From Cupriavidus pauculus (lineage in GTDB: Bacteria > Pseudomonadota > Gammaproteobacteria > Burkholderiales > Burkholderiaceae): 64,000 nucleotides of DNA. Under the pieces are notes generated by a model. It did no database searches. It was given only the letters and a program-made list of their open reading frames with translations, and was not told the DNA's origin. This document shows positions 1-64,000 of this stretch, one piece after another (position 1 is the first letter of the stretch; the number at the start of each line of letters is the position of its first letter). The translations under genes were made by a program, and so were the position numbers. The stretch is taken from contig NZ_CP044067.1 in assembly GCF_008693385.1 (NCBI RefSeq), forward strand, positions 2,275,501 to 2,339,500, written 5' to 3'.

Positions 1-792
1 GGTGGCAGCATGGCCACCGCACTGATCGGCGGTCTTGTGAAGGGCGGCCTTCCGCCCGAGTCCATCCACGTGGTGGACCCGGTTGCGGCGGCGCGGACGC
101 ACCTGGCCGACGCATTCGGCGTCAGCACGGCGGAGGCGCCCTGCAAGCGGCTCGGCCGGTGCGATATGGTCGTGTGGGCCGTGAAGCCCCAGCATCTCGC
201 GGTGGCAGCCGTGCAAGCCGCGTCCTTCACCGCGAACGCCCTGCACGTGAGCGTCGCGGCCGGGGTAGACGTCGCCACCTTGCAGCGCTGGCTCGGCGCC
301 GCGCGCGTCGTACGCGCGATGCCCAATACACCGGCGCTGATTGGCATGGGTATCACGGGATTGTTCGCCGCCGATGAGGTCAGCGCGAACGATCGGTCGC
401 AGGTGGAAATGCTGGTGGCCTCCACGGGCCGCTTCGTCTGGGTGTCCGAAGAGCGGTTGATCGACGCCGTGACGGCAGTATCGGGTTCCGGTCCTGCCTA
501 CGTCTTCTACGTCATGGAAAGCATGGTGCGCGCCGGCGTCGAAATGGGCTTGTCGAACCAGCAGGCCGCTGAACTTGTGGGCGCGACGGTTGCGGGTGCC
601 GCCGCGCTGGCGGCCCAGTCCAATGAGCCGCTCGAGTCCCTGCGCGCGCGCGTCACGTCACGGGGCGGCACGACCTTCGCGGCCATCGAGTCCCTCCAGT
701 CCGCAGGCCTGCAACAGACCTTCATCGATGCCATGTGGGCGGCCAACCGCCGCGCCGCCGATCTGAGCGCACAGCAAGCGACGCGTCAGTAG
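1..792 (+). CDS. proC: pyrroline-5-carboxylate reductase, 5' end outside window
   Basis: Catalyses the last step of proline synthesis, the NAD(P)H-dependent reduction of pyrroline-5-carboxylate in the cytosol. The reading frame is open from the first base. The visible protein begins GGSMATALIGGL, which is the tail of the Rossmann motif usually written G-x-G-x-M-A; the true start is therefore a few codons upstream and outside the window. The conserved region near V-R-A-M-P-N-T-P and the C-terminal signature around V-T-S-R-G-G-T-T are present. The C-terminus looks complete (about 264 visible codons; the family is about 270). It converges on the porin gene with a gap of about 74 bp. I see no clear terminator there. 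Confidence 0.93.
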   Translation, partial: GGSMATALIGGLVKGGLPPESIHVVDPVAAARTHLADAFGVSTAEAPCKRLGRCDMVVWAVKPQHLAVAAVQAASFTANALHVSVAAGVDVATLQRWLGAARVVRAMPNTPALIGMGITGLFAADEVSANDRSQVEMLVASTGRFVWVSEERLIDAVTAVSGSGPAYVFYVMESMVRAGVEMGLSNQQAAELVGATVAGAAALAAQSNEPLESLRARVTSRGGTTFAAIESLQSAGLQQTFIDAMWAANRRAADLSAQQATRQ

Positions 793-866
793 ACCTCGGA
801 TTTATCTAACAGTCATGATTACTGCGTATGGGTTTGACGCACCGCCCCGCCAGCCAGCAAGGAGAC

Positions 867-2252
867 TCAGAACTGAGCGTGTGCGCGTATGCCATAGACC
901 CGCGCCGGCCCGCGGTCCCGGTTGTAGCCGGGATGCCGAATAAACTGGATATCGGGGCTGATATAGAGATGCGGAACCGGGCGGAAGCTGTAGAACGCTT
1001 CCAGTACCTGTTCGGGCCCATATCGCAGTTGGCCATCACCGAGGAACCCGCCCAGCCCGCCTGCCGCGAGATAGGCGCGATGCTCTGGCGACAGGCCATT
1101 GATGGCTGCGGCAAGGCCGATGCCATCCATGGGCAGGCCCCATCCGCCGCCGTGGAGGATGCCCCCTGCTGAAGCGCTTCTACCCACCTCGGTAAATGCA
1201 TAGCTCTCCGTCTTGTCGTCGGCCCAGTCCGCCCGGACGTAGATCCCCAATGCCTCGCCGATCTTCTGTTCGAGACTCACCCCAACGCCCACCTTGGCGT
1301 GCTCGCGCCGAACCTCGCCGACATCGGGTGGGCTACCGGTGCGTGCCGCGAGCGCGAGGGCATCGGAGAATGCGCCCATGTGCGCGTGATTTCTCCACAC
1401 CAGCACGCGAATCTTGCCCGCTTGCCCGGAAATGTCGTACCCATGCTCGAGTTCGAGCATGTCGCCATAGTGTTCGAGGAGACGTGTATCGAGCTGAAGG
1501 CCGTTCGGCTCGCGCGGCTGGAGAAAGCGCCCGAGGCGCACGGCCCACTCGTCGTCGATGTACTCGAGCGCAGCGCCCCACGTGTAGCCCCGCGCGTCCG
1601 CCGGATAGTCGAACGAGGCGTGAGAAGCAAACGATGTGTTGAAGAATTCGGTGCGGGGATCGTGCGCATACTCCAGGCTGTTGAACACGTCCAGCACCGA
1701 GAAATTGCCGGCGGTCAGCACGATTCTCCGTTTGTCCTGCTGGCCTGCGAGCTTGTGGATGGCGGGCTCGACGGCCTCGCTGCCCCCGCCGAGCCCAAAC
1801 TCCTGCCGGAGGAAAAGGCGGGCGCGATAGATCGTTGGATTCGCGTCGGCGGCCTTGGCCAGTTCGGCATTGGCCAGCCCACCGAGGCCCTGGGAGTTGG
1901 AGAAGGCGACGCCCTGCAGCAGCTCTGGGTCGAAATAGACGGACGCGCCTTGCCACAACCGCAGGCCGAAGCTTAGCGTAGCGGTCCAGGAGTATCCATG
2001 TTCGGGAGAGGCGGACAAGCTCTTCGGGCCGCTGTAGTCAGCAGGAAACCCGGGCTTGAACTGACGAATATAGGTTGTCTGCCCGTGTACCGACGCCTGC
2101 TCCTCTGCCTTGGCCTTCTCGTGATCTTCCGCGGGGGCGACCGCTTCGAGGCTCGCCGTCGGGTCTTCCGGTTCCGCGGACTCGGCCATGCGACAGAAGC
2201 CCGTCAGGACGCATGTCAGCAGGACCGCGTGGAGCAGGTTTCGCAGTGACAT
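867..2252 (-). CDS. OprB-type carbohydrate porin
   Basis: Outer-membrane beta-barrel of the carbohydrate-selective porin (OprB) family, 461 residues. There is an N-terminal signal peptide (hydrophobic stretch at about residues 5-25, cleavage near AESA). The C-terminus has the family ending with HPGYNRDRGP shortly before a terminal phenylalanine (AQF), the usual outer-membrane sorting residue. The start at 2252 has GGAG seven bases upstream. It is the last gene of the minus-strand group that begins with the aldehyde dehydrogenase at 8132 and lies 132 bp after lacI, so it may also have its own promoter. Inference: it admits the operon's substrate through the outer membrane. The substrate cannot be read from the sequence. 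Confidence 0.85.
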   Translation of the reverse strand: MSLRNLLHAVLLTCVLTGFCRMAESAEPEDPTASLEAVAPAEDHEKAKAEEQASVHGQTTYIRQFKPGFPADYSGPKSLSASPEHGYSWTATLSFGLRLWQGASVYFDPELLQGVAFSNSQGLGGLANAELAKAADANPTIYRARLFLRQEFGLGGGSEAVEPAIHKLAGQQDKRRIVLTAGNFSVLDVFNSLEYAHDPRTEFFNTSFASHASFDYPADARGYTWGAALEYIDDEWAVRLGRFLQPREPNGLQLDTRLLEHYGDMLELEHGYDISGQAGKIRVLVWRNHAHMGAFSDALALAARTGSPPDVGEVRREHAKVGVGVSLEQKIGEALGIYVRADWADDKTESYAFTEVGRSASAGGILHGGGWGLPMDGIGLAAAINGLSPEHRAYLAAGGLGGFLGDGQLRYGPEQVLEAFYSFRPVPHLYISPDIQFIRHPGYNRDRGPARVYGIRAHAQF

Positions 2253-2384
2253 GAAGGCGCTCCGACAGCATGCCGGCCTCGATGGATGGATGCCTCATGA
2301 ATACGGCGCCGTGTCCTGGGGCGGCTGTCAGACGGCGGCTGAATCCGATGTCGGACGTTCGCGATGTTTGCCCTTTTCCAGCTG

Positions 2385-3407
2385 TTAACGCCGCGTGCGG
2401 GGCGGCGCGCAAGAGCCTCTGAGCACGAGTTCGGTAGGAATCTGAATGCGCGTCCGTTCGGGCTGGATTTCACCCTTGAGCTGGCGCAGCAGGATGCGCG
2501 CGGCTTCATCGCCGAGCGCGTGTGCGTCGTAGCGGATCACGGAAACGGGCGGCGTGGCCAACTGCGCGAGTTCGCTGTCGTTGGAGACGATCAGGGACAC
2601 ATCTTCGGGGACGCGCAGATTGTTGATGCGAATGGCTGGCAGAAGGCCCGACAGCAACGGCGTCCCCAATCCGATGATCGCCGTCGGAGGGTCGGATAGC
2701 CCGAGCAGCATTTGCGTCTCACGATACGCATAATCGGCCGAGAAACCGTCGAGCCGCAATAGCTTCGGGTCCACGGGGAGTCCCGCCTGTTCATGCGCCT
2801 GCTGCAGGCCGAGCAGCCGGTCACGCGCCACGCGATTGCCGCGGCCGCCGGTGATCATGGCGATGCGACGATGCCCCAGGCTGATCAGATACTCAGCGGC
2901 CTGTCTGGTGCCACGCAAGTGGTCGGCGCCGACCGCATTGACCTGCGCATCGAGCTCGCGCTCGAGCAGCACGACCGGCAGGCTCCCCGAGCGGACCTTG
3001 GCCAGCACCTTGCTGTTCGATTCATCCTGCACGGCAAAGATGACGCCATCGGCGCCACGCTGCCGAAACAGGTCGAGGAGCGCGAGCTCGCGCTCGCTGC
3101 TGCCATCGCTGCTGGCGACCATCAGCATGTACCCCTGTTCGGTCAGTACGCTCTCGGCGCCTTTCACCATCGAGGAGTAGATCGGATTGCGGATGTCCGA
3201 GAAGATGAATCCGACCATGCGCGCGGAGACGCCCCGCATGCTCTGGGCCGCCATGCTCGGCTTCCAGCCCAGTTCATCGATGGCAGCCTGAACGCGCGCG
3301 CGCACGTCCTCGGCGACTGTGGGTACTCCATTTGCCACGCGCGACACCGTTGCGATAGCGACGCCCGCTGCGCGGGCAACATCGTGGACAGTGACGCGCT
3401 TGGTCAA
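2385..3407 (-). CDS. LacI-family transcriptional repressor
   Basis: 340-residue LacI/GalR-type regulator. The N-terminal helix-turn-helix reads VTVHDVARAAGVAIATVSRVA (residues about 4-24), followed by a hinge and a periplasmic-binding-protein-like sensor domain. The only sensible start is a TTG at 3407. It lies 12 bp after the stop of the alcohol dehydrogenase and in the same frame as that gene, and no good ribosome site is visible, so expression is probably low, as suits a repressor. Inference: it binds the palindromes at 8145-8158 and 8309-8322 in front of the operon it belongs to and is released by the operon's substrate or an intermediate. Confidence 0.9.
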   Translation of the reverse strand: MTKRVTVHDVARAAGVAIATVSRVANGVPTVAEDVRARVQAAIDELGWKPSMAAQSMRGVSARMVGFIFSDIRNPIYSSMVKGAESVLTEQGYMLMVASSDGSSERELALLDLFRQRGADGVIFAVQDESNSKVLAKVRSGSLPVVLLERELDAQVNAVGADHLRGTRQAAEYLISLGHRRIAMITGGRGNRVARDRLLGLQQAHEQAGLPVDPKLLRLDGFSADYAYRETQMLLGLSDPPTAIIGLGTPLLSGLLPAIRINNLRVPEDVSLIVSNDSELAQLATPPVSVIRYDAHALGDEAARILLRQLKGEIQPERTRIQIPTELVLRGSCAPPRTRR

Positions 3408-3419
3408 ATTCGAATCCGG

Positions 3420-4583
3420 TCAATAGGCTTCTTGGAACAGGGTCCGGAAGTCCGCGAGCGTGGTCTTCCGGGGATTCCAGCGATTATAGTTTGCCTTGAC
3501 GCAGAGGTCGGCCATGACCTCGAACTTGTCGTCGGCCACCCCCGCGTCGCGCAGTCGCCGCGGGATGCCGAGATCCGCGCAGAGCGTCTCGATCGCCTCG
3601 ATGGCCATGCGTGCCGCATCGAGCATCGGCATCCCCTGGACCGGCCTGCCCATGGCGGCGGCAACGCGCGCGTACTTCGCCGGGTTTGCAAGCAGGTTGA
3701 ATCGCGCGACCGTCGGCAGGCACAGGGCATTGGACAAGCCGTGGGACAGGTGATATTCGGCACCGATGAAACGGGCCATGCAATGGACGTTGCCCAGCCC
3801 GGTCTGCCCGAACGTGATGCCGGCCAGCGCGGATCCGCACAGCATGTTCGTCGCGGCCTCGATATTTTCGCGATCGGCCACAAACTGGCGGATGTTGGCG
3901 GCGAGGAGTTCGATTGCCTGAATATTGATGGCGTCGGTAATCAGATTCGCCTGGCGCGAGAGGTACGACTCGAACGCGTGGACGAACGCGTCGATGCCGG
4001 AATGCGCCGCCACGTGAGCGGGGACCGTCCGCAATGCCAGGGGATCGAGGATGGCGAAGGCAGCAGGGTTCAGCGCCGCATGCCGGATCGACATCTTCAG
4101 GTTCTTCTCCGTATCCGTGATGACGCAGGATCCGGAGACCTCCGAGCCCGTACCGGCGGTCGTCGGAATCGCAATCAAGGGCGGCGGCGCGATCGAAAAT
4201 TTCTCGATGCCTTCATAGTCATGAATGCGGCCACCGTTGGCCAGCACGACGCCGACCGCCTTGGCCACGTCGATGGTGCTGCCACCGCCGATCGCGAGAA
4301 TGACGGTGGCCTCGTGCGCGCGACACACATCGAGTGCGCGCTGCACGGTGATGGCACTCGGGTCGGGCTCGATGTCGGAATAGCTGGCGATGGCCACGCC
4401 CTGGCCTTCGAGAAGCGCCACCACGCGCGCGTAGAAATCGCTGGCGAGCAGCGCCGCATCCACGGCAATGAATACCCGCTTGCCGCCGCGCTCGCGAATG
4501 ATGTCGCCGATGCGCTCATGAGAGCCGGCGCCGATATGGATGCGGGTCGGACAGAAGAATGTGGAGATGTCGGTAATGGGCAT
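3420..4583 (-). CDS. iron-containing alcohol dehydrogenase
   Basis: 387-residue group III (Fe-dependent) alcohol dehydrogenase, a cytosolic NAD(P)-dependent enzyme that interconverts an alcohol and an aldehyde or ketone. The nucleotide-binding motif GGGSTIDVAKA lies at about residues 100-110. The metal-ligand region has the usual DAFVHAFESY and GNVHCMARFIGAEYHLSHG segments, with its histidines intact. Length is normal for the family. It starts 25 bp after the Bug gene at 4609 and ends 12 bp before lacI. With the aldehyde dehydrogenase it would oxidise an alcohol to an acid. A maleylacetate-reductase-like role is possible within this superfamily, but no ring-cleavage genes are nearby. Confidence 0.88.
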   Translation of the reverse strand: MPITDISTFFCPTRIHIGAGSHERIGDIIRERGGKRVFIAVDAALLASDFYARVVALLEGQGVAIASYSDIEPDPSAITVQRALDVCRAHEATVILAIGGGSTIDVAKAVGVVLANGGRIHDYEGIEKFSIAPPPLIAIPTTAGTGSEVSGSCVITDTEKNLKMSIRHAALNPAAFAILDPLALRTVPAHVAAHSGIDAFVHAFESYLSRQANLITDAINIQAIELLAANIRQFVADRENIEAATNMLCGSALAGITFGQTGLGNVHCMARFIGAEYHLSHGLSNALCLPTVARFNLLANPAKYARVAAAMGRPVQGMPMLDAARMAIEAIETLCADLGIPRRLRDAGVADDKFEVMADLCVKANYNRWNPRKTTLADFRTLFQEAY

Positions 4584-4608
4584 GAAAACGTAATGCAGAA
4601 GTGTTGAA

Positions 4609-5586
4609 TCAATCCGTTGCGGAGAAGCCCGATGCGATCGTGGTCCAGCGTCGCGTTTCCGTTTGCACGAACGTCGTGAGGGCGGTGGGGCTCATGCCTC
4701 CGGGTTCCGCGGCCATGTTCTGCAGCGTGGTCTGCATGGACGGATCCTTCATGCTTGCGACCACGGCGTTGTAGATGCGATCGCGGATGGCCGGCGGAAG
4801 GTTGCGCGGCGCGGCGAGGCTATACCAGGTGCTCATCTGATACCCGGGCACGCCTGCCTCGCTGAGAGTCGGCACGTCGGGCAGGAAGCGCGTACGCTGC
4901 GATGTCGTGACGGCCAGCGCCTTGATATTGCCACCCGCAAGCTGGGCATTGGCAGAGGCGGCGGAATCGAGTGCGAAGACCACGCGACCGCCGATGATGT
5001 CGGTCATCATGGGCGATGCCCCCTTGTACGGCACGTGCACGGCATCGAACGAGGCTTGCTTCTTGAGCAACTCGGCCGACAGATGCTGGGTCGTCCCGAT
5101 ACCGGCGGAGCCGAACGTCGCTTCGCCGGGATGGCTTTTCAGGTAGGCGATCAACTCCTTGACGTTGTTGACCGGCAGCGATTTGCGCACGATCAGGACA
5201 TTCGGCACGACGGCGACTGTCGTGATATGCGTCATATCCTTCTCGAAGTCGTAGGGCAGATTCTTGTACAGCGCGGACGCCGCCGCATGCCCGACATTCG
5301 CGAGCAGCAAGGTGTAACCGTCGGGCTGCGCCCGCGCCACCATCGCGGCCCCGAGGGTGCCCCCGGCGCCGGGCCGGTTATCGACGACGACGGACTGGCC
5401 GAGCTCCTTCTGCAGTTGCGCGGCAACGGCGCGCGCGACGATATCGGTCGTGCCGCCCGGCGTGAAGGGGGCGACGATCGTGATCGGTTTGGTCGGCCAG
5501 TCCGCGGCAACCGCCACGTTGGCCGTCGCGGCGAAAGCCACCGCAATGCCGAGGGAACGCACGAGCTTTGTGAGGGGATGAAGCAT
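4609..5586 (-). CDS. Bug/TctC-family periplasmic substrate-binding protein
   Basis: 325-residue tripartite-tricarboxylate receptor (Bug) protein. The signal peptide (about residues 1-27, ending NVAVA-A) is followed by the family opening WPTKPITIVAPFTPGGTTDI and the RPGAGGTLGA loop. The motif around VPYKGASPMM is also present. GGAG lies seven bases before the ATG. Bug proteins bind small carboxylates or related compounds in the periplasm. No TctA/TctB membrane partners are near, which is common for orphan Bug genes in Burkholderiales. It lies 63 bp after a second, divergent Bug gene in the same operon. Ligand unknown. Confidence 0.88.
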   Translation of the reverse strand: MLHPLTKLVRSLGIAVAFAATANVAVAADWPTKPITIVAPFTPGGTTDIVARAVAAQLQKELGQSVVVDNRPGAGGTLGAAMVARAQPDGYTLLLANVGHAAASALYKNLPYDFEKDMTHITTVAVVPNVLIVRKSLPVNNVKELIAYLKSHPGEATFGSAGIGTTQHLSAELLKKQASFDAVHVPYKGASPMMTDIIGGRVVFALDSAASANAQLAGGNIKALAVTTSQRTRFLPDVPTLSEAGVPGYQMSTWYSLAAPRNLPPAIRDRIYNAVVASMKDPSMQTTLQNMAAEPGGMSPTALTTFVQTETRRWTTIASGFSATD

Positions 5587-5649
5587 GTCTGTCTCCGAGT
5601 CTTATTTGTTCTCGCCGGTTGCCGGCGTTCTGCATAAAGAGGGTGCTGG

Positions 5650-6684
5650 CTAGTCGAGCCGGATGTTCATTCCCGAAAGCAGCGTGCGCCAGTTCGCCAC
5701 GGATCCCGCCAGAAGCTCGGCCGCCCCCTCCGGGGTTTGCTGGCGTTCGGCAGGAACTTCCACGCCCGAAGGGCCGAGCTTGGCCTGCGTCTGGGCATCG
5801 CCGATCGTCTTGCGCAACGCCTGGCCCAGTCGCGCCACGACGGCTGGCGGGGTTCCCTTTGGCGCGAGCACCATGTTCCAGATGTCGTAGTGCAGATCGG
5901 GAAATCCCGACTCGCCGGCGGCCGGGACGTCGGGAAGTGCCTTGATCCGTTTCGGACGCAGCACCGCAACGCCGCGCACCAGTCCCGACTTGATGAAGCT
6001 CGTGGAGGTGGTGGTGCTGTCGACGAGGTAGTCGATATGGCCCGCGGCAACGTCGTTGAGCGCCAGGCCCGCCCCGCGATAGTTGGCGATACTGACCTTG
6101 ACCCCAAGCTTCGCATTCAGCAGGACACTGCCGAGAAACGATCCGGAGCCGGTGCCTGCCGCGCCCGCGTTCATGGTTGCGGCGTGCTGCCTGGCGTAGG
6201 TGGCGAACTGATCGAGACCCGTCACGGGAAGATCCTTGCGGGCCGTGACGACCTGCGGTGCATCGCCGACGGAGGCTAGCGGTATCAGGTCCTTCAGGAC
6301 GTCGTAGGGCAACGATTTGTATAGCGTGGCGTTCGCGGCCAGTGTGCCGACATTGCCGATCAGCAAGGTGTAGCCATCGGCGGGCGCCCGGACCGCACGC
6401 GCAGTGCCCAGCGTGCCGCCCGCACCGGGGAAGTTCTCGACGACGACAGGCTGCCCGAGGTCGCGTGCCAGTCCTTCGGCGATCACGCGCGCGAGGATGT
6501 CGGTCGGGCCGCCTGCCGCGAAAGGTACGATGAGCGTGAGCGGGCGATTCGGATATGGCGTCTGGGCGAGGGCGGACGCGGCGGCGCCGAACGGTGCTGC
6601 CGCGATAGCGGCAAGCAGCATGCGACGCCGGCGCGAATGCGCGCCCTGCGACATGCCCTGAGATGGGGTTCGCGTTTCGCGCAT
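5650..6684 (-). CDS. Bug/TctC-family periplasmic substrate-binding protein
   Basis: 344-residue Bug receptor, the second in this operon and clearly different in sequence from its neighbour. The N-terminus carries an arginine run (SRRRRMLLAAI, residues about 17-27) before the hydrophobic core and could suit Tat or Sec export. The mature part opens PYPNRPLTLIVPFAAGGPTD. The start chosen, at 6684, overlaps the stop of the aldehyde dehydrogenase as TGATG, implying translational coupling; an internal ATG at 6654 is the alternative. Two receptors in one operon suggest two related ligands or two conformers of one compound; this is inference. Confidence 0.85.
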   Translation of the reverse strand: MRETRTPSQGMSQGAHSRRRRMLLAAIAAAPFGAAASALAQTPYPNRPLTLIVPFAAGGPTDILARVIAEGLARDLGQPVVVENFPGAGGTLGTARAVRAPADGYTLLIGNVGTLAANATLYKSLPYDVLKDLIPLASVGDAPQVVTARKDLPVTGLDQFATYARQHAATMNAGAAGTGSGSFLGSVLLNAKLGVKVSIANYRGAGLALNDVAAGHIDYLVDSTTTSTSFIKSGLVRGVAVLRPKRIKALPDVPAAGESGFPDLHYDIWNMVLAPKGTPPAVVARLGQALRKTIGDAQTQAKLGPSGVEVPAERQQTPEGAAELLAGSVANWRTLLSGMNIRLD

Positions 6685-8132
6685 CACGGATTGAACACGA
6701 CGAGGCGTTCTTCGGTCATCTCCCGCATGGCGTAGTGCGGGCCTTCCTTGCCGAAGCCGCTGTCCTTGACGCCGCCGAACGGCATGACGTCGGAGCGGGC
6801 GCTGGACGTCTCGTTGATCTGCACGGTGCCAAAGCGCAGCGTTGCCGCGGCCTTCAGCGCGCGGTCGATGTCCTGCGTAAAGATGCCGGCGGCCAGCCCA
6901 AAGGGCGTGCTGTTGGCGCTGGCGAGCGCGGCGTCGAAGTCGTCGAACGGCCGGAGGGCGATCAACGGGGCAAACGCCTCCTGGCACCACACGCGACCTT
7001 CTTCGGGCACGTCTTTCATGATGACCGGATCGATCACGGAGCGCCTGCGGGTGCCGCCACAGAGGACCTGAGCCCCTGCCGATGCCGCTTCCCGAATCCA
7101 CGTCTCGGCGCGTATCGCGGCCTGCTCGGTAATGAGCGGGCCGACGCGCGTGGCCGGATCGCGCGGATCCCCGGCCACCAATGTTCCGGCGAACTCGACC
7201 AGCCGCTCGGCAACCTCGGTGGCGACGCGGGCGTCAACGTACAGGCGCTGGACGGAGGTGCATACCTGTCCTGCCTTCCGGAGTCCGGCATTGGCGATCT
7301 TCGGAATGGCCCGGTCGAGGTCCGCGTCGGCGGCGACGAACGTGCTGGCGATGCTGCCCAGCTCCATCTGTGTGCGCCGCAGGCCCGCCGCCCGCTGAAT
7401 GATCTTGCCCACGCGCGTGCTGCCTGTGAACGTGTAGAAGGCGACATCGTTTTCTTCGAGCAGCCATGTGCCGACCGTTTCGCCTTCCCCCTGAAGAATG
7501 GAAAGGAAGGGTGCGGGCATGCCGGCTTCCAGCAGGACTTCGCCCAACAAGGCACTGGTGAGCGGCGTGAAGGCGGAAGGCTTGAGCACGACGGCGTTAC
7601 CGGCCGCGTAGGCGGGAGCCACCTTGTGGAGCACGGTGTTCAGCGGCGAGTTGAAGGGCGTGATGGCGCATACCACGCCCACCGGAAAGCGTTGCGTGAA
7701 ACCCAGCCGCCGATGCGCGCCGGGGCTGGCGGCAAACGGCACCATCTCCCCGGTCAGTTGAGTGGCTTCATTCGCGCAGAGGGTGAGCGTCACCTTGGCG
7801 CGGTCGACCTCGGTATGGGCATCGACGAGCGTGAAGCCCGCTTCCGTGGTCATCGCATCGACGAAACGGGCGCGCTGGGTCTCGAGCAGTTCGGCGGCCC
7901 GCCGGAGCGTCACGCTACGGTCGAACGGCGCGGGGGCGCCCGCATCCACTGCGGTTTTGGCGATCCGCACGGCCCGCGCGACATGGTCTCGGGTCGCCGA
8001 CGACACGACCGCGATGGCCTCGCCGGTGAACTTGTCATGGACTTCAAAGCTGTCTTGCGAGTCAGTCCAGCTGCCGTCGATGAGCGAGCCGGTCGGGGGG
8101 AGGGAGGTGCTGGGGAGTCGGGTGTTGCGCAT
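6684..8132 (-). CDS. NAD(P)-dependent aldehyde dehydrogenase
   Basis: 482-residue aldehyde dehydrogenase that oxidises an aldehyde to a carboxylic acid in the cytosol. Visible family landmarks are the N-terminal G-S-W segment, the cofactor region around F-T-G-S-T-R-V-G, the general-base region MELGSIAS, and the nucleophile in GQVCTS (Cys291 from the chosen start). The ATG at 8132 is chosen because it gives the normal length and falls just after the operator and promoter; upstream in-frame codons would read through the operator. It is the first gene of the ALDH-Bug-Bug-ADH-lacI-porin group. ADH plus ALDH implies stepwise alcohol to aldehyde to acid oxidation of the imported compound. Confidence 0.9.
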   Translation of the reverse strand: MRNTRLPSTSLPPTGSLIDGSWTDSQDSFEVHDKFTGEAIAVVSSATRDHVARAVRIAKTAVDAGAPAPFDRSVTLRRAAELLETQRARFVDAMTTEAGFTLVDAHTEVDRAKVTLTLCANEATQLTGEMVPFAASPGAHRRLGFTQRFPVGVVCAITPFNSPLNTVLHKVAPAYAAGNAVVLKPSAFTPLTSALLGEVLLEAGMPAPFLSILQGEGETVGTWLLEENDVAFYTFTGSTRVGKIIQRAAGLRRTQMELGSIASTFVAADADLDRAIPKIANAGLRKAGQVCTSVQRLYVDARVATEVAERLVEFAGTLVAGDPRDPATRVGPLITEQAAIRAETWIREAASAGAQVLCGGTRRRSVIDPVIMKDVPEEGRVWCQEAFAPLIALRPFDDFDAALASANSTPFGLAAGIFTQDIDRALKAAATLRFGTVQINETSSARSDVMPFGGVKDSGFGKEGPHYAMREMTEERLVVFNP

Positions 8133-8144
8133 TAGCGATCTCAA

Positions 8145-8158
8145 AGAAAACGTTTTCT
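8145..8158. promoter_or_regulatory. perfect 14-bp LacI-type operator (O1)
   Basis: AGAAAACGTTTTCT is a perfect palindrome with the central CG typical of LacI/GalR-family operators. It lies 12 bp before the aldehyde dehydrogenase start and just downstream of the predicted -10 box, where a bound repressor would block initiation. The cognate protein is probably the LacI regulator at 2385-3407 in the same operon. Confidence 0.8.
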
Positions 8159-8160
8159 CA

Positions 8161-8189
8161 ATGATCGGGGCGTGGGCGGAATATGTCAA
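8161..8189 (-). promoter_or_regulatory. predicted sigma-70 promoter of the ALDH-Bug-ADH-lacI operon
   Basis: Reading the minus strand, TTGACA (complement of 8184-8189) is followed after 17 bp by GATCAT (complement of 8161-8166), which matches TATAAT at four of six positions. The perfect operator palindrome follows immediately. Predicted by eye only; no transcript data. Confidence 0.5.
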
Positions 8190-8308
8190 TGTGGCGTGGG
8201 AATGGGTAAACCCCGATGATTTCGCGATATTTGGAACATCGTAAGCTCGGCACCGATCGGTCGGCACCTATCGAAAAGCGCCTCATAAGACATAATACCA
8301 GTCGGACG

Positions 8309-8322
8309 AGAAATCGTTTTCT
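8309..8322. promoter_or_regulatory. second LacI-type operator (O2), one mismatch
   Basis: AGAAATCGTTTTCT differs from O1 at one base. Centre-to-centre distance from O1 is 164 bp, compatible with repression by DNA looping. It could alternatively control the rubredoxin-like gene downstream. Confidence 0.6.
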
Positions 8323-8460
8323 ACGCGGGCGTGCCCGCGCGGGCAAACATCGCCATCTGTTGAGATCCTCAACGATTTTGTATGACTCGTACGGCATCGG
8401 CCCGCATTGCCAGGCGCCTGCTCGCTTATCGTTCTGTCTCACTTCAGACGATTCACCCGC

Positions 8461-8886
8461 ATGTACACCAAAGGCACATTTCTCGAATTGCAGTTCTCCG
8501 CTCGCCGGCTCAACGACGCGGCGGGGGAGCCCTTTTGGATCGATCTTTCGCGCGAGGAAGCGCGGGCGTTGTGCGAGGCGTTGCAGCGGCGCCTCGACGA
8601 GGCGCTTCCCGATACCGCGCCGCCGCTCGTCGTGCCATTGGACGTCGTGGCCGACGTGGCCGCCGACGTGGCGGCGCCCGGCAAGGCCGTGAGCAAGCCC
8701 GCGCCATCGGCCGATACGGAATTCCAGCAATGGGTCTGCCTGCTTTGCGGGTGGGTTTACGACGAAGCGGAAGGGGTGCCCGAAGAGGGGATTCCGCCCG
8801 GCACGAAATGGGCGGACGTGCCCGATGACTGGCGCTGCCCGCTGTGCGACGTCGGCAAGGAGGACTTTGCGATGGTGCCTCTTTGA
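8461..8886 (+). CDS. rubredoxin-domain protein with N-terminal extension
   Basis: 141-residue protein with a C-terminal rubredoxin domain (about residues 88-141). The iron ligands are Cys93/Cys96 in CLLC and Cys126/Cys129 in CPLC, with the standard 29-residue spacing, so a one-iron electron-transfer centre is expected. An ordinary rubredoxin is about 54 residues. Here about 80 residues precede it: a short beta-rich start (YTKGTFLELQF), a likely helix rich in Arg, Glu and Ala, and an Ala/Val/Pro linker. The ATG at 8461 is chosen as the first in-frame ATG; a TTG at 8407 is possible. The electron partner is unknown and no alkane hydroxylase is nearby. Confidence 0.8.
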   Translation: MYTKGTFLELQFSARRLNDAAGEPFWIDLSREEARALCEALQRRLDEALPDTAPPLVVPLDVVADVAADVAAPGKAVSKPAPSADTEFQQWVCLLCGWVYDEAEGVPEEGIPPGTKWADVPDDWRCPLCDVGKEDFAMVPL

Positions 8887-8975
8887 CGGCGCGGGCGGGA
8901 TGAAGACTGCCGTGGCGTAAATCTTGCGTGACGAAGCGTCCTGCTCGATCAAGCGCCCGCAGAGCGCACCCTCGC

Positions 8976-9920
8976 ATGCCTTCCCCTTCACAGCCGCCCA
9001 CCCCGGCCCGCAGTCCCTCCGCGCCGCTCAACCTCCGCCAGATCGAGGTCTTCCACGCCATCATGGTGGCCGGCTCGCTGAGCGAGGCCGGCCGCATGCT
9101 GTGCGTGTCGCAGCCCGCGATCAGCCGCGTGCTCGCCACCATCGAGTCGCGCATGCGCTTTGCATTGTTCGATCGCGAGCGTGGGCGGTTGCATCCGACC
9201 CCCGAGGCGCATCGGCTGTTTGCCGAGGTGCGGCCCATTCTCGATGGGGTGCGCCGCTTCAACGAGGTGGCGGCGAGTCTCGCCGAGCATGGCGACGGCA
9301 AGCTCTCGATCGTGTCGAGCCCGAGCTATAGCGAATGGCTGATGCCGCGCGCGATCCAGCGCTTTCGCCACAGGCATCCGTCGGTACGCGTGCACTACCG
9401 GCCATTGCCGTCCGACGCGCTGATGACGTTCGTGGCGCAAGGGCATGCGGACCTCTGCATCGCGTCGATGGCACCGCCGGAAGGCTCGGAGCTGCGCGCG
9501 CGCGAGATCGGCGAAGGCAACATCATGTGCGCGGTGCCGCGTGGCCATGCGCTGGCCGAGTACGCCGAGCTGACCGTGGACGATCTGCGCGGCTCGACCT
9601 TTATCGGCTACGGCGGCGATACGCCGTTCGGCCGGCTCTCCGCGCGGTTCCTCACGTCCGAGCGCGGCACGCTTGCCCCCGATATCGAGATCCGCTCGAC
9701 GCCCGAGGCGATGGCGCTCGTGCGCGAAGGTGTCGGGGTCGCGCTGATGGAGTCGTTCGGCTACACCCCCGAGGGGGCCGGCGATATCGTGCTCAAGCCG
9801 ATCCGGCCGGCGCTCGCCCACAAGATCTACCTGATCCACTCGCGCCAGCAGGCGATGTCCACGCTGGCCAAGGGCTTCGTCGCGACGCTCACGCATCTGC
9901 TCGACCGGCAGGCGGGGTAA
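8976..9920 (+). CDS. LysR-family transcriptional regulator
   Basis: About 314-residue LysR regulator with an N-terminal winged helix (LNLRQIEVFHAIMVAGSLSE, then SQPAISRVLATIE) and a two-subdomain effector-binding region. The ATG at 8976 is chosen; a GTG at 8928 would add 16 Arg/Pro-rich residues and cannot be excluded. It precedes the D-amino-acid cluster on the same strand, and a 9-5-9 inverted repeat of LysR type lies between them at 9986-10008. It is therefore the natural candidate regulator of that cluster. Its inducer is probably an N-carbamoyl or N-acyl D-amino acid; this is inference. Confidence 0.88.
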   Translation: MPSPSQPPTPARSPSAPLNLRQIEVFHAIMVAGSLSEAGRMLCVSQPAISRVLATIESRMRFALFDRERGRLHPTPEAHRLFAEVRPILDGVRRFNEVAASLAEHGDGKLSIVSSPSYSEWLMPRAIQRFRHRHPSVRVHYRPLPSDALMTFVAQGHADLCIASMAPPEGSELRAREIGEGNIMCAVPRGHALAEYAELTVDDLRGSTFIGYGGDTPFGRLSARFLTSERGTLAPDIEIRSTPEAMALVREGVGVALMESFGYTPEGAGDIVLKPIRPALAHKIYLIHSRQQAMSTLAKGFVATLTHLLDRQAG

Positions 9921-9985
9921 GCGTGCCCGCGTGTGTGGCGGCCTTGCGACGACGGCGGCCGAAGCGGCATCAATGTTTGTCGGAA

Positions 9986-10008
9986 ACCCATAACGCACGG
10001 TTATGGGT
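9986..10008. promoter_or_regulatory. LysR-type operator, 9-5-9 inverted repeat
   Basis: ACCCATAAC, five bases, GTTATGGGT: a perfect inverted repeat containing the ATAAC-N5-GTTAT form of the T-N11-A LysR box. It lies between the lysR gene and the carbamoylase gene, about 180 bp before the carbamoylase start. It is the likely activation site of the cluster. Confidence 0.65.
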
Positions 10009-10185
10009 CATGGATGGCGAGATCGCCCCCGGCTGGCCGGCAGCCCTTGCGCCGCAAGGCCGGAGCACCCGGAATCCCTTGCCGGGCAGGGCCTGCCGGC
10101 GCGCGGGCCGGGCGCTTTCGGCGCGATGGCGGCCTCCCTACACTGGCCCTGCCTTCAACGTCAGATGCCCCCGCACGCCAGATCC

Positions 10186-11175
10186 ATGACCCGACTCATC
10201 ACCGTAGCCGCCGCCCAGCTTGGCCCGATCCAGAAACACGAGGGCCGCGACGTTGCGGTTGGCCGCATGGTGCGGTTGCTCGAACGCGCACACCAACGTG
10301 GTGCGCAGGCGGTCGTCTTCCCGGAACTGGCCCTGACGACGTTTTTTCCGCGCTGGTATCACGAGGACCTCGACGAAGCCGAAGGCTGGTACGAAACCGA
10401 GTTGCCGTCGCCGGCCACCCAGCCGCTGTTCGATGCGATCCGCAAGTATGGGCTGACCGTCTACCTCGGCTACGCGGAAATCGCATTCGAGCCCGATGAA
10501 ACGGGCATCGTGCGCAAGCGCCGGTTCAACACGTCGGTCGTCATCGCGCCGTCGGGCGAAATCATCCTCAAGTACCGCAAGGTCCATCTGCCGGGCCACG
10601 CCGAGTTCGCGACGCACCGCAAGGTGCAGCATCTGGAGAAGCGCTACTTCGAGATCGGCAACCTCGGCTTCCCCGTGAAGCGCGCGCCGATCGGCGACGT
10701 CGATGTGAACCTCGGCATGATGATCTGCAACGATCGCCGCTGGCCCGAGTCGTGGCGCGTGCTGGGCCTGCAGCAGGTGGAACTGGTCATGCTGGGCTAC
10801 AACACCCCGAGCATGAATCAGGAGAACCGCGGGTTCGAGGCCCATCACCTGCGCGTGTTCCACTCGCAGCTTTCGATCCAGGCCGGCTGCTACCAGAACG
10901 CGACGTTCGCCGCGGCGGTGGCAAAGGCGGGGAACGAGGATGGGCACGAGCTGTTCGGCCACTCGATCATCGTCAATCCGCAGGGCGAGATCCTCGCGCA
11001 GGCCACTACGTGGGACGACGAACTGATCGTCGCCGACTGCAACCTCGACCTGTGCGAGCTGGGCCGCTCCACGGTGTTCAACTTCGAGAAGCATCGCCGC
11101 ATCGAAGCCTATGGCCGCATTACCGAGCAGACGGGCAGCGAGGCGCCACCCGTGTGGACGCCGGCATCCGCATGA
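10186..11175 (+). CDS. N-carbamoyl-D-amino acid hydrolase
   Basis: 329-residue cytosolic amidase of the nitrilase superfamily that hydrolyses N-carbamoyl-D-amino acids to the free D-amino acid, CO2 and ammonia. The sequence follows the D-carbamoylase pattern closely: FPELALTTFFPRW with catalytic Glu47, KYRKVHLPGH with Lys132, and ICNDRRWPE with the nucleophile Cys181, then GLQQVELVMLGYNTP. Length is close to the usual 304-310 with a short C-terminal extension. The ATG at 10186 is chosen because the family starts M-T-R. Its stop overlaps the next gene's region as ATGA. No hydantoinase is in the window, so carbamoyl substrates probably come from outside this cluster. Confidence 0.88.
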   Translation: MTRLITVAAAQLGPIQKHEGRDVAVGRMVRLLERAHQRGAQAVVFPELALTTFFPRWYHEDLDEAEGWYETELPSPATQPLFDAIRKYGLTVYLGYAEIAFEPDETGIVRKRRFNTSVVIAPSGEIILKYRKVHLPGHAEFATHRKVQHLEKRYFEIGNLGFPVKRAPIGDVDVNLGMMICNDRRWPESWRVLGLQQVELVMLGYNTPSMNQENRGFEAHHLRVFHSQLSIQAGCYQNATFAAAVAKAGNEDGHELFGHSIIVNPQGEILAQATTWDDELIVADCNLDLCELGRSTVFNFEKHRRIEAYGRITEQTGSEAPPVWTPASA

Positions 11176-11186
11176 TGGAGGCCTCG

Positions 11187-12248
11187 ATGCAATCGACAGT
11201 CCGTCCGGCGTTGCCCGCCACGATTCATCACGAGATGCTCGGCGAGATGCGCGTGCCCGTATTCGCCGATGTGGAACGCGCCGCGGGGGCGCTGGCTCCG
11301 CATATCGTGCGGACGCCGCTGCTGCGCAGCGCGCGGCTCGATGCATTGGCCGGCGCGCCGGTATGGATCAAGCCCGAGTGCCTGCAGGTCACGGGCTCGT
11401 TCAAGGCGCGCGGCGCGTTGAACGCCTTGCTCGCGATGGACGATGCCACGCGGGCGCGCGGCGTCATCGCGTATTCGACGGGCAATCACGGCCAGGCCAT
11501 CGCATGGGCCGCCAAACGTCTTGGTGTGGAAGCCACCATCGTGATGCCCGTGGATGCGCCGCGCAACAAGGTGGAACGCGCGCTGGCGCAAGGCGCGCGC
11601 GTCGTGCATTACGACCGCCGCCATGAAAGCCGCGAGACCATCGGCATGCGTCTGCTCGACGAAACCGGCGGCACGCTCGTGCCGCCCGGCGATCATCCCG
11701 ATGTGCTCGCGGCACAGGGCACGCTGGCGCTGGAAGCGCTGCAGGACCTGCCATCGGGCGCGCGCCGCAACCTCGGCACGTTTGCCGCGCCATGCGGCGG
11801 CGGCGGCATGCTCGCGGGTTGCGGGCTCGCGATCGAAGCCATCAGTCCCGGCACGCGCCTCGTCGCCGCCGAGCCCGCCGCATTCGACGATACCGTGCGT
11901 TCGCTGCGCAGCGGCCAGCGCGAAACCAACGCGGCGGGCGCCGCATCGATCTGCGACGCGCTGCAGGCCGTCACACCGGCCGAGCTGCCCTTCGCGATCA
12001 ACGGCCGTTACCTCGATGCCGCCCATGCGGTCAGCGACGAGGAAGTCGCTGCCGCGATTCGCTTCGCGCTTGAGGAACTGCGGCTCCTCGTCGAACCCGG
12101 CGGCGCCGTTGCGCTGGCGGCCCTGCTTGCCGGCCGCGTCGACCTGGCCGGCCGCGATGCCGTCGTGGTGCTGTCCGGCGGCAATATCGATCTTCCTCTT
12201 CTACAAACGATGCTGCAGTCCACTGCGGCCGCGATGCACGGGAACTGA
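11187..12248 (+). CDS. PLP-dependent threonine/serine dehydratase-like protein
   Basis: 353-residue fold-type II PLP enzyme of the threonine dehydratase / serine racemase family. The PLP lysine is in TGSFKARGA (Lys73), with the STGNHGQA substrate loop and the glycine-rich CGGGGML phosphate loop. There is no C-terminal regulatory ACT domain, so it is the catabolic type. The start at 11187 has GGAGG five bases upstream; an ATG at 11172 overlaps the carbamoylase stop (ATGA) and is the alternative. In this context it may deaminate or racemise a hydroxy amino acid released by the amidases; the exact substrate is inference. Confidence 0.85.
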   Translation: MQSTVRPALPATIHHEMLGEMRVPVFADVERAAGALAPHIVRTPLLRSARLDALAGAPVWIKPECLQVTGSFKARGALNALLAMDDATRARGVIAYSTGNHGQAIAWAAKRLGVEATIVMPVDAPRNKVERALAQGARVVHYDRRHESRETIGMRLLDETGGTLVPPGDHPDVLAAQGTLALEALQDLPSGARRNLGTFAAPCGGGGMLAGCGLAIEAISPGTRLVAAEPAAFDDTVRSLRSGQRETNAAGAASICDALQAVTPAELPFAINGRYLDAAHAVSDEEVAAAIRFALEELRLLVEPGGAVALAALLAGRVDLAGRDAVVVLSGGNIDLPLLQTMLQSTAAAMHGN

Positions 12249-12329
12249 GACAACCCGTGCCCATGCCGGCGCATGCGCCGGATTACCACCAACGTGCGGC
12301 CAACCCCGCCGAATCAGGAATCGCATCAT

Positions 12330-13316
12330 ATGTCTCCCAACCTCAACCCGTTCCGCAAGTTCGCGCGCATGGCGCTTGCCGCCGCCTCGCTGCTGCTGTC
12401 CGCCCAGGCGTTCGCCGCCTACCCCGAGCGTCCGATCCAGCTGATCGTGCCGTTCAACGCCGGCACCACACCCGATATCGTGTCGCGTCTGCTCGCCGAA
12501 GCCGTGGGCCGCGACATCGGGCAGCAGATCGTCGTCATGAACCGCGTGGGCGCGTCCGGCATCATCGGTACGCAGGCCATCATCAATGCGCCGGCCGACG
12601 GCTACACGATCGGGTTTGCCAACGTGGCGACGCTGGCCATCAACCAGTCGCTGTACAAGAAGCTGCCATACGACGCGGACAAGCAGCTTGCGCCCGTGGC
12701 ACTCACCGGCTACGTGCAGAACGTGCTGGCCGTGCGCAAGGACCTGGGCGTCAAGAGCGTGGCCGAACTCGTGGCCAAGGCCAAGGCGGCGCCGGGCAAG
12801 CTGGCCGTGGCATCGGGCGGTAACGGCACCACGGGGCACCTGAGCGCGGAGATGTTCAAGTCGATGGCCGGCGTGTCGATCACGCATGTGCCGTACAAGG
12901 GCGGTCCGGAAGCCGACCTCGCGGTGCTGCGCGGCGAGGTGGACCTCGTGTTCGAGAACATCACGTCGATCTCTCCATACCTCAAGAACGGCAGCGTCGT
13001 GCCGCTGGCCGTGACGGGCAAGGAGCGCGACAGCCGCCTGCCGCAACTGCCGACGATGGCGGAGAGCGGTCTCAAGGACTATCAGGCTGTGGCATGGACC
13101 GGCTATGTCGCGCCGGCCGGTGTCGATCCGCAGATCCTCGACATGCTTAACCGCGCGTTCAACAAGGCAGCCAATTCGGATGCCCTCAAGGCACGCCTCG
13201 CGGACATGGCGTACGAAGTCACCACCGGCCCGCGCAGCGCGCTGTTCGACCTCGCGCACAAGGAGCGTCCGATCTGGGCTGGCGTGATCCGCATGTCCGG
13301 CGCGACGCTGGACTGA
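12330..13316 (+). CDS. Bug/TctC-family periplasmic substrate-binding protein
   Basis: 328-residue Bug receptor with a clear signal peptide (residues about 1-29, ending AQAFA-A) and the family opening YPERPIQLIVPFNAGTTPDI. VPYKGGPEADL is the characteristic later motif. CAGGAA lies about nine bases before the ATG. It sits inside the D-amino-acid cluster, five bases before the D-aminoacylase gene. It therefore probably binds an N-acylated or N-carbamoylated amino acid or related acid in the periplasm. No membrane subunits are adjacent. Confidence 0.87.
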   Translation: MSPNLNPFRKFARMALAAASLLLSAQAFAAYPERPIQLIVPFNAGTTPDIVSRLLAEAVGRDIGQQIVVMNRVGASGIIGTQAIINAPADGYTIGFANVATLAINQSLYKKLPYDADKQLAPVALTGYVQNVLAVRKDLGVKSVAELVAKAKAAPGKLAVASGGNGTTGHLSAEMFKSMAGVSITHVPYKGGPEADLAVLRGEVDLVFENITSISPYLKNGSVVPLAVTGKERDSRLPQLPTMAESGLKDYQAVAWTGYVAPAGVDPQILDMLNRAFNKAANSDALKARLADMAYEVTTGPRSALFDLAHKERPIWAGVIRMSGATLD

Positions 13317-13321
13317 CGATC

Positions 13322-14776
13322 ATGGCGGACTTCGACGTGGTGCTGCGCGGCGGCGCGGTGATCGATGGAACGGGCGCGCCGCGCTTCGATGCGGACGTGG
13401 GTATCGAGGGCCAGCGCATCGCGGCGATCGGCGATCTGTCCGGCGCGCGCGGTCGCGTCGACCTCGACGTGGGCGGGCATATCGTGGCGCCCGGCTTTAT
13501 CGACGCGCATACGCACGATGACCGCTATCTGATGCAGAACCCGCTGATGCCGGCCAAGCTCAGCCAGGGCGTGACGACCGTGGTCACCGGCAACTGCGGC
13601 ATCAGCCTGGCGCCGTGGTGTGCCACGCCGGGGCAGACCGTGCCACCGCCGCTCGATCTGCTCGGCGAAGACGCGTCCGCGTTTCGCTATACGGTGTTCG
13701 GCGACTACCTCGATGCACTCGAGCGCGCGATGCCGGCCGTCAATGCGGCATGCCTCGTGGGCCATACGACGCTGCGCGTGGCGGTGATGGACCGGCTCGA
13801 TCGCGCGGCGACCGATGCCGAGATCGGTGCCATGCAGGCATTGCTGCGCGATGCGATGGTGGCGGGCGCACGTGGCATGTCCACGGGTGCCGCCTATCCC
13901 GCGGCCATGCCGGCGCCCACCGACGAGATGTCGCGCGTGGCTTCGGCGATGCGGGGCTTCGGCGGCGTGCATGCGAGCCATATCCGCGACGAGGGCGATC
14001 GAGTCTGCGATGCCATCGACGAGGCCGTGACCATCGGCGCGGCGGCCGAAGCGGGCACCGTGGTGTCCCATCACAAGCTGATTGGCCCGAAGAATCATGG
14101 CCGCTCGGTGGAAACGCTCGGGCATCTGTCGCAGGCGATGCGCCATCACTGCGTCGGCCTCGACTGCTATCCCTATCAGGCGGGTTCGACGATCCTGCGC
14201 AAGGATCGCCTTGCGGTGTCGAGCCGCGTGATCGTGACGCGTTCCCAGCCGCATCCCGAGTACGCGGGGCAGGACCTCGATGCGATCGCCGCGCAGATGG
14301 GGCTGTCGCCGGAAGACGCCGTCGACGCGCTGCAACCGGCCGGCGCCATCTACTTTCTGATGGATGAGGCCGACGTGCGCCGCATTCTGGCTTTCCCGCA
14401 AACGATGATCGGCTCCGATGGCCTGCCGCACGATCCCGTGCCGCATCCGCGCCTGTGGGGCACGTTTCCGCGCGTGCTCGGGCACTACAGCCGCGACGTC
14501 GGGCTGTTCCCGCTCGAAACCGCGGTGCACAAGATGAGCGGCCTGACGGCGCGCCATTTCGGTCTCGAGGGCCGTGGCGTGCTGGCCGAGGGCAACTACG
14601 CCGACATCACGGTGTTCGACGCCGCGCGTATCATCGACACCGCGACGTTCGAGCAGCCGGTGGCACAGGCCGCCGGCATCGTGTGCGTGCTCGTCAATGG
14701 CGAGCTCGCATGGCGCGACGGCGCCGCGACTGGCGCGCGCGCCGGCGCGGTCCTTCGGCGCCGCCCGGCGGCTTGA
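13322..14776 (+). CDS. D-aminoacylase / N-acyl-D-amino-acid amidohydrolase
   Basis: 484-residue amidohydrolase-superfamily enzyme of the D-aminoacylase type, which removes the acyl group from N-acyl-D-amino acids. Metal-site landmarks are DAHTHDDRY (residues about 60-68), the GNCG cysteine near residue 91, the histidines in ASHIRDEG and SHHKLIG, and the late aspartate in IGSDGLPHDP followed by HPRLWGTFPRVLG. All are typical of this family. It starts five bases after the Bug gene stop. Together with the carbamoylase it gives the operon two ways to unblock D-amino acids. Confidence 0.87.
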   Translation: MADFDVVLRGGAVIDGTGAPRFDADVGIEGQRIAAIGDLSGARGRVDLDVGGHIVAPGFIDAHTHDDRYLMQNPLMPAKLSQGVTTVVTGNCGISLAPWCATPGQTVPPPLDLLGEDASAFRYTVFGDYLDALERAMPAVNAACLVGHTTLRVAVMDRLDRAATDAEIGAMQALLRDAMVAGARGMSTGAAYPAAMPAPTDEMSRVASAMRGFGGVHASHIRDEGDRVCDAIDEAVTIGAAAEAGTVVSHHKLIGPKNHGRSVETLGHLSQAMRHHCVGLDCYPYQAGSTILRKDRLAVSSRVIVTRSQPHPEYAGQDLDAIAAQMGLSPEDAVDALQPAGAIYFLMDEADVRRILAFPQTMIGSDGLPHDPVPHPRLWGTFPRVLGHYSRDVGLFPLETAVHKMSGLTARHFGLEGRGVLAEGNYADITVFDAARIIDTATFEQPVAQAAGIVCVLVNGELAWRDGAATGARAGAVLRRRPAA

Positions 14777-14811
14777 CGCTTTCCATCCACTCCATCGGCA
14801 TTCAACGCTTC

Positions 14812-15237
14812 ATGACGCAACCCGCGCAATCGGGTTTCCACTTCGCCTTCAACATCACGAACCTCGACGAGGCGCGCCGCTTCTACGGCGACGTCCTGGG
14901 CTGCAAGGAAGGCCGCAGCACCGAGACCTGGGTCGATTTCGATTTCTTCGGCCACCAGATCTCGCTACACCTCGGCAAGCCCTTCGACACCGCCCGCACG
15001 GGGCGCGTCGGCAATGCGATGGTACCGATGCCGCATTTCGGGATCATCCTGCTGCTGCCGGACTGGCGCGCGCTGGCCGACCGCCTCACGGCGGCCGGTA
15101 CCGAATTCGTCCTCGCGCCGCAGGTGCGCTTCGAAGGCGAGCCGGGCGAACAGTGGACCATGTTCTTCACCGACCCGTTCGGCAACCCGATCGAGGTCAA
15201 GGGGTTCAAGACCTGGGAAGCGGTCTACGCGCATTGA
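14812..15237 (+). CDS. VOC-family protein (glyoxalase/dioxygenase fold)
   Basis: 141-residue single VOC module. It shows the beta-alpha-beta-beta pattern: FHFAFNITNLDEARRFYGDVLG at the start and FFTDPFGNPIEVKGF at the end. A histidine in the first half (FHFAF) and the glutamate of P-I-E-V are likely metal ligands. It lies 35 bp after the D-aminoacylase and closes the cluster, converging on the carbonic anhydrase gene. VOC proteins include isomerases, lyases and dioxygenases. The reaction cannot be assigned, but clustering suggests a step in handling the released carbon skeleton. Confidence 0.82.
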   Translation: MTQPAQSGFHFAFNITNLDEARRFYGDVLGCKEGRSTETWVDFDFFGHQISLHLGKPFDTARTGRVGNAMVPMPHFGIILLLPDWRALADRLTAAGTEFVLAPQVRFEGEPGEQWTMFFTDPFGNPIEVKGFKTWEAVYAH

Positions 15238-15240
15238 GCT

Positions 15241-15783
15241 TCAGGCTTTCGGCGCCCGCAGTGGTGCGGGCGGTACGACGGTCGCAATCTCGCCGGTCTT
15301 GACGTCGTAGACGAGGCCCGACACCACGACGTTGTCGGGCAGCTTGCTATTGGCCCGGAGCGCGGTCACGTCGAGCGCGACGGCCTTGTACGGATCGGTG
15401 ACCGCCAGTTCGTCGAGGCCGGAGGCCTCCACGCCGAGATGGTCCGCGAGCAACGCGGGCGCGTGATGATGGCAGCCGATGATGCCGCAATCGGTGTGCT
15501 GCAGCAAAACGAGATTGCGCGCGCCATCGGGTCGGCCCGCGGCCTTCGCGACCACACCCAGAATGGCAAGCGTCTCCAGCAGCGGCTTGTTCACGCGACC
15601 GCCGACATTGCGGATGACGGCCGCCTCGCCCTGCTTCAGGCCCAGTACGTTGGCCGGATCCACACGCGGATCGACACAACCGACCACCACGGTGCCTGTG
15701 GACGGCATCATCTTGAGTTCGGGGGCGAACGCGGTCTTTGCAAACTCGGCGTTGCGTTCCAGCATGACATCGTTGAAGTCCAT
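15241..15783 (-). CDS. beta-class carbonic anhydrase
   Basis: 180-residue beta-carbonic anhydrase that interconverts CO2 and bicarbonate with a zinc centre. The ligands are visible: Cys36 with Asp38 and Arg40 in GCVDPRVD, and His96 and Cys99 in HTDCG. GAGGAG lies eight bases before the ATG. The start lies inside the 3' end of the nitrilase reading frame upstream (76-bp overlap in another frame). It is probably expressed from the same transcript as the nitrilase remnant. Confidence 0.87.
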
Positions 15784-16487
15784 TTTCCAAGCTCCTCAGG
15801 CCAGTGTCTCGATACGTGTTCGGGCGTGAGCCAGGCGGTGGCGTTGACGACGAAGGCGCCCGCTTCCAGCGCATGCTGGCGGATGTTGACCGAGATCTGC
15901 TCGGAGAACAGATCGCCCGCGAACGAGCCCGGATACATCGCGGAATGAATCTCCTCGTCGTCCGCCATCAGCGCGTAGCGGGCGAGCGGGTTGTAGTGCT
16001 CCCAGCAGGCGAGCTGACCCACGCGGCCCACGGCGGTATCGACGGCGCGCAGGCCCGAGCCGTCGCCCATGCCCCAGACCATCCTCTCGTGGTAGGTCGG
16101 TGAGAGTTTCCGGCGCCGCTGCACGAGCGTGCCGTCGGCATCGAACAGCAACTGCGTGTTGTACAGCGTGCCGCCGTCGCGCTCGTTGACGCCGATCGAC
16201 ACGACCATGCCGGCCTGCCGTGCCGCATCGCCGATGGCGCGGGTAGTGTCCGACGGGACGACCACGGCCTGTTCGAGCAGCTTGTAATGCTCGGCACCCA
16301 TGGCGAAGGGCGATTCGATAAAGGAGGAGTAGGGGTAATACGGGACGACCGTCTCGGGAAACGTCGCGAACTGCACGCCGCGCTTGCCCAGTTCCAGAAT
16401 TTTTCTGACGACTTTATCGACGGTGCCTTCGCGGCTGTAGAGTACGGGTGCGATCTGTACCGCCGCGGCCCGGATGACTTTCGACAT
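15708..16487 (-). CDS. nitrilase, C-terminally truncated
   Basis: Cytosolic aliphatic/aromatic nitrilase (nitrile to acid plus ammonia) with all three catalytic residues visible: Glu in [11 protein letters not shown], Lys in RRRKLSP and Cys in [16 protein letters not shown]. The match runs to [10 protein letters not shown] (residue about 225). After that the sequence turns into unrelated residues read out of frame through the start of the carbonic anhydrase gene. Nitrilases are normally about 330-350 residues, so roughly 90-100 residues, including the C-terminal interface region, are missing. AAAGGAA precedes the ATG. Probably non-functional or altered in oligomerisation; a 3' deletion joined to the carbonic anhydrase is the likely cause. 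Confidence 0.78.
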
Positions 16488-16514
16488 GTGGTGTTCCTTT
16501 CGTGACGTGGCGGT

Positions 16515-17306
16515 ATGCGTCTGGAGACCGAGGCGTTCGGCGACGCCGCGTTCGATACGGTGATCGTGGGTTCGGTCACCGAAGTGAAGATGCCGGCAGC
16601 GGACTCGGCAGTGGTGCGGTACGTGAAAGCGGCCGCGAAGACATCGCGCCGCGTCGCCTCGATCTGCAGCGGCGCGTTCGTGCTAGCCGAAGCGGGTCTG
16701 CTCGCTGGCAGGCGCGCCACGATGCACTGGGCCCATGCGTCGGAATTCCGGGTGCGCTATCCCGACGTCCTCACCGAGGAAGACCGCATCTTCATCAACG
16801 ATGGCGCGGTGTGGACATCGGCCGGCATGACCGCCGGCATCGACCTCGCGCTGGCATTGCTCGACAACGATCTGGGCGGCGACGTGGCGAAGCTGGTCGC
16901 GAGGCTGCTGGTGATGAACCAGCGTCGGCTGGGCGGACAGATGCAGCACTCCGCACTGCTCGACATGACCCCGAAGTCCGATCGCATCGAACTGGTCTTC
17001 GCGCATATCCGCCGCAATCTACGAAATCCGCTCACCGTCGAGGAACTCGCGGACGTGGCCAACCTGAGCCCGCGCCAGTTCAGCCGGACCTTTCAGGCCG
17101 AAACCGGCCAGTCTCCGGCCAAGGCAGTGGAACAACTCCGGCTGGAAGCGGCCCGATTCATGATCGAGCAGGGCCGGCACACGATCAACGTGGTCGCGCG
17201 GGAAACCGGCTTCGCCGACCGCGAACGCATGCGGCGCGCCTTCGTCAGAACATTCGGCGTGCCCGCCGACGTACTACGCCGCACGGCGCGGGCGGAACGG
17301 ATCTAA
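16515..17306 (+). CDS. GlxA-type regulator (DJ-1/PfpI + AraC), N-terminus missing
   Basis: 263-residue protein made of most of a DJ-1/PfpI-like domain ([30 protein letters not shown] at about residues 34-63) and a complete C-terminal AraC double helix-turn-helix (about residues 165-260). Family members run about 320 residues. Here the first beta strands, about 55-60 residues, are absent, and a stop codon sits only four codons upstream in frame (TGA at 16503). It is divergent from the truncated nitrilase, 27 bp away. The missing end of this gene and the tiny gap suggest a deletion that also removed the old intergenic region. DNA binding may persist; effector sensing is doubtful. Confidence 0.75.
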
Positions 17307-17316
17307 TTGCGGTCCT

Positions 17317-18696
17317 TTACATCGGGCGTCCCGCCTCGACCCATTCCTTCGTCGCACTCGAAGTGAGGCGAAACCGCGCGCAGTTGTACTCCCCTAGCGA
17401 CTGGAGCGTTTCAGCGAGCAGGGCGGCGAAGCCCGGAGCCTTGTCTTCCGTATGTTCCACAGCCCTGATCGCAGCGTCGGCGGGCTGGCGATCGAGCACG
17501 ACCATTCTGATGGCGTCTTCGAGCGCGGGCCGATAGCGAAGGCGCCTCGGGTCCGGTGCGGCGAAGGAGTTTTTCACCGCGGCGTACTTCCTGATGGATC
17601 TGCGGTAGGTCCATGCGAAGAGATCCACGGCCGCCGACGTGTCTCTGAGTTCGTAGATGCCGAGCATGGCCTGCGCATAATCCGACGGATCCACATCGAG
17701 GAACGATAGGGGTGCGCAGTTGTACAGCATCAAGGGAATATTCGCGGCAAGGCGGCTCGTGCGTTTGTTGCCATCCTCGAAAGGTTGCAGGTAAGCGACG
17801 TTGACCCAGAGGAAAAACGCGCCTTCGACCGGGTTCTTGATGAGACGAGCCTTGTCGACGATGGCCTGCAACATCTCGTGCAGTACCGCCGGCACCTGAG
17901 CGGGAACGTAAACGGTGTCGCTGATATTGACGACGGTGCTCCGAATGGCGCCCAGGGCGTTGTCGTTCGCAAGCAGGGCCTCCATCAGCGTTGCATGCAG
18001 ATTCCGGAGTACGGCCATCGTCAGGCCTTCAGTGGGAACGCCCTCCACCAGATACTCGATCGCGCGCTTGTGATTGAGCAGCATGGTTGCGTCGGCATCG
18101 TCTCCATCCACGCCGCGCTCGAACAGTTCCTTCGTTGCCAGCAGCGTGTATCGATTGCCTTCGAGGTGGGATGAGGACCAGGACAGGTCTACCAGCAATT
18201 GCTCGAAGACCTTGCGCGCGTAGGTTCCCGCCGGTTGCTGGTCAGTCAGGCGGCCCAGTTGATAGAGCTCATCGGCCAGCCCTTGGGGAAGCAGGAAACT
18301 GTCGTTCGGACGATATCCATCGACGAAGCCGCGATGATATGTGACCGGGGCCCTGGCACCGAGCGGCGCGCTCAACTGCTCGCGCAACACGCGGGATGCC
18401 TGCGACCAGTTGGGATGGGCGTACGGATCGGACGCGGGTGCGTTGCTGGCGGCAGGTCGGGCGATAGGGCTGGCTACCCCGACCTGCGACGACCCCGTCA
18501 AGCGATATCGGGTGGCTCTGGCCTGTCCCGTGCGCGTCAGCTTGCCATTGGCCAGCAAAGCTTCCAGATGTCGGCGGACCGAGGCCGAACTTCCTTGAAG
18601 CTCGCGCGTGACTTCGCTGGAAGACACCTCGTTCCTGCCCGCGTTGGCGAGTCGTTCGATCGCGTCGAGTACCTGTTCAGGAGAAAGACGTTGCAT
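17317..18696 (-). CDS. Fic-domain protein with N-terminal winged helix
   Basis: 459-residue protein. Residues about 5-65 form a winged-helix DNA-binding region (SSSEVTRELQGSSASVRRHL then a KLTRTGQARATRYRLTG wing). The Fic region has an N-terminal inhibitory motif of class II type, S-x-x-x-E-G in SSHLEGNRYT (about residues 173-178). The core loop is LQPFEDGNKRTSR (about residues 302-314). The canonical loop is H-x-F-x-D/E-G-N-x-R; here the catalytic histidine is glutamine (codon CAA), so ordinary AMP transfer is doubtful. Some Fic subfamilies seem to carry this change naturally. The upstream region is filled with repeats of the element TGAGCAGATT, suggesting self-regulation. Confidence 0.82.
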   Translation of the reverse strand: MQRLSPEQVLDAIERLANAGRNEVSSSEVTRELQGSSASVRRHLEALLANGKLTRTGQARATRYRLTGSSQVGVASPIARPAASNAPASDPYAHPNWSQASRVLREQLSAPLGARAPVTYHRGFVDGYRPNDSFLLPQGLADELYQLGRLTDQQPAGTYARKVFEQLLVDLSWSSSHLEGNRYTLLATKELFERGVDGDDADATMLLNHKRAIEYLVEGVPTEGLTMAVLRNLHATLMEALLANDNALGAIRSTVVNISDTVYVPAQVPAVLHEMLQAIVDKARLIKNPVEGAFFLWVNVAYLQPFEDGNKRTSRLAANIPLMLYNCAPLSFLDVDPSDYAQAMLGIYELRDTSAAVDLFAWTYRRSIRKYAAVKNSFAAPDPRRLRYRPALEDAIRMVVLDRQPADAAIRAVEHTEDKAPGFAALLAETLQSLGEYNCARFRLTSSATKEWVEAGRPM

Positions 18697-18707
18697 GGTT
18701 AGGGCTC

Positions 18708-18808
18708 AATCTGCTCAGTTTGTGAGCAGATTAAGCTAATCTGAGCGGATTTGCAATGAATCCGCTCAGATATGAGCAGATTCTGGGCAGATTCATGAAA
18801 TCTGCTCA
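18708..18808. repeat. seven-copy 10-bp element array upstream of the fic gene
   Basis: Copies of TGAGCAGATT or close variants, in alternating orientation: 18708-18717 (reverse), 18723-18732, 18742-18751 (variant with GCGG), 18759-18768 (reverse, variant), 18773-18782, 18784-18793 (one mismatch) and 18799-18808 (reverse). Pairs form perfect inverted repeats: 10 bp arms with 5-bp spacer (18708-18732), and 13 bp arms with 7-bp spacer (18739-18771). The last copies run into the end of the upstream ABC gene. It looks like a cooperative operator array for the winged-helix/Fic protein. Confidence 0.75.
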
Positions 18809-20208
18809 CCCCGCATCTCTACACGCCGCATCGCGACGCTGGCCGCGATGAACGGATCATGCGTGACGAGCATCAGCGCGCATCCGCGCTCGCGGGTCAT
18901 GCCGATGAGGATGTCGATGACCTCTTTCTGGGTGATCGGGTCCAGTCGTGACGTGGGTTCGTCGGCGAACAGGAAGACGGGGTCGAGCAGCAGCGCGCGG
19001 AGCAGGGCGAAGCGCTGGAGTTCGCCGCCGGAGACTTCGCCGGGCAGGCGCACGAGCAGTGCGTCGGGCAGGCGTATCTGCCGCATCAGCGGGGCGATGC
19101 GCGCGCCGTCGAGGCGATGAAGTTTGCACAGGTCGGCCAGCGCCTGGCCGATGCTGCGGCGCGGGGCGAACGCGGAGGTGGGCTCCTGATAGAGCTTCTG
19201 GTAGCGCACGCGGTCGATGGCCGTGTGGCGGCGGACCGTGCCTTCGTCGGCCGCGTGCAGTCCAAGCAGGACGTTGCCCAGCGTCGATTTGCCGCTACCG
19301 CTCGGACCCGTGACGGCGACGCGGTCGCCCGCGTGGAGGGTGAGGTCGAGATGGCGGAACAGCGCTCGTTGCCCGAAGCGCTTGCCCAGACGCGTGGCAC
19401 CGAGAATTTCCTCGCCGGGTTCCGCTACCGCGTGGGCCGTCCACGCTTCCGGGTCGGCGGCGATCAGTGCACGCGTGTACGCGTGCGCGGGCTGCGCCAG
19501 CACGGTCCGCGCCTCGCCACGTTCGACGATATCGCCGCCCAGCATCACCGCGACATCCCCGCCCAATGCGCGTGCGACCGCGATATCGTGGGTGATCGTA
19601 AGGACCGTGCAGCCTGCATCCAGCGCCTGCCGCAGTCGCGCGACGATCTCGTCGCGACAGGCATGATCGAGCCCCTTGGTCGGTTCGTCGACGATGAGCA
19701 CCGGCGCCCCGCCAGCGCGCGTGATCGCGAATGCCGCGCGCTGGGCCATGCCGCCGGACAGCGTGATGGGCCATGCCATCGCCGCGTCCCCGATACCCAG
19801 TGTGCGCAGATCGTCGAGCGTGCGCGACCATGCCTCGGCACGCGATTTGCCGGCGACCAGCGCATGCGTTTCCGATAACTGAGACCCGACGCGCATGGTC
19901 GGATCGAGCGCGCCCCACGGCTCCTGCGGCAGCAGCGCAATCTCGTGGCCCCAGCACGCGCGGCGCGATGCGCCATCGGCGGCATCGAAGGCGCGGCCAC
20001 CCAGCACGACGCGGCCATGCGCGCGCAAGCCACGCGGCAGCGTGCCCATGATCGCATGGGCAAGCACGCTCTTGCCCGAGCCGCTTTCGCCGAGCAGCGT
20101 GAGGGCGCGGCCGGCGTGCAGCGCGAACGATACGGGCGCCAGCAACCGGCCATTGGCACCTTCCACATGCAGTGCCTCGACTTCGAGCAATGGCTGCATT
20201 GGCGTCAT
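18793..20208 (-). CDS. peptide/nickel-type ABC transporter, double ATPase
   Basis: 471-residue protein with two complete ABC domains, equivalent to DppD/NikD and DppF/NikE fused. The first has Walker A GESGSGKS, signature LSGGMAQR and Walker B VLIVDEPT; the second has GPSGSGKST, VSGGELQR and FLFADEPT. It energises import through the two permeases encoded just upstream. The ATG at 20208 overlaps the permease stop by four bases (ATGA). It is the last gene of the cobalt-linked uptake operon. Its final codons lie within the repeat array of the neighbouring fic gene. Confidence 0.9.
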   Translation of the reverse strand: MTPMQPLLEVEALHVEGANGRLLAPVSFALHAGRALTLLGESGSGKSVLAHAIMGTLPRGLRAHGRVVLGGRAFDAADGASRRACWGHEIALLPQEPWGALDPTMRVGSQLSETHALVAGKSRAEAWSRTLDDLRTLGIGDAAMAWPITLSGGMAQRAAFAITRAGGAPVLIVDEPTKGLDHACRDEIVARLRQALDAGCTVLTITHDIAVARALGGDVAVMLGGDIVERGEARTVLAQPAHAYTRALIAADPEAWTAHAVAEPGEEILGATRLGKRFGQRALFRHLDLTLHAGDRVAVTGPSGSGKSTLGNVLLGLHAADEGTVRRHTAIDRVRYQKLYQEPTSAFAPRRSIGQALADLCKLHRLDGARIAPLMRQIRLPDALLVRLPGEVSGGELQRFALLRALLLDPVFLFADEPTSRLDPITQKEVIDILIGMTRERGCALMLVTHDPFIAASVAMRRVEMRGEQIS

Positions 20209-21002
20209 GCGGCGTGCCTCCGGTTTGCGCCGCCGCCAAGCAGCACCATGGTCAGCGTGGCCAACGTCAGCACGACGATCGGGCTCGCGATGATCCACGG
20301 CGCCTCGGCGGCGTAGGGCAGCAGTTCGGTCATCATCAGGCCGAGTTCGGCCGAAGGCGGCTGCGCGCCGAGTCCGACAAAGCCCATCGCGGCCAGCGCA
20401 AGCACCGCGGCACTCGCGCCGAAGCTCATCAGCGTGCCGAGCAGCGGCAGCACCTCAGGCAGCACGTGATGGCGCAGCACATGCATCGGCCCAAAGCCAA
20501 GCAGTCTCGCGGCCTCCACATGCTCGCTGGCAAGCTGCACGGCCGCCGATGCGCGCGTGACGCGGAAGTACTCGACCCACAGCACGAGCGACAGGCCGAC
20601 ATACAGCGGCCAGAACGCACCCGGCGCAAACGCGCTGAGCAGCAGGACGAGCAGCAGGCCGGGCAGCGCGAGCACCGCATCGGCGATAGCGCCGATCGTG
20701 CGCGCGGTCCAGCCGCCTCGCCAGGCGGCCAGCAGACCCAGCAATGTCCCGGGGATCGCGGCAGTAAGCACACTGAGCACGGCGAGGCCAAGCGACAGAC
20801 GGCTTGCACTCGCCAGCCGCGCCAGCATGCTGCGGCCGAGGTGATCGGTGCCAAGCGGTTCCTGCAGACTCGGTGCCTGCAGGATGCCGTACAGGTTTTG
20901 CTCGAACGGCGCGCGGCCGGCGACCCACGGACCCGCAAGTGCAAACGCGGCCAGCAGCACAAGCAGCGCAAGCCCTGAAAGATGGCGCGGAGAGCGAAGC
21001 AT
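20205..21002 (-). CDS. ABC transporter permease (DppC/NikC type)
   Basis: 265-residue inner-membrane permease with about six hydrophobic segments. The N-terminal region has the DppC/OppC hallmark LGTDHLGRSMLARL, and the coupling-loop region (about residues 150-210) is of the usual E-A-A type (HVEAARLLGFGPMHVLRHHVLPE). The start at 21002 lies two bases after the stop of the partner permease. It forms the second half of the membrane channel of the metal-chelate importer. Confidence 0.88.
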   Translation of the reverse strand: MLRSPRHLSGLALLVLLAAFALAGPWVAGRAPFEQNLYGILQAPSLQEPLGTDHLGRSMLARLASASRLSLGLAVLSVLTAAIPGTLLGLLAAWRGGWTARTIGAIADAVLALPGLLLVLLLSAFAPGAFWPLYVGLSLVLWVEYFRVTRASAAVQLASEHVEAARLLGFGPMHVLRHHVLPEVLPLLGTLMSFGASAAVLALAAMGFVGLGAQPPSAELGLMMTELLPYAAEAPWIIASPIVVLTLATLTMVLLGGGANRRHAA

Positions 21003-21004
21003 CG

Positions 21005-22069
21005 TCACGGCGCGCTCCCCGTGCCGGTGCCGCGCGACCATGGACGCAACCGCAACCGGGGATCGATCCACGCGCAGGCGATGTCCACCAGCGTATTGAG
21101 CGCGACGAACAGCAGCCCCATCACGATGGCGGTGCCCTGGATCATGGGCACATCGCGGCCGAAGATCGCATGCACGAGTGCGTGGCCGATACCGGGCCAC
21201 GCGAAAAGCGTCTCGATCACGACCACGCCTTCGACGAGAAACACCAGCTGGACGCCGAGGTACGCGACCAGCGGAATCGCCGCATTGCGGACGCCGTGCC
21301 GCAGCAGCGCGTCGCGGTCGGCAAGTCCCTTGGTCTGGGCGAAGCGGAAATAGGCCGACGATGTCACCGCGGCCATGGCGTCGCGTGCCACGCGCATGGC
21401 GGTGGCGGACAGGCCGAGCCCCAGCGTGATGGCCGGCGCCAGCAGGCCGCCATGATCGTGCGGCCCCGCGGCCGGGATCAGCGCGAAATCGATCGACAGT
21501 ACCGACACCAGCACGATGCCCAGTACGAACGGCGGCATGGCACGCAACAGCACGGAGGCCACGAGCGTTGCACGGTCGGCCGCGCCACCGGCGCGCAGGC
21601 CCGCGACAAAGCCCAGCGGCACCGCGATGGCGCAGGACACGGCAAGCGCGGCCATCGCCAGCATGAGCGTATGCCCAAGCTGGTGGCCGATCTCCGCGAC
21701 GACTGGCGCGCCGGTGACCGCGGAAAGACCGAAGTCGCCCTGCAATAACCGGTGCCACCACTGCATCAGTGCCTGCGCCCATGGCAGGCCGAGGCCAAGT
21801 TCGGCGCGCACGGCCTCCGCGGCCTGGGCAGTCACCATGTCGTAGCCATAGCGGCCCGCCGCCACGCGAAACGCCATGTCGCCGGGCAGCAACCGCATCA
21901 TCACGAAGCTCAGCGTGCCCACGAGTGCCGCCACGATCAGTGCCTGCACACCGCGCTGGAGCACGATGCGGCCGACGGCGCGGCCGAGGCCGCCAGCCGA
22001 TGCGCGGCGGGTCGGGGACGCGTCCGGCAACGAAGCCTCGTCGGGAAGGGAAGCGGATTGCTCGTTCAT
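21005..22069 (-). CDS. ABC transporter permease (DppB/NikB type)
   Basis: 354-residue inner-membrane permease with a polar N-terminal extension of about 40 residues, then hydrophobic segments. The DppB-type sequence FVMMRLLPGDMAF follows the first membrane segment, and the coupling loop is FRFAQTKGLADRDALLRHGVRNAAIP. The ATG at 22069 overlaps the stop of the binding-protein gene (ATGA), so translation is coupled. An upstream in-frame start at 22078 would add three residues. Confidence 0.88.
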   Translation of the reverse strand: MNEQSASLPDEASLPDASPTRRASAGGLGRAVGRIVLQRGVQALIVAALVGTLSFVMMRLLPGDMAFRVAAGRYGYDMVTAQAAEAVRAELGLGLPWAQALMQWWHRLLQGDFGLSAVTGAPVVAEIGHQLGHTLMLAMAALAVSCAIAVPLGFVAGLRAGGAADRATLVASVLLRAMPPFVLGIVLVSVLSIDFALIPAAGPHDHGGLLAPAITLGLGLSATAMRVARDAMAAVTSSAYFRFAQTKGLADRDALLRHGVRNAAIPLVAYLGVQLVFLVEGVVVIETLFAWPGIGHALVHAIFGRDVPMIQGTAIVMGLLFVALNTLVDIACAWIDPRLRLRPWSRGTGTGSAP

Positions 22070-23652
22070 GAAGACCACTGCAGTGGCGTCAGACGGTAGG
22101 TGCGCTCGTACGGATCGATCGACACATTGGCGAGGCGCGGGTTGGCCGCGAGCGTCTGCCGATACCAGACCACGGGAATCAGCGGTAGCTCCTGTTGCAG
22201 CACCGCGGCGATTTGCCCACGCAAGGTCTGGGCCTGCCGGGTGTCCACGGTGGCCGGCAGTTCGGCGATCGCGCTGGCGATGGCCGGTGCGTGCCAGCCC
22301 ATGGGTCCCCAGTCACCGCCCTCTCCGCCGAAATCCTGCGCGACGGCCCCGAACGCGTCGGGTACCACGCCGTAGTTGCGCGCATATAGCGCCAGTGCCA
22401 GGGTACCGTCGCGGTGCGCGAATGGAATGTCGCTCGAGTTGCCGACCGCCACGCGGACGTCGATACCGGCGAGACGCAACTGCTCCTGAATGGCCGTGGC
22501 GATGACGGGCAGTTCCGGCCGGTCGGGGAATGTGCGCAGGGTCACCGCGAAGCGCGCATCGCCGCGCCGCAGGATACCGTCGCGGCCGGGCGTCCACCCG
22601 GCCGCGCGCAGCAGTGCCTGCGCGGCACCGGTATCGTGCGTCAGCGGTGGCAGCCGCGCATCGTGCCAGCCCGGCAGCGATGGCGGAAACAGCTGGGTGG
22701 CGGCAAGTTCCGGATCCCGCAGGATTGCGCTGGCGATCCCGCGCCGGTCGAGCGCGAGCGACATCGCGCGCCGCACGCGCGCATCGGCGAGAAACGGATG
22801 CCCGGCGTTGACCTTGAGCAATGTGGTACGCGGAATGGTGACCGCGTGCACCCGCACGTTGGGGTCGTGACGCAACCGCGCGAGCGTGCCGGGATCGAGA
22901 CCGTAGGCGAGCTCGGCCTGTCCGCCCTCGATCATCAGCGCGCGCATCTCGGCACGGCCCACCGACAGATAGGAGGCCTCCCGGACGGCAAGCTGCACCC
23001 CCCGCCAGCCGTCGAACGCGGCAATCGAAAATCGCTGTGGAGGCTCGAGCTCGGCGATGCGATAGGGCCCGGAGCCGACGATGGCGCGCACATTGCCATC
23101 GCGGCCGAACGACGCCGGCGCGAGCACCTGCGTGCTGCTGTGCGACAGCAAGGCGAGCAATGGCGAGAATGGCCGCTCCAGCCGGATGAGCACCGCATCC
23201 GTTTCGGCGTCGATGGCCGCGATCGGCGCGCGCGCGAGTACGCCGGCGGCATGCCGCGCACGGGTCAGCGCCGCGACGATATCGACGGCACGCACCGACG
23301 TGCCGTCATGGAAGCGCGCATCGGGGCGCAGCGCAAACCGCCATGTCAGCCGATCGGCGGACACGGTCCAGCGCGCGGCCAGCCCGGGCACCGGCGTACC
23401 GTCGAGGTCGTAATCGACGAGCGTCTCGGTGACCTGCATGCGCGCGAACAGATAGCCATTGCGCAGCGGATCGAGACTGGAAAGCTCCCACGGCCCGATC
23501 ACGCGCACGCCATGACGCGACATGGCGGGTGGCGGCGCGGTGGAATGCGCCCGTGCTGCCGAAGCGAGCCCGGCCAGCGGCGACAGCATGGCCGCGCGCA
23601 GCACGCGGCGCCGCCGCGCGGAGTCAGGCAGTGCGGAGCGGGACGTCGTCAT
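22066..23652 (-). CDS. peptide/nickel-family extracytoplasmic solute-binding protein
   Basis: 528-residue SBP_bac_5 family binding protein. The N-terminus has an arginine cluster (SARRRRVLRAAM) before a hydrophobic core, possibly a Tat signal, with cleavage near ARAHS. The mature region has the family pattern of GYLFARMQVTETLVDYD, RDARFHDGT-like and FLADARVRRAMSLALDR segments. Its ATG overlaps the TonB receptor stop as TGATG. Periplasmic. Relatives bind peptides, nickel chelates or xenosiderophores. Position behind a TonB receptor and cbtBA suggests a metal chelate rather than a nutrient peptide. Confidence 0.86.
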   Translation of the reverse strand: MTTSRSALPDSARRRRVLRAAMLSPLAGLASAARAHSTAPPPAMSRHGVRVIGPWELSSLDPLRNGYLFARMQVTETLVDYDLDGTPVPGLAARWTVSADRLTWRFALRPDARFHDGTSVRAVDIVAALTRARHAAGVLARAPIAAIDAETDAVLIRLERPFSPLLALLSHSSTQVLAPASFGRDGNVRAIVGSGPYRIAELEPPQRFSIAAFDGWRGVQLAVREASYLSVGRAEMRALMIEGGQAELAYGLDPGTLARLRHDPNVRVHAVTIPRTTLLKVNAGHPFLADARVRRAMSLALDRRGIASAILRDPELAATQLFPPSLPGWHDARLPPLTHDTGAAQALLRAAGWTPGRDGILRRGDARFAVTLRTFPDRPELPVIATAIQEQLRLAGIDVRVAVGNSSDIPFAHRDGTLALALYARNYGVVPDAFGAVAQDFGGEGGDWGPMGWHAPAIASAIAELPATVDTRQAQTLRGQIAAVLQQELPLIPVVWYRQTLAANPRLANVSIDPYERTYRLTPLQWSS

Positions 23653-25760
23653 CAGTAGCTGAGCCGCAGGCCCACACGCACGGTGCGGCCAAGCCCCGGC
23701 GCCACCCACACGCTGCTGTACGAGTTCACGTAGTAGGTGCGGTCGAACAGGTTATCGACGTTCATCGTCACGCGCACGGTCTTGCTGTATTGCCAGTAGG
23801 CGAGCACGTCCGCCAGCGTGTACGCGGGCAGCGAAAACGAATTCTGCGTATCGCCGGCCCGCGTGCCGACATAGCGCACGCCGCCGCCCACGCCATAACG
23901 CTGGCCGATCGGCGCCTGATCCTCGTAGATCGCCATGACGCTGCCGCTCGTGCGCGGAATATTGGCCAGCGGCGTGCCCGGCGCGAGGCGCGAGTCCTGC
24001 GTGACCTCCGCATCGGTGAACGCGAAGTTGCCCGTCACGCGCCAGTTCGTCGTGATCTGCCCTGCCACATCGAGTTCCACGCCGCGGCTGCGCGCTTCGC
24101 CGGCCGCGATCTGGAACGACGCGTCGAGCGGATCGGTGGTCAGCACGTTGCGCTTGCGGATGTCGAACACCGCGAGCGTCGCGCTCGTACGGCGATCGGT
24201 GCTGTCGAACTTCACGCCGGCCTCGAGCGCGCGGCCGTGTTCGGGCGAGAACGCGTTGCCGCTCGCGTCGCTCCCCGCATTCGGCCGGAACGAACGGCTC
24301 GCATTGGCGAACAGCGAGACGTTCTGGCTGGCGAGGTAGGTCACGCCGATGCGCGGCGACACCGCGGTCTGGTGCTGGCCGGTGCCGGTCGCGCGCAGGC
24401 GGTTGTCGAGCGACTGGTTGTAGATGTCGAAGCGCGCGCCCGCGAGCACGCGCCAGCGCTCGCCGAACTGCATCTGGTCCTGGGTGTAGAACCCGACGTT
24501 GGTCTGGCGCTCGTACGTGTTCGTGTTGGGCAGCAGCGCCGGCGGCGTTTGCCCATAGACCGGCGCGTAGATATCGATCGCGTAGGGCGCCGCGGTGCTC
24601 GGATTGCGCCGCAGCAGCACCTGGCTCGTGCTGAACCGATAAGTGTCAACACCCAGCAGCAACTCGTGCCGGACCGGACCGGTCGCGAACTTGCCCGTGA
24701 CATCGGCTTGCAGCGATACGTCGTCGGACTGGAAGTCGCGATAGCGGCGCTGCCGCGTCAGCGTGTGGCCGTCGGCCTGTAACGCGGTAGCCTCGGTCGA
24801 GAAGCCTTCGAGGCTGCCGCCGCGATAGGCCATCGCCACGCGGCCCTTCCAGTCCTCCGAGAACTGATGTTCGACGGACAACTGATGGGACTGGCTGTCG
24901 AGGCGGATGTCGCCATCGTTCGGCTCGCCGAGGAAACGGGAGCGGGGCACGGCACCGAGGTGCCCGTTGACGGCCACGACGCCACGGTCGAGCGGTACCG
25001 TATAGCGCTGGATCTCGGCCGCATACTCGATGATCGTGTTCGGTCCCACGGCCCATGTGATGGATGGCGCGAGCAGATAGCGCTGCGTATTGACGAAGTC
25101 GCGCGAGCTGCCGTTATGGTCGGCCACCGCGATCAGCCGTCCCGCCACGTTCTCGCCGAGCGGTCCGGTGATATCGGCCACGCCGCGATAGTGATCGTAG
25201 TTGCCGGTTTCGATCTCGTACGTCTGCGCCGGCTTGAACTGTGGCTGACGGGTGACGATATTGAGAATGCCGCCCGGATCGCTGCTCCCGTACAGGGACG
25301 AGGCCGGGCCCTTCAGCACCTCGATGCGCTCGATCGTCGCGGTATCGCGCGGCGCGGTGTAACCGCGATTGGCGGCAAAGCCGTTCACGAGATAGCCGGC
25401 GCCGGTGTTCTCGTTGCCGCTGAAGCCGCGCACCGCGTAGTTGTCCCAGAGGCCGCCAAAGCCGTTCTGCCGCGATACGCCGCTGGCATAGTCGAATGTC
25501 TGGTCGAGCCGCGAGGCCCCGATATCCTCGACGAGCGTGCGTGGCAGCACGCGCACGGACTGCGGAATTTCACGCAATGGCGTTTCGGTGCGCGTGGCGC
25601 CGGTGGCATAGCGCGGGGCGTAGCTGTCCTCCGCCACACCGGTGACCACGACTTCCGGCAGCCGCGCTTCTTCCGCGCCGGCTTGCGCGGCGACCAGCGT
25701 CGCGGCGAGCGCGAGCGAGTGGGGAACGATGCGGGACGAAGACATTCGAGGCGCGGGCAT
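23652..25760 (-). CDS. TonB-dependent metallophore receptor
   Basis: 702-residue outer-membrane receptor of the siderophore type. A signal peptide (residues about 1-28) is followed by a TonB box (PEVVVTG), a plug domain (RETPLREIPQSVRVL-like region to GGILNIVTRQP) and a 22-strand barrel ending GRTVRVGLRLSY. It starts 72 bp after cbtA and is translationally coupled to the binding-protein gene. The 72-bp gap holds a 6-3-6 inverted repeat that may be an internal operator. Likely brings a cobalt or nickel chelate, or a xenosiderophore, across the outer membrane for the ABC system encoded next. Confidence 0.87.
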   Translation of the reverse strand: MPAPRMSSSRIVPHSLALAATLVAAQAGAEEARLPEVVVTGVAEDSYAPRYATGATRTETPLREIPQSVRVLPRTLVEDIGASRLDQTFDYASGVSRQNGFGGLWDNYAVRGFSGNENTGAGYLVNGFAANRGYTAPRDTATIERIEVLKGPASSLYGSSDPGGILNIVTRQPQFKPAQTYEIETGNYDHYRGVADITGPLGENVAGRLIAVADHNGSSRDFVNTQRYLLAPSITWAVGPNTIIEYAAEIQRYTVPLDRGVVAVNGHLGAVPRSRFLGEPNDGDIRLDSQSHQLSVEHQFSEDWKGRVAMAYRGGSLEGFSTEATALQADGHTLTRQRRYRDFQSDDVSLQADVTGKFATGPVRHELLLGVDTYRFSTSQVLLRRNPSTAAPYAIDIYAPVYGQTPPALLPNTNTYERQTNVGFYTQDQMQFGERWRVLAGARFDIYNQSLDNRLRATGTGQHQTAVSPRIGVTYLASQNVSLFANASRSFRPNAGSDASGNAFSPEHGRALEAGVKFDSTDRRTSATLAVFDIRKRNVLTTDPLDASFQIAAGEARSRGVELDVAGQITTNWRVTGNFAFTDAEVTQDSRLAPGTPLANIPRTSGSVMAIYEDQAPIGQRYGVGGGVRYVGTRAGDTQNSFSLPAYTLADVLAYWQYSKTVRVTMNVDNLFDRTYYVNSYSSVWVAPGLGRTVRVGLRLSY

Positions 25761-25773
25761 ATTGTCTATCTAT

Positions 25774-25788
25774 TGCAACAAAGTTGCA
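25774..25788. promoter_or_regulatory. 6-3-6 inverted repeat before the TonB receptor
   Basis: TGCAAC-AAA-GTTGCA in the cbtA-receptor gap, 14 bp before the receptor start. It resembles a compact metalloregulator operator in form, but I cannot match it to a named family. It may add a metal-responsive switch to the riboswitch-controlled operon. Confidence 0.45.
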
Positions 25789-25832
25789 TATGGTAGCAGC
25801 GAAGGGCCCACGCCCGGATAGAAAATTTTCGT

Positions 25833-26555
25833 CTATGAATGTCGTATGAGCAGCGGCTGGGCAAGGGCGCCGAACAGCAGGCCGAGGGCGGCCCACAGCA
25901 CGGCCTGCATGCCGAACGCCGCGACGCGGAAGTGCCAGAGCAGGGAGGCAGGAAATGCGTCGGGGACTTCGTTGACCGTGGGCAGCAAGGCGCAGGCCAG
26001 ACCGATCAGCACGAGGTACATCGCGCCGCCAGCCAGCGTGGCATTCCACGCCCCGTGGCGATGGGCGAGCCGGCGCGCCAGCATGACGGCCACGACCAGC
26101 GCCGCCAGCGACAGCGCGATCATCGCGAAAAACAGCGCGGTGCGGCTGCCGATCGTCGAGGGGTCGCCGATCGAAGGCGGGTTGGGCGGGTATTTGAGAA
26201 ACGGCACCAGCACGATGGCGATAAAGGCGAGCAATGCGATCGTTGCCGACAGCGCGCGCGGGCCGAGCCTGCCGAAGCGGCCGTATACGTAAGCGAACAC
26301 GAGCGAGAACAGCCCGCCGACTGCCGTGCCGAACACGGCCAGCCCGACGAACAGCCCGAGCCCGGCCTGTACCTCGCGGCTCACGAGTTCCGGCATTTCG
26401 TGCGCGTGGCTGCCGCCCATCGCGTGTTCCATGCGCGCTTCATAAGCGATGGCGCCTTCCACCTGTGCTTCGCCGAACATTTTCGCGAACGCGAAGACCA
26501 GCAGGCACGACAGAAACCCCGCGGCCATGCCGCGTATCAACAGACTCCTGACCAT
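25833..26555 (-). CDS. cbtA: CbtA-family cobalt transporter subunit
   Basis: 240-residue inner-membrane protein with five or so hydrophobic segments, of the CbtA family predicted to import cobalt for B12 synthesis. The N-terminus VRSLLIRGMAAGFLSCLLVFAF is typical. A periplasmic loop contains a His-rich stretch (GGSHAHEMPEL, about residues 48-58) that could bind cobalt. It starts 11 bp after cbtB, and the pair is preceded by a cobalamin riboswitch. Transport function is a family prediction. Confidence 0.88.
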   Translation of the reverse strand: MVRSLLIRGMAAGFLSCLLVFAFAKMFGEAQVEGAIAYEARMEHAMGGSHAHEMPELVSREVQAGLGLFVGLAVFGTAVGGLFSLVFAYVYGRFGRLGPRALSATIALLAFIAIVLVPFLKYPPNPPSIGDPSTIGSRTALFFAMIALSLAALVVAVMLARRLAHRHGAWNATLAGGAMYLVLIGLACALLPTVNEVPDAFPASLLWHFRVAAFGMQAVLWAALGLLFGALAQPLLIRHS

Positions 26556-26566
26556 ATCGGCGCCTG

Positions 26567-26803
26567 TCAGTGGCAGGGGAAGCCGAGCAGGTGGCGACCG
26601 TCGTGGACGAATTCGTGCACGTACATCGTGTTGAAGATCGCCGCGGCACCTTCCTCCACGCCGACGAAGTAGATGGCGAGCAACAGCAGGATGCTGCCGA
26701 AGATGGCCCAGGGCAACAGTTCGCGGACGGGAATCGAGACGGGCTCGAGTGCGGGCAATGTCGGGACTGCGCGGGACGAACCGAGCGCGGCGCTGGCGTG
26801 CAT
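26567..26803 (-). CDS. cbtB: CbtB-family cobalt transporter subunit
   Basis: 78-residue small membrane protein with one transmembrane helix (about residues 32-48) and the family's His-rich C-terminus MYVHEFVHDGRHLLGFPCH, likely the cobalt-binding tail. AGGAG sits five bases before the ATG. It is the first gene after the cobalamin riboswitch and is followed closely by cbtA. Confidence 0.9.
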   Translation of the reverse strand: MHASAALGSSRAVPTLPALEPVSIPVRELLPWAIFGSILLLLAIYFVGVEEGAAAIFNTMYVHEFVHDGRHLLGFPCH

Positions 26804-26854
26804 GGAGGCTCCTTGTGGAATGACGCGTTCCGTGATGGATGGCAGGGGATCGAT

Positions 26855-26962
26855 GGAAGGTCTGACTCCCCGTGCCGTGGCATGACCGCCGGCATGGGAT
26901 ACAGTGGCGCGACCGTGCCGGACTCTCACCGGCTTCCTCGCATCGAAATCGGGTGCCATTGT
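26855..26962 (-). promoter_or_regulatory. cobalamin (B12) riboswitch
   Basis: On the minus strand the leader of cbtB shows the cobalamin riboswitch core in order: a GAGGAAGCCGGTG segment, AGTCCGGCACGGTCGC, then the B12 box GCGCCACTGTATCCC (complement of 26896-26910). A late GGGGAGTCAGACC element ends about 50 bp before the cbtB start. Binding of adenosylcobalamin should reduce expression of cbtB, cbtA and probably the downstream uptake genes. The exact ends are approximate. The promoter must lie upstream, within the divergent gene's coding region. Confidence 0.93.
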
Positions 26963-26967
26963 AGAGC

Positions 26968-27411
26968 ATGACCGTCCAACTCACCTTGTTATGCCAGCCT
27001 GCCCCGGCCGCCCTGCGCGCGGGCGTCTTTCCATCCGGCGGCGATGCGCGGGTCGATGACCGCATCGAGCCCGCGCTTCGCGACGTGGACTACGGCCGCT
27101 GGGCCGGACGGTCGCTGAAGGAAGTGGCCGATGCCGAGCCCGACGCGTTCGCACGCTGGCTCGCCGATCCGGATTTCGATGGCCATGGCGGCGAGTCGCT
27201 CGCCGCCATGCGGGCGCGCGTCTCGCAGTGGTTTGCGGCGACGGTCTGGGACGATGGCCACAGGCAGGCCGTCCTGCCCGCGAACGTGGTCAGGGCCTGC
27301 GTGCTGGAGTTGCTGCAGGCGCCGATGTCCGCGTTCTGGCATCTGGATGTGGCACCGGGCGTGAAGATCGTGCTGTCGATGCGGCAGGGGCACTGGCGCG
27401 TACAGCTTTGA
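26968..27411 (+). CDS. degenerate histidine-phosphatase-family protein
   Basis: 147-residue member of the phosphoglycerate mutase / CobC-like family. The scaffold is recognisable from ALRDVDYGRWAGRSLKEV, DAFARWLADPDFDGHGGES and AAMRARVSQWF. However the catalytic R-H-G near the N-terminus is replaced (LTLLCQPAP) and the second histidine region reads LPANVVRACVLELL without histidine. It should therefore not act as a phosphatase by the usual phospho-histidine route. It is divergent from the riboswitch-cbtBA genes and starts a few bases from the riboswitch end, so it is probably part of B12/cobalt metabolism, perhaps as a non-enzymatic relative of CobC. Confidence 0.7.
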   Translation: MTVQLTLLCQPAPAALRAGVFPSGGDARVDDRIEPALRDVDYGRWAGRSLKEVADAEPDAFARWLADPDFDGHGGESLAAMRARVSQWFAATVWDDGHRQAVLPANVVRACVLELLQAPMSAFWHLDVAPGVKIVLSMRQGHWRVQL

Positions 27412-28725
27412 TTACCGCGCCGATGCGTGCCGCTCCCACAGGCGGCTGGTCATGACCGAGCCCGACACCGCGAGGATCATCGGCACCAGGAAGTTGTGAT
27501 TGACCTGCGTGAACTCGGCCACGAGTACCACCGCCGTCAGCGGCATGCGCTGCGACGTGGCCAGGAATGCCGCGGCGCCGACGAGCGCGAATGCGCCGAG
27601 CGGCACGCCCGGCCACGCGACACTCCAGAGTCCGCCGAGCACGATGGCCATCAGCGCGCCATTGGCGAGCCCCGGCGTCAGCAGGCCGCCGCTCGCGCCC
27701 GCGCGCAGGCTGCCCACGGTCACCAGCACCTTGAGCACCAGCAGCGTGGCGGCCAGGCCGATGGCGAACTGGCTGTCGAACGCAAGCTGCGCGGCACCCT
27801 TGCCGTTGCCGAGCAACTGCGGAAAGTACATCGCGAGCGCGCCCAGTATCGTGAAATTGACGACCGCGTAGACGGGCAACTGCCAGCCGCGCGCGGCGTG
27901 GTTACGCGCGGCGTTGGCCAACTGGATAAAGGCGTGGCCGGCGAGGCCGAACAATGGGCCGCAGACGAGCGCCCACACCACGAGGCTTGCGGTTGGGAGG
28001 AAGCTTGGGACCGCGTACTGGATCTCCGCGCCGAGGCCGAGCCACGCGACGCCCGCGGCGATCGCCGACGTGGCCATCGCCAGGCACGCGGCCTGCCAGT
28101 TGAACGTGACCAGCAACACTTCCATCGTGAAGACGGCGCCGCCGAGCGGAACGTTGTAGACGGCCGCGAGGCCGGCCCCCGCGCCGCACGCGACGATCAT
28201 CCGGCGCTGCTCGGACGTGAGGCCGGTGCGCGCGGACAGCCAGCTTGCGAACAGCGCGCCGATCTCGCGCGGCGCTACTTCCCGGCCGAGCGGCGAGCCC
28301 ATGGCAACGGTGACGATCTGCAGCAGCGCATGCGCGATCGTCGTGCCCGGGGGCATCGGGCGCGCATCGGAATCCACGGTCTGCTTGACGCTCACGAGCG
28401 GCCGGCCGAAGCGATAGATCGCCCACCAGCCGAAGCCCGCGACGAGGCCGCATAGCACCAGCACGATCAGCCGCCGCTGCGCGGAGGCATGCGTCACCCC
28501 GACCAGAAAGCTTTCCGTCCCGATCGTGAAATCGAGGCTGTAGCCGTACGCCATGTGCTGGACCTTGTGCAGCAGCAACGCCAGCAGCATGCCGCCCAGA
28601 CCCGCGCCGATACCCGTGAGGATCGTCACGACACCGAGCTTCATCGAGAAGCGCGGCGCGATCGCGCCGACGGTGGGGCTGGGGTTGTCGGTGGCGGCGA
28701 GCGGAGCGGTGTCGGAAGGCTTCAT
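27412..28725 (-). CDS. ClC-family chloride channel/transporter
   Basis: 437-residue inner-membrane ClC protein with about ten or more hydrophobic segments. Selectivity-filter regions are recognisable: GSPLGREVAP (canonical G-R-E-G-P, here altered) and GASGGLLTPGL. The first conserved serine loop, G-S-G-I-P, is not clear. It may conduct or exchange chloride or fluoride. The ATG at 28725 is chosen for the usual N-terminal length; an upstream ATG at 28767 is possible. It converges on the histidine-phosphatase-like gene with no gap. Confidence 0.85.
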   Translation of the reverse strand: MKPSDTAPLAATDNPSPTVGAIAPRFSMKLGVVTILTGIGAGLGGMLLALLLHKVQHMAYGYSLDFTIGTESFLVGVTHASAQRRLIVLVLCGLVAGFGWWAIYRFGRPLVSVKQTVDSDARPMPPGTTIAHALLQIVTVAMGSPLGREVAPREIGALFASWLSARTGLTSEQRRMIVACGAGAGLAAVYNVPLGGAVFTMEVLLVTFNWQAACLAMATSAIAAGVAWLGLGAEIQYAVPSFLPTASLVVWALVCGPLFGLAGHAFIQLANAARNHAARGWQLPVYAVVNFTILGALAMYFPQLLGNGKGAAQLAFDSQFAIGLAATLLVLKVLVTVGSLRAGASGGLLTPGLANGALMAIVLGGLWSVAWPGVPLGAFALVGAAAFLATSQRMPLTAVVLVAEFTQVNHNFLVPMILAVSGSVMTSRLWERHASAR

Positions 28726-28783
28726 GCTGACGTCAGGAGGAACGGATGGCGCACCGCATGGTGCCATATCGGGCGCATGTCGG

Positions 28784-29593
28784 TCATCGAAGCGCGTCCA
28801 CGCCGGTGGTTTCGGAAAAATAGCGCGCCGGCGGCTTGCCCATCGCCTTGCGGAACATCGTGATGAACGCGCTCACGGATTCATAGCCGAGGTCCTCGGC
28901 CACGCGTTGGACGCGCGCCCCCGCGGAAAGTTTGCCGAGCGCCACGACGATATGCAGTTGCTGGCGCCATCGGCCGAACGTCATGCCCGTCTCCCGCTGG
29001 ATCAGCCGCGTCAGCGTGCGCTCGCTCACCGCAACGTGCTCGGCCCATTCCCTTGCCGTGCGCCGATCGTCGGGACGCGCGGCGAGCGCGTCGGCGATGC
29101 GCCGGAGCCTCGCATCTTCCGAGATGGGAAAGTAGAGCCGCTCCACCTTCATTTGCGCGAGCTCCTCGAGCAATACGCCGACCATGCGGGCGGTGCGGCT
29201 GCCCTCGTCATAGTCCTGCGGGTCGGCCGCGATGCGCAGGATCAGTTCGCGCAGCAACGGGCTGATGGAGAGCGTGCAGCATTCTTCGGGCAGCGCCGCG
29301 GCCGTCGGCTCCACGCAAAGCAGGCACAGGTCGGTGTCCGCGGTGACGCGCATCAGGTGCGGCCGCCCGCCGGGGATCCACACGCCGCAATGCGGCGGCA
29401 CCATCCAGAGCCCTGTGGGCACTTCGCAAATGACGCTGCCGCGCAGCGCCACCACGAGTTGCCCCTTGCGATGGCGATGCATCGATGGATCGCGGTCGCC
29501 GCGCAAGGCGTGGGCACGCAATGCGATGGCGGGCTGCGCGATGCGATCGAGATCGTTCTGCGCGCGCATCTCGGCAAGGACTGACGGGGACAT
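28784..29593 (-). CDS. AraC-family regulator, NimR-like
   Basis: 269-residue AraC regulator with an N-terminal cupin sensing domain (HRKGQLVVALRGSV, then a P-P-H-C-G-V-W-I-P-G segment) and a C-terminal double helix-turn-helix (AEHVAVSERTLTRL to ESVSAFITMFRKAMG). It is divergent from an MFS exporter of the CynX/NimT family with an 88-bp gap. That is the arrangement of E. coli NimR and NimT, where NimR represses the exporter. By analogy it probably senses a toxic compound and controls its neighbour. Confidence 0.82.
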   Translation of the reverse strand: MSPSVLAEMRAQNDLDRIAQPAIALRAHALRGDRDPSMHRHRKGQLVVALRGSVICEVPTGLWMVPPHCGVWIPGGRPHLMRVTADTDLCLLCVEPTAAALPEECCTLSISPLLRELILRIAADPQDYDEGSRTARMVGVLLEELAQMKVERLYFPISEDARLRRIADALAARPDDRRTAREWAEHVAVSERTLTRLIQRETGMTFGRWRQQLHIVVALGKLSAGARVQRVAEDLGYESVSAFITMFRKAMGKPPARYFSETTGVDALR

Positions 29594-29603
29594 GGATGAC
29601 CGG

Positions 29604-29634
29604 ATTTAGCGATATCTTGTCAGGATAGCTAAAT
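29604..29634. promoter_or_regulatory. inverted repeat between nimR-like and nimT-like genes
   Basis: ATTTAGC at 29604-29610 and its complement GCTAAAT at 29628-29634, 17 bp apart, lie in the middle of the 88-bp divergent gap. They are the only long AT-rich symmetry there and probably the operator of the NimR-like protein. Confidence 0.5.
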
Positions 29635-29681
29635 TCATGCCGTACGGCCATCGATAAGCTGACTCCCATGTTGCCCACCCC

Positions 29682-30956
29682 ATGAGAGTTCCGACCATGA
29701 CAACCGAAACGAAGCGGACTGGCACACGGTCCCAGATCGCGCTGCTTGCCGGCATCTTGCTGATCGCGGCCAACCTGCGCGCGCCGTTCACGAGCATTGC
29801 CCCGCTGCTGGAAACGCTGAAGCAGACCTTCGACCTGAGCGCCACGCAGGCGGGCCTCCTGATCACGCTGCCGCTGCTGTCGTTCTCGGCGGTGTCGCCG
29901 TTCGCGGCCGGTATCGCGCGCCGGCTCGGCCTCGAGCGCGCGCTGTTTCTCGCGCTCGGCATCATCGCCGCGGGCATTGCGGTCCGGTCGAGCGGCCACG
30001 CCGCGCCGCTTTATGCGGGCACCGCGATCGTCGGCAGCGGGATTGCGATCGGCAACGTGCTGCTGCCGAGCCTGCTCAAGCGCGATTTCCCCGACAAGGT
30101 GGCCGCGCTCACGGCCGTGTATGTGCTGACGATGGGTATCGCGGCGGCGAGCGCTTCCGCGCTGGCGGTACCGCTGTCTCGTCTCGCGGGCTTCGACTGG
30201 CGCGTCGTGGCCGCGGCCGCGCTCGTATTGCAGGCGATTGCCGCCGTCGTGTGGCTGCCCCAGCTGTCGCGCGGCGCTCCGAAGGCAACCGCGGCACCAG
30301 CGGCAGCCGCTCTCGAAGCTTCCTCGCGCGCGCTCTGGCGCTCGCCGCTCGCGTGGCAGGTCACGCTGTTCCTCGGGCTCGACTGCTTCCTCTATTACGT
30401 GGGCGTGAGCTGGCTGCCCGCGATCCTGCGCGATGGCGGTTATTCCGCCGGGCAGGCCGGTTCTTTCCACGGCGTGCTGCTGCTGGCCACCGCGTTGCCG
30501 GGGCTGCTGCTGATTCCGCTGGTGCCGCGCATGCGCGATCAGCGCGCGCTCGCGGCGATGCTGTCGCTGAGTATGTCGGTCGGCCTTGGCGGTCTGCTGC
30601 TCGCCCCGCAGTGGGCCGTGCTGTGGATTCTCTGCTTCGGGTTCGGCGCCGGCGGCGGCCTGATTCTCGCGCTCGCCTTTATCAGCTTGCGCACGTCGGG
30701 CGCGGGCCAGGCCGCGGCGTTGTCGGGCATGGCGCAGTGCATCGGCTATCTGCTTGCGGCGGGTGGTCCGCCGCTGGTCGGTCTGCTGCACGACGGGTCG
30801 GGCCACTGGACGCTGCCGTTGCTGCTGTGCGTGGCGGTGGGTGTGGCGATGGCGGGGGTGGGGATGTTCGCGGGGCGTTCGATCCGGATCGATACGGCAA
30901 AGACCCCGCTCCCGGCGAGGGAGCGGGCAAGACCGATCAGCGCGCGGTCAGCCTGA
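29682..30956 (+). CDS. MFS exporter, CynX/NimT family
   Basis: 424-residue inner-membrane MFS protein with 12 predicted membrane segments. The opening LLIAANLRAPFTSIAPLL is typical of the CynX/NimT group. It probably uses proton motive force to expel a small organic compound; E. coli NimT exports 2-nitroimidazole and CynX is linked to cyanate. It is divergent from an AraC regulator of NimR type. An internal ATG at 29697 is an alternative start. The 3' end overlaps the convergent AhpD-like gene by 20 bp. Confidence 0.84.
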   Translation: MRVPTMTTETKRTGTRSQIALLAGILLIAANLRAPFTSIAPLLETLKQTFDLSATQAGLLITLPLLSFSAVSPFAAGIARRLGLERALFLALGIIAAGIAVRSSGHAAPLYAGTAIVGSGIAIGNVLLPSLLKRDFPDKVAALTAVYVLTMGIAAASASALAVPLSRLAGFDWRVVAAAALVLQAIAAVVWLPQLSRGAPKATAAPAAAALEASSRALWRSPLAWQVTLFLGLDCFLYYVGVSWLPAILRDGGYSAGQAGSFHGVLLLATALPGLLLIPLVPRMRDQRALAAMLSLSMSVGLGGLLLAPQWAVLWILCFGFGAGGGLILALAFISLRTSGAGQAAALSGMAQCIGYLLAAGGPPLVGLLHDGSGHWTLPLLLCVAVGVAMAGVGMFAGRSIRIDTAKTPLPARERARPISARSA

Positions 30957-31482
30957 CGCCGGGGAAATCCACGGGCACGTCGAACGCGACGTTGATGTAG
31001 TTGGTGAAGAGGTTCAGCGCGACGTGCGCGACGATCTCGACCACTTCTTCATTGCTGAAACCGGCGGCGCGTACCGCGGCGACATCGGCTTCCGCCACCT
31101 GGCCGCGCTGCTCGACGACCTTGAGCGCGAACGTCAGCGCGGCGGCCGTCTTAGGGTCGTCCGAGCGGCCGCCTTGCGCGGCGGCCATGTCGGCGGTCGA
31201 CGCACCGGCCTTGCGACCCAGCGCCGTATGCGCGGCCAGACAGTATTCGCAACGGTTACGGTCGGCGATCGCCACGGCGATCTTCTCGCCCAGCTGGGCC
31301 GGAATCACGCCGCCGCCGAGCGCGCCGAAGGCGCCCCACATCGACTTGAGCGCGGCCGGCGAATCGGCCACGGCGCGGAACATGTTGGGCGTGGTGCCGA
31401 AGGCGCCGTGAATCCGGGCCAGCGTCTCGACGCTGCCGGCGGGGGCGGTTTGCTGGTCGAGCAGGGGGATACGTGCGGTCAT
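30937..31482 (-). CDS. AhpD-like carboxymuconolactone decarboxylase-family protein
   Basis: 181-residue protein of the AhpD/CMD fold with the peroxidase-type motif CEYCLAAH (two cysteines and a histidine, about residues 78-85). These form the proton-relay/redox centre of AhpD-like alkylhydroperoxidases. AAAGGAA precedes the ATG. It is divergent from an AraC regulator over 135 bp containing direct repeats at 31568-31598. Likely an antioxidant or reactive-electrophile defence protein controlled by that regulator. Confidence 0.83.
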   Translation of the reverse strand: MTARIPLLDQQTAPAGSVETLARIHGAFGTTPNMFRAVADSPAALKSMWGAFGALGGGVIPAQLGEKIAVAIADRNRCEYCLAAHTALGRKAGASTADMAAAQGGRSDDPKTAAALTFALKVVEQRGQVAEADVAAVRAAGFSNEEVVEIVAHVALNLFTNYINVAFDVPVDFPGVRLTAR

Positions 31483-31567
31483 GATGGCTTCCTTTCATTC
31501 GGTGGTGGCGGACGGCGGTTGCTGTCCCTGGAAGCCAGTATGGTTGTCGGCGCTGTACGCTAAGATA

Positions 31568-31598
31568 CAATTCGTCCGGAATATGTATCAATTCGTCC
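31568..31598. promoter_or_regulatory. direct repeat pair, 21-bp period, likely AraC sites
   Basis: CAATTCGTCC occurs at 31568-31577 and again at 31589-31598, exactly 21 bp apart (two helical turns), which is how AraC-family proteins bind. It lies between the divergent ahpD-like and araC-like genes, about 20 bp before the regulator start. Confidence 0.6.
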
Positions 31599-31617
31599 AG
31601 CCAGTCCAGTCACCGCC

Positions 31618-32508
31618 ATGGCCGCTTCCTCGTCACCCGTCACCGCCCAGGACCGCCTCTCCGCCGTGCTCGAGCGGTTCCGCGTACGGGCACACCTGTT
31701 CTACAACGGACCGCTCTGCGGCCTGACCACATTCGACGAGAAGGGCCGGGGCTTTCTCCATGTCATGCGCGAAGGAGAGATGGAGGTCACGCACAGCACG
31801 CGCGGCCTGCCGCGCCGGCTGCATGTCAGGGAACCGACGCTGCTGTTCTACCCGCGCCATGCGGTGCATCGCTTCCACAATCCGCCGGCCGACGGTTCCC
31901 AGTTCACCTGCGCGACGCTCGAGTTCGCGGGGGGTGCCATGAACCCGATCGCGCGGGCGCTGCCGCCGCTGATTGCACTGCCGCTTGCCCGGGTGCAAGG
32001 CCTGTCGCCCGCGCTGGACCTGCTGTTCGCCGAGACCGAGCAGGTGCGTTGCGGCCAGCGGCTGCTGGCGGACCGGCTGTTCGAGGTCGTGCTGATTCAG
32101 CTGCTGCGCTGGCTGCTCGACCATCCGGATGAGGCCGGCGTCCAGCCGGGCCTGATCACGGGACTGTCCGATCCGCGGCTCGCGCGCGCGCTGATCGCGA
32201 TGCACGAGGCGCCCGGCGACGCATGGAATCTCGAGCGGATGGCGCAATGCGCGGGCATGTCTCGCAGCGCGTTCGCCGCGGCATTCCGCGACGTGGTGGG
32301 CCAGACCCCCGCCGACTATCTGTCCGACTGGCGCGTCAGCCTGGCCCAGGCGCGGCTGCGCGACGGCACGCCGGTCAAGCGGCTGGCCGACGAACTCGGC
32401 TACGCCAACCCGTCGGCCCTGTCGCGCGCGTTCCAGGCCAAGGTCGGGCAATCGCCCCGCGAATGGCTGCGGGGCGAAGCCGAAGGTCAGGACTCACATT
32501 CGACTTAA
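31618..32508 (+). CDS. AraC-family regulator with cupin_6-type sensor
   Basis: 296-residue regulator. The N-terminal half is a cupin of the type common beside AhpD-like and oxidoreductase genes (FYNGPLCG near residue 28, FYPRHAVHRFHNP near residue 80). The C-terminal half is the AraC double helix-turn-helix (NLERMAQCAGMSRSAFAAAF, then DELGYANPSALSRAFQ). Likely controls the divergent AhpD-like gene through the direct repeats between them. Its stop codon overlaps the convergent lipoprotein stop. Confidence 0.85.
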   Translation: MAASSSPVTAQDRLSAVLERFRVRAHLFYNGPLCGLTTFDEKGRGFLHVMREGEMEVTHSTRGLPRRLHVREPTLLFYPRHAVHRFHNPPADGSQFTCATLEFAGGAMNPIARALPPLIALPLARVQGLSPALDLLFAETEQVRCGQRLLADRLFEVVLIQLLRWLLDHPDEAGVQPGLITGLSDPRLARALIAMHEAPGDAWNLERMAQCAGMSRSAFAAAFRDVVGQTPADYLSDWRVSLAQARLRDGTPVKRLADELGYANPSALSRAFQAKVGQSPREWLRGEAEGQDSHST

Positions 32509-33035
32509 ACCGCGACACGCGTGGTGCCGTCGTAGCCCGAGATCAGGCGCACCGGCTGGCCGGGGTAGAACTGGCCGGCAGACGCCGGCTGCGTGATCGA
32601 CTGCATGCGGCCGTCGGGCGTGCGCACCGTGATCTCCAGACCCTGCGTGCGTTCGACGTGCGACTGGATCGCGTTACCGGCAAGCGCGCCGCCGAGGCCG
32701 CCGGCCACGCCGGCGAGCAGCGAACCATGGCCGTGGCCGATGGCGCTGCCGGCCACGGCGCCGAGCAGGCCGCCGCCGATCGTGCCGAACAGGCTCGAGG
32801 CCTGCGAGCTATTGTCGATCAGCACCGGACGGACCGATTCGACGCGGGCGGTCTGCACATAGTCGGCACGCTGCACTTGAGAGGCCGAGTAGATCGGCTC
32901 CTGCGGGTTGAGGCTGGCGCAGCCGGTGACCGTGAATGTGGCGGCCATGACGGCGCCGACGAGCGTGGCGGCCCGCAGGGCGCGGCCGGCGGTGCTGGTG
33001 GTGGCGGTGGTGGTAGTGGCAGTGGCGGTGTTCAT
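32505..33035 (-). CDS. glycine-zipper outer-membrane lipoprotein (SlyB/Pcp-like)
   Basis: 176-residue lipoprotein. The signal peptide ends in a lipobox VTGC with lipidation at Cys39. The mature part has a glycine-zipper 2TM segment (IGGGLLGAVAGSAIGHGHG and AGGLGGALAGNAI, about residues 85-120), typical of SlyB-like envelope proteins. The first 16 residues are an unusual Thr/Ala run (TATATTTTATT) encoded by near-tandem ACT/GCC codons, prone to slippage. Function in envelope integrity is a family inference. Confidence 0.82.
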   Translation of the reverse strand: MNTATATTTTATTSTAGRALRAATLVGAVMAATFTVTGCASLNPQEPIYSASQVQRADYVQTARVESVRPVLIDNSSQASSLFGTIGGGLLGAVAGSAIGHGHGSLLAGVAGGLGGALAGNAIQSHVERTQGLEITVRTPDGRMQSITQPASAGQFYPGQPVRLISGYDGTTRVAV

Positions 33036-33208
33036 CTTGTTTCCCCTGACAAGCGTTGGTTGAGAACAAGATTACGAAGCGAGAATGAGCCGAAAATGAG
33101 ATACGTGCAGACCACACGGGCACGGCGTGCGATCTGGCAAAAATGCTTCAAGTGACGCTAAAGCTGTCTGGACATGTCACCGTTAATCGCTTGTCAATCA
33201 CCATTCCC

Positions 33209-34030
33209 ATGCCCCCTATGGCTACGTCCTCCTCGCTCGGATCGCTTGCAGGCCTCAATCTCGACACGCTGATGGCCAACATCCAGCGCCAACAGAGCGG
33301 TCGGCTGGGCAATCTGGCGCAGCAAGAGCAGTCGTATACGGCAAAGCTTTCGGGCTACGGCAAGGTGATCAACGCGCTGAGCAGCCTCAAGACGGCGGCG
33401 GGGGGCCTCGGCAAAACGGGCCTGTTCGACCCCGTCGGCAACGATCCCGCGACGGCCAGGCCGGACGCTGGCAAGATCAAGTCGGCCGTGAAGGCGTTCG
33501 TGGCGTCGTACAACGCGGCCCAGAAAGTGGTCTCGGATCTCGGTGCCTACGACAAGGATGCCAAGGCCGGCGCGGCGCTGTTCGGCGACAAGGCGCTGAG
33601 CGACGTGCAGTCGCAGCTGCGCAAGGCTTTCGACAATATTCCCGGCGGCTCGCTCGCGGACATGGGTCTGTCGTTCGACAAGGACGGCGCGCTCCAGCTC
33701 GACGAGGCCAGGCTCGACGGCGCTATCCAGAGCAATCCGAAAGGCGTGAAGCAGTTCTTCGTGGGCGATGACGGCACGTCCGGTCTGAGCGGCCGCATGT
33801 CGGCGCTCACTACCACGTTGACCGGCAAGAATAGCCCGCTGACCCAGGCGTCCGACAAGGCGAGCGACATGCTTGCGCTGCTTGGCCGGAACCAGGATGA
33901 AGAGGCCGATCGCGTGACCGCGCTGATGGCTAGCTATCGCGCGCAGTTCCAGCGGCTGAGCCTGCTCTACAACGACATGGGCGTGGCCAGCGCGTTCATG
34001 TCGGACCAGCTGGCTGTGCTGAAGGGTTGA
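33209..34030 (+). CDS. miniature orphan FliD-like (flagellar cap) protein
   Basis: 273-residue protein. Residues about 4-65 match the N-terminal coiled region of FliD (LGSLAGLNLDTLMANIQRQQ, then QEQSYTAKLSGYGKVINALSSL). Residues about 85-270 match the C-terminal FliD region (IKSAVKAFVASYNAAQKVV, GLSFDKDGALQLDEARLDGAI, DRVTALMASYRAQFQRLS). The large middle domains D2/D3, normally 150-250 residues, are missing, so the two ends meet directly. No flagellar genes are near. Starts at 33209 and 33218 are both possible. A cap for a different filament, a decoy or a remnant are the options. Confidence 0.75.
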   Translation: MPPMATSSSLGSLAGLNLDTLMANIQRQQSGRLGNLAQQEQSYTAKLSGYGKVINALSSLKTAAGGLGKTGLFDPVGNDPATARPDAGKIKSAVKAFVASYNAAQKVVSDLGAYDKDAKAGAALFGDKALSDVQSQLRKAFDNIPGGSLADMGLSFDKDGALQLDEARLDGAIQSNPKGVKQFFVGDDGTSGLSGRMSALTTTLTGKNSPLTQASDKASDMLALLGRNQDEEADRVTALMASYRAQFQRLSLLYNDMGVASAFMSDQLAVLKG

Positions 34031-34033
34031 AGT

Positions 34034-34948
34034 TCAAGGGTTGACCGGCTTCACCATCGACGGCGTCAGCAACGCCGTCACCCAGTCCATGAAGGCGCGC
34101 ACGCGCAGCGGCAGGTTGCGCCGCTGCGCATAGAGCAGCGTCACCGGCATCGCTGGCGGTTGCAGGCCGGGCAGGATCTCGACGAGGCCGCCTGCCTCGA
34201 TCAGCGCGCGCATCGTGTGCGCGGGCGCCTGCACGATGCCGAGGCCCGCGAGCGCCGCGGCCTCGTACGATTGCCCGTTGTTGACGGTCACCGCGCCGTA
34301 CATCGGCAGGGCCTTTGCCTCGCCATCCTCGATATATTCGAATCCCGAAGACCGCTGGCCGAACGTGCCCACGAAATGCACGAGCCGGTGGTTCGCGAGG
34401 TCCGCCAGCGTGTGCGGCGTCCCGTACGCACGCAGGTAGGCGGGGCTCGCGCAATTCAGCAATGGCAGCACGCCGAGCGGCCTTGCCACGAGGCTGCTGT
34501 CCTCCAGGGGGCCGACGCGGATCACGCAGTCGAACCCTTCGCGCACGACGTCCACGCGCCGGTCGGTGCCGCTGATCTCGATCTGCAGGTCCGGATGCGC
34601 GGCGAGGAATTCCGACAGGCGCGGCAGCACGGTCTGCTGCGCGAGACCCGCGGGCATATCGACGCGCAGTCTTCCCTTCAGCGCGTGTTCGCCCTGCCGG
34701 AACATCCCGTGCAGTTCATCCATGTCGTCGAGCAGATCGCGCGCGCGTTCGTAGAACGCCTGCCCGTCCTGGGTCAGCTGGACCTTGCGTGTGGTGCGGT
34801 GGAACAGTTGGGTGTCGAGCGACGATTCGAGCCGCTGCACGGCCATCGATACCGCGGCCTTCGAGAGTTCGAGGCTCGCCGACGCGCGCGCGAAGCCGCC
34901 GAGATCGGCAACGCGCAGGAAGATGCGGAGCGTGTCGAGGCTGTCCAT
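34034..34948 (-). CDS. LysR-family transcriptional regulator
   Basis: 304-residue LysR regulator of the CrgA-like group. Winged helix at residues about 1-60 (MDSLDTLRIFLRVADLGGFA, KAAVSMAVQRLE), then the effector domain (RLRVDMPAGLAQQTVLP, FDCVIRVGPLEDSSLVARPLG). Divergent from an SDR oxidoreductase with 145 bp between them holding a 6-5-6 inverted repeat. It most likely controls that gene; LysR regulators of this layout often also control themselves. Confidence 0.88.
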   Translation of the reverse strand: MDSLDTLRIFLRVADLGGFARASASLELSKAAVSMAVQRLESSLDTQLFHRTTRKVQLTQDGQAFYERARDLLDDMDELHGMFRQGEHALKGRLRVDMPAGLAQQTVLPRLSEFLAAHPDLQIEISGTDRRVDVVREGFDCVIRVGPLEDSSLVARPLGVLPLLNCASPAYLRAYGTPHTLADLANHRLVHFVGTFGQRSSGFEYIEDGEAKALPMYGAVTVNNGQSYEAAALAGLGIVQAPAHTMRALIEAGGLVEILPGLQPPAMPVTLLYAQRRNLPLRVRAFMDWVTALLTPSMVKPVNP

Positions 34949-34973
34949 GGTGCCCTGCTATGCCGTCGCGATC

Positions 34974-34990
34974 GTTCACGTCGTGTGAAC
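34974..34990. promoter_or_regulatory. 6-5-6 inverted repeat, LysR-type site
   Basis: GTTCAC-GTCGT-GTGAAC lies 26 bp upstream of the lysR start and 104 bp upstream of the SDR start, the usual distance for a LysR recognition site. Confidence 0.5.
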
Positions 34991-35093
34991 AGTCATATCG
35001 TAGATGCGTAGTTTATTCCTTATCGATCGCGCAATAAAGTGGGATCAACGCATCGACGCATGAACGCGCGATGCATCGACCAAGGATCCGACC

Positions 35094-35867
35094 ATGACCA
35101 CGCCCACTTCCTCCATCGCTCCCATCGCCCTGATTACGGGCGGCAGCCGCGGCCTCGGCCGAAATGCCGTCGAGCATCTGGCGCGCCAGGGCACCGACAT
35201 CATCCTGACGTATCGCGGCAACCGCGCGGAGGCCGAAGCGGCCGTGGCGGCGGTGCAGGCACAGGGCCGCCGCGCGGTCGCGCTGCAGCTCGACGTCGGC
35301 GACAGCAGCACCTTCGACGCGTTTGCGACAAATGTGAAGTCAGTCCTCGCTGACTGGCAACGCACGCACTTCGACTTTCTGGTCAACAACGCGGGCGTCG
35401 GTATCCATGCGCTGATCGCGGAAACGACCGAGGCCCAGTTCGATGAACTGATGCGCGTGCATCTGAAGGCGCCGTACTTCCTGACGCAGAAGCTGTTGCC
35501 GCTGATCGCCGACGGCGGGCGCATTCTCAACGTGTCGAGCGGCCTCGCACGCTTCTCGATGCCCGGTTACGCCGCCTATGGCGCGATGAAGGGTGGAGTG
35601 GAAGTGCTCACTCGCTACATGGCCAAGGAACTCGGCGCGCGCCAGATCAGCGTCAATAGCCTGGCGCCCGGGGCGATCGAGACCGACTTCGGCGGCGCCA
35701 GCGTTCGCGACAACCCGCAGGTCAATGCGATGGTGGCGTCGGTTACGGCGCTGGGGCGCCCGGGCCTGCCCGACGATATCGGGGGCGTGGTCGCGGCGCT
35801 GCTCTCGCCCGGCACGAAGTGGATCAATGCGCAGCGCATCGAAGCGTCGGGCGGCATGCTGGTCTGA
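35094..35867 (+). CDS. SDR-family oxidoreductase
   Basis: 257-residue short-chain dehydrogenase/reductase. The dinucleotide motif is TGGSRGLG (about residues 15-22), the structural motif NNAGV (about residues 101-105), the catalytic region S-S then Y-A-A-Y-G-A-M-K (Tyr and Lys present), and the PGAIETDF segment follows. Cytosolic and NAD(P)-dependent; substrate not readable. Divergent from the LysR gene at 34034, which probably controls it. Converges on the next lysR gene with five bases between. Confidence 0.86.
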   Translation: MTTPTSSIAPIALITGGSRGLGRNAVEHLARQGTDIILTYRGNRAEAEAAVAAVQAQGRRAVALQLDVGDSSTFDAFATNVKSVLADWQRTHFDFLVNNAGVGIHALIAETTEAQFDELMRVHLKAPYFLTQKLLPLIADGGRILNVSSGLARFSMPGYAAYGAMKGGVEVLTRYMAKELGARQISVNSLAPGAIETDFGGASVRDNPQVNAMVASVTALGRPGLPDDIGGVVAALLSPGTKWINAQRIEASGGMLV

Positions 35868-35872
35868 GCCGG

Positions 35873-36820
35873 TCAGCCCTTGCGCGCGCGCCCGCCGGCC
35901 GCGCGCCTCGGGCGTTCCGTGGCCGGAAAGTGCCGCGCCACGCGGTCCTGCAGCCACGCGTGCAGGAGCCGGATGGCCGGCGAGAACTGTTTGCGATGCG
36001 GGCAGACGAGATTCAGCGGAATCGCATCGCCGACCACGCCGTCGAGCAGCGGGACAAGCCGGCCCGTGGCAATGTCTTCGGCGACGTCCAGCCGCGACTT
36101 GTAAGCGATGCCTTCGCCGGCCACCGCCCAGCGGCGCACGATATCGGCATCGTCGCTGACGAGCGGGCCGGACACCGCCACCACGCGGCGCTTGCCATCC
36201 TCCTGGAATGCCCACTTGTCGTACACGCGTCCATGCAGCATGAAGCGCAGGCAGGTGTGCGAGGTGAGCGCATCGAGCGATGCCGGTGCGCCATGCGCGG
36301 CGAGGTAGGCCGGCGATGCCACCACCACACGCCGATTGCCCGGATCGACGGGCATGGCCACATAGCTCGAGTCCTCCATATTGCCGTAGCGCAATGCCAC
36401 ATCGACGGGGTCGCGAAACACGTCGGCCACCTGATCGGAGAACGAGAGCCGCAGCGTCAGTTGCGGATGCGCGCGGCGGAATTCCGTCAGCATCGGCAGC
36501 AGCACGTTGCGGCCGAGATCGGAGGGCGCGGCAATCTGCAGCACGCCCTTGATCGCCGCGGTCTCCGCGTGCACACGTTCATGTCCCTCGCGCAGCGACT
36601 CCAGCGCGCCCTGTGCATAGGGCAGGTATTGCTCGCCATCCGCGGTCAGCCGCAGGCTGCGCGTGGAGCGCGCGAACAGGCGAATGCCGAGGTCGCGCTC
36701 GAGCCGCTGGATCGCGGCGCTGACCTGTCCGGGCAGCAGGTCGATTTCGCGCGCGGCAGCGGAGAAGCTGCCCAGCGCGGCGGAACGTACGAACAGGGCG
36801 AGGTCGTCGATGCGGATCAT
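35873..36820 (-). CDS. LysR-family transcriptional regulator
   Basis: 315-residue LysR regulator with the winged helix at residues about 1-60 (IDDLALFVRSAALGSFSAAA, QVSAAIQRLE) and a full effector domain. It ends in a basic tail (RPRRAAGGRARKG). Divergent from the secreted Yellow/MRJP-like gene over 133 bp that holds nested inverted repeats at 36842-36889. It probably controls that gene. Confidence 0.88.
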   Translation of the reverse strand: MIRIDDLALFVRSAALGSFSAAAREIDLLPGQVSAAIQRLERDLGIRLFARSTRSLRLTADGEQYLPYAQGALESLREGHERVHAETAAIKGVLQIAAPSDLGRNVLLPMLTEFRRAHPQLTLRLSFSDQVADVFRDPVDVALRYGNMEDSSYVAMPVDPGNRRVVVASPAYLAAHGAPASLDALTSHTCLRFMLHGRVYDKWAFQEDGKRRVVAVSGPLVSDDADIVRRWAVAGEGIAYKSRLDVAEDIATGRLVPLLDGVVGDAIPLNLVCPHRKQFSPAIRLLHAWLQDRVARHFPATERPRRAAGGRARKG

Positions 36821-36841
36821 GGGAGAGACGCGGGGATTTTC

Positions 36842-36889
36842 ACTGATTCAGGGAAAGTGCTCCCTGATTTTGCCTCTTTCTGAATCAGT
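36842..36889. promoter_or_regulatory. nested inverted repeats, likely LysR operator region
   Basis: Outer arms ACTGATTCAG (36842-36851) and CTGAATCAGT (36880-36889) are perfectly complementary. An inner pair TCAGGGA (36848-36854) and TCCCTGA (36861-36867) sits inside. CTGATT also recurs at 36864-36869. It lies 22 bp upstream of the lysR start and about 65 bp upstream of the divergent gene. Confidence 0.6.
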
Positions 36890-36953
36890 TGGCGATGGCC
36901 ATGATGGATCCATTGCAGTCTTTCCCATCGTCATCTATCCGCCGAGGTTCACC

Positions 36954-38144
36954 ATGCAAGCTCAGTCTCTCGCCCATCGGGGCCTTCCCAGACTCTCGCG
37001 ATTTGCCGCAGCCCTCACGCTCGCGTTGGCCGCGCCGTTCGCGCTCGCCGGCAAGCCCGCTTCCGCAAGCCTCCCGGCCGAGCGATATGCCGGCACGCTG
37101 GAGCAGGTCTTCGCATTTCGCGGTGCGATGCCGACGGGCGTGACGGTGACCGAAACCGGCCGCATCTTCGTCAACTTCCCGCGCTGGGGCGACGATGTGC
37201 CGTTCACCGTGGGCGAGATTCGCGGCAGCAAGGTGGTGCCGTATCCCGACGCGGCGATCAACCGCGAGGACAACCCGCAGGGCTTCCTGAGCGTGCAGAG
37301 CGTGGTGGCCGACGGCCAGGGCAGGGTGTGGATCCTCGATACGGCCGCGCCGAAATTCTCGGCGCCCGCACCGGGCCGCGCGCGACTGGTCGCCGTGGAT
37401 CTGGCCACGAACAAGGTGGTGAAGTCGCTCGTCTTCCCGCCCGAGGTCGTCTTGCCCAGCACGTACGTGAACGATATGCGCTTCGACTTCCGCGTCGGCC
37501 AGGCAGGCACCATCTACGTCACCGATTCGTCGGTATCGGGCCCCGGCGCGATCATCGTGGTCGATATCGAAAGCGGCCGCGCGGTGCGCCGCCTGAGCGG
37601 CGATGCATCGACGTCGGTGGACAAGTCGTTCGTGCCCGTGGTCGAAGGCAAGACGATGATGAACCGCGCGGCCGATGGCAAGACCAGCCCGTTCGGCGTC
37701 GCGTCCGACGGCATCGCGCTGTCCGCCGATGGCAAGACCTTGTACTTCTCGCCGCTGTCGAGCCGCCATCTGTACGCGGTCCCCACGCAACTGCTGCGCG
37801 ACCCGGCGGCCAGCGACGCGCAGATCTCGGCCGCGGTGAAGGATCTGGGCGAGAAGGGCGCCTCCGACGGTATGGAGGCCGATGCCGACGGCGCGGTGTA
37901 CGCAACCGACTACGAACACAACGGCATTCGCAAGCGTCTGCCCGATGGCAGCTGGGAAACGATCGTGCACGACCCGCGCGCGCTGTGGCCCGATACGCTG
38001 TCGATCGGGCCGGACGGCTATCTGTACTTCACGGCAAACCAGCTGCACCGGATGCCGGGCTTCAACGGCGGCAAGGACCTGCGATCCAAGCCTTACTCGC
38101 TGTTCCGCGTGAAGATCGACGCGAAGCCCGCGCCGACGCGATAA
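36954..38144 (+). CDS. secreted Yellow/MRJP-family beta-propeller protein
   Basis: 396-residue protein with a signal peptide (residues about 1-32, cleavage near ALAGKP). The mature protein is of the major royal jelly / Yellow family (PF03022): LEQVFAFRGAMPTGVTVTETGRIFVNFPRW, YVNDMRFDF and a TDSSVSGPGAIIVVD segment. It should form a beta-propeller in the periplasm or outside. Bacterial members are often labelled L-dopachrome-tautomerase-related; no bacterial reaction is certain. GAGG lies six bases before the ATG. The partner LysR gene is divergent. Confidence 0.83.
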   Translation: MQAQSLAHRGLPRLSRFAAALTLALAAPFALAGKPASASLPAERYAGTLEQVFAFRGAMPTGVTVTETGRIFVNFPRWGDDVPFTVGEIRGSKVVPYPDAAINREDNPQGFLSVQSVVADGQGRVWILDTAAPKFSAPAPGRARLVAVDLATNKVVKSLVFPPEVVLPSTYVNDMRFDFRVGQAGTIYVTDSSVSGPGAIIVVDIESGRAVRRLSGDASTSVDKSFVPVVEGKTMMNRAADGKTSPFGVASDGIALSADGKTLYFSPLSSRHLYAVPTQLLRDPAASDAQISAAVKDLGEKGASDGMEADADGAVYATDYEHNGIRKRLPDGSWETIVHDPRALWPDTLSIGPDGYLYFTANQLHRMPGFNGGKDLRSKPYSLFRVKIDAKPAPTR

Positions 38145-38160
38145 ACGCCGGGCTGGGCTG

Positions 38161-38532
38161 TCAGCCGGCGCTGCGGTCCAGTACGACGAAGTACTTGCGC
38201 ACGGGCTCGACCACCTCGAACGTGCCTTCGAAGCCCGACGGAATCACGCAGGCATCGCCCGGACCGAATTCGCGCGCGTTGCCCGCGGTGTCGGCGATGC
38301 GCACGCGGCCGCTGATCACGTGGAAGAACTCTTCTTTGGTCGGCGGAAACACGATGCGCCAGGCGCCGGGCTCGCAGGCCCAGATGCCGCAGTCGAAGTC
38401 ACCGCGCTCGGCGCTGTAGTGCGTCCACGTGGTGCGGTGCGGATTGCCGATGACCAGGCGGTCGGGGCTCGGCCGGTCGTGCGTGGGGGCCGGTTCGGCG
38501 CGGAAGTCGATCAGGGCGGGCGTCGTGGTCAT
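38161..38532 (-). CDS. cupin-domain protein
   Basis: 123-residue small cupin of the EutQ-like cupin_3 type: FDCGIWACEPGAWRIVFPPTKEEFFHVISGRVRI, followed by FGPGDACVIPSGFEGTFEVVE. A likely metal site uses E, H and later residues, but the second motif lacks a clear histidine, so metal binding is uncertain. It lies 39 bp after the phytase-like esterase gene and is probably co-transcribed. Function unknown. Confidence 0.8.
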   Translation of the reverse strand: MTTTPALIDFRAEPAPTHDRPSPDRLVIGNPHRTTWTHYSAERGDFDCGIWACEPGAWRIVFPPTKEEFFHVISGRVRIADTAGNAREFGPGDACVIPSGFEGTFEVVEPVRKYFVVLDRSAG

Positions 38533-38571
38533 GGTGATGCCGGGGCGGAGAGTGTGGATAACGAAAGCCCG

Positions 38572-39738
38572 TCAGTTTACCGGCGGCAGCACCTCGAAGG
38601 CCAGCAATTGCGTGATCTGCGGCGGATGGAAGTTGTCGTCCGAGACCAGCACGATCGTGTCGTGGCCATTCGGCAGCTTCGGCCCCCACGCGATGCCCTC
38701 GATATTGTCCAGCCGCTGCAATGCCAGTGCTTTCAGATTCAGGACGAGCCGCTTCGTCGCGGGTTTGAACGTGCCTTCGCGCAGCGCCGGTACCTCGCGC
38801 ACGTCGGTCGCGTCGCGGATATTCATCTCGTAGATGCGGATGTCGTTGGACCAGCGGCCGTTCTCGTCCTGCGCGGCACCGCGCTCGATCATCAGAAAGC
38901 GGTTCTCGTCCACCGCGAGCATGTCGGAGACACCGTTTTCGCCGTGCTTCCCCTTTGCCGGCACGGGTACCACGGCGTCGATCGGATAGGCGACCTGGCG
39001 CAGCACGGCGCCGTCGCGCGCGAATTCGGTCACGCGGCCGAACGCGCCCTGCTCGGGTGTGGGCAGTGGCCCGTCCTCGTGCGTGGGTCCCTCCATCGAC
39101 ACCCATAGCGTGCGGCCGTCTGCCGAGAACGTCAGGCCCTCGAATGTCGCGTTGAAGCGCGAGCCGCTACCGATCGGATGGCAGAGCCGCAACATCGGCG
39201 GCGGCTCGATGCGCGCGATAAAGGCGCCCGTGGCGGAGCCATGCGTGATCGACGGATCGCGAAACGTCGTCAGGCAATCGCCCTCGCTCGTGTACCAGAG
39301 CGACCGGTCGGTCGGATCGATGCGTATCGACTCGAAGTCCGCAATCTCGCCGCGCGCCAGCACCTGGCGCAGGCGCGACGGATAGGGCTTGCCGTCCTGC
39401 TGCGTGAACACCGAGACCCCGGTCAGCGTAATGCCCCGAAACGCCTCCGCATCGAGGTCTAGCCTGGCCGTGTAGAAACGCGCGGGCGCCTTCTCCGAGC
39501 GGTCGTCACTCAGCAGATACCAGGTGTCGGAGGCCGCGTCGTAGTCGAGTCCGGACAGGCCGCCGACCGCCGTGTCGCGAAACATCTCGCCGGACGGAAT
39601 ACGTTGCTCGCCAATCAAACGCAGGCTGCCCACGGCGCGGTCCGCGGCATGGGCGAGGGGCAGGGCCAGCATGGCCAGTGCGCCCAGGGCGCTGACCAGA
39701 ATCGGCTTCAGGGGAAAGAGGCGGGCGCGGGCGCGCAT
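38572..39738 (-). CDS. secreted esterase-like/phytase-family protein
   Basis: 388-residue protein with a signal peptide (residues about 1-32, ALPLAHA-A). The mature part belongs to the group described as esterase-like activity of phytase (PF13449): GGLSGLDYDAASDTWYLLSDDRS near the start, FEGLTFSADGRTLWVSMEGP, NRFLMIERGA, and LDNIEGIAWGPKLPNGHDTIVLVSDDN near the end. Likely a beta-propeller in the periplasm, possibly acting on a phosphate or carboxylate ester. It leads a two-gene unit with the cupin. Confidence 0.82.
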   Translation of the reverse strand: MRARARLFPLKPILVSALGALAMLALPLAHAADRAVGSLRLIGEQRIPSGEMFRDTAVGGLSGLDYDAASDTWYLLSDDRSEKAPARFYTARLDLDAEAFRGITLTGVSVFTQQDGKPYPSRLRQVLARGEIADFESIRIDPTDRSLWYTSEGDCLTTFRDPSITHGSATGAFIARIEPPPMLRLCHPIGSGSRFNATFEGLTFSADGRTLWVSMEGPTHEDGPLPTPEQGAFGRVTEFARDGAVLRQVAYPIDAVVPVPAKGKHGENGVSDMLAVDENRFLMIERGAAQDENGRWSNDIRIYEMNIRDATDVREVPALREGTFKPATKRLVLNLKALALQRLDNIEGIAWGPKLPNGHDTIVLVSDDNFHPPQITQLLAFEVLPPVN

Positions 39739-40155
39739 TTGCGGATGTCCTGTGCGGGGTCAACGCGCGATTGTGCCAGCCGCGCGTGACGAGGCTTTGC
39801 GGCGATCCCCGGTTTTTATCGCCGAGCCCACAGGTGCGTATTTCGCTACCTGTTGTTTTCACGCTCCACATTGTGAACATGGCCGTCGTCGATAGTGAAA
39901 CATCTGCAAGTGCAGATAGCGCGCAATTTTCCGCTACGAACGCCGAACTTGGCCGCTGTAGACGTCCATTGGATGCGTGAAATGGCGTTTGTATCGACTT
40001 TATATGCGAATCATTCGCATTTGTGTTTTCATTCGTAAATCCATACAATCCGCCTCCGGATCCATGTATGGCTTGTAGAACAGGTTCGGCTGTCTGCTTC
40101 TCCGTGCATGTGAGCCACTACTAACAAAGACAGTCTCTCGGGGAAAATCAGCATC
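39739..40155. other. 417-bp regulatory region before the siderophore receptor
   Basis: Gene-free, AT-richer interval between the divergent phytase-like gene and the siderophore receptor. It contains a 7-2-7 inverted repeat (ATCTGCA-AG-TGCAGAT, 39902-39917) and a Fur-type palindrome at 40004-40020. The 135 bp after the Fur site form a long leader in which I see no open reading frame of note. Confidence 0.65.
40004..40020. promoter_or_regulatory. Fur-type operator
   Basis: ATGCGAAT-C-ATTCGCAT is a perfect 17-bp palindrome of the beta-proteobacterial Fur-box kind. It lies 135 bp upstream of the siderophore receptor gene and implies iron repression of the receptor and piuC. Confidence 0.78.
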
Positions 40156-42426
40156 ATGAGCAGATATTCGGAGGTGTTCCGACCCAACGCGCTCGTCACC
40201 GCGATCGCGGGTCCGATGGCCGCGATGGCCATGCAGGGCGCGGCGGCCCAGGAAGCGCAACCGCAGCCGGCCGCACCGGCGCAGACCACGGCGCAGGCAA
40301 GTCCGCCCGCCCGGCTGAAGAGCGTGACCGTGCAGGCCCAGCGCGACGAGTACAAGGTCGATGAGGCACAGTCCGCCAAGTTCACCGCGCCGCTGCTGGA
40401 CACGCCGAAGTCGGTGACCGTGATTCCCGCCGAGGTCATCCAGCAGAGCGGATCGATCACGCTGCAGGACGCGCTGCGTACCACGCCGGGCATCACATTC
40501 GGCGCGGGAGAGGGCGGCAACCCCATCTCCGATCGTCCGTTCATCCGCGGCTTCGACTCGATGGCGAGCATCTTCGTGGACGGCGCGCGCGATGCCGCAT
40601 CGCAGACGCGCGACACGTTCAATATCGAGAGCATCGAGGTCATCAAGGGACCGAGCTCGGCCTTCGGCGGCAAGGGCTCCGTCGGCGGCATGATCAATAT
40701 CGTGTCGAAGCTGCCGCAGAAGGAGAACTTCGTGCAGGGCTCGGTGGGCATCGGCACCGATGCCTACAAGCGCGCGACGCTCGACGGCAACTATCTGCTC
40801 AACGACAACACCGCGCTGCGCCTGAACGCGATGGCCTACGACGCGAATACGCCGGGCCGCGAGGCCGTCGGCGGCCATTCGTGGGGCTTTGCGCCGTCGG
40901 TGACGTTCGGCATGACGGGGCCGACCAAGGTCACGCTGCAGTACTACCACCTGCAGGGCCGCGATATGCCGGATTACAGCATTCCATACGCGCGTCCGGC
41001 GGCGCAGGCGAGCAAGGCCAATCCGGTCGGACCCGCTAACGTGGACCGCAACAACTTCTACGGCCTCGTCGATCGCGACTTCCGCAAGACGCAGACCGAT
41101 ATCGGCACCGCGATCATCGAGCACGCGTTCAGCGATCGCCTGAAGGTGCGTAACCTGACGCGCTGGGGCCGTTCCACCAACGACTACATCGTTACGAACC
41201 CCGACGACAGCCGTGGCAACGTGGCCAACGGCTACGTCTACCGCAGCACGAAGAACCGCGACTCGGCCACCGAGACGCTGACCAACCAGACCGACTTCAC
41301 CGCGAAGTTCGAGACCGGCTTCCTCAAGCACACCGCGCTGTTCGGCTTCGAGTTCAGCCGCGACGACACCAACAACACACCGTACAACATCGTGCCGAGC
41401 GTGGCGGGTACCACCTGCAATGCCGCGCTGCTGGCCAGCTACGACTGCACGAGCCTGTACAACCCGAACCCGGGTGATCCGTGGCGCGGCCGCATCGGCA
41501 AGCTGCCGGCGACGACGAATACCACCACCAACGAGCGCGCGGTCTACCTGTTCGACACGGTCGAGATCACCAAGCAGTGGCTCGTGAACGGTGGCGTGCG
41601 CTACGACAGCTATCGCACGAACCAGTTCACGCCCGCGTACACCAATCCGAACACCAACGCGGCGGTGGCGGCGGTGGGCCTCTCCAACAGCTCGCACTTC
41701 TTCAACTACCAGGCCGGTATCGTCTACAAGCCGGTGGAGTACGGCAGCATCTATGTGTCGTACGGTACGGCCTCGTCGCCGCCGGGCACGACCAACGGCG
41801 ATGGCGCGGACAACCTGACCGCGCAGATCCAGAACCTGGACCCCGAGCGCAGCCGCTCGTGGGAACTCGGTACCAAGTGGGATCTGCTCGGCCGCCGGCT
41901 GTCGCTGACCGGCGCGGTGTTCATGATCGACAAGGACAACGCGCGCGTGGCCGTGGATGCGAACACCACGCAGAACGTGGGCAAGCAGAAGGTCAAGGGC
42001 TTCGAGCTCGGCTTTGCCGGCAACCTCACCGACAAGTGGGGCGTCTTTGGCGGCTATACGTACCTGCATAGCGAGCTCGAGGACAATGGCGCCGTCAACC
42101 GCGCCAACAACGGCAACCAGTTCCCGAACACGCCGAAGAACAGCTTCAGCCTCTGGTCGACGTACCAGCTGCTGCCCGACTTCACGGTCGGTGGCGGCGC
42201 GTACTACGTGGCGCAGGTATTCGGCAACCCGGCCAACTCGCTGTATGTGCCGTCGTACTGGCGCTTCGACGCGATGGCCGCGTACCGTGTGAACAAGAAC
42301 CTGACGCTGCAGCTCAACGTCCAGAACCTGTTCAACCGCGAGTACTTCACCAAGGCCTTTACCGCGCACTATGCATCGCTGGCGCCGGGGCGTTTTGGTA
42401 TGCTGACCGCCAACTTCCGCTTCTAA
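40156..42426 (+). CDS. TonB-dependent catecholate-type siderophore receptor (Fiu-like)
   Basis: 756-residue outer-membrane receptor. The signal peptide (about residues 1-31) is followed by a Pro/Ala/Gln linker, the TonB-box region [12 protein letters not shown] and a plug ([19 protein letters not shown] to [12 protein letters not shown]). The barrel ends [12 protein letters not shown] with terminal Phe. The similarity style ([21 protein letters not shown], Asn-rich loops) is that of Fiu/catecholate receptors. The Fur box and the piuC gene next door fit this well. It imports ferric catecholates with TonB energy. Confidence 0.88.
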
Positions 42427-42433
42427 GCACTGT

Positions 42434-42455
42434 CCCCGGGGCTGGCGCCCCGGGG
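42434..42455 (+). other. strong GC hairpin between receptor and piuC
   Basis: Arms CCCCGGGGC (42434-42442) and GCCCCGGGG (42447-42455) with a 4-base loop, just after the receptor stop and 11 bp before piuC. There is no T-run, so it is probably not a full terminator. It may stabilise the receptor mRNA or lower read-through into piuC. Confidence 0.6.
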
Positions 42456-42466
42456 GCGCACCGACC

Positions 42467-43150
42467 ATGATGCTTCAGATTCCCGACCTGCTGACGCGCG
42501 AGCAGGTCGCACGATGCCGCGCACTGATGGATGCCGCCGAGTGGGTGGACGGCAACCAGACTTCGGGCTACCAGTCCGCGCTGGCCAAGCGCAATATGCA
42601 GTTGCCGGAAGGCTCGCCCGTCGCGCATGAGGTGGGCGGACTGATCCAGGACGCGCTGGCCAACAGCGCGCTGTTTTTCTCGGCGGCGCTGCCGCTCAAG
42701 GTGTTTCCGCCGCTGTTCAATCGCTACGAGGGTGGCCAGACGTTCGGCAATCACGTGGACAACGCCATCCGATATCTGCGGGGCACCGACTTCCGTATTC
42801 GTAGTGACTTGTCGGCGACCGTCTTCCTGACCGATCCGGCCGATTACGACGGTGGCGAACTGGTCATCGAGGACACGTATGGCCAGCAGCGCGTCAAGCT
42901 GCCGGCGGGCCATATGGTCCTGTACCCGGCCACGAGCGTGCACCATGTGACGCCGGTCACGCGTGGCGCGCGGGTGTCGTCGTTCTTCTGGATCCAGAGC
43001 ATGGTGCGCGACGACGGACAACGCGCGCTGTTGTTCGACCTCGACAACAACCTGCGTCAGGCCAGCGGGGCACTGGGCGCGGACCACGCGTCGGTGATCG
43101 GCCTGACGGGCGTGTATCACAACCTGCTGCGGCGATGGGCAGACGCCTGA
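42467..43150 (+). CDS. piuC: PiuC/YbiX-type Fe(II)/2-oxoglutarate dioxygenase
   Basis: 227-residue cytosolic dioxygenase of the PKHD family. The iron triad is visible as His96 and Asp98 in GNHVDNAIR and His159 or His160 in SVHHVTP; the 2-oxoglutarate arginine follows in GARVSSFFW. Family members are found next to Fiu/PiuA-type siderophore receptors, as here (40 bp after the receptor stop), and are thought to modify siderophores or their breakdown products. The start M-M-L-Q matches relatives. Confidence 0.9.
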
Positions 43151-43172
43151 TTCCGCGGGTATCATCGGCAGC

Positions 43173-43976
43173 ATGCCGCGCACGCCCCACCTCTCTCCCA
43201 AACTGCACCTGACCGCCAGCCACGGCTTTGCCTTGCATGAGAGCCGGCAGCCCGGTTTCCAGCGCGCATGGCATATGCACGATTGCGGCATGCTGCTGTG
43301 GCCGCGCGCGGGCCGATTGCGGACTGTCTGGGACGTTGCCGCGCCGCCGTCGGACGACGCTACCGCGGACGATGCCGCGCCGGACGCGACGCACGATGCC
43401 ATGCTGGTGCGGGGCACGGCCGTGCTGCTACCCGCTTCCACCACGCATGTGACGACGTCCGATCCCGGACGCCAGCATCACGGCGAACTCTATCTGCCGC
43501 CGGACCGCCTGCGCGAATGCCGGCAGTTTGGCGCGCTGCACCTCGATGCGGCCACGGTGGCCATGCTCGATGCGCTGCTGGCCCCCACCATTACCGCGCA
43601 GAGTGCGGCCTTTCTGGTGCGGGCGATCGTCGAGCAGATCGTCACGGGCCGGCTGCCTGCGTTACCTGCCGCGGTGCCGGCCGAGCCCGCATCGATCGTG
43701 CTGCGCATGGTCCGGCGGTTCACGTCGGCGCTCGAACGCGACCAGGCGATGCCGTCGATCGACGCCGTGGCCGCGGATCTCGGCGTCTCGATTCGCCGTT
43801 TGCAGCGTGCCTGTCAGATCGAGCTTGGCGCGAGTCCGGTGGAGGTCCGGCGCCGCATGCTCGCGTCGCATGCCCGCGCATTGCTGGCATCGGGCCAGAC
43901 CGCGGCGCGGGTCAGCGTTCAGCTCGGATTCGCGAGCAGCGGCCATCTGCACCGCCTGCTGCGGGATATCGACTGA
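43173..43976 (+). CDS. AraC-family transcriptional regulator
   Basis: 267-residue AraC regulator. The N-terminal cupin-like region (AWHMHDCGMLLWPRAGRL, LLPASTTHVTT) is interrupted by a low-complexity acidic insert of Asp and Ala (about residues 60-76). The C-terminal double helix-turn-helix follows (DAVAADLGVSIRRLQRAC; LGFASSGHLHRLLRDID). It begins 22 bp after piuC and is probably co-transcribed. It may tune siderophore uptake. Confidence 0.82.
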   Translation: MPRTPHLSPKLHLTASHGFALHESRQPGFQRAWHMHDCGMLLWPRAGRLRTVWDVAAPPSDDATADDAAPDATHDAMLVRGTAVLLPASTTHVTTSDPGRQHHGELYLPPDRLRECRQFGALHLDAATVAMLDALLAPTITAQSAAFLVRAIVEQIVTGRLPALPAAVPAEPASIVLRMVRRFTSALERDQAMPSIDAVAADLGVSIRRLQRACQIELGASPVEVRRRMLASHARALLASGQTAARVSVQLGFASSGHLHRLLRDID

Positions 43977-44002
43977 GCGGTGTCCCGCGATCGCGCGGCA
44001 AC

Positions 44003-44488
44003 TTATACCGTGGCGACGATCGCGTCGACTTCGATTTCCGTATAGGCGGCGTCGGGCAGGCTCGACACGCCCAGCGCCGTGCGCGCGGGCAGATCGTGCT
44101 CGGGGAACGCGATGCGCAAGACTGCCGAGGCCGCGTCCAGTACCGCAGGGTGGCGCGTGAATTCCGGCGTCGCGCGGATAAAGCCGCGCACGCGCACCAC
44201 CTGATGCACGCGCGACAGCTCGCCACCGCACGCCATGCGCAGCGCGGCGAGCGCATTGAGCATCGAGACCTCGGCCGCGCGCTGCGCGGGCTCGATATCG
44301 GCCTCGGTGCTGCACTGTCCGCTCATCGCGACGCCGTTGCGCCGGCATACCTGTCCCGCGATCGACACCCACTGTCCGCTACCCAGCGGAATCGCGCTGA
44401 ACGGGGCATAGTTGCCGCGCGGTGTCGGTACCTCGGGCAGGACGAAGCCGGCTTCCGCAAGCCGCGCTTCGGGCGATTGAATCGTCAT
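44003..44488 (-). CDS. RidA-family (YjgF/enamine-imine deaminase) protein
   Basis: 161-residue RidA-like protein. The family pattern includes VSIAGQVCRRNG, AAEVSMLNALAALRMACGG, and the C-terminal EHDLPARTALGVSSLPDAAYTEIEVDAIV. The canonical substrate arginine region (R-T-A-L/C-V) is present. RidA deaminates reactive enamines and imines formed by PLP enzymes. Its ATG overlaps the phzF stop (ATGA), so the two proteins are made together. It belongs to a slightly long RidA subgroup rather than the archetype of about 128 residues. Confidence 0.86.
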   Translation of the reverse strand: MTIQSPEARLAEAGFVLPEVPTPRGNYAPFSAIPLGSGQWVSIAGQVCRRNGVAMSGQCSTEADIEPAQRAAEVSMLNALAALRMACGGELSRVHQVVRVRGFIRATPEFTRHPAVLDAASAVLRIAFPEHDLPARTALGVSSLPDAAYTEIEVDAIVATV

Positions 44489-45408
44489 GGATGACTCCAG
44501 GCAACATTGCCGCTGAGCCAGCATCCCGCCGGCTCGCCCAGTTCGGAATGGCGCGGCGCTACAAGAATTTCCGAGGGACTGCCCATGGTATCGCCTTGCC
44601 ATACGGCAATGGAAGCGGTCGTGCTCGACCGGCGGGCGAGGTAGCCCCATAGCGCGGCGGCGGCGATGCCGGTGGCCGCATCTTCCGGATAGCCCGACGA
44701 CTTCGGGAACTGGCGCGCGTGCACGATCTGCTTGCCGTCCCGCGTGATGCCGCCGAACGCATAGGGATAGAGCCCGGTCGAGGCGATCGACTCGCACAGC
44801 GCTTCCATTGTGGCGAAGTCGGGCTTCAGGCCATCGAGTGCCTCGACCGATGGCAACTCGAGCAGGGTCTTGGCGCGGCTCGTGGTGGCATTGACCGCAC
44901 GGTACCCGCCTTGTGACGGGCCTGGCGGCAGGTTCAGCTGCGCGGCCACGCGGGCGCTGTCGGCGTCGGAGAGGGTTTCGAGGCGGACTTCCGGCTGCGA
45001 GATCCACACACGCCGCTCGCCCTCGTCCCACCGGGCGAGCACCACGCCGCTCAGCGTCTCGATGGTGGCGGTCGGCTTCGTCCATTGGCCCCACTGCCGC
45101 AATGCCCACAGCGTGCCCACCGTGGCGTGGCCACACATCTCCATCTCGTGCTGGGGCACGAAGAAGCGCAGGCGCCAGTCGCAGCCGCGCTCGCTCGGCA
45201 GCACGAAGGCCGATTCGTGGCCATACTCCGCGGCCACTGCCTGCATCGCCGCGGCGCTCATGCCACGCGCGTCGGCGACGAGCGGTACCGGATTGCCTCC
45301 CGCGGGGGCGTCCGCCAGTTCGGACCGCAGCGTGCCATTGGCGTGAAAGACTTCCTCCCGTTCGCGGGCGGCGCGAACGAAGACGCGAATCAGCGTGACT
45401 TCACTCAC
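44485..45408 (-). CDS. PhzF-family isomerase
   Basis: 307-residue PhzF-like protein of the diaminopimelate-epimerase fold. Landmarks are the conserved Glu region YGHESAFVLP (about residue 65), FFVPQHEMEMCGHATVGTLWAL (GHAT motif) and SGYPEDAATGIAAAALWGYL near the C-terminus. The GTG at 45408 is chosen because GGGAG lies about seven bases upstream and family N-termini start near V-x-V-F. It overlaps the end of the Bug gene by eight bases. Not phenazine synthesis here; the substrate is unknown. Confidence 0.86.
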   Translation of the reverse strand: MSEVTLIRVFVRAAREREEVFHANGTLRSELADAPAGGNPVPLVADARGMSAAAMQAVAAEYGHESAFVLPSERGCDWRLRFFVPQHEMEMCGHATVGTLWALRQWGQWTKPTATIETLSGVVLARWDEGERRVWISQPEVRLETLSDADSARVAAQLNLPPGPSQGGYRAVNATTSRAKTLLELPSVEALDGLKPDFATMEALCESIASTGLYPYAFGGITRDGKQIVHARQFPKSSGYPEDAATGIAAAALWGYLARRSSTTASIAVWQGDTMGSPSEILVAPRHSELGEPAGCWLSGNVAWSHP

Positions 45409-46381
45409 CAGTGGCTCCCACGGCTTTGGCAATCGCGCCCCAGTACGGGGTGTCCTTCTGTACCGCGGCCTGCAAAGCGGCCGGTGTGCCGGGGCGCGCG
45501 GTCACGCCCTTGCTGGCGAGGTCGTCGGCCACGGTCTTGTCGGACAGTACCTTGTTCAACGCCGCGTTGAAGCGCTCGACGACTGCGGGGGGCGTGCCTT
45601 TCGGGAACGCGATGCCGTACCACAGCTGCTGCTCGAAGCCCGGCACGCCCTGGCTGGCGATCGTGGGCACGTCGGCGAGCAGCGGCGTGGGGGCCGTCGT
45701 CGCGATGGCCGCGATCTTGCCGGACTTGATATAGGGGGCGAGGCCGACCGGGTTGTCGAACATCATCTGGACCTGCCCGCCGATCAGGTCCGTGTAGGCG
45801 GGCGCGGCGCCACGGTAGGGAACGTGCGTGATCGGCACGCCGGCCAGCTTCTGGAACTGCTCGCCGATCAGGTGCGAGACGGTGCCGACGCCGACCGATC
45901 CAAAGCTGTGCTGCGTCTTGTCGGCCTTGAGCTTCGCAATGAAGGCCTTGGTATCCTTCGCGCGCAGGTCGTTGTTGACGGCCAGCACGTACGGCGACGT
46001 GCCGATAAAGCCCGCGTAGGCGAAATCCTTGCTCGGGTTGTAGGCGAGCTTCGGATAGATCGCCACGCTGACGGCATGCGTACTTGTCGTGACCACGCCG
46101 GCGGTATAGCCATCGGCGGCGGCACGCGCGACAAATCCGGAACCGATCGTGCCACCGGCGCCGCTGCGGTTGTCGATGACCACAGGCTGGCCCAGTTCCC
46201 GCTGCAGCAACGGCTGAATCGACCGCACGACCAGATCGGTTCCGCCGCCGGCAGGGAACGGCACGACCATCGTGATCGGCTTGGCCGGCCAGGCTTCAGC
46301 GCGCGCCCCGGCGGCACACGCGACGGCGGCCACCGCGATCAGCGCGCGGCAGGTGAGAAGAGTCTTGGGTAGGAATGACAC
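45401..46381 (-). CDS. Bug/TctC-family periplasmic substrate-binding protein
   Basis: 326-residue Bug receptor. The signal peptide spans residues about 1-29 (AGARA-E), with the family opening WPAKPITMVVPFPAGGGTDLV. The motifs NRSGAGGTIGSGF and VPYRGAAPAYTDLIGG follow. It is the first gene of a Bug-PhzF-RidA operon in which all genes overlap. A pair of 14-bp direct repeats lies 58-92 bp upstream. Its ligand is probably the substrate of the PhzF/RidA pair. Confidence 0.88.
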   Translation of the reverse strand: MSFLPKTLLTCRALIAVAAVACAAGARAEAWPAKPITMVVPFPAGGGTDLVVRSIQPLLQRELGQPVVIDNRSGAGGTIGSGFVARAAADGYTAGVVTTSTHAVSVAIYPKLAYNPSKDFAYAGFIGTSPYVLAVNNDLRAKDTKAFIAKLKADKTQHSFGSVGVGTVSHLIGEQFQKLAGVPITHVPYRGAAPAYTDLIGGQVQMMFDNPVGLAPYIKSGKIAAIATTAPTPLLADVPTIASQGVPGFEQQLWYGIAFPKGTPPAVVERFNAALNKVLSDKTVADDLASKGVTARPGTPAALQAAVQKDTPYWGAIAKAVGATGE

Positions 46382-46438
46382 GGCAGGCTCCCGATAGTGG
46401 ATGTGCCGAGTCTAGAAAGGGTGCCGAGCGACGGCGAA

Positions 46439-46473
46439 CCGAAATGCGACGGGGTGGATCCGAAATGCGACGG
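46439..46473. promoter_or_regulatory. 14-bp direct repeat pair, 21-bp period
   Basis: CCGAAATGCGACGG occurs at 46439-46452 and again at 46460-46473. The 21-bp period (two helical turns) and the position 58-92 bp upstream of the Bug start suggest binding of a regulator as a tandem dimer. No regulator gene lies adjacent. Confidence 0.65.
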
Positions 46474-46676
46474 TGGGTTTCGGTCAGGCCTTTGGCCCGG
46501 CCTCCCCGTCCGCACACGTTCCGAGTGCCGCGCTCGGATAGGCATCACGATGGCCGTGGCGGCCTCCTTTCAAGCAGAGGTAGGCGTCGCAATAGTGCGC
46601 CGAAAAAACACCCAAAAACGTGTCAGCCTGTTTCCGCGATTTGATCTGGCGCAAAGGGTGTGCGCGACCGGATTCG

Positions 46677-47351
46677 CTATCTCACGATCCACCCGTTCGG
46701 CGACTCGGCCACGTCCTGTCGTAGCTCGTCCTTGCCACTGCCATTGACGACCCGCGCCACCACCGGAAACGCACGCTGTACGGCATCGTCGTGCGTCCAC
46801 GGCGCGGCGTCGATCGTGTAGGTGTACGTGACCGTGGTGATGTCGCGCGCGGCATCCGGGTCGCGCTGGATCGGGGTCCAGCCGCGGACCTGTTGTAGCC
46901 GGATCTTGCCGTAGCAGAGGTCCGGCATGCCGGTGGCATGCGCATTGGCGGTTTCCGGATGCGCCTTGAAGAACGTGCGGCCCGTGTCCGTCAGCGTATA
47001 GCGCCACGCGGGCACGGTGTCGAACGTGCCGTCGTGGCGGTCGCGCTTCATCGTGAGGCCGCTTTCATGCGTGACGAGGCCCGCATGCTCGAGCGCGTTC
47101 AGTTGCTGGTAGTCGCGCAGCGTGGCGCGCTCGGGCACGTCCGGAACATCGATCGGCCACGCGTGGCGGCCGACGCAGAGCTCGGCGTGGCTGTCGATAT
47201 GCTGGCGCAGCACGCGCGCGAACGTGTCCTGCGTCGGCTCGGACGGCTTGCACCCGGCCAGCAGGGTCACGGCCGCGGCAGCAACGGCGGCAGCGCCCTG
47301 CGCGCTGACGGTGACGGTCACGGTGGCGGAAGCGGAATGGCGGCGGATCAT
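46677..47351 (-). CDS. putative lipoprotein of unknown function
   Basis: 224-residue lipoprotein with a lipobox LLAGC (Cys34). The mature domain (PTQDTFARVLRQHIDSHAELCVG... to ...VNGSGKDELRQDVAESPNGWIVR) shows no family I recognise with certainty. It contains two further cysteines (ELCVG, LCYGK), which could form a disulfide. Its ATG overlaps the cytochrome c peroxidase stop (ATGA), so it is probably an accessory to that enzyme or to the phosphoesterase upstream. Confidence 0.78.
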   Translation of the reverse strand: MIRRHSASATVTVTVSAQGAAAVAAAAVTLLAGCKPSEPTQDTFARVLRQHIDSHAELCVGRHAWPIDVPDVPERATLRDYQQLNALEHAGLVTHESGLTMKRDRHDGTFDTVPAWRYTLTDTGRTFFKAHPETANAHATGMPDLCYGKIRLQQVRGWTPIQRDPDAARDITTVTYTYTIDAAPWTHDDAVQRAFPVVARVVNGSGKDELRQDVAESPNGWIVR

Positions 47352-48760
47352 CGTGCGGCGGTCTTCTGAATGGAGGCGGGCTGTGCGGGCGGGGGAGGCG
47401 CGGGAGGCGCAGGAGGCGTCGAGGGCGTGGCCGGACCGAATACGCCGGCCTTCGGTGCAGGCCTGGCATCGGCCGGCACCACGTACCCATCGGTCAGGGT
47501 GTTGAGGAACGTGACGAGGTCCTTGAGCTCGTCCTCGGTCATCGGCGCCTTGCTGCCGGCACGGCGCCCATCGAGCGGCATCTGGTCGTCGATGTTCGCC
47601 TGGTAGCGGGCGGGCAGGTCGTCGAACTTGCGCACCTTGCCGTGCGCATCGCGCGAATACCAGCGCCCGGGTTCCGTGTCGCGCGTGTTGTAGAAGTGCA
47701 CGACCTCGTCGAGCGTATGGAACACGCCGTTGTGCATGAACGCATGGCGCGTGGCCACATTGCGCAGGATCGGCGTCTTGAACATGCCGCAGCCAACGCC
47801 CTTGTTCGCCGTGGTCGGCAGATGGTCGGTCCGCAGCGGCCCGCACAGGCCCATGTCGAAGTAGTTCGGATCGTCGTTGGCCGGAATACTCTTGTTACGC
47901 GGCACGCCGATGGCGGCAAACGAGTAGTCGCTCGTGATGTCCTGGCTGCCGCCGTTGCCGCCACCGATCAGATGGCAGGCCACGCAGTTGCCCTTGTTCG
48001 GATCCACGAACAGACGCAACCCATGCAGTTCCGCCTCGTTGAGCGCGCCGCCGATCTTGTTGTTGCGGAACAGGTCGAACTTGCTCGAGTACGGGTGGAA
48101 GCTGCGGTCCTCGGTCTGAAACGATTGCAGCGCAACGCCGGCCAGCTCGAACGCGCGCTTGCGGTCGGCGAAGACGTCCGCGCCGTACGCCTGACGGAAC
48201 AGTTCGGCATAGGGGCCGTGCTCGATCGCGGCCACCACGGCATCCGGGCTCGGGTTCGCCATCTCGTTGGCGGCCAGCAGCGGAATCGCGGCCTGCTCGG
48301 CGATGGTGTTGGCGCGGCCATCCCATGTCATGCCGCCGCCCGGCGCGGGCGGGCTGACCATGTCGGGGTTCTGGAATTCGTCCGAGTACGGATCGGTGTA
48401 GTCCTTGTACATCAGCGTCGGCACCGCGCGCGTGCCCGCCTGCTTCATGTCCGCGCCGCCGAGCTGCACCGACAGGTCGTTGGCCGGCGCATACGCGTGC
48501 GCGGGATCGTGACACGTCGCACACGAGATGCGGCCGGAGCCCGAGAGCGTCGGGTCGAAGAACATGCGCTGGCCCACTTGCGCGGGGGGCGAGAGCTTCG
48601 AGGGCGCGGGGGCGGCAACGGCGACGGCGACGGCGACGGCTTGGACGGACGCATCCGCGGCAGGGGCCGCGGCGGGCGCGCCGGCCTGCCGCCGATCCTT
48701 GCACGCGGCCAGAGAGAACGCGGCGGCGGCAAGGCAGAAAACGATCGGGAATTTACGCAT
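47348..48760 (-). CDS. diheme cytochrome c peroxidase / MauG-type lipoprotein
   Basis: 470-residue periplasmic lipoprotein (lipobox LAAC, Cys20) with two heme c sites, CATCH near residue 77 and CVACH near residue 258. The region WDGRANTIAEQAAIPLLAANEM is typical of the CcpA/MauG family. It should reduce peroxide or oxidise a partner protein. A VAVAVAVA linker encoded by a 6-bp tandem repeat follows the lipobox, and the C-terminus is Pro-rich. It lies 92 bp after the phosphoesterase gene and overlaps the next lipoprotein. Confidence 0.87.
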   Translation of the reverse strand: MRKFPIVFCLAAAAFSLAACKDRRQAGAPAAAPAADASVQAVAVAVAVAAPAPSKLSPPAQVGQRMFFDPTLSGSGRISCATCHDPAHAYAPANDLSVQLGGADMKQAGTRAVPTLMYKDYTDPYSDEFQNPDMVSPPAPGGGMTWDGRANTIAEQAAIPLLAANEMANPSPDAVVAAIEHGPYAELFRQAYGADVFADRKRAFELAGVALQSFQTEDRSFHPYSSKFDLFRNNKIGGALNEAELHGLRLFVDPNKGNCVACHLIGGGNGGSQDITSDYSFAAIGVPRNKSIPANDDPNYFDMGLCGPLRTDHLPTTANKGVGCGMFKTPILRNVATRHAFMHNGVFHTLDEVVHFYNTRDTEPGRWYSRDAHGKVRKFDDLPARYQANIDDQMPLDGRRAGSKAPMTEDELKDLVTFLNTLTDGYVVPADARPAPKAGVFGPATPSTPPAPPAPPPPAQPASIQKTAAR

Positions 48761-48852
48761 GACTGCAGCGCGTGGCAGCGCGCCGGATAGAAAGGAAAAC
48801 GACTGTGCGGTGCGGATGTCCGTGGCCCGGCGGGCCACGGACATCGTTACGC

Positions 48853-51117
48853 TCAACGCAGCGCGAAGATGTTGGTCTGCGTGCTGTCCGGACCCGAAGC
48901 CAGATTGCCGTTGTTGAAGCTGCCGCTACCGCCGGCACCGGCCGTGGCGCCACCGGAGACGCGGTCGCCCGCCTTCGTCACGTACTTGTGGTTCATCGGA
49001 CGTACCGCATCGAAGTGCGTATCGCCGCTGCCCGAGTACTCGGCCAGGTTCGCGAGGTTGTCGGCGATGAACTTCTCGGTGTACTTCGAGCGGTTCATAT
49101 ACGACGTGTTCACGCCCGGATCGGCCAGTGCGAACATGTCCTGCATGGTGCGCACGAACGAGAAGTGGCTGTACGAGTCCGAATCCACGACCTGTTTCGG
49201 TGCGCCAGCCTGGTTCGTCAGCACGCCGAAGATGGTCGGGCCGTCGCCGCGGTTGGACTTCGAATAGGTCGGAACGGGCGTGGTGTTGCTCTCGCCGAGC
49301 GGCACGCCCGACGATTGCAGGCCACCCACATTCCAGCCGCAGCACGACGAGCTGCCGAAGAAGCTCGAGCCTTCGTCGAAGATCATCACGATGGCCGAGC
49401 GCTTGTTCGGGTTCTTCCACACCGGCGATGCCTGGATCTTCTCGACCAGGTACTTGGCGTACAGGTCGCCGCGGCTGATGATGGCCGTGCCGCCCGTGCA
49501 GTTCGCCACGGCCGAGCCGGTGGCATGCATGTCGTCGCACTGATCGGGCACGATGTAGTTCAGCGCGCCCACATCGCCGCTCTTCAGGTCATCCTCGAAC
49601 TGATGCGTGTTCCACGTGATGTTGTTGGCCTTCGCGTACGTGTCGATGGCCGAGTCCCACTGACCGCCGCCCACCGAGCGCGTCAGGTTCTTGAAGAAGT
49701 CGGGACGGTTGCGCACGTCGTCGAAGTTCACGGCCGGGTGGTGCTTGGTCTTGTACAGGCTGCTGATCATCGGCTCCAGCGTATTGGTGCCGTTGCTCGT
49801 GTTCGCGCCCATGATGGCCGCGTTGCCGGCGCCGTCCTTGCGCGGATCCTGGCCCGGGTCCATCGACTCGCTGTAGACGCGCGTCGAGAGGCCGGCCTTG
49901 TACGTCGCGGTGAACAGGTTGCGACGGTTCTTCAGGTTATGGATCGCGGTGTTCGTGCAGGCGTTCAGCGGCACGAAGGCGTCGGTCGGCGCGTCGGCGG
50001 TGTTGCCCGTGGGCAGGCAGTTCCACGGGCTGTCATCGGACACGCCCCAGTCGTCGGCGCTGGCCAGCGAGATGTAGTTCGGCTCGCTCGGGTTGCCCGT
50101 GGAGAAGTAGTTGGCCGCCTTGTTGCCTTCCTGGTTCAGGTAGCGATACAGGTTCGGGTACGACGGGCTGTCGATCGACTGGTTGCTGTGGTTCTCGAAA
50201 ATCACCACGAACAGGTGGTCATAGCGCGGAATGCCTTCCGGGTTGAACGCGGCGTCCTGCGCGGCGGCCAGTGTGGTGACCGGATCGGTCTTGGCGTCCG
50301 ACGCATAGCCGCGGTCCAGCATCGTGCTGGCGAGCGCGAAGCGGTTGGCCAGCGCGTTGGCTTCGGTCAGCAGTGCCTTCCTGGCGTTGGCGTCGGCAAC
50401 GGTGCCGGCGCTGGCGACCACGTCCGCGGCCTTGACCGTGACGTCCGTGGCTTGCGCCGTGTCGTTGTTGAAGCTCAGGCGGCCAGCCAGGCGCGCGGTG
50501 GCGTCGGCATAGGTCAGCTCTTCGGCCTGCATCAGGCGCGCAACTTCGGTCGTCAGCGGACTGATGGTGACGTTCGCGCCGTTCAGCGACTGGTCCGGCG
50601 CGCTGCGCAGAATCATTTTTCTCGCGACGGCCGTGTTCCTGCCATTCTGGTTCGGATCGGCGAACGTGGTGGTCGTGCCGACCGTGGCGAGGAGGCTCGT
50701 GCCCGTCACGCTTTGCGGCACGGTCAGGCGGAACGTGCCGTCGAGCGCGGTGGTCGTGCTGGGTTCGCCCTGATCGCAGGCGCCGTTGCCGTTGATATCG
50801 GCGCAGACGGTGGCATTGCCGTACGCGATGGCCGTCGGCTTCAGATCGACGTCGTCACCGGTCGTGGACTTCGCGTAGTCGACGCCCGCGGCGCTCGATG
50901 CGGCCATGCCGGTCGGGGTCTTCATGGCCGCGCCGACGACGCTGCCCTGTACCGTGACCGAGGCCGGCGTGGTACCGCCGCCGGGCGTGCCGTTGCTGGC
51001 GCTCGTGGAATCGTCGCCACCGCAGGCGGCGAGCAGCGATGCCGCTGCCAGTGCGGTGAGAGCGGTGCGGACCTTGGGGGATTGAGCCAGGTGACGATAT
51101 GGCGTGTTCTTGTGCAT
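48853..51117 (-). CDS. phosphoesterase-family lipoprotein (acid phosphatase/phospholipase C-like)
   Basis: 754-residue lipoprotein (lipobox LLAAC, Cys32). Residues about 50-260 form a Thr/Ala-rich N-terminal region with an EF-hand-like calcium motif DINGNGACDQGE. Residues about 285-720 form the phosphoesterase domain (PF04185): YDHLFVVIFENHSNQSI, the metal region IVMIFDEGSSFFG, and a later SDSYSHFSFVRTMQDMF. It probably hydrolyses phosphomonoesters or phosphodiesters in the periplasm or outside the cell. GAGG lies seven bases before the ATG. Followed by a cytochrome c peroxidase, an unusual pairing. Confidence 0.84.
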   Translation of the reverse strand: MHKNTPYRHLAQSPKVRTALTALAAASLLAACGGDDSTSASNGTPGGGTTPASVTVQGSVVGAAMKTPTGMAASSAAGVDYAKSTTGDDVDLKPTAIAYGNATVCADINGNGACDQGEPSTTTALDGTFRLTVPQSVTGTSLLATVGTTTTFADPNQNGRNTAVARKMILRSAPDQSLNGANVTISPLTTEVARLMQAEELTYADATARLAGRLSFNNDTAQATDVTVKAADVVASAGTVADANARKALLTEANALANRFALASTMLDRGYASDAKTDPVTTLAAAQDAAFNPEGIPRYDHLFVVIFENHSNQSIDSPSYPNLYRYLNQEGNKAANYFSTGNPSEPNYISLASADDWGVSDDSPWNCLPTGNTADAPTDAFVPLNACTNTAIHNLKNRRNLFTATYKAGLSTRVYSESMDPGQDPRKDGAGNAAIMGANTSNGTNTLEPMISSLYKTKHHPAVNFDDVRNRPDFFKNLTRSVGGGQWDSAIDTYAKANNITWNTHQFEDDLKSGDVGALNYIVPDQCDDMHATGSAVANCTGGTAIISRGDLYAKYLVEKIQASPVWKNPNKRSAIVMIFDEGSSFFGSSSCCGWNVGGLQSSGVPLGESNTTPVPTYSKSNRGDGPTIFGVLTNQAGAPKQVVDSDSYSHFSFVRTMQDMFALADPGVNTSYMNRSKYTEKFIADNLANLAEYSGSGDTHFDAVRPMNHKYVTKAGDRVSGGATAGAGGSGSFNNGNLASGPDSTQTNIFALR

Positions 51118-51236
51118 GACTGACCTCTGCTTGTAACGGCGAAGCGTGGGATTTCTCTAGGGGATAGCTGACGGTGGCATGCCGTCGCGCCGTGTAGCGG
51201 CAGGCGCGATAGTAGGGTGCATAAATGACAATTTAA

Positions 51237-51248
51237 TTTCATATGAAA
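51237..51248. promoter_or_regulatory. 12-bp palindrome upstream of prolyl-hydroxylase-like gene
   Basis: TTTCATATGAAA is a perfect AT-rich palindrome about 105 bp before the predicted start at 51354, in the 236-bp gap between the divergent phosphoesterase gene and this one. Possible operator or promoter element. Confidence 0.4.
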
Positions 51249-51353
51249 CTATATGACGAGGCTGTGGCTGAATGTCTGGACGTTGCATCAGGTGAAACAC
51301 GCAGCAATAATGCGCGGCTGTTGCTATCCGGCAGGCGCCACGCGCCCCTCGTC

Positions 51354-52271
51354 ATGACCACCCAGCAGACCACCATTCACTTCTCGGACGCGCTCGGCGA
51401 CTGGATCGCGCGCAGCCTCGGCGCGGGCCACACCCCTGGCGATATCGTGGATGCGCTGGCCGCGCAGCAGTTCGACGCGGGCATTGCGGGACAGCTCGTC
51501 GCCGCCATCGCCCGCGCGCAGCGGGATGGCTTGCCGATGCCGCGTGGCGCTTTGAATGTGGCCATGCCCGTGGCCGCGGGCCCGGTAGCTGCCGGCGACG
51601 GCCCGCGCATCGGCAAGGGGCCCGTCATCGCGACGACGGACCGCGACGTGCGCGTGGTGTCGCGCATGGAAAAGCCTCTGATCGCCGTGCTCGAGGGCGT
51701 GCTGAGCGGCGACGAATGCGAGGCGTTGGTGGCGATGGCGAGGCCGCGCCTCACGCCGTCCACCACCGTCGATCCTTCCACGGGTTTCGATATGGTCAGC
51801 GGCAACCGCACGAGCGAGGGCATGTTTTTTCGGCTCGAGGAGAACCCGCTGGTCGCGCGGATCGATCGCCGGATCTCGGCGCTGATGGGGATGCCCGTGG
51901 AGAACGGCGAAGGGCTGCAGGTGCTGCGCTATGCGGAAGGCGCCCGCAGCGCGCCGCACTTCGACTTCCTGATGCCGAGCAACGCCGCCAACCAGGCGTC
52001 GATCGCGCGCAGCGGCCAGCGCGTGAGCACGCTGGTGATCTATCTCAACGACGTCGCGGGTGGCGGAGATACGGTATTCCCCGAGGTCGGCTTCGGCGTG
52101 GTGCCCCGGCGAGGCAATGCGGTCTATTTCGAGTACTGCGACGCCCGCAACCAGCTCGATGCGCGGACGCTGCACGCGGGGTCGCAGGTCACGGCTGGCG
52201 AGAAATGGGTGGTGACGAAATGGATGCGGCAGCGGCGTTTCGTGCCGGCGGGAATGGCGGGCGGGATGTGA
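51354..52271 (+). CDS. prolyl 4-hydroxylase-like 2OG-Fe(II) oxygenase
   Basis: 305-residue protein with a C-terminal P4Hc dioxygenase domain (about residues 105-295). Iron ligands are His202 and Asp204 in PHFDF and His274 in LHAG; the 2-oxoglutarate lysine is Lys284 in GEKWVVTKW. The first 100 residues are a predicted helical N-terminal part rich in alanine. Bacterial members hydroxylate prolines in proteins such as EF-Tu or in small peptides; the target here is unknown. The ATG at 51354 is chosen; longer in-frame starts exist (51243). Confidence 0.82.
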   Translation: MTTQQTTIHFSDALGDWIARSLGAGHTPGDIVDALAAQQFDAGIAGQLVAAIARAQRDGLPMPRGALNVAMPVAAGPVAAGDGPRIGKGPVIATTDRDVRVVSRMEKPLIAVLEGVLSGDECEALVAMARPRLTPSTTVDPSTGFDMVSGNRTSEGMFFRLEENPLVARIDRRISALMGMPVENGEGLQVLRYAEGARSAPHFDFLMPSNAANQASIARSGQRVSTLVIYLNDVAGGGDTVFPEVGFGVVPRRGNAVYFEYCDARNQLDARTLHAGSQVTAGEKWVVTKWMRQRRFVPAGMAGGM

Positions 52272-52291
52272 GAACCGGCCGCACAAAGAAA

Positions 52292-52320
52292 TACCCCGAC
52301 GCGCGGGGGCCGTCGGGGTA
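52292..52320 (-). terminator. rho-independent terminator-like hairpin
   Basis: Perfect 9-bp arms TACCCCGAC / GTCGGGGTA around an 11-base GC loop. On the minus strand the hairpin is followed by TTTCTTT, so it should end the trehalase transcript. It may also stop the plus-strand gene 20 bp upstream. Confidence 0.65.
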
Positions 52321-52395
52321 CCAAGAGTTGCCAAGTGCGTTAGAGCCGTGTCGATACGACCCTGCCCACAGTGTGACGCGTCGGGCGCGGCGCGC

Positions 52396-52417
52396 CAATA
52401 ACTCAGCTGAGTTATTG
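52396..52417. repeat. 22-bp perfect palindrome
   Basis: Half-site CAATAACTCAG is followed directly by its exact complement, giving 22 bp of perfect symmetry with no spacer. There is no T-run. It lies in a convergent gap where no promoter is needed by the known genes. Could be a protein-binding site for an unannotated transcript. Confidence 0.6.
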
Positions 52418-52579
52418 CATGATGTTGCGGAATCTTTGGGGGAAATACGCGCTAAATCCCATCGCATTGCAGCATTCTGAACAAAGGAACGCAATTCCGT
52501 GCAATGTTCCCCGCACCTCGGTCCGGTTACTCCCGGAACGTGCACTGCATCAAGGTTTCCAGCCGATTCCGGGGACGCG

Positions 52580-54304
52580 TCAGCCGTTGCTGTCGGGATG
52601 CCCGGCGCGGCTGTCCACGGCCGGATGGTCGGGATAATGCTGCAGTAGCGCGCTCACAACACCGTTGGTCCAGCCGAAGCCATCCTGCAACGGATACTCG
52701 CCCCCGCTGCCCCCCTCGGCACCATCGCTGTGCCGCTGGAGCCGGTATTTCTCCACCAGCTTGAATTCCCGCGTGTACAGGCTGGCGACCGTCGCGAGCC
52801 AGCGGCTGGCGATGTCGTCGGCCAGCGCGTCGTGGCCATAGTGACGCAGCCCGACCACACCGATCCACTGGAGCGGCGCCCAGCCATTGGGCCGATCCCA
52901 CTGCTGGCCGGACTGGGAGGCGGTCGTCGCCAGCCCGCCGTCCTCGAGCAGCCGCACGGCCACCGCCTCGGCCACGCGCGCGGCCTGTTCCGGGTTGGCC
53001 AGCTGCACGAACAGCGGCATCAGCGTGGCCGCCGAAAGCTGTGGCCGGCGTTCGCCGCGGAGCCAGTCCACGTCGAGGAACGTCCCGGTCGCGTCGTCCC
53101 ACATCGTCATGTTCATCGCCTCGGCGCGACGGGCAGCGGCATCCTTGTAGCGCGTGGCGGCAATGGCATCGCCGGCGGCGGCCGAGAGTTCGGCGAGGTT
53201 GCGCTCGGCGTGCCATAGCAGCGCGTTGAGATCGACGGGCAGGATCGATGTCGTGCGGATCGTCGTGAGATCGGCGCAGGTCGCTCCGTCGGCATCCAGC
53301 GCGTCGCACCAGCGCGAACTGAAGTCCCAGCCCGATTCCGCCGCGGCGCGCAGGTCGCGGAACACGAGGTGCGCCGGCCGTCCGCTGCGCCGCGCGGTCT
53401 CGATGTCCTCCAGATAGGCTTCCTCGCGCGGATGCGCGCGATCGTCCCAGTAGCGATTGAGGATGCGTCCATCGGGCAGCATCACCACGCGGCGATGCGC
53501 GGAGCCGGGCCGCAGGATCGACACGCCATCCATCCAGAACGCATATTCGCGCTGCAGCTGCGGCAGATAGGCGAGTGCGTCCTCGATGCCGTGGACCTCG
53601 AACAGATCGACCATCAGCGTGAACACCGGCGGCTGCGATCGGCTCAGGTAATAGGTGCGCGTGCCGTTGGGAATCAGGCCGTACGTGTCGAGCAGATATG
53701 CGAAGTTGTCCGCCATCGCGCGCATGAGGTCGTAACGGCCGCTCGCGGACAGGCCCAGCATCGTGAAGTACGAGTCCCAGTAATAGAGCTCGCGGAAGCG
53801 TCCGCCGGGAACGACGTAGGGCTTCGGCAGCGGCAGCAGCGAGCACAGGGGCGGATGCTCGCTCGGCTCGCGCGTCAGGATCGGCCAGAGATCATCGATA
53901 TGCTCGCGCAGCGAGCTGTTCGGGTCCGATTCGTAATGGTCGTCGGGCAGTTGCTCGCGCGCGAAATGTGCTTCGACAAAGCGCTGCAGCGAGAAGTCCG
54001 CCCCATCGCGTTGCTCGCGGTAGCGCGCGAGGATGACATCGGGCGGTTCGAGCGGGGCGCAGTCCGGAAACGTCTTGCTGTCGGCAAACAGCCCGCTCGA
54101 CTGGACATCGACGAACAGCTCGGCATAACGTTCCGCGGGCGATACCGCGTCCGCCGAGGCGCAGCCGTGGAGTGTGCGGGGTTCGGGGCACGGCAGGTGC
54201 GTGATCGATGGTGCAAGCGAATGGCAATGCGCGTGGCGCGGCGCGGTGCCGGATGGATGCCCTACGGGATTATTGTTCTGCATAGTTCCAGAGCAGGCCG
54301 CCAT
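52580..54304 (-). CDS. treA: alpha,alpha-trehalase (GH37)
   Basis: 574-residue glycoside hydrolase 37 enzyme that splits trehalose to two glucose molecules. Both family signatures are intact: PGGRFRELYYWDSY near residue 166 and QQWDRPNGWAP near residue 468. No convincing signal peptide is visible (the N-terminus is Asn/Pro/His-rich), so it may be cytosolic, unlike E. coli TreA. The start at 54304 overlaps the end of the SDR gene by 35 bp; an ATG at 54283 is the alternative. Encoded directly after an SDR of glucose-dehydrogenase type. Confidence 0.9.
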   Translation of the reverse strand: MAACSGTMQNNNPVGHPSGTAPRHAHCHSLAPSITHLPCPEPRTLHGCASADAVSPAERYAELFVDVQSSGLFADSKTFPDCAPLEPPDVILARYREQRDGADFSLQRFVEAHFAREQLPDDHYESDPNSSLREHIDDLWPILTREPSEHPPLCSLLPLPKPYVVPGGRFRELYYWDSYFTMLGLSASGRYDLMRAMADNFAYLLDTYGLIPNGTRTYYLSRSQPPVFTLMVDLFEVHGIEDALAYLPQLQREYAFWMDGVSILRPGSAHRRVVMLPDGRILNRYWDDRAHPREEAYLEDIETARRSGRPAHLVFRDLRAAAESGWDFSSRWCDALDADGATCADLTTIRTTSILPVDLNALLWHAERNLAELSAAAGDAIAATRYKDAAARRAEAMNMTMWDDATGTFLDVDWLRGERRPQLSAATLMPLFVQLANPEQAARVAEAVAVRLLEDGGLATTASQSGQQWDRPNGWAPLQWIGVVGLRHYGHDALADDIASRWLATVASLYTREFKLVEKYRLQRHSDGAEGGSGGEYPLQDGFGWTNGVVSALLQHYPDHPAVDSRAGHPDSNG

Positions 54305-55040
54305 CGACGAACAACGTGGTGCCAGTCATATAGGCCGCGTCGTCGCTGGCGAGGAAGGCGGCCAGGCCCGCGACATCGTTGGGCTGGCCAAGTCGGCCGA
54401 GCGGGATGTTGCGCAGCAGCGCATCGAGTTCTTTCGGATCCGACATCAGGTTGCGGTTGATCGGCGTTTCGATGGCGCCGGGCGCGATATTGTTGACCGT
54501 GATGCCTAGCGGAGCGAGCTCGATCGCGAGGTTGCGCATCATCATGCGAAGGCCGCCCTTGCTGGCGCAGTAGCTCGTAAAGTGCGGGAACGGCAGTTCC
54601 TCGTGCACCGAACTGATATTGATGATGCGGCCGCCGGACTGGCCTGCCTGCTGCAGATGCCTGACGAATGCCTGCGTCAGGAAAAACGGTCCCTTGAGGT
54701 TCGTGTCGAGCACGCGATCGTAATCGGCCTCGGACACGTCGGAGAACGGCGCGCGGACTTCGACGCCGGCGTTGTTCACGAGGATGTCGAGCCGGCCGGC
54801 CGCCTGCACGCCTGCCTCGACCATGGCACGGGCGTCGGCCACCTTGCCCACATCGCCACTGACCAGAAACGCGCGGCGCCCGGTTTGCGCGAGTTGCTCG
54901 ATGACCTGCCGCGATTGCGCGTTGTCATGATGCGCGGCGACCACGATGTCCGCGCCTTCCTGCGCGAGCCGCAGTGCGATCGCCTGGCCGATTCCTGCCG
55001 CGGCGCCCGTGATAAGTGCAGTCCTGCCCTGCAGTCGCAT
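54270..55040 (-). CDS. SDR-family oxidoreductase, glucose 1-dehydrogenase-like
   Basis: 256-residue short-chain dehydrogenase. TGAAAGIG (about residues 12-19), NNAGV, the Ser in INISSVHE, Tyr/Lys in YCASKGG and PGAIETPINRNLMSDP are all present. The last segment is typical of glucose 1-dehydrogenase-type SDRs. The ATG at 55040 is chosen for the normal N-terminus R-L-Q-G-R-T-A-L-I-T-G; the frame extends upstream to 55094. It overlaps treA, so it may oxidise the glucose released from trehalose. Confidence 0.84.
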   Translation of the reverse strand: MRLQGRTALITGAAAGIGQAIALRLAQEGADIVVAAHHDNAQSRQVIEQLAQTGRRAFLVSGDVGKVADARAMVEAGVQAAGRLDILVNNAGVEVRAPFSDVSEADYDRVLDTNLKGPFFLTQAFVRHLQQAGQSGGRIINISSVHEELPFPHFTSYCASKGGLRMMMRNLAIELAPLGITVNNIAPGAIETPINRNLMSDPKELDALLRNIPLGRLGQPNDVAGLAAFLASDDAAYMTGTTLFVDGGLLWNYAEQ

Positions 55041-55123
55041 GAAAGCCCTTTCGCATGGAACCCGATCACAGTGAGAGCGACGGATGCCGGGCAAAGTTCA
55101 CGGCGGCGAGTCTGACTCTTCTG

Positions 55124-55669
55124 TCAGCCAAAGCCGCACGGCGTGGGGCCGGGCGGCTCCAGCCCCAGCAGCCGCAGCACCATGGTCGCGGCCTGTTCGA
55201 CGCTGCCCTGGTGGGCGGGCATCACGAGGTGCGCCAGTTCACGATAGATGGGTTCGCGCGCGCGGTACAGCGCCTCGATGCGCGCGCGGGGATTCTCGCC
55301 CTGCAGCAATGGACGATTGCGGTTGCGCCGCGTGCGGCGCCAGACCTCGGCCAGCGAGGCATCGAGGTAGACCACGCGCCCGCGCGTGCGCAGCATTTCG
55401 CGATTCTCTTCCCGTAACACCGCGCCGCCGCCGGTCGCGAGCACGATGCCGCGCTGCCGCGTCAGTTCGTCGAGCATCCGGGTTTCGCGGCGCCGAAACC
55501 CTTCTTCGCCCTCGACCTCGAAGATCGTGGGAATGCGCACGCCGCAACGCGACTCGATCTCGTGATCGGTATCGAAAAACGGCCGTTCGAGCCGGCGCGC
55601 CACCGCACGGCCGATGGTGGTCTTGCCGGCGCCCATGAATCCGATGAGGAAAAGATTGTCGTCGTCCAA
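55124..55669 (-). CDS. aroK: shikimate kinase
   Basis: 181-residue P-loop kinase that phosphorylates shikimate in aromatic amino acid synthesis. Walker A is [11 protein letters not shown] (about residues 9-19), followed by [16 protein letters not shown] and the GGGAV motif, then the RNRPLL lid. The start is a TTG (55669). It is not beside aroB, its usual partner, so it is likely a second copy of the enzyme or recruited for another acid. It lies 83 bp before the SDR-trehalase pair on the same strand. Confidence 0.86.
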
Positions 55670-55808
55670 GATCGTTGTCGCCGCCTGCTGGAGCGACGTG
55701 TCGTGCGCTTTCGCAACGGTATCACGATGGCGTCATGAATCAAGGGGGGAAAACGCAGGCTGTCACCGCCCGGGGCTGGCAATCCGTTTGGCGTAGCTAT
55801 ACGTTGTA

Positions 55809-55820
55809 AGTATCGATACT
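55809..55820. promoter_or_regulatory. 12-bp palindrome before the tannase-family gene
   Basis: AGTATCGATACT, a perfect palindrome in the 263-bp divergent gap between aroK and the tannase-family gene. It lies in the most AT-rich part of that gap, about 110 bp before the latter. Possible operator. Confidence 0.4.
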
Positions 55821-55932
55821 GCTGGATGCATATATTTTACGTGGCACCCTCCCGGTGATACCGTCACGGTCCAAAGCGAAATACCAGTGAAAGCCGGCCA
55901 CTCGACCGGATACACATGGAGGAGACCAGATC

Positions 55933-58617
55933 ATGACCACCGGAACATCCGGCCAGCGGCGCTATGCGTTGCTGGCAGCCGCTTTCGCGGCGACCCTGTT
56001 GCTCGGTGCCTGCGGCGGCGGCGACGACGCGCCCGCCACGGGCTCGACCACGCCGCCGCCCGCGGGCGGTAATCCGTCCGACCCGGGCAACCCCGGTACC
56101 GGCACCGGCAATCCGCCGCCGGCGCTCAGCGCGCAGGAAGCCTGTGCCGCGCTGGCCAGCGTCGCGGTCGGTCCCTCCCAGATCGCGCTCGCCACGGGCG
56201 GCGCCAAGGTAACGGCCGCCACGCTCATCGCGGCCGATGCCACCGGCAACAAGCTCGGCGAATACTGCCAGGTGCGTGGCGCGATCGCGCCCGTGGACGC
56301 CGCCTCGCAGAGCATCAACTTCGCGGTCAACCTGCCGACGCAGTGGAACGGCAAGGGCATCCAGTTCGGCGGCGGCGGTTTCGACGGCACGCTGATCGAC
56401 GGTACCGAGACCGTGCGCTTCGCGCTGCCGGACGATCCCGCGCCGCTTTCGCGCGGCTACGCGACATGGGGCGACGACTCGGGCCACCAGAGCACGAGCA
56501 TCACCGATGGCCGCTTCGCGACCAACGACGAGCAACTGCGCAACTACGGCGGCGACACGCTGAAGAAGACCCACGACGTGGCGCTCGCGCTGATCCAGCA
56601 GCGTTACGGCAAGGCCCCCACGCGCGCGTACTTCCTCGGTACTTCGACCGGCGGCCGCGACGCGCTCAGCTATATCCAGCGCTGGCCGACCGACTACACG
56701 GGCGTGATCGCCAACGAGCCCGCGCTCAACTACACGGGCACGCGCCTCTCCAACGTTGCACTGGGCCGCGCGCTGTACCTCAACGGCGGTGCCGGCTGGC
56801 TCAACCTGAACAAGACGCTGCTCGTGCAGAACGCGGTGATGTCCGCGTGCGACACGCTCGACGGTGTGGCCGACAAGGTCATCAGCAACGTCGAGGGCTG
56901 CCGCCTGAGCTCGATGCAGGTGCTGCAGAGCCTGCAATGTCCGGGCGGTACCGATACCGGCGACACCTGCCTCTCGCTCGCGCAGATCGCGACGGTCAAG
57001 GTCATCGAGCAGCCGCTGCAGCTTACCTATCCGCTCGCCAACGGTGTCACGGTGGCCGGCGGCTACAACATCCTCGAAGGCGCGCTGGTAGCGGGCCCGT
57101 TCACGACGCGCGACCTCGGCACGCGCGCGGTGCCCGGCAATCCGGCCACGACGGCGGACGCCAACATGTACGTGACGGGCGACCAGTGGACCAAGTACTT
57201 CGTCACGCGTAACGCGACGTTCGACACCCTGACGTTCGATCCGGCAAGCCCCGGCAGCTGGACCTCGCGCGTGCAGGATGTGTCCGCGCAGACCGACGCG
57301 ACGAATCCCAATATCGCGCCGTTCCTGTCCAATGGCGGCCGGCTGATCCTGCTGCACGGCCTGGCCGACGAGGTCATCAGCCCCAACTCGACGATTGCAT
57401 GGTTCAAGGCCGTGACGACCACGGTGGGGCAGGCAGCCGTCGATCAGGGCATTCGTTTCTACACGGTCCCGGGCATGGGCCACGGCACCGGCAGCTTCGT
57501 GCCGGCATGGAATTCTCTGACCGCGCTCGAGAACTGGGTCGAGATGGGCGTGGCGCCGGGCACGATGCAGGTCATGGACACCAATGCGGGCACCTATGGC
57601 CGTACGCGTCCGCTGTGCCAGTACCCGGCATGGCCGAAGTTCAAGGGCGCGGGCAGTGCGGACGCCGCGATCAACTACACGTGCGAAGGCGCTTCCGGCG
57701 CGGTGCAGGCCTGTCTGAACATGCCGACGGTGGCTACCACGTGGAAGGGCGGCAACACGAACGGCGAAGAACTGTCCGTGCGCATCGACCCGGCCACGCT
57801 GCGTTACACGGTGACGATCGACGCCAGCCTGCAGCGTCCGGCCGCGACGGTGCGCACCGGCCAGCTTACGCTGCAGAGCGGCTGCACGTACAACAGCGAC
57901 GAGAACGGCGCGCGCTTCACGCTGACCGGCGGCGGTGTGCTTGCCGGCGGTGTGGCACCCGCATCGGGTGGCGGCTTCCTGCCGCTGGTGGCATTCCAGA
58001 ACACGACCTCCGACTACAAGGCCGTGGCGGACATCTACAACGTCAACGGCATCCTGAACACGGGCGGCACGGTATCGGTGGTCAACGGCTCGGCACGCAT
58101 GCGCTCGTCGGCCGCAACGTGGCAGACGTGCAAGGATCCGGTCAACGGGTACATCGTCTATGACGCGGCCTGCGCGACGACGACCAAGGGCTATATCGCG
58201 TGGAACGCCTCGCGCAATGCGTTCGATGCATTCGATACGGGCGCGACCACGGGTACGACCGGCGGAACGGCCATCGGCTCGGTGGTGGGCGGCCTGGTCA
58301 ACGGGACGCCGGTGCCGCTGATCCTGACGCGCAGCGCCACGTCGTTCGGCATGAGCGTCTATGCGAAGCAGACCGCCACGGCCGTGGGCTCGGCGGACGG
58401 CAACTTCCGCATGATGTCGACGGACGGCTCGCAGTTCGCTTCGCAGCTGGCCGGGACGTCGATCACGCGCGACGGCACCGCGGGCACGCTGACGTACAAC
58501 CAGCCCGTGCTCGGCGTGATGACGGCCGGTGGCGGTGTCGCGGCGACCTACCTGAACAACGGCGGCCTGCTGTTCGGCTCGTTCGGCAACAAGTTCGAGA
58601 TCGGGCTGCTGAACTGA
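55933..58617 (+). CDS. tannase/feruloyl-esterase-family lipoprotein
   Basis: 894-residue lipoprotein (lipobox LLGAC, Cys27, then a Pro/Gly/Thr linker). Residues about 50-580 are the tannase/feruloyl esterase domain (PF07519). The catalytic triad is Ser238 in LGTSTGGRDAL, Asp479 in GLADEV and His517 in GMGHGTG. The cysteines that usually neighbour Ser and His (the CS-D-HC disulfide) are Thr237 and Gly518 here. The last 300 residues are an added beta-rich region I cannot assign. GGAGGA precedes the ATG. Expected to cleave aromatic esters outside the inner membrane. Confidence 0.82.
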   Translation: MTTGTSGQRRYALLAAAFAATLLLGACGGGDDAPATGSTTPPPAGGNPSDPGNPGTGTGNPPPALSAQEACAALASVAVGPSQIALATGGAKVTAATLIAADATGNKLGEYCQVRGAIAPVDAASQSINFAVNLPTQWNGKGIQFGGGGFDGTLIDGTETVRFALPDDPAPLSRGYATWGDDSGHQSTSITDGRFATNDEQLRNYGGDTLKKTHDVALALIQQRYGKAPTRAYFLGTSTGGRDALSYIQRWPTDYTGVIANEPALNYTGTRLSNVALGRALYLNGGAGWLNLNKTLLVQNAVMSACDTLDGVADKVISNVEGCRLSSMQVLQSLQCPGGTDTGDTCLSLAQIATVKVIEQPLQLTYPLANGVTVAGGYNILEGALVAGPFTTRDLGTRAVPGNPATTADANMYVTGDQWTKYFVTRNATFDTLTFDPASPGSWTSRVQDVSAQTDATNPNIAPFLSNGGRLILLHGLADEVISPNSTIAWFKAVTTTVGQAAVDQGIRFYTVPGMGHGTGSFVPAWNSLTALENWVEMGVAPGTMQVMDTNAGTYGRTRPLCQYPAWPKFKGAGSADAAINYTCEGASGAVQACLNMPTVATTWKGGNTNGEELSVRIDPATLRYTVTIDASLQRPAATVRTGQLTLQSGCTYNSDENGARFTLTGGGVLAGGVAPASGGGFLPLVAFQNTTSDYKAVADIYNVNGILNTGGTVSVVNGSARMRSSAATWQTCKDPVNGYIVYDAACATTTKGYIAWNASRNAFDAFDTGATTGTTGGTAIGSVVGGLVNGTPVPLILTRSATSFGMSVYAKQTATAVGSADGNFRMMSTDGSQFASQLAGTSITRDGTAGTLTYNQPVLGVMTAGGGVAATYLNNGGLLFGSFGNKFEIGLLN

Positions 58618-58653
58618 ACCCCGTCATCACGATACGTCGCGGAATCGATCTTC

Positions 58654-58678
58654 AAGGGCCCTGCGGGGCCCTTTTTTT
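58654..58678 (+). terminator. rho-independent terminator
   Basis: AAGGGCCC-TGCG-GGGCCCTT hairpin followed by a T-run to 58678, 37 bp after the tannase-family stop. A textbook intrinsic terminator that separates this gene from the next. Confidence 0.92.
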
Positions 58679-58721
58679 ATGACTAGAATGGCACGGCGAT
58701 CCCCACGCTCCGGAGGCCGGC

Positions 58722-59780
58722 ATGAAACGATGCGTTGTGCTGCTGTTCGCAATGGTGTTGGCGTGGCCGGCAACGGCCCTGTCCTGTACGCGGTTCGTCT
58801 ATATCGGCAACGACGGCGACGTGATCACGGCGCGGTCGATGGACTGGAAGTCCGATGTGGCGACCAACCTGTGGATTTTCCCGCGCGGGATGCAGCGCGA
58901 CGGCGCGGCGGGGCCGCGCTCGATACGGTGGACTTCGCGTTACGGCAGCGTGATCGCGTCCGGCTACGACATCTCGACGACGGACGGGCTCAACGAAGCG
59001 GGACTGTCGGTCAACGTGCTGTGGCTCGTCGAATCGAAATACCCGGCCGACGATGGCCGCCGGCCGCTGTTGTCGCTGGCTGCCTGGGGCCAGTACGTGC
59101 TGGACAACTTCGGCACCGTGCGAGAGGCGGTGGCCGCGCTACGCACGGAGCCGTTCACCGTGGTCACCGACAACGTTCCCGGCGAATCGCGCCTGGCGAC
59201 GCTGCATCTGTCGATGTCCGATAGCACGGGCGACAGCGCGATCGTCGAGTACATCGACGGCCGGCAGGTCATCCATCACGACCGCGCGTACCAGGTGATG
59301 ACGAACTCGCCGATCTTCGAAGAGCAGCTTGCGCTCAACACCTACTGGAAGAATATCGGTGGCACGACGTTCCTGCCGGGGACCAATCGCTCGTCGGACC
59401 GCTTTGCGCGCGCGAGCTTCTACGTCAATGCGATTCCGAAGAGCGAGGACCCCGTCGTCGCGCTCGCGAGCGTGTTCAGCGTGATCCGCAACGTGTCGGT
59501 CCCGTTTGGATTGACCACGCCGGACGAGCCCAATATCTCGTCCACGCGCTGGCGTACGGTGGCCGACCACAAGCGGCAGTTGTACTTCTTCGAATCGGCG
59601 TTGACGCCCAATACGTTCTGGGTCGATCTCAAGCGGGTCGATTTCTCGCGCGAGACGGGCAAGGTCATGCGGCTGGATCTGGGGCCGGAGCAGCGCATCG
59701 TCCATGCGGGCGACGCGCTGCGCGACTTCCGGCCGGCGCCGGCGTTCGGGTTCCTTTCGCCGGCGGTCGCGCGTCGCTAG
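58722..59780 (+). CDS. choloylglycine hydrolase-like (linear amide C-N hydrolase)
   Basis: 352-residue Ntn-hydrolase of the conjugated bile acid hydrolase / penicillin V acylase family. The signal peptide ends at Ser21 so that Cys22 (S-C-T-R-F) becomes the N-terminal nucleophile. ITARSMDWKSD carries the conserved Arg and Asp region, and NEAGLSVNVLWL and YQVMTNSP match the family. In Gram-negative bacteria relatives often cleave acyl-homoserine lactones or penicillin V. GGAGG lies six bases before the ATG. Confidence 0.86.
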   Translation: MKRCVVLLFAMVLAWPATALSCTRFVYIGNDGDVITARSMDWKSDVATNLWIFPRGMQRDGAAGPRSIRWTSRYGSVIASGYDISTTDGLNEAGLSVNVLWLVESKYPADDGRRPLLSLAAWGQYVLDNFGTVREAVAALRTEPFTVVTDNVPGESRLATLHLSMSDSTGDSAIVEYIDGRQVIHHDRAYQVMTNSPIFEEQLALNTYWKNIGGTTFLPGTNRSSDRFARASFYVNAIPKSEDPVVALASVFSVIRNVSVPFGLTTPDEPNISSTRWRTVADHKRQLYFFESALTPNTFWVDLKRVDFSRETGKVMRLDLGPEQRIVHAGDALRDFRPAPAFGFLSPAVARR

Positions 59781-61129
59781 AGGCCGAATGGCCAGGTATC
59801 CGGCACGCCCGCGCGTGGCGTGGCGGGGAGCGCCTGCAAGGCGGTGGTCTCGGCGAGCCACAGCCAGGCATCGAACTGATGCGGCAGGACCGTTTCCATG
59901 TAATGGCTCTGGAATTCGGCCTCGGGGCGATAGATCACGCCGATAAAGCGCTGCTGGCGCGGGGCGAGGAGCGCCGCGCGCAGCGCATCGCCTGCCGCGC
60001 CCGGTCCGGTGGCGCCGGCACGCAGGTCGAGCATCGCGCGCGCGAGTCCCGCATCGTGCGCCAGATGCGCGTAGCTGTTCGCGCGCGCGGGGCGCACGGT
60101 CTTGGTCTCCGTGGGACCGTCCCAGTCCGAGGCGGCGGTGACCGTGCCCATGTAGGTATCGAGCCCGATCAGTGCGGCTTGCGTACCGAGTTCTTCGCGG
60201 CACAACTGGCCGAGGCTGATCTCGTTGCGCTCGGTGCCCATCGAGGTCGCGGCCGCGTTGCCGATATGCGAGTTGTGCGCCCAGACGACACCCTTCGATT
60301 TGCTGCCGTGCAGCGTCAGCAGTTGCATCAGCGTCTCGAACATATGGGTGTCGCGCAGGTTCCAGCCTTCGGCCGAGCCTTGATACATGATGCGGTAGTA
60401 CCGTTCGGCCGAGGCGACGAGGCGCGCGTTCTGCGCGGCCTCGAAAAACGCATCGCGATTGGCTTCGGCGTAGTGCAGGCGCTTGTCGAGCAGGTCTCGC
60501 AGCTGCGCCAGTACCGCTCGCTCGCAGGTGTCGAGCGCGCCCGTCATGACCGCGCGGCCATAGGCCGATGGCGCCCTGCGCCACGGATCGAGGCATCCAT
60601 AGCGTTCGCGCGCAAGCGCGGCCGCCGCGGGATCGATCTGGTTGAGGTACGACAGCACGGCGGCCATCGAGGCGCGCATGCTGTAGATATCGAGCCCGTA
60701 GAACGCCACCCGATCGGCGGGGGAACGCTCGGCGTTGATCGCATGCAGCGTGTCGGTCAGTTGCGCGATTTCCGTGTTGCGCCACATCCAGGTGGGAAAG
60801 CGCGAGAACGGACGCGCCTCGTCGCCGCCGGGCACTGCGGGCCGCTGGCGGATATGGCGATCGATGGCGGCGGCATCGGGCCAGTCCGCCTCCACCGCGA
60901 CAAAGTCGAAGCCGTGCCGTGTGACGAGCGCCTCGGTGATGCGGGCGCGCGCGCGATAGAACTCGGCCGTGCCGTGCGTGCTCTCGCCGAGCAGGATCAC
61001 GCGGCAGTCGGCGAATGCATCGATCCATTCGGCAAAGGCGGGGCGGTCGAGATCGGGCAACGGTAGCGCGGCGGCCGCGATCATTTCCGATATGTTACGT
61101 CCAGCGACGCTGCTGAGCCCCTGCGTCAT
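59777..61129 (-). CDS. erythromycin esterase-like protein
   Basis: 450-residue protein of the erythromycin esterase (EreA/EreB-like) family: ILLGESTHGTAEFYRAR with the conserved Glu and His, FDFVAVEADWPDAA, and KGVVWAHNSHIGNAAATSMG. Many members are not resistance enzymes but stand-alone hydrolases of unknown substrate. Its ATG overlaps the PCMT stop (ATGA), so the two are co-translated. It converges on the choloylglycine-hydrolase-like gene with overlapping stops. No signal peptide. Confidence 0.86.
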   Translation of the reverse strand: MTQGLSSVAGRNISEMIAAAALPLPDLDRPAFAEWIDAFADCRVILLGESTHGTAEFYRARARITEALVTRHGFDFVAVEADWPDAAAIDRHIRQRPAVPGGDEARPFSRFPTWMWRNTEIAQLTDTLHAINAERSPADRVAFYGLDIYSMRASMAAVLSYLNQIDPAAAALARERYGCLDPWRRAPSAYGRAVMTGALDTCERAVLAQLRDLLDKRLHYAEANRDAFFEAAQNARLVASAERYYRIMYQGSAEGWNLRDTHMFETLMQLLTLHGSKSKGVVWAHNSHIGNAAATSMGTERNEISLGQLCREELGTQAALIGLDTYMGTVTAASDWDGPTETKTVRPARANSYAHLAHDAGLARAMLDLRAGATGPGAAGDALRAALLAPRQQRFIGVIYRPEAEFQSHYMETVLPHQFDAWLWLAETTALQALPATPRAGVPDTWPFGL

Positions 61130-61800
61130 GGCAGCGTCTCCCGATCGGCGTCGGCCTGCCAGCCTTGCGCGCCGACCAGCGGAACGAAGACCACGGGGCC
61201 GAGATCCTCGCGACGCAGCGTCCCATCGTCATCGCGCGTGATGCGCACGAGTTCCTGGCGGCCGAGCGTATCGCCGAGCGGCATGACCATCGTGCCGTGC
61301 GGCGCGAGCTGGTCGATCCATGCCTCGGGAATGCGCGGACCGCCGGCGGCCGCCACGATCGCGTCGAATGGCGCGGCGTCGGGCCAGCCGAGCGTGCCGT
61401 CGGCCGCGTGGACATCGACGTTGTCCACCGCGAGCGTGTGCAGGCATTCTCGTGCGGCGTCGGCGAGCCGGGGGTGGCGTTCGAGCGTGGTGACGTGGGC
61501 GGCGATGCGCGCCATCACCGCGGCGGCGTAGCCGGAGCCCGCGCCGATTTCGAGCACGCGGCTGACGTGCGTCAGCTGCAGGGCCTCGACCATGCGGGCG
61601 ACGATGTAGGGCTGGGAGATGGTCTGGCCGGCACCGATGCCGAGCGGCGCATCGTCGTACGCGCTATCGACGAGGTCGGCCGCGACGAAACGCTCGCGCG
61701 GCACCTCGTTCATGGCACGCAGCACGGCCGCATCGCGAATGCCGCGGCGTGCCAGTTGCATTTCCACCATGCGGCCACGGCGCTCGCAGAGCGTACTCAT
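61126..61800 (-). CDS. protein-L-isoaspartate O-methyltransferase family
   Basis: 224-residue SAM-dependent methyltransferase. Motif I is VLEIGAGSGYAAAVMA (about residues 83-98), with the PCMT-type upstream segment GAGQTISQPYIVARMVE and MNEVPRERFV. It would repair isoaspartyl residues in aged proteins. Normal length. Translationally coupled to the erythromycin-esterase-like gene. This is probably an extra copy, since the housekeeping pcm usually sits near surE and rpoS. Confidence 0.87.
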   Translation of the reverse strand: MSTLCERRGRMVEMQLARRGIRDAAVLRAMNEVPRERFVAADLVDSAYDDAPLGIGAGQTISQPYIVARMVEALQLTHVSRVLEIGAGSGYAAAVMARIAAHVTTLERHPRLADAARECLHTLAVDNVDVHAADGTLGWPDAAPFDAIVAAAGGPRIPEAWIDQLAPHGTMVMPLGDTLGRQELVRITRDDDGTLRREDLGPVVFVPLVGAQGWQADADRETLP

Positions 61801-61934
61801 GGCATGAGTCTCCTGACGGGGAATGTCCCTTCAGGGGCGCGCAAGATTCCTGCCACCGCGCGGGGCGCAGCGGATGGCCGCCGACGCGGCGCGTTTTGTA
61901 GTTTGGAGGTGCAGGGGTGCAGTTTCTCCCGTCT

Positions 61935-62885
61935 TCAGGTTGCGCCCTCTTCCCCCCGTTTTCGATGCCGCGCCGCAATACGATGCGTGAGTGCCACGAG
62001 CGCCGCCAGCGCGGGGTCCTGGTCGGCGGATCGATAGCCGAGCGTCAGCGGCGCGCGCAGGCGGTCCGCCTCCACCATGCGGCAGTAGGCGACACCGTGG
62101 CGGTTCAGGCCCGCCATCGACGCGGGCACGACGCTCACGCCCGCGCCGGCCGCAACGAGGTTCAGGTTGGTCAGCATGCGTTCGACTTCCGCGCCGATGC
62201 GTGGGGTAAAGCCCAGCGCTTCGCATTCGCGCAGCAGATCGCCGTACATGCCCGGCGCGCCGGGGCGGCGCACGAGGATGAACGGATCGTTGGCCAGTTC
62301 GCGGAGGGATACCGGTGTGTGCGTCGCGACCCCGGCGGCACTGCGCTTGCGCAGCAGCGGGTGGTCGAGCGGGAGGGCCATCACGAGTTCTTCCTCGAGC
62401 AGCAGGTCGAACTGGACGCCTTCGGGGTATTGGACCGGCGCCCGCACGAACGCGGCGCTGAGCTTGCCGTCGGCCAGTTGCTCGATCGCCTCGGCCGCGT
62501 TGCGCTCGGACAGCGACAGCGTGACGCGGGGAAATTGCCGGCGGCAGGCGCGCAGGACTTCGGGCGTGAGCTTGTGCGCGGCGGCCGAACTCGTAAAACC
62601 GATGGCCAGCGCGCCTTCGTCGCCGCGGGCCATGCGCTGCATGCGGGTACGCATGCGTTCGATGCGCGCGAACAGATCCTGCGCGTCGTCGAGGAGGGCA
62701 GTGCCGGCCGGCGTGAGGGCGACGCCGCGCGGCTGACGTTCGAACAGCGTGACCCCGAGTTCGGTTTCGAGCGCCTTGAGCTGCTGGGACAGCGGCGGCT
62801 GCTGGATGCCGAGCTGCTCGGCGGCGCGCGTGACGGACCCGGTTTCGGCCACGGCAAGGAAATAACGGAGGTGTCTCAACTCCAT
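61935..62885 (-). CDS. LysR-family transcriptional regulator
   Basis: 316-residue LysR regulator with the N-terminus MELRHLRYFLAVAETGSVTRAAEQL and IQQPPLSQQLKALE, of the CatR/BenM-like group, and a full effector domain. Divergent from an alpha/beta hydrolase gene over 139 bp that includes a loosely symmetric ATGTATA ... TATACAT pair (62894-62900 and 62928-62934). Likely controls that hydrolase and itself. Confidence 0.88.
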   Translation of the reverse strand: MELRHLRYFLAVAETGSVTRAAEQLGIQQPPLSQQLKALETELGVTLFERQPRGVALTPAGTALLDDAQDLFARIERMRTRMQRMARGDEGALAIGFTSSAAAHKLTPEVLRACRRQFPRVTLSLSERNAAEAIEQLADGKLSAAFVRAPVQYPEGVQFDLLLEEELVMALPLDHPLLRKRSAAGVATHTPVSLRELANDPFILVRRPGAPGMYGDLLRECEALGFTPRIGAEVERMLTNLNLVAAGAGVSVVPASMAGLNRHGVAYCRMVEADRLRAPLTLGYRSADQDPALAALVALTHRIAARHRKRGEEGAT

Positions 62886-63024
62886 GGTGGTCTATGTATA
62901 TGGAAAAAATATAAGAAAGCCTGGAGGTATACATCCTACGTCGGTCATCGGAGCGAGGGCCATGGGCGTTTTCCCTTCTGTACGTCCCCTACCGTACGTC
63001 CCCCCCCATCTGCAAGGAGATGCC

Positions 63025-64000
63025 GTGCGCCTGCGTGCTTTGCTTTCCACCGCTGTCATCCTGCTGGGCAGCCATGTGCTGGCCTCCGCGGCCGAACCTC
63101 AATGGCAGCGTGTCCATCTGGGGCAGGGCGCCGGCTACGACTTTCCGGTTTATGCGAACCATCGGCTCGATGGCGATCTGCGCGGAATCCGGGAGGTGGT
63201 GTTCATCCAGCATGGGCTCAGGCGAAATGGGGACAGCTATTACGCGGCGGGCGAGGCGCTGTTGAAGGCCAGCGGGCGTCCGCCGGCGGAAGTCCTGCTG
63301 GTGGCGCCGAACTTTCCGGGCCGGGCCGATGGCCAGCGGTTTCCCGATATGCCGCACTGGACCACCGATGGGTGGATCGCGGGCGAGGACGCGGTGTCGG
63401 GGATTTCGGTGCCGCTGAGTTCGCTCCAGGTGCTGGACGACCTCGTCGCGTTCGTGACCGATCGGGCGCGGCTGCCGCGGGTGAGGGAGGTGGTGGTGGC
63501 TGGGCACTCGGCGGGCGCGCAGATCGTGCATCGCTATGCGGTGCTCAACAATGTGGACGAGCGCATCCGGGCTAGCGGGGTGACCTTGCGCTATGTCGTG
63601 GCGAACCCGTCCTCGTATCTGTATTTCACGCCGGTGCGGCCGGTGGCGCCCGATTACGAGCGGTTTGCGCCGTACGACACGGCCGTGTGTGCGAACTACG
63701 ACCGGTACCGGTATGGCGTGCAGGATATGGTGCCATATGCGCGGGGGGCGGATGGGATGGCGCTCTATACGCGGTATATGGGCCGGCAGGTGACTTATAT
63801 GGTCGGCTCGGCGGACAACGATCCGAACCATCGCTTGCTCGATAAATCGTGCGGCGCCGAGGCCGAGGGGCCGACGCGGCTGATGCGGGCGCGCGCTTAC
63901 ATGCGCTACGAGCGGCTGCTGGCGGCGCCGGGGGAGGTGATCGGGCACGAGGCGTTCGAGGTCGAGGGCGTGGGCCACGACCAGTCACGGATGTTTGGGT
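63025..64000 (+). CDS. secreted alpha/beta hydrolase, 3' end outside window
   Basis: At least 325 residues, open to the right edge with no stop, so incomplete. The start is a GTG at 63025 with AAGGAG five bases upstream. A signal peptide (VRLRALLSTAVILLGSHVLASA-A) is followed by an alpha/beta hydrolase: FIQHGLRRNGDSYY, the nucleophile Ser in VAGHSAGAQIVHRYA (about residue 162) and a likely catalytic His in VEGVGHDQSRMF. Exported; substrate unknown. Divergent from the LysR gene at 61935. Confidence 0.82.
   Translation, partial: MRLRALLSTAVILLGSHVLASAAEPQWQRVHLGQGAGYDFPVYANHRLDGDLRGIREVVFIQHGLRRNGDSYYAAGEALLKASGRPPAEVLLVAPNFPGRADGQRFPDMPHWTTDGWIAGEDAVSGISVPLSSLQVLDDLVAFVTDRARLPRVREVVVAGHSAGAQIVHRYAVLNNVDERIRASGVTLRYVVANPSSYLYFTPVRPVAPDYERFAPYDTAVCANYDRYRYGVQDMVPYARGADGMALYTRYMGRQVTYMVGSADNDPNHRLLDKSCGAEAEGPTRLMRARAYMRYERLLAAPGEVIGHEAFEVEGVGHDQSRMFG

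Follow-up and report, generated by a model that had tools for sequence, protein, structure and literature searches.

The window, a stretch of 64,000 nucleotides of Cupriavidus pauculus DNA, contains a run of seven genes, all on the minus strand from cbtB to the gene for a double ATPase. The order is a cobalamin riboswitch, cbtB, cbtA, a TonB receptor gene, and then the genes for a NikA-like binding protein, two permeases, and the double ATPase. A first-pass annotation had proposed this order, which Pfam domains bear out, and had read it as an outer-to-inner-membrane chelate-type route, which the TonB receptor and NikA-type ABC families support. The features are listed below in the direction of transcription.

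26958..26963, minus strand: -10-like TACAAT upstream of the cbtB leader (by eye)
26850..26946, minus strand: AdoCbl (cobalamin) riboswitch aptamer RF01482 (relaxed search, 39.3 bits, gathering 50, E 3.3e-5)
26817..26831, minus strand: hairpin GGAA-CGCGUCA-UUCC, candidate expression platform, just 5' of the cbtB Shine-Dalgarno
26567..26803, minus strand: cbtB (PF09489 38.3 bits, above the cut-off of 27; NCBIfam TIGR02459 20.4 bits, below the cut-off of 64.4)
25833..26555, minus strand: cbtA (PF09490, 249.6 bits)
25789..25795, minus strand: -10-like element adjoining the box, TACCATA here and TACTAT, TACATT, or TATAAT in relatives
25774..25788, no strand assigned: Zur-type box TGCAACAAAGTTGCA, an exact palindrome within the cbtA-receptor gap
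23652..25760, minus strand: TonB-dependent siderophore-type receptor (PF00593, PF07715; TIGR01783 381.7 bits, above the cut-off of 223.5)
22066..23652, minus strand: NikA-like solute-binding protein (SBP_bac_5 PF00496; Arg-rich, Tat-like start by eye)
21005..22069, minus strand: permease, NikB/Opp2B type (BPD_transp_1 PF00528; NF045470 259 bits, below the cut-off of 350)
20205..21002, minus strand: permease, NikC/Opp2C type (BPD_transp_1 PF00528; NF045474 175.4 bits, below the cut-off of 300)
18793..20208, minus strand: double ATPase, one chain with NikD-like and NikE-like halves (two ABC_tran stretches)

The spacing of these genes, which depends on the start codons chosen by the author, is 11 nt between cbtB and cbtA and 72 nt (25761-25832), with no overlap, between cbtA and the receptor. 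From the receptor to the ATPase the genes overlap by 1 to 4 nt, except for a 2-nt gap that separates the two permeases.

Both the CbtA and CbtB domains score above their Pfam cut-offs, and CbtAB is counted among the predicted cobalt transporters in the cited part of PMC2667541. The riboswitch in front of them had been called clear. The aptamer is real according to the relaxed search and to a comparison within the genus, where all 12 cbtBA leaders match RF01482 or RF00174, but it is missed at default settings: an Rfam search of the whole window at the gathering threshold gave no match at all, and two of the 12 leaders score above gathering, the window's own being among the other ten. TAGAAT or TATAAT stands at the place of the -10-like TACAAT in those relatives whose alignment row extends that far. 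The hairpin adjacent to the Shine-Dalgarno is paired in 48 of 48 cells when the 12 leaders are compared, with both-side change in one of its four pairs; it was absent when the window's own leader tail was folded freely, and the case for it is the 12-leader comparison. A scan of the cbtB leader found no terminator-like site. With a hairpin in this position and a leader of this kind, the mode of the riboswitch looks translational.

According to the first-pass annotation, a terminator or independent iron or zinc control between cbtA and the receptor would speak against its single-operon reading. A scan of the 72-nt gap found no terminator-like site, and read-through from cbtBA is therefore possible. 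Zinc control of its own is, however, indicated at the sequence level, where a Zur-type box and a -10-like element adjoin each other in the gap. The box, TGCAACAAAGTTGCA, is one of three exact sites in the 7.06 Mb genome. The second precedes a gene for a COG0523 GTPase and is accompanied by a one-mismatch box 26 bp further on, while the third precedes a MacB-DUF3299 operon. A double Zur box is described before cobW1 of C. metallidurans in the cited parts of PMC10882993 and PMC11340326, and because the tandem boxes before the COG0523 gene match this arrangement, the box is taken as Zur-type. The label rests on the content of the downstream genes and on the double-box match rather than on a published logo; the printed sequence of the box was not found, the best ten of 4,515 literature matches to its letters being unrelated papers. 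Box and adjoining -10-like element recur together in ten receptor promoters lined up by eye, seven of them without cbtBA. This line-up is the basis for the -10-like element in the gap, and no sigma-70 site passed a promoter scan across 18600-27500.

A candidate zur gene (C1:3040508-3040873) is present in the genome, with COG0523 genes downstream. Its product matches PF01475 at 34 bits, over the cut-off, and among solved structures E. coli Zur is its best relative; the NCBIfam Zur model is its best match there, at 37.3 bits and below the cut-off of 167.

Across 60 Cupriavidus genomes, TGCAACNNNGTTGCA has 38 exact sites, compared with four for the reversed control. Thirty-six of the 38 are accounted for by four kinds of downstream gene: ten sites precede this receptor, ten a COG0523 GTPase, 11 a MacB-DUF3299 exporter, and five another TonB receptor. 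These genomes are related, so the counts are not independent. Seven of the 16 genomes with the importer, the C. gilardii group among them, showed no such box within 400 nt upstream of it. Six boxless importer loci of this kind are among 80 named loci, and in five of the six a Fur-family gene in divergent orientation takes its place; the gap was read at one C. gilardii locus, where an AT-rich stretch resembles a Fur site by eye.

The first-pass annotation had called the combination uncommon and had suggested a survey of genomes for the same order. In such a survey, the importer operon is present in 16 of 60 Cupriavidus genomes, and cbtBA adjoins it in three of those 16 (three of 60 for the genus). 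Counted by locus, the genus has 34 receptor loci, and cbtBA is upstream in three of these, one being the window's own. Among the 80 named loci it is upstream in two; the other 78, some of which are cut short upstream, show no cbtA or cbtB match. The position of the receptor-ABC genes downstream of the riboswitch is thus not conserved. The cbtA gene itself is somewhat commoner where the importer is present, occurring in 7 of those 16 genomes and in 5 of the other 44 (uncorrected for kinship). This receptor was matched in 44 of the 80 named loci, with no match to it in 36. Zinc markers (Fur/Zur family, ZnuA/B, COG0523) occur within 3.5 kb of the operon in 17 of 80, some of them in Actinobacteria, where the neighbours are genes for ZnuA, an ABC-3 permease, and Fur-family proteins; 49 of 80 lack both the box upstream of the receptor and any zinc marker at that distance.

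The importer co-occurs with the MacB-DUF3299 exporter, which is present in 14 of the 16 importer genomes and in 5 of the 44 others. Its operon comprises a MacB/FtsX permease, an ATPase, and two DUF3299 proteins, a family to which P. aeruginosa PA4066 presumably also belongs. This operon, behind a similar box elsewhere in the genome, is a likely partner of the importer.

The protein families indicate the type of importer. The best solved relative of the receptor is 3qlb, labelled as an enantio-pyochelin receptor. A hint of pseudopaline, from PDB rows named CntO among the second-best receptor matches, was set aside, as their sequence is identical to rows labelled FoxA. For the binding protein, NikA proteins rank first in single-sequence and fold comparisons, while by profile a Bacillus "nickel-binding protein" is best, followed by NikA; the sources call its relatives nickel/peptide transporters. 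In the double ATPase, the NikD and NikE models match best on separate halves, both below cut-off. A search for PF10100 (opine dehydrogenase) gave no match in the genome and none in 14 control genomes either, so this negative carries little weight. Salicylate synthase gave relatives at two places, none above cut-off, which we take to be other chorismate enzymes. These two family searches identified no metallophore synthesis genes.

We consider it probable, at roughly 0.77, that two independently controlled units lie side by side: a B12-controlled cbtBA and a Zur-repressed receptor-ABC importer of a zinc, perhaps also cobalt, chelate. Because the uptake genes have what looks like a separate switch of the zinc-shortage kind, they are probably neighbours of cbtBA and not part of one cobalt operon. 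In the first unit (riboswitch-cbtB-cbtA), binding of adenosylcobalamin to the leader would turn off cbtB translation, a proposal that draws on the covariance model for the aptamer and on the inferred translational mode. The second unit (receptor, NikA-like binding protein, two permeases, double ATPase) would have its own promoter in the cbtA-receptor gap, where Zn-Zur, judging from the box, would occupy the palindrome next to the -10 element and so keep transcription repressed. When zinc is short, a metal chelate would enter through the TonB receptor, be picked up by the periplasmic binding protein, and be moved inwards by the ABC transporter, as their families suggest. The cargo would most likely be a zinc chelate. 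Cobalt is a possible cargo because the Zur-regulated importer of P. aeruginosa, as presented in the cited part of PMC11481552, carries cobalt-pyochelin. B12 is unlikely to be a signal for the receptor-ABC genes.

A less probable reading, to which we give perhaps one chance in five, is that the locus is a response to zinc starvation in which Zur induces cobalt-chelate uptake, cobalt replaces zinc, and cbtBA takes part in cobalt handling as a functional partner. Zur control is common to this and the two-unit reading, which differ in what is carried and in what cbtBA does. In its favour, P. aeruginosa is described as having a Zur-regulated receptor-ABC importer for cobalt-pyochelin (PA2911-14) paired with a MacB-type exporter (PA4063-66) (PMC11481552, cited part), and an import and an export function lie behind the box here too. 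Zinc-starved C. metallidurans can substitute cobalt for some zinc, according to the cited section of PMC11340326, and the enrichment of cbtA, uncorrected for kinship, points the same way. However, cbtBA is adjacent in just three of 60 genomes, the ABC part is NikA-type while that of P. aeruginosa is described as siderophore/B12-importer-like, and for a pyochelin pathway the genome gave no more than salicylate-synthase relatives below cut-off. A more elaborate version is rather doubtful: in zinc shortage, Zur would turn on a receptor and NikA-type ABC route for a cobalt-carrying metallophore, to replace zinc, with the B12 riboswitch adjusting cobalt entry through cbtBA for cobalamin and the MacB-DUF3299 exporter recycling the metallophore. 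If true, the cell would obtain cobalt from one locus in two ways, each serving its own purpose, and the route would differ from the one in P. aeruginosa.

Uptake of an iron siderophore or oligopeptide, with iron or no metal as the signal, is improbable. The receptor does belong to the siderophore family TIGR01783, the binding protein and permeases fall in the peptide/nickel superfamily, and the Fur-like stretch in C. gilardii and the 49 loci without zinc signs would fit, but the box stands upstream of COG0523, MacB-DUF3299, and receptor-ABC genes, and ZnuA/B or Fur-family neighbours occur in several lineages. Peptide uptake in particular is weakened by the genes downstream of the box and by NikA as the nearest fold. 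Least probable of all is the original proposal of a single B12-repressed cobaltophore or nickel/cobalt operon from riboswitch to ATPase, which the common strand, the gap free of terminator-like sites, the upstream cobalt transporter, and the real riboswitch would favour, but which we reject in view of the gap box and promoter-like element shared with promoters lacking cbtBA, the sparse genomic linkage, and a riboswitch that looks translational.

The two-unit reading corrects a likely misreading, given the nickel/peptide names of the relatives and the cobalt suggested by the adjoining cbtBA. The evidence points to a NikA-like chelate importer of Zur type in Betaproteobacteria; in Actinobacteria, relatives stand beside ZnuA and Fur-family genes. 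Because the importer co-occurs with a MacB-DUF3299 exporter behind a like box, the idea that the two import and export a metallophore as a pair can be tested in Cupriavidus, a genus in which cobalt-for-zinc substitution is already under study. A Zur-controlled operon of TonB and nickel/peptide-type ABC genes was not found in titles and abstracts of the open-access literature, among the matches listed.

Several known systems can be compared with this locus. E. coli NikABCDE has the same component types, and the binding-protein fold agrees with 2noo at TM 0.84/0.89. The Cupriavidus importer differs in its attached receptor, its fused ATPases, and its scores, as all Nik models fall below the curated NCBIfam cut-offs (NikA 137/393, NikB 206/447, NikC 154/358, NikD 244/319, NikE 206/333 bits). 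By eye, the Cupriavidus binding-protein family has Gly at the position aligned to a His of B. suis NikA, which we take to be E. coli His416. S. aureus CntABCDF is likewise an Opp/NikA-type metal-chelate ABC importer, and the best matches of the ATPase include the CntD and CntF models. Unlike the Cupriavidus importer, it is Gram-positive, lacks an outer-membrane receptor, and has synthesis genes in its own locus; the Cnt models score far below their cut-offs (CntA 89/800, CntC 103/440, CntD 237/380, CntF 235/385 bits), and CntB was absent among the matches listed. It is raised in zur and fur mutants and works with a zincophore, according to the cited part of PMC5666155. The unit of CbtB and CbtA behind a cobalamin riboswitch was found at 11 other Cupriavidus loci; the unit itself is ordinary, and its neighbour alone is unusual.

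The C. metallidurans Zur regulon (zupT, cobW1-3) shares with the present genome the double box before a COG0523 gene and the order of zur followed by COG0523 genes. In the cited part of a review (PMC6103462), 11 computed Zur boxes are counted, four of them verified by experiment, and a table places a TonB receptor in the regulon; the cited portions of these sources describe no operon of a receptor with NikA-type ABC genes there. The P. aeruginosa pair, compared by its description in the cited part of PMC11481552, is a parallel case. PA2911-PA2914 is likewise a TonB receptor with an ABC importer under Zur, although PA2912-14 is described as siderophore/B12-importer-like and the Cupriavidus ABC part is NikA-type, and the Zur-controlled MacB-type exporter operon PA4063-PA4066 resembles the Cupriavidus MacB-DUF3299 operon.

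The genes that the first-pass annotation had placed in one B12-repressed cobaltophore operon, from riboswitch to ATPase, are as it described them, all on the minus strand in a genome of 7.06 Mb and 3 contigs. The five genes said to overlap stop to start do so by 1-4 nt from the receptor through the ATPase, save for a 2-nt spacing between the permeases. C. plantarum and Cupriavidus pampae hold the nearest named relatives of the binding protein. The features are as follows.

26963 down to 18793, minus strand: riboswitch, cbtB, cbtA, receptor, binding protein, permeases, ATPase, in this order
Minus strand, downstream of cbtA: TonB-dependent receptor
Minus strand: SBP_bac_5 binding protein with an Arg-rich, Tat-like start (by eye)
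Minus strand: two BPD_transp_1 permeases
Minus strand: single protein with two ABC stretches
25774-25788, cbtA-receptor gap: box TGCAACAAAGTTGCA
17317-18696, minus strand: Fic-domain protein gene with weak HTH matches, below cut-off

At 18697-18805, the space from the Fic-domain gene to where the ATPase gene ends is filled by several inverted-repeat copies (AATCTGCTCA...TGAGCAGATT and variants), which resemble operators, perhaps of the Fic-domain protein.

The interpretation as a single operon is probably wrong, as the 72-nt gap between cbtA and the receptor contains the box and a -10-like element and the cbtBA neighbourhood is rare in the genus. What stands there is likely a metal-chelate importer under Zur control, next to a cobalt transporter that B12 controls separately. 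The exact box occurs in ten receptor promoters of Cupriavidus, the window's and those of nine other loci, and each carries a TATAAT-, TACTAT-, TACCAT- or TACATT-like element at the box (by eye), which abuts it, overlaps it, or sits at most 2 nt away. cbtBA is upstream in three of these promoters and absent from seven. A general promoter scan returned no site in the importer-cbtBA region.

The window's genome matches the pattern TGCAACNNNGTTGCA exactly at 3 sites; allowing one mismatch gives 12 sites, vs 4 for the reversed control. The second exact site is upstream of a COG0523 GTPase, with a one-mismatch box 26 bp further on, and the third precedes an operon encoding an ABC ATPase, an FtsX/MacB-like permease, and two DUF3299 proteins; in the zur region, a further COG0523 gene has a one-mismatch site upstream. 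Excerpts of two reports describe cobW1 of C. metallidurans as preceded by a double Zur box (PMC10882993, PMC11340326), and because the double box before COG0523 matches this arrangement, the palindrome is called a Zur box here. No printed Zur box sequence was found among the papers listed by a literature search for its letters. An excerpt of PMC6103462 urges caution, since experiment verified just four of the 11 Zur boxes computed for C. metallidurans. The zur candidate of the window's genome is at C1:3040508, and its best solved relative is Zur of E. coli; the box would be bound by Zur and the importer would respond to zinc. Across 60 Cupriavidus genomes, 38 exact sites occur in 21 genomes vs 4 control sites in 4 genomes. 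They lie upstream of the window's receptor and its orthologues (10/38), COG0523 ZigA-like genes (10/38), the MacB-DUF3299 operon (11/38, 5 of these ~600-850 bp from the ATPase gene), and other TonB receptors (5/38, all with Pfam TonB domains), and 2/38 have no recognisable downstream gene. Four other Cupriavidus genomes have a second type of TonB receptor behind the identical box; in two of them (L193 and L205) a small putative membrane protein is encoded between the box and the receptor gene.

A kept gene order was not what the survey returned. Among the best 80 of 198 places encoding a binding-protein relative, some of them incomplete, cbtBA occurs in 2, and 44 contain a match to the receptor, one of them weak. 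Of the 60 Cupriavidus genomes, 34 encode an orthologue of the receptor with 68% identity or more; in these 34 loci (33 fetched plus the window), ABC genes follow the receptor in 16 and cbtBA precedes it in 3, the window and two other genomes. Searching independently with the binding protein as query gave the identical 16 genomes, and the receptor is not adjacent in the nine other riboswitch-cbtBA genomes. Seven other Cupriavidus loci have the receptor orthologue without ABC genes and, downstream of it, a putative membrane protein containing LLSIDALRGLVIL; a divergent Fur-family-like gene is upstream of the receptor in three of these (L150, L152, L160).

The exact box is present in 9/16 importer genomes and absent from 7/16; the tenth boxed receptor of the genus lacks ABC genes. 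In the same best 80 of 198 loci, the box is upstream of the receptor in 14, a Fur/Zur-family, ZnuA/B or COG0523 match lies within 3.5 kb in 17 others, and the remaining 49 show neither. Among the 17 are loci of the Rhodoferax and Hydrogenophaga type, which carry ZnuA/ZnuB plus MacB-like genes, and loci of the Arthrobacter type, where a Fur-family gene accompanies ZnuA and an ABC-3 permease. Zinc markers at 3.5-7 kb, counted as nearest match per family per side, occur in 4 loci, every one already among the 17. Six Cupriavidus loci of the 80 lack the box, and in five a divergent Fur-family gene is present instead; one of the encoded proteins has as its best solved relative 3mwm, an actinobacterial 'metal uptake regulation protein' that we take to be Streptomyces Zur. 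The one box-less Cupriavidus gap that was read looks Fur-like by eye. In three Arthrobacter-type loci (L045, L048, L057), genes for ZnuA, an ABC-3 permease, an ABC ATPase, and a Fur-family protein lie beside the binding-protein relative and the ABC genes, and in a Geodermatophilus locus (L077) the neighbours are a gene of the Fur family and a weak match to COG0523; none of these four has a receptor match.

The cobalamin riboswitch, previously termed 'clear', is supported as an aptamer, but its score is below gathering: the whole window gave no Rfam match at gathering scores, and a relaxed search matched RF01482 at 39.3 bits (E 3.3e-5; gathering score 50). cbtA occurs in 12/60 Cupriavidus genomes, and each of the 12 cbtBA leaders is matched by RF01482 or RF00174, with two scores above gathering. 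A hairpin, GGAA-CGCGUCA-UUCC, lies directly 5' of the cbtB Shine-Dalgarno; in the 12 leaders, pairing is possible in 48/48 cells, with both-sided change in only 1/4 pairs, and the window's own leader, folded freely, does not form it. Neither the cbtB leader nor the cbtA-receptor gap yielded a terminator-like site. Such a site lies inside cbtA (26534-26520), and the region has 2, fewer than shuffles (mean 4.2). The hairpin at the Shine-Dalgarno and the leader free of terminator-like sites suggest that cbtB control is translational. Divergent from riboswitch-cbtB is a CobC-like gene (26968-27411; alpha-ribazole phosphatase-like, TIGR03162 match below cut-off), whose start is at most 10 nt from the cbtB -10-like element, with a similar start in several relatives (by eye).

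The MacB permease of the box-associated exporter operon is found in 19/60 Cupriavidus genomes, in 14/16 with the importer vs 5/44 without (Fisher 6e-8, overstated as genomes are related), and the exporter is a likely partner of the importer. cbtA is in 7/16 vs 5/44 (Fisher 0.01, genomes related), and MacB and cbtA show no association in the 60 genomes (Fisher 0.49). The window's own genome has this exporter operon on contig C3 (84500-92000): behind an exact Zur-type box stand an ABC ATPase, an FtsX/MacB permease bearing a His-rich region, and two DUF3299 proteins.

Import and export of cobalt-pyochelin in P. aeruginosa are reported for two operons under Zur control, PA2911-14 and PA4063-66, with cobalt sparing zinc (PMC11481552). 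CntABCDF of S. aureus, an importer of the Opp/NikA type, is raised in mutants of zur and of fur; earlier work took cobalt and nickel as its substrates (excerpt of PMC5666155). Given these two systems, cargo is not readable from gene neighbours, and a metal chelate is the presumed cargo here. The receptor is of the siderophore type (TIGR01783) and its best solved relative is labelled an enantio-pyochelin receptor, a likeness that implies no ligand. NikA-type proteins are nearest to the binding protein by sequence and fold (predicted model, pLDDT 88). The importer proteins nevertheless fall below the curated cut-offs of the NikA to NikE models and of the Cnt models listed, and the binding protein has Gly at the residue aligned by eye to a NikA His that we take to be His416. 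The importer thus resembles NikA- and Cnt-type importers of metal chelates but belongs to neither family.
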